A DNA stretch of 14,039 nucleotides, from the NCBI GenBank assembly GCA_021820645.1, contig JAKADJ010000031.1:1-14039 (forward strand), read 5' to 3'. The notes beneath the pieces were generated by a model. The model ran no database searches and was not told the DNA's origin. It was given only the letters and a program-made list of their open reading frames with translations. Shown piece after piece: positions 1 to 14,039 of this stretch (its first letter is position 1; each line of letters opens with the position of its first letter). The translations under genes and the position numbers were made by a program. This stretch comes from Bacillota bacterium. Lineage in GTDB: Bacteria > Bacillota_E > Sulfobacillia > Sulfobacillales > Sulfobacillaceae.

Positions 1-606
1 TATCAGATTCATCGGTGGGACTACCAAACGCCGATCGAGGAAACGCTGGAAGCCTTGCATGACGTGGTCAAAGCCGGCAAGGCCCGATACATCGGGGCGT
101 CCTCCATGTATTCCTGGCAGTTCATGAAAGCCCTGGCCATCCAAAAAGAGCGGGGCTGGGCGCGGTTTGTGTCCATGCAAGACTATCTGAACCTCCTCTA
201 CCGGGAAGAGCAGCGAGAAATGTTGCCTCTTTGTCAGTCTGAAGGGATCGGCGTTATCCCCTGGAGTCCGTTGGCCCGCGGCCGTCTCGCTCGCCCGTGG
301 ACAGACGCGACCCGGCGTCAGGAAATGGATCAATTCGGAAAAACGCTCTATACCGTCATGGAAGAGGCTGACCGGCGGGTCGTATCGCGCGTGGAAGAAG
401 TGGCACGCGAACGCGGCGTGCCCATGGCCCAGGTGGCGCTGGCTTGGGTGCTGCACCAAGAACCTGTGACCGCCCCCATTCTTGGTGCGACCAAACTCCA
501 ACACTTGGACGACGCTATAGGAGCCATGGGGCTCGGGTTGACGGCAGATGAGATTCGACGGCTTGAGGAGCCTTATGTGCCCCACCCGGTGCTGGGCTTT
601 AAATAG
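1..606 (+). CDS. Aldo/keto reductase, C-terminal part (5' end outside window)
   Basis: The frame is open from the first base, so the gene begins upstream; 201 residues are visible. Members of this family are NAD(P)H-dependent (alpha/beta)8-barrel oxidoreductases that reduce aldehydes and ketones in the cytoplasm. The visible part starts with YQIHRWD, whose His is the usual fourth member of the Asp-Tyr-Lys-His catalytic tetrad; the other three lie off the edge. Further family marks are KARYIGAS, the GIGVIPWSPLARG strand and loop, and PILGATKLQHLDDA near the end, the region that binds the cofactor phosphate. The C-terminus HPVLGFK is typical of the subgroup related to potassium-channel beta subunits. 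The next gene starts 23 bases downstream on the same strand, so the two may be co-transcribed. The substrate cannot be told from sequence. Confidence 0.93.
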   Translation, partial: YQIHRWDYQTPIEETLEALHDVVKAGKARYIGASSMYSWQFMKALAIQKERGWARFVSMQDYLNLLYREEQREMLPLCQSEGIGVIPWSPLARGRLARPWTDATRRQEMDQFGKTLYTVMEEADRRVVSRVEEVARERGVPMAQVALAWVLHQEPVTAPILGATKLQHLDDAIGAMGLGLTADEIRRLEEPYVPHPVLGFK

Positions 607-629
607 AGGTATGAGAGGAGCCGTGCGGG

Positions 630-1418
630 ATGCCCGAGTTGGACAATGAATGGCCTAAGGCCTACGAGGGTTGGATTTCTTCTGCCGGGAAGGATCTTGA
701 AGCATCAAACTGGGGCGAGGCCTTTCGAACCTATCCGTGGCCACGTTACACAAGTTCGCCATGGACTCCCCTGGCCAAACCCCTCGAAGAGGCCCGGATT
801 GCGGTGGTGAGCTCAGGCGGATTAAGCCTTCCTGGACAAACGCTGTTCGACGAGACGGTACTCGAGGGGGATGCCGGCATCCGCATTGTCCAGGCTTCGG
901 ATCTGCCCTTGTGGGGGTGGCAAGTGCGCCATGGTCACTATGATCCGACGGCAGCTCAAGCCGATTACAATGTCATCATGCCGATCGATGTCGTGAAGGC
1001 GTTGGCCGAAGATGGGGTGGTGGGGGCGCTCGCCCCTCGTCATGTCTCGTTCCTCGGGTTTCAGACTAACGTTGGGAAGTTCATGCAGGATACCGTGCCA
1101 CCCATCGCGGAGATGTTTCGCGACGATGGGGTCGATGCCGTGTTGTTGGTCCCGGTCTGACCCATTTGCCACCAATCGGTCGGGTTGGTACAGCGATATC
1201 TCGAGGACATGGGCTTTAGCACCGTGGGTCTTTCTAATCTGAAGGCTTACACGCGCCGGGTCATGCCGCCCCGCACGCTGGTGGTTCCAGGCCCTCGCGG
1301 GGAGACTGTGGGGCCAGCGCATGACCCGGAGGAACAGCGGCGGCGGGTTCGGGCGGCGATAAGCCTTTTGACGACGGCCGAAGCGCCAGGGGTCATGGTG
1401 GATCTTCCCGGCGAGTAA
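630..1418 (+). CDS. GrdB/PrdB-family reductase with in-frame TGA read as selenocysteine
   Basis: A single reading frame of 262 residues is interrupted only by TGA at 1158-1160 (codon 177). Before the TGA the protein ends in VLLVPV; after it, in the same frame, comes PICHQSVGLVQRYLEDMGF and 85 residues in all to a TAA. Read through, the centre is VPV-U-PICHQSVG, a UxxC redox motif like those in the selenoprotein B family of glycine/betaine/sarcosine/D-proline reductases and their Cys homologues. The protein is much shorter than true GrdB (over 400 residues) and nearer PrdB in length. The start is set by GAGAGGAG at 613-620, nine bases before the ATG. A SECIS-like hairpin lies at 1171-1189. In GrdB-type enzymes the selenol attacks the substrate; what this protein reduces is unknown. 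If the genome lacks Sec genes, the TGA would instead make it a pseudogene. Family call is fairly sure; recoding is inferred. Confidence 0.85.
1158..1160 (+). other. Predicted selenocysteine codon (TGA)
   Basis: This TGA is in frame within the GrdB/PrdB-like gene. It takes the place where related proteins carry Sec or Cys, three residues before a Cys (UxxC). Protein-like sequence continues in the same frame for 85 more codons, and a GGUC-loop hairpin follows at the proper distance. Recoding is an inference from these points together. Confidence 0.8.
1166..1193 (+). promoter_or_regulatory. Bacterial SECIS-like hairpin
   Basis: ACCAATC (1171-1177) pairs with GGTTGGT (1183-1189) to give a 7-bp stem with one G-U pair, closing a five-base loop GGUCG (1178-1182). 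A small internal loop (CC opposite A) and three more pairs (1166-1168 with 1191-1193) can extend it. The loop begins 17 bases after the TGA. As I recall the E. coli fdhF element, its GGUCU loop begins 18 bases after the UGA, and that GGUC is what SelB contacts. Position, stem length and loop bases all fit a bSECIS element that would bring SelB-GTP-Sec-tRNA to the ribosome. Confidence 0.72.
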
Positions 1419-1450
1419 GAGGGTTTCCTGGTCGCGGAATCGGCATGCCC

Positions 1451-1678
1451 TTAAATGAAAAGCGTCACTTGGTCGCCATGGGGATTGACCCAAATTTGCA
1501 CCACGGGATATGTGGTGCCGGGCTCTTCTTCGAATTCGATGGCTAAATCATGGGCTTGAAACGCCTGCCGTATACGCAGGATTTCACTCGGCGGCTGGTT
1601 AATGAGATCAATGCTTCGGCCCATGCCGGGAAGGGCAATCCCTACAAAAAATCGTTTCGATACCGGAATTACAGTCAT
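1451..1678 (-). CDS. Small unknown protein, 75 residues
   Basis: I do not recognise this protein. It has no signal peptide or membrane segment and is moderately acidic in its second half (EFEEEPG). It begins MTVIPVSKRFFVGIALPGM and ends in a mixed hydrophobic segment, VVQIWVNPHGDQVTLFI, suggesting a small alpha/beta fold. The gene is supported by a purine-rich ribosome site (AGGGGGA) about seven bases before the ATG, by its place in a gap that no other gene fills, and by a TATACT -10-like box just upstream. It converges on the selenoprotein gene with 32 bases between stops and diverges from ctaA. Function unknown. Confidence 0.6.
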   Translation of the reverse strand: MTVIPVSKRFFVGIALPGMGRSIDLINQPPSEILRIRQAFQAHDLAIEFEEEPGTTYPVVQIWVNPHGDQVTLFI

Positions 1679-1703
1679 GATGATTTCCCCCTGCCTTCTT
1701 CCT

Positions 1704-1709
1704 AGTATA
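1704..1709 (-). promoter_or_regulatory. Possible -10 box for the 75-residue gene
   Basis: TATACT on the minus strand differs from TATAAT at one base and would give a leader of roughly 20 bases that just includes the ribosome site. No convincing -35 box is found 16-18 bases further upstream, so this is a weak call. Confidence 0.3.
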
Positions 1710-1881
1710 GCCGTTTCTTTTGGTCAGTTCCCTAATTCATAAATTATTCCAGACGTGGGCACAACATCCTTGATCCCGGGAGCAAAACCTGCGTATGGGA
1801 CGATAGATGTCGAATCGTGGGTGTGGTACGATCCATGCCAGAGACGAACCGGGTGACATTCGGAGAAAGCAGGGACAGTAG

Positions 1882-2892
1882 ATGGGAACCAGTCAAGATG
1901 GAATCGCAACTCCTTCGGGTTGGCTTAAGGGAGCGGCGGTCGTTTCAGCACTGGGTATGGGGATTGTTAATTTTATTGGTTTTTTGGACGCCCAGACCGG
2001 TTCAGCCTTGGGCTGCGGACCCGATTGGCCGCTATGTAATGGGCAAGTGATTCCGAGTATCACCAACGCGCACGTGTTAATTGAATTTGCCCACCGGGCG
2101 CTGGTCGGGGGATTCGCCCTGATATCGATTTTGGTGTCGCTCTGGGCGCTTTGGAAATATCGGCGCTACATCGAAGTGAAGGTGCTCGCCTGGCTTTGCA
2201 TCGCTTTTATCATCGTGCAGTCGGGACTGGGTGCTCTTGCGGTGGTGTTTACCAATCCTCCCGCCGTTTTGGCACTCCACTTGGGATTTGGCCTTCTCGC
2301 CCTGATTGGGGCGGTTCTCTTGGCGGTGTTCATTTTTCAAGTAGCCGCCGAACGTGATGGCCGGCCGTCAGGAATGGTCTGGCGTGCGAAAACGCCGCCG
2401 GCGACCCGTCAGTGGGTGATTGGGATTTGGATTTACACCTATATCGCCATGTATTGGGGTTCCTACGTGGCGTTTCGGGGTGGTGGCGAAGCCTGTCCCA
2501 CCTGGCCGCTCTGTAACGGCCAACTGTTCCCCGGATTTTCCGGAAACGTGGGGCTTGATTTCATTCATCGTTTATTTGCCGTGGGTCTGGCTATTCTAGC
2601 GGTTTTGCTCTTGATTCACCTTCGGCAAGTCCGCCGTGATCGCCTGGATCTGTCTCGCGGAGCGGCCTGGTTTCTGATTGCCGTATTGATGCAGATTGCC
2701 ACGGGCGCCAATCTCGCCTTAAGCCACGTGGCCACCGGGCCCTATCTCCTCCATATTACCACGCTCATGTTCCTGTTCTCGGTGTTAAGCTATCTCGGGC
2801 TTCAGACGATGCCGGTTCGACCCCCTCAGGATGCGCCGGTCCGGGAAACCAGGCAATCAATGACGGGTGCCGATATACCCGGCAAGTCCTAG
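1882..2892 (+). CDS. ctaA: Heme A synthase (COX15/CtaA family)
   Basis: CtaA is an integral membrane enzyme that oxidises the C8 methyl of heme O to a formyl group, making heme A for aa3-type cytochrome oxidases. The 336 residues show about eight hydrophobic helices in two related halves. Each half carries a Cys pair in a similar loop: GCGPDWPLCNGQ (C45, C52) and ACPTWPLCNGQ (C205, C211). Each half also has a helix motif ending in His-Arg (E68/H71 and H229) and a second His (H133 and H291); these match the four heme-ligand histidines known in the family. A weak ribosome site (AGGGA) lies six bases before the ATG. A strong terminator follows. No ctaB or oxidase subunit gene adjoins it, so the gene stands alone here, unlike the common cta cluster. 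The C-terminal 25 residues are hydrophilic and probably disordered. Confidence 0.95.
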   Translation: MGTSQDGIATPSGWLKGAAVVSALGMGIVNFIGFLDAQTGSALGCGPDWPLCNGQVIPSITNAHVLIEFAHRALVGGFALISILVSLWALWKYRRYIEVKVLAWLCIAFIIVQSGLGALAVVFTNPPAVLALHLGFGLLALIGAVLLAVFIFQVAAERDGRPSGMVWRAKTPPATRQWVIGIWIYTYIAMYWGSYVAFRGGGEACPTWPLCNGQLFPGFSGNVGLDFIHRLFAVGLAILAVLLLIHLRQVRRDRLDLSRGAAWFLIAVLMQIATGANLALSHVATGPYLLHITTLMFLFSVLSYLGLQTMPVRPPQDAPVRETRQSMTGADIPGKS

Positions 2893-2910
2893 TCGCATGC
2901 GGAGGAGATG

Positions 2911-2943
2911 CGCTTCCCCTTTTTGGGGGAGGCGGTTTTTCTT
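2911..2943 (+). terminator. Rho-independent terminator after ctaA
   Basis: CGCTTCCCC (2911-2919) pairs with GGGGAGGCG (2926-2934), a 9-bp stem with one G-T pair and a six-base loop. A T-rich run (TTTTTCTT) follows from 2936. It lies 18 bases after the ctaA stop and separates ctaA from the dehydrogenase gene. Confidence 0.88.
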
Positions 2944-2960
2944 ATGCGGACAACCTGTCC

Positions 2961-2966
2961 TAAAAT
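2961..2966 (+). promoter_or_regulatory. Possible -10 box for the dehydrogenase gene
   Basis: TAAAAT lies just after the ctaA terminator and 24 bases before the next start codon. No good -35 box accompanies it. A promoter is expected here because the terminator should isolate the downstream gene. Confidence 0.35.
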
Positions 2967-2990
2967 GACGTAAGGTGGGGAGATGATGTC

Positions 2991-3764
2991 ATGAAAGAGT
3001 TCTCCGATCGGGTGGTCATTGTAACCGGCGGTGCTCAAGGGATCGGGATGGCTATTTCCCGGGCGTTCGCGAAAGCCGGCGGACGGGTCATTATCGCGGA
3101 TGTGGATGAGGCAGCGGGTCAGGAACTCCAACACGAATTACGAAAAGCGGGCTGTGAGGCCGAGAGCGTTCCGACTGACGTAGCCTCGGAGGAGTCCGTC
3201 AAAGCTTTAACTGATGGCGTGAGTGGGCGATTCGGCGGCATTCATGTCCTTGTGAACAACGCAGGAATTGGTTGGACAGGAACCCTTCACACGCGCCCCA
3301 TGGAGGACTGGGACCAGGTAATGGGGGTGAACCTTCGCGGGCCCTATATGATGGCCAAGTACTGTGCGGAGGCTCTGGCGTCCCATCCCGACCCTGGATC
3401 CATCATCAATATCGCCTCGACACGGGCCTTTATGTCGGAACCCCATTCCGAGCCCTACTCGGCCAGCAAAGGGGGGATCATCGCTTTGACCCATTCGTTG
3501 GCCATCAGTCTTGGACCGAAAGTACGGGTGAACGCGGTGAGTCCCGGGTGGATCGATGTCACTAATTACCGGAAGACGACGGATCGGTATCCCGCTACTC
3601 TAACGGATCGCGACCACCGGCAACATCCGGTAGGTCGTGTCGGGGTCCCGGAAGATGTTGCTGAGGCCGTCATGTTTCTCGCGTCGCCGAGAGCTCACTT
3701 CATTACGGGAGCCAATCTCATGGTGGACGGGGGCATGACGGTGAAAATGATTTATGAGGAGTGA
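2991..3764 (+). CDS. Short-chain dehydrogenase/reductase (classical SDR)
   Basis: This 257-residue protein has the full classical SDR pattern. TGGAQGIG (12-19) is the nucleotide-binding turn. Asp37 at the end of the second strand suggests preference for NAD(H). NNAG spans 89-92, and the catalytic set is Asn114, Ser143, Tyr156 and Lys160 (YSASK). A PG motif follows in VNAVSPGW, and the C-terminus has the usual FITGANLMVDGGM, which completes the fold and tetramer interface. The cytosolic enzyme oxidises an alcohol or reduces a carbonyl; its substrate is not evident, and sugar or alcohol dehydrogenase annotations would be guesses. GGTGGGG, nine or ten bases upstream, supports the ATG at 2991. 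It is probably a single-gene transcript between the ctaA terminator and the empty stretch that follows. Confidence 0.95.
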   Translation: MKEFSDRVVIVTGGAQGIGMAISRAFAKAGGRVIIADVDEAAGQELQHELRKAGCEAESVPTDVASEESVKALTDGVSGRFGGIHVLVNNAGIGWTGTLHTRPMEDWDQVMGVNLRGPYMMAKYCAEALASHPDPGSIINIASTRAFMSEPHSEPYSASKGGIIALTHSLAISLGPKVRVNAVSPGWIDVTNYRKTTDRYPATLTDRDHRQHPVGRVGVPEDVAEAVMFLASPRAHFITGANLMVDGGMTVKMIYEE

Positions 3765-4166
3765 TGAGGGGGTTTTAACCCTCCCAATCCCACAATTTCA
3801 CTTGCGTTTGCCGCTGCTAAACCATGTGACCTCCGTAGAGCGCCTTTCCCCATTGGGATAAGAATTTTTCCGACCAATCTCTCCCGAAGACCTAACCCCA
3901 GATGACTTCAGAAATCTTCGAGGAGGGTGTGGATTTGATGCCTCAACCCACGTGCACTCATCTTGTGAGATTCTGGCCAAATGGTGCAAAAGGGATTGCT
4001 AAGTCGGTTACGTTGGGGCTCTCGCCGTTGAATCAGGGCTGTTGAGGGGCTGCCCCTGGGGTAATCAGGGGCTAGTGCCCTACAATCGCGCTTTTGTTCT
4101 CGCTATAAATGATATGGAAGAAATAAGCCGCATCCTAACGGCGGATGTGAGGGTGGCGAGGTCACC
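3765..4166. other. Intergenic stretch without a convincing gene
   Basis: These 400 bases separate the metabolic block from the polysaccharide-related block. Directly after the dehydrogenase stop there is a short GAGGG/CCCTC inverted repeat (3766-3783) without a T-run. A 35-codon open frame with a good ribosome site lies at 3938-4045. GGGGCT recurs three times between 4016 and 4073, and AATCAGGG twice, without forming a regular repeat. TATAAA at 4104-4109 could be a -10 box for the gene at 4167 but has no partner -35 box. No tRNA, other RNA gene or mobile element is seen. Confidence 0.5.
3938..4045 (+). CDS. Possible 35-residue peptide
   Basis: An ATG lies ten bases after AGGAGGG (3921-3927), one of the better ribosome sites in the window, and opens a frame of 35 codons to TGA. 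A TTG directly before the ATG would give a spacing of seven. The peptide begins MPQPTCTHLVRFWPNGAKG, contains two Cys and one Trp, and has no membrane segment. Nothing else supports it, and such frames arise by chance. Confidence 0.22.
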   Translation: MPQPTCTHLVRFWPNGAKGIAKSVTLGLSPLNQGC

Positions 4167-4916
4167 ATGTTTAGGGGAGTTGCCCGGACTCGGAATAGAG
4201 GTTGCCTTCTTCCCGTTCTTCTTACGGCGACTATTGCTCCTCCGCCGTTACCGAGGTTGGTTGCGCTTGATCCCAATCAACGATGGGCTCAGTACCGTTT
4301 GGCGTTGGAATATTGGATGGACCAGACGCGGGCCACCCGGCTTGTCTTCTGCGAAAACAGTGGTTACGGGGTCAATTACACCCCACTGATAATGCGGGCT
4401 TCATCTCTAAGTAAACAACTCGAAGTCATTAGCTTTAACGGAAATCATGAGGCTCACTTAAAAGGCCGAGGATATGGAGAAGGTGAGATAATCCGTTACG
4501 CGCTACACAATAGTCGATTAATTGCGTCGGCCTCCGGGTTCTTTAAAGTCACTGGACGGTTGGTCGTCCAGAACTTTGATTTGTTGGAGTATCTGACGCG
4601 GAGTCGGCCGGTCGTCATGTCAGAACGGTCCGCGTGGCGTAAGGGGTGGGTTGACACCCGATTTTACAAGATGGACAAGGCCTTTTATTTACGACATTTG
4701 CAGGATGTTCATTTGAACGCTGATCGGCCTGACTGGATCTTGGGAAAAGCCTATGCCGCAGCCGTTGGAACCCTAGGCCTACCGCCCTTTCCTGTTGCCA
4801 TGCGTATCCACGGGGTATCAGGGAACGGCGTTCCGTACGACGAAGCGTTTTGGCGATATATGGCTAAGTCAGTGTTGGCAGGCGCTGGATATTATCGTGT
4901 CAAAACAGCCGAGTAA
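4167..4916 (+). CDS. Uncharacterised protein, probably of polysaccharide metabolism
   Basis: This 249-residue protein has an early strand LLPVLLTATIAP, then LDPNQRWAQYRLALEYWMDQT and VFCENSGYG, then GRGYGEGEIIRYAL and FFKVTGRLVVQNFDLL. From memory, this order (a threonine-rich first strand, a D-P-x-x-R helix, a C/D-N-S-G strand, a G-x-G-Y-G-E helix and a K-x-T-G-R strand) resembles uncharacterised proteins found in capsule and O-antigen loci, with a layout like a nucleotide-sugar transferase. No family name can be given safely and no DxD motif stands out. The start is the only ATG, GTG or TTG after the in-frame stop at 4110; the ribosome site (GGCGAGG) is mediocre. The basic first 12 residues look unlike the rest and may not be native. 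It precedes the NTPase gene by 55 bases. Confidence 0.72.
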   Translation: MFRGVARTRNRGCLLPVLLTATIAPPPLPRLVALDPNQRWAQYRLALEYWMDQTRATRLVFCENSGYGVNYTPLIMRASSLSKQLEVISFNGNHEAHLKGRGYGEGEIIRYALHNSRLIASASGFFKVTGRLVVQNFDLLEYLTRSRPVVMSERSAWRKGWVDTRFYKMDKAFYLRHLQDVHLNADRPDWILGKAYAAAVGTLGLPPFPVAMRIHGVSGNGVPYDEAFWRYMAKSVLAGAGYYRVKTAE

Positions 4917-4957
4917 ACTAAGGGTCTCATTGCCCCATTAAAATAGTATGAGGAAAT

Positions 4958-4964
4958 GGAGAGG
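4958..4964 (+). promoter_or_regulatory. Ribosome site choosing the GTG start at 4972
   Basis: GGAGAGG lies seven bases before GTG 4972. The in-frame ATG at 4948 has no purine-rich site before it, so the GTG is preferred. Confidence 0.65.
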
Positions 4965-4971
4965 CGTTTTT

Positions 4972-5523
4972 GTGTCCGAGCTTAGACGAATCTACGTAAT
5001 TGGGGCACCCGGTAGTGGAAAATCTCACTTGGCTACGCGATTATCTGAGGCACTAGGCATACCCTGGTACGACCTCGACTCGGACGAGTTCGTTTCAATG
5101 TCGGAGGAGATACGGGAAATCAAATGGGACTCTATAAGAGAGCAAGACAAGTGGATTTGTGAGGCTGTGTACGGAGGGTTATGCGTATCTTGGGCTAATC
5201 ATGCGGATATGGTGATCGTATTAAGCCCACCGCGCCTTATTAGGGTGTGGCGTGTGATTACGCGGGCGGTCGCTAAATATCGAGGCGTCGATTTTCCCGG
5301 ACAGCCAGGGCGCGAAACATGGGGAACTTTCAAATTTAGGGTTGGCGGTACATGGCGGTATCAAATGGACGTTCTTGATGGGTTTGCGCAAAAAATGCGC
5401 CGATTAGGAATTTCCCTTGTGTCCGCTAAAAGCAGCTGTGAGGCATACCGGGCGATTGTCTCGGAGGAAGACGGCAGCGCCCAAGCCTTCAAATCACCCG
5501 TCCAGCGGCAACGAGGATTATGA
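4972..5523 (+). CDS. P-loop NTPase, adenylate-kinase/FlaR-like
   Basis: From GTG 4972 the protein is 183 residues; an in-frame ATG at 4948 would add eight. The first strand IYVIGAPGSGKSHLA holds a perfect Walker A motif (GAPGSGKS, 11-18). The helix and loop after it (LGIPWYDLDSDEF) match the small-kinase arrangement in which acidic residues meet substrate or magnesium. MVIVLSPPRLIRVWRVITRA resembles the third strand and following Arg-rich helix of the group often annotated as topology modulation protein (FlaR) or adenylate-kinase-like. These are probably cytosolic kinases of small molecules; the true substrate is unknown. Its 3' end overlaps the stop of the response-regulator gene by six bases, tail to tail. 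Codon use is more AT-rich than in ctaA or the dehydrogenase gene. Confidence 0.85.
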   Translation: MSELRRIYVIGAPGSGKSHLATRLSEALGIPWYDLDSDEFVSMSEEIREIKWDSIREQDKWICEAVYGGLCVSWANHADMVIVLSPPRLIRVWRVITRAVAKYRGVDFPGQPGRETWGTFKFRVGGTWRYQMDVLDGFAQKMRRLGISLVSAKSSCEAYRAIVSEEDGSAQAFKSPVQRQRGL

Positions 5524-6198
5524 CGATTGACGGCGCACAGTCCCGTTTGACATGAACAGAAGCGTTGCTTTCACGCGCGCATGGTGGTCAGGATTGCTGC
5601 TGTCAATGCCAAGGGCGGAGTAGATGCTTGTCAGGTGATTCTCGACGGACTTCTCCGAGAGGAAGAGGGCCTTAGAGATGGCAGCATTGGTGTAACCTTG
5701 GGCGACCAACTCTAAAATTTGCATTTGGCGAGGTGTGAGATGTTGGGTGGCCTGGTGTCTGCGGAGCTGAGACAATTTGACCAGTTCGGGATCAAGGACA
5801 ACCAGATTGGTTGCCGCACCTTCAATGGCTCTGGTTAACGTAGACAGGTCTCGAACGGACTGTTTCAGTAGATACGACCAACCCGGTAGGGCCCATTCTG
5901 GAAGACTGGACAAAAGTTCCGGGTGAGCATAGTTGGACAATAAGACGATGCCGATGGAGGGCAACGACTTGCGTAATTGTAGAGCGGTTTCGACTCCGTT
6001 CCACCCTAGGCCGAGATTAATGTCTAGTAACGCCACGTCTGGCTTGTCCTCATCCGCTGCCCGAACCGCCGATGTTCCGTCTTTGTATGAGCCCACGATT
6101 GTTAGCGACGGGATCTTACCCAAAGAGGCGATCAGTAGCTCTCGCAATAAATCTTCGTCTTCGACAACAACAATGCGAAATGATCGATTGGCGGTCAT
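5518..6198 (-). CDS. NarL/FixJ-type response regulator
   Basis: This 226-residue, two-domain transcription factor has an N-terminal receiver with acidic residues E13 and D14, phosphorylation site D59 in VALLDINLG, S88 and K112, all in their expected places. The C-terminal LuxR-type helix-turn-helix begins at about 153 (HLTPRQMQILELVAQG) and runs through the recognition helix SEKSVENHLTSIY. The start is supported by AAGGGAG about seven bases before the ATG. No histidine kinase gene is in the window, so its partner is elsewhere or the gene is orphan. It is divergent from the glycosyltransferase operon, with 224 bases between start codons, a layout often seen when a regulator controls the neighbouring genes. 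That role is inferred from position only. Confidence 0.93.
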   Translation of the reverse strand: MTANRSFRIVVVEDEDLLRELLIASLGKIPSLTIVGSYKDGTSAVRAADEDKPDVALLDINLGLGWNGVETALQLRKSLPSIGIVLLSNYAHPELLSSLPEWALPGWSYLLKQSVRDLSTLTRAIEGAATNLVVLDPELVKLSQLRRHQATQHLTPRQMQILELVAQGYTNAAISKALFLSEKSVENHLTSIYSALGIDSSNPDHHARVKATLLFMSNGTVRRQSS

Positions 6199-6227
6199 TG
6201 AAGCTCCCTTTCTTATTCCTTTTGCCC

Positions 6228-6233
6228 ATTATA
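6228..6233 (-). promoter_or_regulatory. Probable -10 box of the response-regulator gene
   Basis: A perfect TATAAT on the minus strand lies 29 bases before the start codon, giving a leader of about 20 bases. The region 17 bases upstream (GCGAAT) is a poor -35 box, so the promoter may need an activator. Confidence 0.5.
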
Positions 6234-6313
6234 TACCAAATCTAGGCTGTATTCGCGGTCGGTTTAGAGTCTTGCACGACGTTTGCTAAGTCCGCGCGGA
6301 AACAAGAGGGGCC

Positions 6314-6329
6314 ATTCATGGGAATGAAT
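6314..6329. repeat. Inverted repeat in the divergent promoter region
   Basis: ATTCAT and ATGAAT form 6-bp arms separated by GGGA, midway between the regulator and the glycosyltransferase operon. It could be an operator for the response regulator or another factor. The arms are short enough to arise by chance. Confidence 0.35.
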
Positions 6330-6422
6330 CCTCATGAAAGACTACCCCATGTGTCCAGAGGCCATATTTTCGACCTTGTTCTCAGTAGTCTACGACGGGT
6401 CTCTCGGTAGGAGGATTACTAA

Positions 6423-7433
6423 ATGGAAACTCTAACTTATTCTCAAGATACTACGTCTGGCCGGGTGGTAGCTGTAATACCTGCCCATAACGAAGCCCGA
6501 TTTATCGGGAGTGTGGTGCTTTCCGCACGGAATTACTGTGATGTGGTTATTGTTGTGGATGATGGTTCCTCTGACCATACGGCCGATCTGGCAGAAGCGG
6601 CAGGAGCCGTGGTGGTGCGTCGACCCATTCAGGGGGGGAAGGGGGCTGCCCTAAACGTAGGATTTGAGGAAGCTTTGGCTTACCTGCCGCAAGCCACCGT
6701 CATTTTAGATGGAGATGCCCAACATGACCCCGCTGAAATTGGTGTGGTAGCGGCCCCGATACTCGGTGGATTAGCCGACGTGGTGGTGGGATCACGTTTT
6801 TTGACCGACGACCGGCGCGCAATCCCTTGGTGGCGTCAGATTGGACAAATTGTTCTGACCGTCATTACCAATCAGGCCAGTGGGGTTCGATTGACCGATT
6901 CTCAGACGGGCTACCGTGCCTTTTCCAAAGAAGCGCTACGCTCGCTACGATTCCGTTCGGCGGGGCTTTCGGTTGAATCGGAAATGCAGTTTTTGTTGAA
7001 AAGTGCTCAACTCCGAATTGTTGAAGTCCCCATTCATGTTCAATATTTGGACGGCAACAAACGGAACCCGGTGCGGCACGGTCTTACAATAATCGACACT
7101 ATCGTCGGGCTGATTGCACGTCGGCGGCCGCTCCTGTTTTTTTCCGTTCCGGGATTCTGTTTTGTCGTGATAGGGCTGTTGTTTGGTTATAACTCCTTTC
7201 ACATATTACAGGTTCGTCATGTCATTCCTCCTCTGTCGACGATGCTGGGGACTATCCTTTTGGTGGTCGGACTTCTCTTTGGGGTAACAGGGACGATTCT
7301 CAACACGCTGGAGCATTTTGCCGTGCGGGTGACGGACGAACTCCTCGAATTAACTCGGAGTCACGCCTCATCGCCGATTGAGGAGGTGAAAACCAATCTT
7401 GAAAGCCTTAGCCGTCATACTCGTAACTTATAA
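6423..7433 (+). CDS. Family 2 glycosyltransferase, DPM1-like, with two membrane helices
   Basis: This 336-residue protein has a GT-A catalytic domain. PAHNE (20-24) and VDDGSSD (45-51) bind the nucleotide, Asp96-Gly-Asp98 (in ILDGDAQHDP) is the metal-binding DxD, and DSQTGYRAF near 160 lies in the acceptor region seen in dolichol-phosphate-mannose-synthase-like enzymes. Two hydrophobic helices follow at about 235-257 and 270-296, then a hydrophilic tail. Such proteins usually move a hexose from a nucleotide sugar to a polyprenyl phosphate on the cytoplasmic face of the membrane. It is the first gene of the operon and has a strong ribosome site, AGGAGG (6409-6414), eight bases before the ATG. 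Its 3' end overlaps the next gene by 35 bases. The sugar used cannot be told. Confidence 0.93.
   Translation: METLTYSQDTTSGRVVAVIPAHNEARFIGSVVLSARNYCDVVIVVDDGSSDHTADLAEAAGAVVVRRPIQGGKGAALNVGFEEALAYLPQATVILDGDAQHDPAEIGVVAAPILGGLADVVVGSRFLTDDRRAIPWWRQIGQIVLTVITNQASGVRLTDSQTGYRAFSKEALRSLRFRSAGLSVESEMQFLLKSAQLRIVEVPIHVQYLDGNKRNPVRHGLTIIDTIVGLIARRRPLLFFSVPGFCFVVIGLLFGYNSFHILQVRHVIPPLSTMLGTILLVVGLLFGVTGTILNTLEHFAVRVTDELLELTRSHASSPIEEVKTNLESLSRHTRNL
7380..7388 (+). promoter_or_regulatory. Ribosome site setting the TTG start at 7399
   Basis: GAGGAGGTG lies inside the end of the preceding gene, ten bases before TTG 7399. It is near-perfect and supports this rare start codon; the GT-A fold begins right after it. 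Confidence 0.75.
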
Positions 7434-8457
7434 CAGTCGTAGTATCATCGGTCATTGTTTAGAAAGTATCGTAAACCAAACTGGCGATGAAACCGAGATC
7501 ATTGTGGTCGATAACGACTCATCCGACGAGACCTGCTCTTGGATTCGCGAGAATTACCCTAAAGTGAGGGTTCTCGCTCAGAGTCAAAATTTCGGGTACG
7601 GATTTGCGGCGAACCTCGGTGTCAGGAAGTCTCGGGCCGAAGTGGTCATGGTGTCGAACCCGGACGTTCGGTTTACGGAGGGAAGCATTCGCCTTTTGCT
7701 GGACGCTGTGGAATCGAGTCGAGACTCATTTGTCACCCCTAAACTTACCCTTCCTAACGGAAATATTAATGCATGCGGTAATACGATCCACACCTCGGGC
7801 ATCGTTAGTTGTCAGTATTTTGGTGAACCACCTTCCCGCTACCGCAATACGTTTGCCGTTCCTTTATTGTCAGGAGCCGTAATCGTAGCCACACGGGATG
7901 TTTGGATAAAAACAGGGGGCTTCGATCCAGAGATCTTCATGTACATGGAAGACGCAGAATTAAGCCTCCGTGCCCGTCTGATGGGTATGGCTCTCTATTG
8001 CGTGGCAGATGCGGTCGTGATCCATGATTACGATTTGAATTTGTCTCCTACAAAGTTCTATTGGCTGGAGAGGCATAGATTTTGGACCATTTATAAACTG
8101 TTTTCCGTACCCGCATTAATACGAATGATACCAAGTCTCATCCTGACCGCGAGCGCAACCTGGTTTTTCGCGCTCGTGAAGGGTCCCCGCTATTTGGGGG
8201 CCCGTCTTGGGGCAAGTATTTGGATAGGGTCCCGGTTATGGAGGCTACGCGGACTTCGTAGGCAGCTAAAGCCTATCAAGGTGCGCACGGATTTCGACAT
8301 CTTAAGGGACTGCACGACGGATTTGCCGTTAAAGCAACTGATTTCATCTCCGATGTCCGAGCGCTTATTACCGCATGTAAAGCGTGTTTACGAATTCGTG
8401 CGTCCTGTACGCGCGTCGATTGCCTATGGGGATGCTCAAGAGGAGCGAATGTTATGA
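7399..8457 (+). CDS. Family 2 glycosyltransferase, rhamnosyltransferase-like
   Basis: Translation most likely starts at a TTG and gives 352 residues. The order is VILVTYNS (6-13), VVDNDSSD (36-43), then SNPDVRF with Asn87-Pro-Asp89 in place of the usual DxD, then LLSGAVIVATRDVW and GGFDPEIFMYMEDAELSLR, the ED motif that normally holds the catalytic base. This NPD plus ED pattern is typical of WbbL/RfbF-like enzymes, often rhamnosyltransferases. The C-terminal 130 residues are basic with hydrophobic stretches (RMIPSLILTASATWFFALV) that could touch the membrane. It overlaps the upstream gene by 35 bases and the downstream gene by four (ATGA), so translation is probably coupled. Donor and acceptor are unknown. 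Confidence 0.93.
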   Translation: MKALAVILVTYNSRSIIGHCLESIVNQTGDETEIIVVDNDSSDETCSWIRENYPKVRVLAQSQNFGYGFAANLGVRKSRAEVVMVSNPDVRFTEGSIRLLLDAVESSRDSFVTPKLTLPNGNINACGNTIHTSGIVSCQYFGEPPSRYRNTFAVPLLSGAVIVATRDVWIKTGGFDPEIFMYMEDAELSLRARLMGMALYCVADAVVIHDYDLNLSPTKFYWLERHRFWTIYKLFSVPALIRMIPSLILTASATWFFALVKGPRYLGARLGASIWIGSRLWRLRGLRRQLKPIKVRTDFDILRDCTTDLPLKQLISSPMSERLLPHVKRVYEFVRPVRASIAYGDAQEERML

Positions 8458-9605
8458 GGATTGCCGTGGTTACTGCTACCTTCCCGCCGTACTACGGTGG
8501 GGCGGGCAATGTGGCTTATCACAACGCCAGGCTTCTTTGGGAGCGTGGACACCAAATTACCGTATTTACTCTTGCGCGGGCGGGGGGCATGGAGATTAGC
8601 GCACCGTTTCCTGTGGAGTACCTTCGGCCTCTACTCGCCTTCGGGAATGCTGGATTCGCACCAAGCCTTTCGCGACGACTACGCGGGTACGACCTGATTC
8701 ATTTGCATTATCCCTTTATCTTTGGCGCCGAAATGGTGCTGGCTGCGGCACGACGATGGCATATTCCTATCATGGTGACCTATCATAATCGCCTTGAGGA
8801 GACCCAGCCAATCAAACGTGCTCTGTTTCGAGCCTATAACCGGACGATGGAACCTCTCGTTCTTTCATGGGCTTCCGTCATTGTGTCCGTGAGCCACGAT
8901 CACTTCCGCTATTTATTCCCTGGAGTGCCAGATGTTGAAGTTCCCAATGGTGTGGACACCACAAATTTTGCTCCGGGTAAACGGTTGGTGGCCCGTCAAA
9001 TCATCGGGCCATCGACATCCGATCCCATTGTCTTGTTCGTTGGGGCTTTGGATCGGGCCCATCGTTTTAAGAATGTTCCGGCGCTCTTGAAAGCCCTTGC
9101 AGCGCTTCCGCACATTACCGGCATCATCGCCGGAGATGGAAACCTGCGCCAAGAGTTTGTGACATTGGCGAGTCGCTTGGGGATTGGGTCTCGCGTTCGC
9201 TTTGTGGGGTCACTAACAACTGATGAACTTGCCATATATTATCGGGCGGCCGATGTCACCGTACTACCTTCTTCTGCTACTGAATCGTTTGGCATGGTCT
9301 TAGTGGAGTCGATGGCGTGTGGTACGCCGGTGGTCGCGTCCGATTTGCCGGGAGTGCGGGAGGTTGTTCTTCACAAGAAAACGGGCCTTTTGACGACGCC
9401 AGGAAGTGTACCGTCGTTGCATAACGGGATTGAGTGGATGGTTCGTCACAAAGAGGAACGTGAAGCGATGGGACGAGCTGGTCGCGAGCACGTGGTTTCG
9501 AAATATTCATGGGATGTGATCGCCCGAAATCTCGAGGATGCGTGTCGCGTGGCCGCGGCATCACCGACATCCGGTTTTCGGCAAGGCGTCTTTGGGTGGC
9601 GGTAG
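8454..9605 (+). CDS. GT4-type glycosyltransferase (first of three)
   Basis: The 383 residues form a GT-B fold without an obvious membrane segment. The N-terminal domain begins RIAVVTATFPPYYGGAGN, with the glycine-rich loop near the acceptor. The linker carries EVPNGVDTTNF, the C-terminal domain opens with IVLFVGALDRAHRFKN, and the donor-binding EX7E motif is Glu277 and Glu285 in ESFGMVLVESMACGTPVV. GT4 enzymes are retaining transferases using nucleotide sugars, usually on the cytoplasmic side of the membrane. The ATG overlaps the previous stop (ATGA) and has AGAGGAG eight bases upstream. The last 15 residues are low in structure. A mannosyl- or glucosyltransferase is plausible but not shown. 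Confidence 0.95.
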   Translation: MRIAVVTATFPPYYGGAGNVAYHNARLLWERGHQITVFTLARAGGMEISAPFPVEYLRPLLAFGNAGFAPSLSRRLRGYDLIHLHYPFIFGAEMVLAAARRWHIPIMVTYHNRLEETQPIKRALFRAYNRTMEPLVLSWASVIVSVSHDHFRYLFPGVPDVEVPNGVDTTNFAPGKRLVARQIIGPSTSDPIVLFVGALDRAHRFKNVPALLKALAALPHITGIIAGDGNLRQEFVTLASRLGIGSRVRFVGSLTTDELAIYYRAADVTVLPSSATESFGMVLVESMACGTPVVASDLPGVREVVLHKKTGLLTTPGSVPSLHNGIEWMVRHKEEREAMGRAGREHVVSKYSWDVIARNLEDACRVAAASPTSGFRQGVFGWR

Positions 9606-9616
9606 AGCGCTGGTGC

Positions 9617-9625
9617 AAGGAGGGG
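9617..9625 (+). promoter_or_regulatory. Ribosome site setting the ATG at 9632
   Basis: AAGGAGGGG six bases before ATG 9632 marks the real start of the unknown gene. Longer in-frame starts inside the preceding glycosyltransferase lack such a site. Confidence 0.75.
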
Positions 9626-9631
9626 CAAGAC

Positions 9632-10144
9632 ATGCAAGTCACGTGGTCTCTAAACGGTGCCGACCACCGGCCATTGCCATCCGAAATGGCTTGGCAATAC
9701 GCGTTGAGCTTAGTGTGGGCCCACGCTCATGCCTCAAAGGTTCAACGCTTGGTCTGTATTAGCCCATGGACACCCATCATCGGACTCATCCCACGCGAGG
9801 AAGACGAGTGTAGTGACATGGGGGGACCTTTTCGGGAGGCCTTGGCATTTTTCGGATCACAGCCAGAATGGCCAGGTCAGGCAAGCATCGTGTATACCTT
9901 CGCGACTCGTGAAGGTAGGGCGCTGAGGCCACCTGATAGTTGGCGTATCCGGGAGCGGTACTATTTATACACCCACGCGTCCAAGGTGTTTGGTATCGTC
10001 ATGCGAATTGGGGCCTGGCTTCGAAGGCCTGGCATGGAGGACTGGGGGGTGTGTGGTGTTCGCCGGCATTATCTCTCTACGACACCACGATTGGCCTCGT
10101 ATCGACTATCTATCTGGATGCCAAGAAAGGAAGACTCGTTATGA
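9632..10144 (+). CDS. Unknown 170-residue protein inside the glycosyltransferase operon
   Basis: I do not recognise this protein. It begins MQVTWSLNGADHRPLPSEM and is rich in Trp (about nine), Arg and Pro, with no signal peptide or clear membrane helix. Segments LVCISPWTPIIGLIPREED and ALAFFGSQPEW look like strands and loops of a compact domain; RERYYLYTHASKVFGIVMRI is a probable amphipathic helix. It has no nucleotide-sugar, methyltransferase or acetyltransferase motif that I can see. The gene is convincing: excellent ribosome site, 26 bases after the previous stop, and an ATGA overlap with the next glycosyltransferase gene, so it is translated as part of the operon. It could be an accessory or sugar-modifying protein of this glycan pathway; that is inference from position. 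Confidence 0.75.
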   Translation: MQVTWSLNGADHRPLPSEMAWQYALSLVWAHAHASKVQRLVCISPWTPIIGLIPREEDECSDMGGPFREALAFFGSQPEWPGQASIVYTFATREGRALRPPDSWRIRERYYLYTHASKVFGIVMRIGAWLRRPGMEDWGVCGVRRHYLSTTPRLASYRLSIWMPRKEDSL

Positions 10145-11265
10145 GGCCCATGCTGAAAGTGGCCATCGCTAATTCTGAATCCCTAGATCAGCATGGTGGC
10201 ATCAGTCGTGTTTTACGTGAGCTGACGACACGGTGGCAGAAAGACACCATTTCCAGCGTGGCTCATTTTGAGACGTCATCTCTCCCGATGATTCGCCGCT
10301 ACCCCCGCAGTCTTTGCACCGAGGCCAATGTCGATCTGGTATATCTACCGCGCACCGGGGGTGCTACCGCGCTAAAACGACTGGCGTTGCCGAGTGTCGT
10401 CACCGTGCACGACGTAGGATTTTGGGATTGTCCGGAGGATTCTCGAGTGCTTGGGTGGCAGCGTGCGCTCATCCTGCCGCATTTTCGGGCACTTTCAAAT
10501 GCCACACGAGTCGTAGTGGACTCGGTCTTTACGGGTAATCGTTTAGAGGCGCTCGTTCCGTCAGTTGCTGAAAAAATTCGGGTGGTCTATTTAGGCGTGA
10601 GTGAGGTGTTCCTTCGTTGGTCGCTCAACCGCGAGGCGTCTCGGGTCATCGTCGCCTCGCGTGTCCCTGAACTCGCTGATGGGCCCTTTCTTATTTACGC
10701 AGGAGACGACGCGCCCAGAAAGAATTTGTCGCTTCTGATCGCTGTGTTTCGCGAGATAAAAGAGGTGTATCCGAAGGCACAATTGTTGAAGGTTGGCCGG
10801 GCAAAACTTCCGGATGATCGGAAGCGCACGCTTGGGGTGCTGAGTCAGTTCCGATTAACTCCAAGTCAGGACGTGTTGTTTTTTGATGACGCTGACGACG
10901 CATTATTGGCGGCGCTGTATGCGGCGAGTGATGTATTCGTCTCCGCCAGCTTGTATGAAGGGTTTGGATTGCCTCCGTTGGAGGCCATGGCTGTTGGAAC
11001 GCCTGCGGTGGTAACCAACCAAGGGGCTTTTCCCGAAATACTGTCGGATTACGCCAGTGTCGTTGCGCCCGACGTGTCTACGATGGCTAACGCGATATTT
11101 GAAGTCCTAAACGGGACAGCCAGTCTTCCCCCTACCGATGACTTAAAGCGCTATGCGAGGCGGTATTCGTGGGATACGGCGGCAGAAGCATATTTAAATC
11201 TCTTTTATGAGGTGTCCCATCAAAGAGATTGGGGGCTAAACGTGCGAGGGGGGGATCTGGCGTGA
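10141..11265 (+). CDS. GT4-type glycosyltransferase (second of three)
   Basis: Of 374 residues from ATG 10141, the first half has LKVAIANSESLDQHGGISRVL with the acceptor-side glycine pair and VVTVHDVGFWD. The second half has FLIYAGDDAPRKNLSLLI and the EX7E motif (Glu273, Glu281) in YEGFGLPPLEAMAVGTP. This order is that of RfaB/mannosyltransferase-like GT4 enzymes. An ATG at 10150 is a possible alternative start. AAAGGA, nine bases before 10141, and the four-base ATGA overlap with the preceding gene favour 10141; the open frame reaching further upstream overlaps the 170-residue gene and is not used. It ends in a GTGA overlap with the third GT4 gene. Confidence 0.94.
   Translation: MRPMLKVAIANSESLDQHGGISRVLRELTTRWQKDTISSVAHFETSSLPMIRRYPRSLCTEANVDLVYLPRTGGATALKRLALPSVVTVHDVGFWDCPEDSRVLGWQRALILPHFRALSNATRVVVDSVFTGNRLEALVPSVAEKIRVVYLGVSEVFLRWSLNREASRVIVASRVPELADGPFLIYAGDDAPRKNLSLLIAVFREIKEVYPKAQLLKVGRAKLPDDRKRTLGVLSQFRLTPSQDVLFFDDADDALLAALYAASDVFVSASLYEGFGLPPLEAMAVGTPAVVTNQGAFPEILSDYASVVAPDVSTMANAIFEVLNGTASLPPTDDLKRYARRYSWDTAAEAYLNLFYEVSHQRDWGLNVRGGDLA
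11246..11254 (+). promoter_or_regulatory. Ribosome site setting the GTG start at 11262
   Basis: GAGGGGGGG lies seven bases before GTG 11262, within the end of the upstream gene. It favours this start over the in-frame TTG at 11229, which would add 11 residues unlike a GT-B first strand. Confidence 0.65.
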
Positions 11266-12479
11266 AGATTTTACATTTGCTGGGCGAGGTACGTCTTCCG
11301 CGTGATCCTAGCCAAGAACCCGCAAGCGGAATTGTTCGCACAGCCCTAGAGATTGCGCGGCTACAAGCTTCTGATGGTTACCAGGTGACGGTGGCCACTG
11401 CCGGGGCAGTGCCGTGGACATCGTCCTGGGAGGGCGTTGAGTTGCTCACCCTTCCCTGGTGGTCATGGGCCAAGATCTCGGTATTGGGTCGACAACTCGA
11501 CTTTCGGCTTCATGGAGCTTATGCATCGAGAACGAGGACCAAGAAATACGACGTGATTCATGCGCATGATTACGCATATTTTCGGGCGTTGCGGTCCCAA
11601 TGGAAAATCATGCATTTCCACTCTGATCCCATGTATCGAGGCGTCGATTCTTCTCATGGGGCGTGGCAACCTCGAGACTTTGAGACGGTGAAAAGGGCGG
11701 CATCGGTCGTCATAGCGCCAAGCCAATTTATGAAACGGCGTCTTGAAGGGGCCTTTGGGGAGTGGGGAGGGATTCACGTAGTACCTAACGGTGTGGATTT
11801 ACAAATATTTAACCCAGAGAGATGGTCGGCATCTCGGGCGTCGTTGCGGTCTAAATGGGGAGTACCCGAGACATCAATACTGTTTTTCTATTGTGGCGCG
11901 ATTAATGCGTTGAAGGGGGTGAGTGAGCTGACCGAGGCCTTTTGTGAGGTGGCTCGGAGGAATTCTTCCGTGCATCTGGTTCTTGCAGGCTCTAGTACAT
12001 TATGGGGCGGCAAAGAGGGGGAAAGTGCCTACGAGGAACATATTAAACACATGTTGGAACCACTGTATCACCAGGGGCGCGTCCGATTTCTTGGTCTACT
12101 CCCGCAAAGCTCAATCGCCGAAGCCTTTCAAGCGTGTGACGTTGCCGTGGTTCCGTCCAAGACAGAGTCGTTCGGGATTTCGGCCTTAGAGGCTCAAGCT
12201 AGCGGCCGTCCGGTCATCGCTTCGAGAGCAGGGGCGCTGCCGGAACTCGTGGACGAAATGAATGGGGTTTTAGTAGACCCAGGAGACGTTAAGCAATTAG
12301 CTGCGGCCATGGACGATTTGGCGAGAAATCCTTTGAAGCGCCAGTGGCTCGGGACCAATGCCACGAAGGCCACCCAGGCTAAGACCTGGCATGAGACTTA
12401 CCGACGTGTTCGGGAAGTCTACGCCACTCTGAGTACTATCGATAGCCATGGGCGCATCCTTTGGTCGAAGCAGGGCTAG
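11262..12479 (+). CDS. GT4-type glycosyltransferase (third of three)
   Basis: The 405-residue GT-B protein starts KILHLLGEVRLPRD, a little unusual in having a long insert before the GIVRTALEIARL helix. It continues with YDVIHAHDYAYF and MHFHSDP in the acceptor domain, HVVPNGVDLQIFNP in the linker, ILFFYCGAINALKGV opening the donor domain, and EX7E (Glu302, Glu310) in ESFGISALEAQASGRPVI. The last 20 residues are polar. The GTG start overlaps the preceding TGA by four bases (GTGA), so it should be translated with the second GT4 gene. Each of the three GT4 enzymes differs strongly in sequence, so each probably adds a different sugar or linkage. Confidence 0.95.
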   Translation: MKILHLLGEVRLPRDPSQEPASGIVRTALEIARLQASDGYQVTVATAGAVPWTSSWEGVELLTLPWWSWAKISVLGRQLDFRLHGAYASRTRTKKYDVIHAHDYAYFRALRSQWKIMHFHSDPMYRGVDSSHGAWQPRDFETVKRAASVVIAPSQFMKRRLEGAFGEWGGIHVVPNGVDLQIFNPERWSASRASLRSKWGVPETSILFFYCGAINALKGVSELTEAFCEVARRNSSVHLVLAGSSTLWGGKEGESAYEEHIKHMLEPLYHQGRVRFLGLLPQSSIAEAFQACDVAVVPSKTESFGISALEAQASGRPVIASRAGALPELVDEMNGVLVDPGDVKQLAAAMDDLARNPLKRQWLGTNATKATQAKTWHETYRRVREVYATLSTIDSHGRILWSKQG

Positions 12480-12510
12480 GAGCGAGAATGCATGATGTCG
12501 CCCATTGAAT

Positions 12511-12517
12511 GGAGGAG
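12511..12517 (+). promoter_or_regulatory. Ribosome site for the deacetylase gene
   Basis: GGAGGAG is followed after five bases by GTG 12523 and after eleven by TTG 12529, both in frame. The TTG at 12505 precedes it and is unlikely to be used. Confidence 0.6.
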
Positions 12518-12522
12518 CGCTG

Positions 12523-13401
12523 GTGGAATTGGGTGTGTTGATTCAATTCACGGACTGGGTGCGAGGACAATGCCGATATCCCCAAAAGATGTTAGGTCGC
12601 GATATCAAGCACTTATCGCCATCAGACAACACAAGTCGGCGCATTTTGGTCTTTGCGGCTCACCCCGATGATGAAGTCATCGGAATTGGTGGGCTTTTAG
12701 CCGGGCATGTTCGTCGAGGGGATCACGTGTTTCTCGTGTTCACCACCAACGGACGGGGAAAGGGGTGGTTTACCCGGGTCAAAAATCAAGCGCAATACGT
12801 GGATCAGAGATATCGAGAGGCTTTTAATGCCGCCGATGTGTTGGGAATTCCTAGACACCGGATGTGTTTTCTGGGATTTCCTGACGGGACGTTATATCGC
12901 TATATGCCATACCTACTATTAGACGTTAATTATGTCTTTCGCGAGGTGAGGCCGCATCGCGTTTACGTACATGCTCTTGAAGGCGGCCATGTGGATCATG
13001 ACGCTACAAACGTAGTTGTACGGGCGGCGTCACGGGAAATAGATTTCACCCACGTCTGGGAATGGGCGGAGTATAGTCGCACCGTAGACGTTGGGGATCC
13101 TTCCATAAACTTTCCGACGGGCCCCAATACGGAACCCGTGTTAAAGATCCCAACGCGATGGGACATAAAGAAACCACTATTGAATGCCTATAGTTCCCAA
13201 CCCCCCGCTCAACGTGCAAGCCACCATTTCGAGGTGGTTCGCAAGGCTAATTTCGGAACGCTGAAACAGGAAATTGATGAAATTTATGGAGGAAGTGGGC
13301 CGAACGCGAAGATTGCGAGCCAACTTTCTCGGATTATCGATCCCTTGAACGGAGTCAGCCTATTTTCTTTCGTCGGGGCCGCAAATCGGATCATGCCCTG
13401 A
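12523..13401 (+). CDS. PIG-L/LmbE-family N-deacetylase
   Basis: These zinc-dependent enzymes remove acetyl from N-acetylglucosamine units, for example in GPI, mycothiol and bacillithiol synthesis, and on glycans or antibiotics. From GTG 12523 the protein has 292 residues. RILVFAAHPDDEVIGIGG holds the metal-binding and catalytic AHPDDE (His47, Asp49, Asp50), and GGHVDHDATN gives the third ligand and partner residues (His156, Asp158, His159). About 40 residues precede the first strand, longer than in compact members, and may interact with a partner or membrane. The C-terminal half (after 190) is poorly conserved. The gene lies 43 bases after the third GT4 gene in the same direction. A role in deacetylating an amino sugar of the operon's glycan is the natural inference; a low-molecular-weight thiol pathway is an alternative. 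Confidence 0.92.
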   Translation: MELGVLIQFTDWVRGQCRYPQKMLGRDIKHLSPSDNTSRRILVFAAHPDDEVIGIGGLLAGHVRRGDHVFLVFTTNGRGKGWFTRVKNQAQYVDQRYREAFNAADVLGIPRHRMCFLGFPDGTLYRYMPYLLLDVNYVFREVRPHRVYVHALEGGHVDHDATNVVVRAASREIDFTHVWEWAEYSRTVDVGDPSINFPTGPNTEPVLKIPTRWDIKKPLLNAYSSQPPAQRASHHFEVVRKANFGTLKQEIDEIYGGSGPNAKIASQLSRIIDPLNGVSLFSFVGAANRIMP

Positions 13402-13466
13402 ACGCGCCCGCGTGACAAAAACGTCCACGACGAGAAAATTTAAGAACATCGGAGGGTGTCGCCCTA

Positions 13467-14039
13467 ATGGATGTTAATGGCGCTATTGGCGCATTGGATG
13501 ATTGGTTAGAAAGCATGAGACAACCGAACGGTTACGGTGGTCCCGTTTCGCACTGGTGGCAGTCGTGCTTCCAATTCACGGGACCAGGCTTGGACTGGAG
13601 ATATGAAGGGCTCCTTACGGGCTACTCCCAACTTTGGCAGAAGACGGGAAACTTTCGGTGGCGCAATCGCGTATTCGGAGCCGCATCAGATCTCATCGAC
13701 GCGCAGTTGCCCGAAGGCAACTATCCCAATTCCCGATTTGAAGCGAACCCGGGGACGCTCGGGACGCCGCACGAAGCGGCTGCAAGTTTAGGACTTATGA
13801 GATCCGTCCCGGTGCTTGGCCCGTCAAAAATTGTCTCGGCCGTCGAACGCAACATGGATTACCTGATAAGCCAATTGTGGGACGAGGAGACGGGAGGATT
13901 CAACGATAGGCCAGGAGTTCCTGGGCGGGTCCCGAATAAACTGGCGACGTTGGCTGAAGGACTTCTCTTGGGCGCTCAGATCACGGGACGGAGCAAGTGG
14001 CTGACTTTGGCTCAAAGTGCGTTGGACGATGTCCTTCAG
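13467..14039 (+). CDS. Probable (alpha/alpha)6-toroid protein, 5' part (runs off window)
   Basis: An open frame from ATG 13467 has no stop before the window ends, giving 191 residues. GGAGGG (13451-13456) lies ten bases upstream. The protein shows a periodic helical pattern: aromatic- and glycine-rich turns such as GYGGPVSHWWQSCFQFTG, then YEGLLTGYSQLWQKTGNFRW, then AAASLGLMRSV, then RNMDYLISQLWDEETGGFND, then GLLLGAQITGRSKWLTLAQ. Alternating helices with G-Y/W-x-K-T-G-type turns are characteristic of six-hairpin glycosidase and polysaccharide-lyase toroids. No catalytic residue can be assigned with only part visible. There is no signal peptide, so a cytosolic role, or a non-catalytic one, is possible. 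It follows the deacetylase by 65 bases and probably belongs to the same operon. Confidence 0.75.
   Translation, partial: MDVNGAIGALDDWLESMRQPNGYGGPVSHWWQSCFQFTGPGLDWRYEGLLTGYSQLWQKTGNFRWRNRVFGAASDLIDAQLPEGNYPNSRFEANPGTLGTPHEAAASLGLMRSVPVLGPSKIVSAVERNMDYLISQLWDEETGGFNDRPGVPGRVPNKLATLAEGLLLGAQITGRSKWLTLAQSALDDVLQ

Follow-up and report, generated by a model that had tools for sequence, protein, structure and literature searches.

The window, as the whole 14,039-nucleotide stretch of DNA analysed here is called, almost certainly encodes a selenoprotein at 630–1418 on the + strand, with selenocysteine (Sec) predicted from comparative sequence evidence at the UGA at 1158–1160. The protein is a PrdB-like, half-length GrdB and is very probably neither a D-proline reductase nor a glycine reductase, and it is also quite probable that the two statements hold jointly.

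Reading frame and conservation of the UGA codon

The interval 630–1418 (+) forms a single 262-codon frame, opening with ATG at 630 and closing with TAA at 1416–1418, which an in-frame TGA at 1158–1160 divides into 176 residues upstream and 85 codons downstream. A Shine-Dalgarno-like GAGAGGAG (613–620, +), identified by reading of the sequence, lies 9 nt before the ATG. Translated with TGA as U, the frame yields a 262-residue protein matching PF07355 and TIGR04483, in which the motif around Sec177 reads V-P-V-U-P-I-C-H-Q, placing the TGA in a UxxC motif (U-P-I-C-H-Q) whose cysteine, C180, is encoded by the UGC at 1167–1169 (+) and is invariant in a 50-row protein alignment. The earlier note had described one TGA splitting a single frame, and the same protein family is indeed conserved on both sides of it; as that note also held, ordinary gene calling would give a truncated 176-residue protein (630–1160) and a 77-residue product starting from TTG 1185 (1185–1418).

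An alignment of homologues at column 177, which had been asked for earlier, finds the Sec codon in most copies: across 79 genome loci the homologous codon is TGA in 67, TGC in 9, TGT in 2 and TAA in 1, so that Cys occupies 11 of the 79; since the pattern used for the scan came from the segment immediately ahead of the UGA in an alignment mostly of UGA-ended homologues, 67/79 is no unbiased census. Among 30 loci belonging to the same class as the nearest relative, scored by best match, the codon is TGA in 27, TCG in 2 and GGA in 1; here 39 of the 154 class genomes matched, four loci are the same genes as L001–L004, and a few sit in longer, GrdB-like frames. A protein search returned 83 homologues. 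All 19 short database homologues aligned, which were chosen for shortness, stop exactly at residue 176, and the 20 full-length database rows aligned carry Cys (11) or Ser (9) at the Sec column.

The stretch after the TGA behaves as coding sequence. By itself it matches TIGR04483 (27 bits, E 2.8e-6), and past the UGA the window shares 61 of 82 residues with its nearest relative, L126, different codons being used for 43 of the shared residues, with differences at codon positions 1/2/3 numbering 17/13/55; before the UGA, 93 of 173 residues are identical. This codon-position pattern places the stretch after the supposed stop under protein-level selection, since a real stop would leave neither such identity nor differences lying mostly at the third position.

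Several copies vary at or around this site. Ser replaces Sec, with the UxxC Cys kept, in nine database rows (P0018, P0020, P0024, P0035, P0038, P0039, P0040, P0043 and P0048) and also at loci L117 and L119, and these Ser forms raise the question whether Sec is always needed. L121 (G108) is a frame-broken copy with GGA at the Sec column. A Geobacteraceae MAG carries TAA at this column (L073:10406–10408) together with 4 of the 8 pairs of the hairpin described below, in a genome with SelB and tRNA-Sec; this copy is perhaps dying. Genome G140 holds tandem UGA-bearing paralogues (L132:9087–9752 and 10058–10777), the first of which reads V-U-P-E-C-C-R and forms 3/8 hairpin pairs in the register used. 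In addition, at eight loci sharing a CTRAVG motif (L022, L031, L042, L047, L049, L054, L056 and L074) the frame after the UGA averages about 247 residues, which suggests that these proteins are considerably extended at the C-terminus.

A covarying hairpin downstream of the UGA

A SECIS hairpin is predicted at 1171–1189 (+) from the minimum-energy fold, covariation and RNAalifold, with a stem pairing 1171–1177 with 1183–1189 around the loop GGUCG (1178–1182), which begins 17 nt after the UGA. bSECIS elements are recognised by a hairpin shortly after the UGA whose loop begins with G; the window's element follows soon after the UGA, and its loop likewise opens with G. The hairpin presumably resembles that of E. 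coli fdhF. In the register used, column 1 is the U of the UGA and columns 14–21 pair with columns 25–32 (8 pairs). The window forms 7 of these 8 pairs, the innermost being G-G, and the hairpin is present in its own minimum-energy fold.

Across 75 distinct UGA rows, 86.7% of cells are paired versus 65.4% in shuffles, compensatory cells number 134 versus 52.8 ± 6.8, and the covariation score is 0.536 versus 0.158, none of these values being reached by any of 500 shuffles; when the partner is slid by 1–3 columns, the score falls to 0.060–0.097. Two stricter measures on the same rows are weaker: there are 6 pairs changed on both sides, a number that 25/500 shuffles reach, and 20 further pair types, which 37/500 reach. 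In a set of 50 hand-thinned rows, 90.8% of cells are paired, compensatory cells number 60 versus 14.7 ± 3.2 and the score is 0.493 versus 0.148, while the values of the same two stricter measures are reached by 181/500 and 15/500 shuffles; RNAalifold recovers the helix unaided from these 50 rows.

Because related rows can beat shuffles without any structure, the control with Cys rows matters: in 11 such rows hairpin covariation was not found, with 58.0% of cells paired versus 59.1% shuffled and a score of 0.068 versus 0.058. The fold energy of the window's single sequence is ordinary, being no more stable than shuffles (z −0.03), so that the evidence for the hairpin is covariation and not energy. 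Both L079 and the second L132 copy form 3/8 hairpin pairs.

Selenium machinery in related genomes

SelB scores above its cut-off in 18 of the 22 genomes behind the loci versus 2 of 14 controls. At the Rfam cut-off (RF01852), tRNA-Sec is found in 19 of the 22 genomes but also in 5 of the 14 controls, and a stricter, self-set threshold of 60 bits was therefore applied, above which 18 of the 22 genomes retain a match. Among the 14 UGA-form genomes, 13 have SelB, 12 have tRNA-Sec above 60 bits and 12 have both, the exceptions being G004 and G006. In G006, a MAG by its title, the best tRNA-Sec match reaches 48.9 bits; in G004, likewise a MAG by its title and the UGA-form source of L004 and L133, no SelA, SelB, SelD or tRNA-Sec was found. 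Both SelB and tRNA-Sec occur in four of the seven Cys-form genomes, two Ramlibacter genomes have neither, and G017 has SelB just below the cut-off (239.9 vs 242.25) with tRNA-Sec at 69.3 bits.

The class genomes are similarly equipped, with SelB above the cut-off in 18/20, tRNA-Sec above 60 bits in 7/8, SelA in 9/10 (the match in G140 has an internal TAA and that in G080 lies in two pieces) and SelD in 9/10, the best SelD match in all nine bearing an in-frame TGA. Selenoproteins are on record for Sulfobacillus: one study describes a Sec-containing formate dehydrogenase in every Sulfobacillus genome that it covers (PMC4378227), and a Sec peroxiredoxin is reported for S. thermotolerans (PMC7409299). 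Collectively, the conserved UGA column, its Cys and Ser counterparts, the covarying hairpin and the selenium machinery in relatives support the proposal of the earlier note that the TGA is decoded as selenocysteine.

Family placement and the missing pyruvoyl subunit

PF07355 matches the protein at 56.2 bits (gathering threshold 22), its profile positions 200–345 of 347 aligning with residues 30–174, which precede the UGA. The joined protein matches TIGR04483 over residues 43–262 at 129.7 bits (E 1.1e-37), and the part before the TGA alone at 87.8 bits; as the cut-off of this model is 300, the protein is PrdB-like and, by that rule, not PrdB. It shares with the D-proline reductase subunit PrdB (TIGR04483) its length class (model of 238 positions) and the position of UxxC, whereas it scores below 300 bits and its relatives lack a PrdA-type subunit. 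Similarly, the C-terminal half and the UxxC site align with protein B of glycine, sarcosine and betaine reductase (GrdB, GrdF and GrdH), but those models span 431–435 positions against 262 residues here. Glycine-reductase protein B is expected to have about 430 residues and a GrdE partner; this protein has 262 residues, and no such partner is found in its 28 short-form relatives.

GrdB is described as working in complex with GrdA and GrdC (PMC13188914) and as paired with GrdE, PrdB and PrdA being homologues of GrdB and GrdE (PMC9751293). The relatives here show no sign of such a pairing. PF09338, the family that covers the pyruvoyl subunit (PrdA/GrdE), has no match in any of the 28 genomes chosen because they carry the short form (27 with UGA, 1 with Cys), a count in which fragmented MAGs could hide this gene; it is present in G147 and G148, both picked for a full-length GrdB (458-residue frame, one UGA). 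From this distribution across genomes, the short form seems to work without a pyruvoyl subunit, and the absence in all 28 genomes together with the score of 129.7 against 300 bits makes the name 'D-proline reductase' very likely wrong for the window protein.

The earlier description of a short GrdB/PrdB-like protein outside a glycine-reductase operon is thus correct. Its further statement that the short form has no assigned reaction needs one qualification: literature and databases do assign a reaction by name, D-proline reductase PrdB, and the evidence speaks against that name. A comparable GrdB-related pair is FarB/FarE of monofluoroacetate dehalorespiration, where a radical SAM gene lies in the FarB operon and the grdB genes of the strain are predicted to carry Sec (PMC10838667); as described there, FarB has a homologue of GrdE as its partner, unlike the relatives here, in which none is found.

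Two readings would overturn this assignment. It is scarcely credible that the UGA is a genuine stop or a sequencing error, leaving a 176-residue protein or a pseudogene: automatic calling does end at the UGA (also in P0002) and L073 has UAA at the column, but such a stop would be common to 67 of the 79 loci, would be followed by a stretch still under protein-level selection, and would have hairpin covariation tied to it. The second reading makes the protein a true PrdB, or a glycine-reductase-type subunit, served by a PrdA/GrdE-like pyruvoyl protein encoded elsewhere. TIGR04483 PrdB is the best NCBIfam match, and several homologues are named 'D-proline reductase (dithiol) PrdB' in their sources; set against the shortfall from the cut-off, the missing PF09338 in every short-form genome and the absence of any prd or grd partner among the eight window proteins scanned with Pfam, this is very improbable.

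Predicted structure and proposed mechanism

The single-chain AlphaFold model is confident (pLDDT 95.5, pTM 0.93) and places U177 between strand 170–174 and helix 178–193, with C180 in the first turn of the helix. Such placement, from a strand into the first turn of a helix, is usual for redox-active Cys pairs. The residues D112, P118, P175, C180, E192, G195, R215 and G224 are invariant in the 50 rows, and no solved structure is a clear relative.

In the mechanism we propose, SelB positioned on the mRNA hairpin, the loop of which begins 17 nt past the UGA, would deliver Sec-tRNA to the UGA at 1158–1160, generating a product with Sec177 in UxxC that would be a stand-alone member of the short, PrdB-like branch within the GrdB family. 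The selenolate of Sec177 may then attack a small substrate at an electrophilic atom, Cys180 would resolve the product to form a selenenylsulfide, and a thioredoxin-type dithiol would reduce this bond, with no pyruvoyl subunit involved. A selenol-thiol reductase with a thioredoxin-type donor is suggested by the missing PF09338, the modelled placement of U177 and C180 and the invariant residues, and a stand-alone selenol/thiol reductase is accordingly the favoured, if provisional, reading of function. Its role may be to remove, by reduction, some small electrophile that is toxic or unwanted; a thiol-linked detoxifying reductase is a plausible description, held with somewhat less than even confidence.

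Gene neighbourhood and possible partners

An aldo/keto reductase gene (1–606, +; PF00248, 6.3e-43), cut by the left end of the window, lies directly upstream of the selenoprotein gene, agreeing with the neighbour named in the earlier note; the two genes share a strand and are separated by 23 nt, so that they are perhaps one transcript. L126 likewise has an aldo/keto reductase directly upstream, and there the reductase (L126:8285–9251) is split over two frames, reflecting a broken gene or a sequencing error. Beyond L126, no aldo/keto reductase match was found near the gene in 99 loci (four of them repeats), and the window's own reductase used as a query gave no match in 79 loci. The next scanned + strand gene downstream of the selenoprotein gene encodes a COX15/CtaA-type protein. 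A 75-residue ORF at 1451–1678 (−) faces the selenoprotein gene and has no Pfam match; farther on, 6423–13401 contains several glycosyltransferase-like ORFs, recognised by eye, and a PIG-L deacetylase at 12505–13401, perhaps forming a surface-polysaccharide cluster.

The gene tree places the window in a nine-row clade (support 98/100) with L126, L001, L002, L003, L004, L130, L131 and L132. No neighbour gene is constant across loci, and in six of the nine clade rows genes for mercury or heavy metals lie at most about 10 kb away. Specifically, MerA above its cut-off lies near the gene in L004 (G004) and L132 (G140), whereas in L130, L131, L002 and L003 a heavy-metal ATPase occurs near it together with a regulator of the MerR family, the distance being 0.7 kb for both G128 and G129, 4.4 kb for G002 and about 10 kb for G003. 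Downstream of the L004 gene stand a type II haloacid dehalogenase and then MerA (577.4 bits, cut-off 454.45), and upstream of it genes for three proteins: a radical SAM protein resembling TrsS (325.9 against a cut-off of 490), a methyltransferase of the DVU_1556 family (157.6 against 155) and a protein related to SelL (85.9 against 120). The pairing of a TrsS-like radical SAM protein with a DVU_1556-type methyltransferase is found near the gene in L003 and L004 (Bacillota) and in L008 (Acidobacteria), the L008 methyltransferase being below the cut-off (128.1). A 2026 review describes most of a set of selenoproteins that it lists, among them SaoB, SaoC, SaoP and SaoX, as implicated in metal resistance, and TrsS appears in its table (PMC13188914).

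Across 20 genomes, 3 of 8 MerA copies above the cut-off are found no more than 3 kb from a gene of the short form (in G004, G115 and G140, G115 having no tree row), and of the 29 ATPase copies counted across 11 genomes, 3 are no more than 5 kb away. Random placement would give P values of 3.9e-6 for MerA and 5.5e-4 for the ATPase, the latter becoming 0.0095 when G129 is dropped; as these values assume independence, the rows are related and the distances were chosen after looking, metal-gene proximity is only a lead. No gene of the metal, radical SAM or methyltransferase set was seen by locus queries in L126, of which 0.9 kb of right flank is visible, or in L001, and none was seen in the window by Pfam scans of eight of its proteins or by eye, with 1.2 kb of DNA visible on the left. 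Even with weak matches to general relatives included, 11 of 79 loci match any MerA, ATPase, MerR, radical SAM or methyltransferase query, and of the 154 class genomes 5 contain the radical SAM gene, 2 of them close to the selenoprotein gene.

These neighbourhoods bear on two narrower proposals about function. The gap of 23 nt on one strand and the recurrence of the arrangement in L126 would fit a selenoprotein working with the upstream aldo/keto reductase in one small-molecule pathway, but the lack of a match in the remaining loci (79, or 99 with the four repeats) and the split frame of the L126 reductase leave such a partnership distinctly unlikely. Slightly better placed, yet still doubtful, is a part in metal or metalloid detoxification, in which the Sec-thiol pair would bind or reduce mercury, organomercury or arsenic species or would cleave a carbon-metal bond; equally tentative is the corollary that, in the window's clade, its partners would be MerA, a heavy-metal P-type ATPase or the TrsS-like radical SAM/methyltransferase pair. 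Such genes accompany two-thirds of that well-supported clade, three MerA copies sit close by, and the radical SAM and methyltransferase genes recur at three loci. Against this stand L001, the window and L126, the last two with little flanking DNA visible on one side, the small share of loci with any such match, the rarity of the radical SAM gene near the selenoprotein gene, the relatedness of the rows, the post hoc distances and the weaker ATPase link once G129 is removed.

Relation to known selenoproteins and significance

The window protein belongs to a selenoprotein group already known, the UxxC 'PrdB' proteins of PF07355, since Sec-containing members were reported from the Sargasso Sea in 2005 (42 Sec genes; PMC1088965) and from the GOS samples in 2008 (235 Sec and 110 Cys homologues, pfam07355; PMC2398784), the latter study counting 'PrdB' selenoproteins as one of the most abundant groups that it sampled (PMC2398784). 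The marine proteins share with it PF07355 (in the GOS set), UxxC with Sec and the existence of Cys counterparts; in contrast, the gene tree here points to a host close to Sulfobacillus. The marine 'PrdB' proteins presumably represent the same short branch as the window protein. The family appears in two reviews under D-proline reductase, TIGR04483, UxxC (PMC9312934, PMC13188914), and in the accessible portions of the open-access literature, including PMC5029168 and PMC12013277, no paper was found in which the short form is tested or its lack of a pyruvoyl subunit remarked on.

Short PrdB-like selenoproteins might represent separate, pyruvoyl-free selenol reductases, with the window's clade engaged in metal or organometal detoxification beside MerA, ATPases and the TrsS-like pair, a combined picture that we regard as speculative and rather unlikely in its entirety. 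Such genes are truncated at the UGA by gene calling, and several are named D-proline reductase in databases; the lack of the pyruvoyl subunit in all 28 genomes makes this name testable and probably wrong for the group. The substrate, once found, would show the purpose of a widespread selenoprotein.
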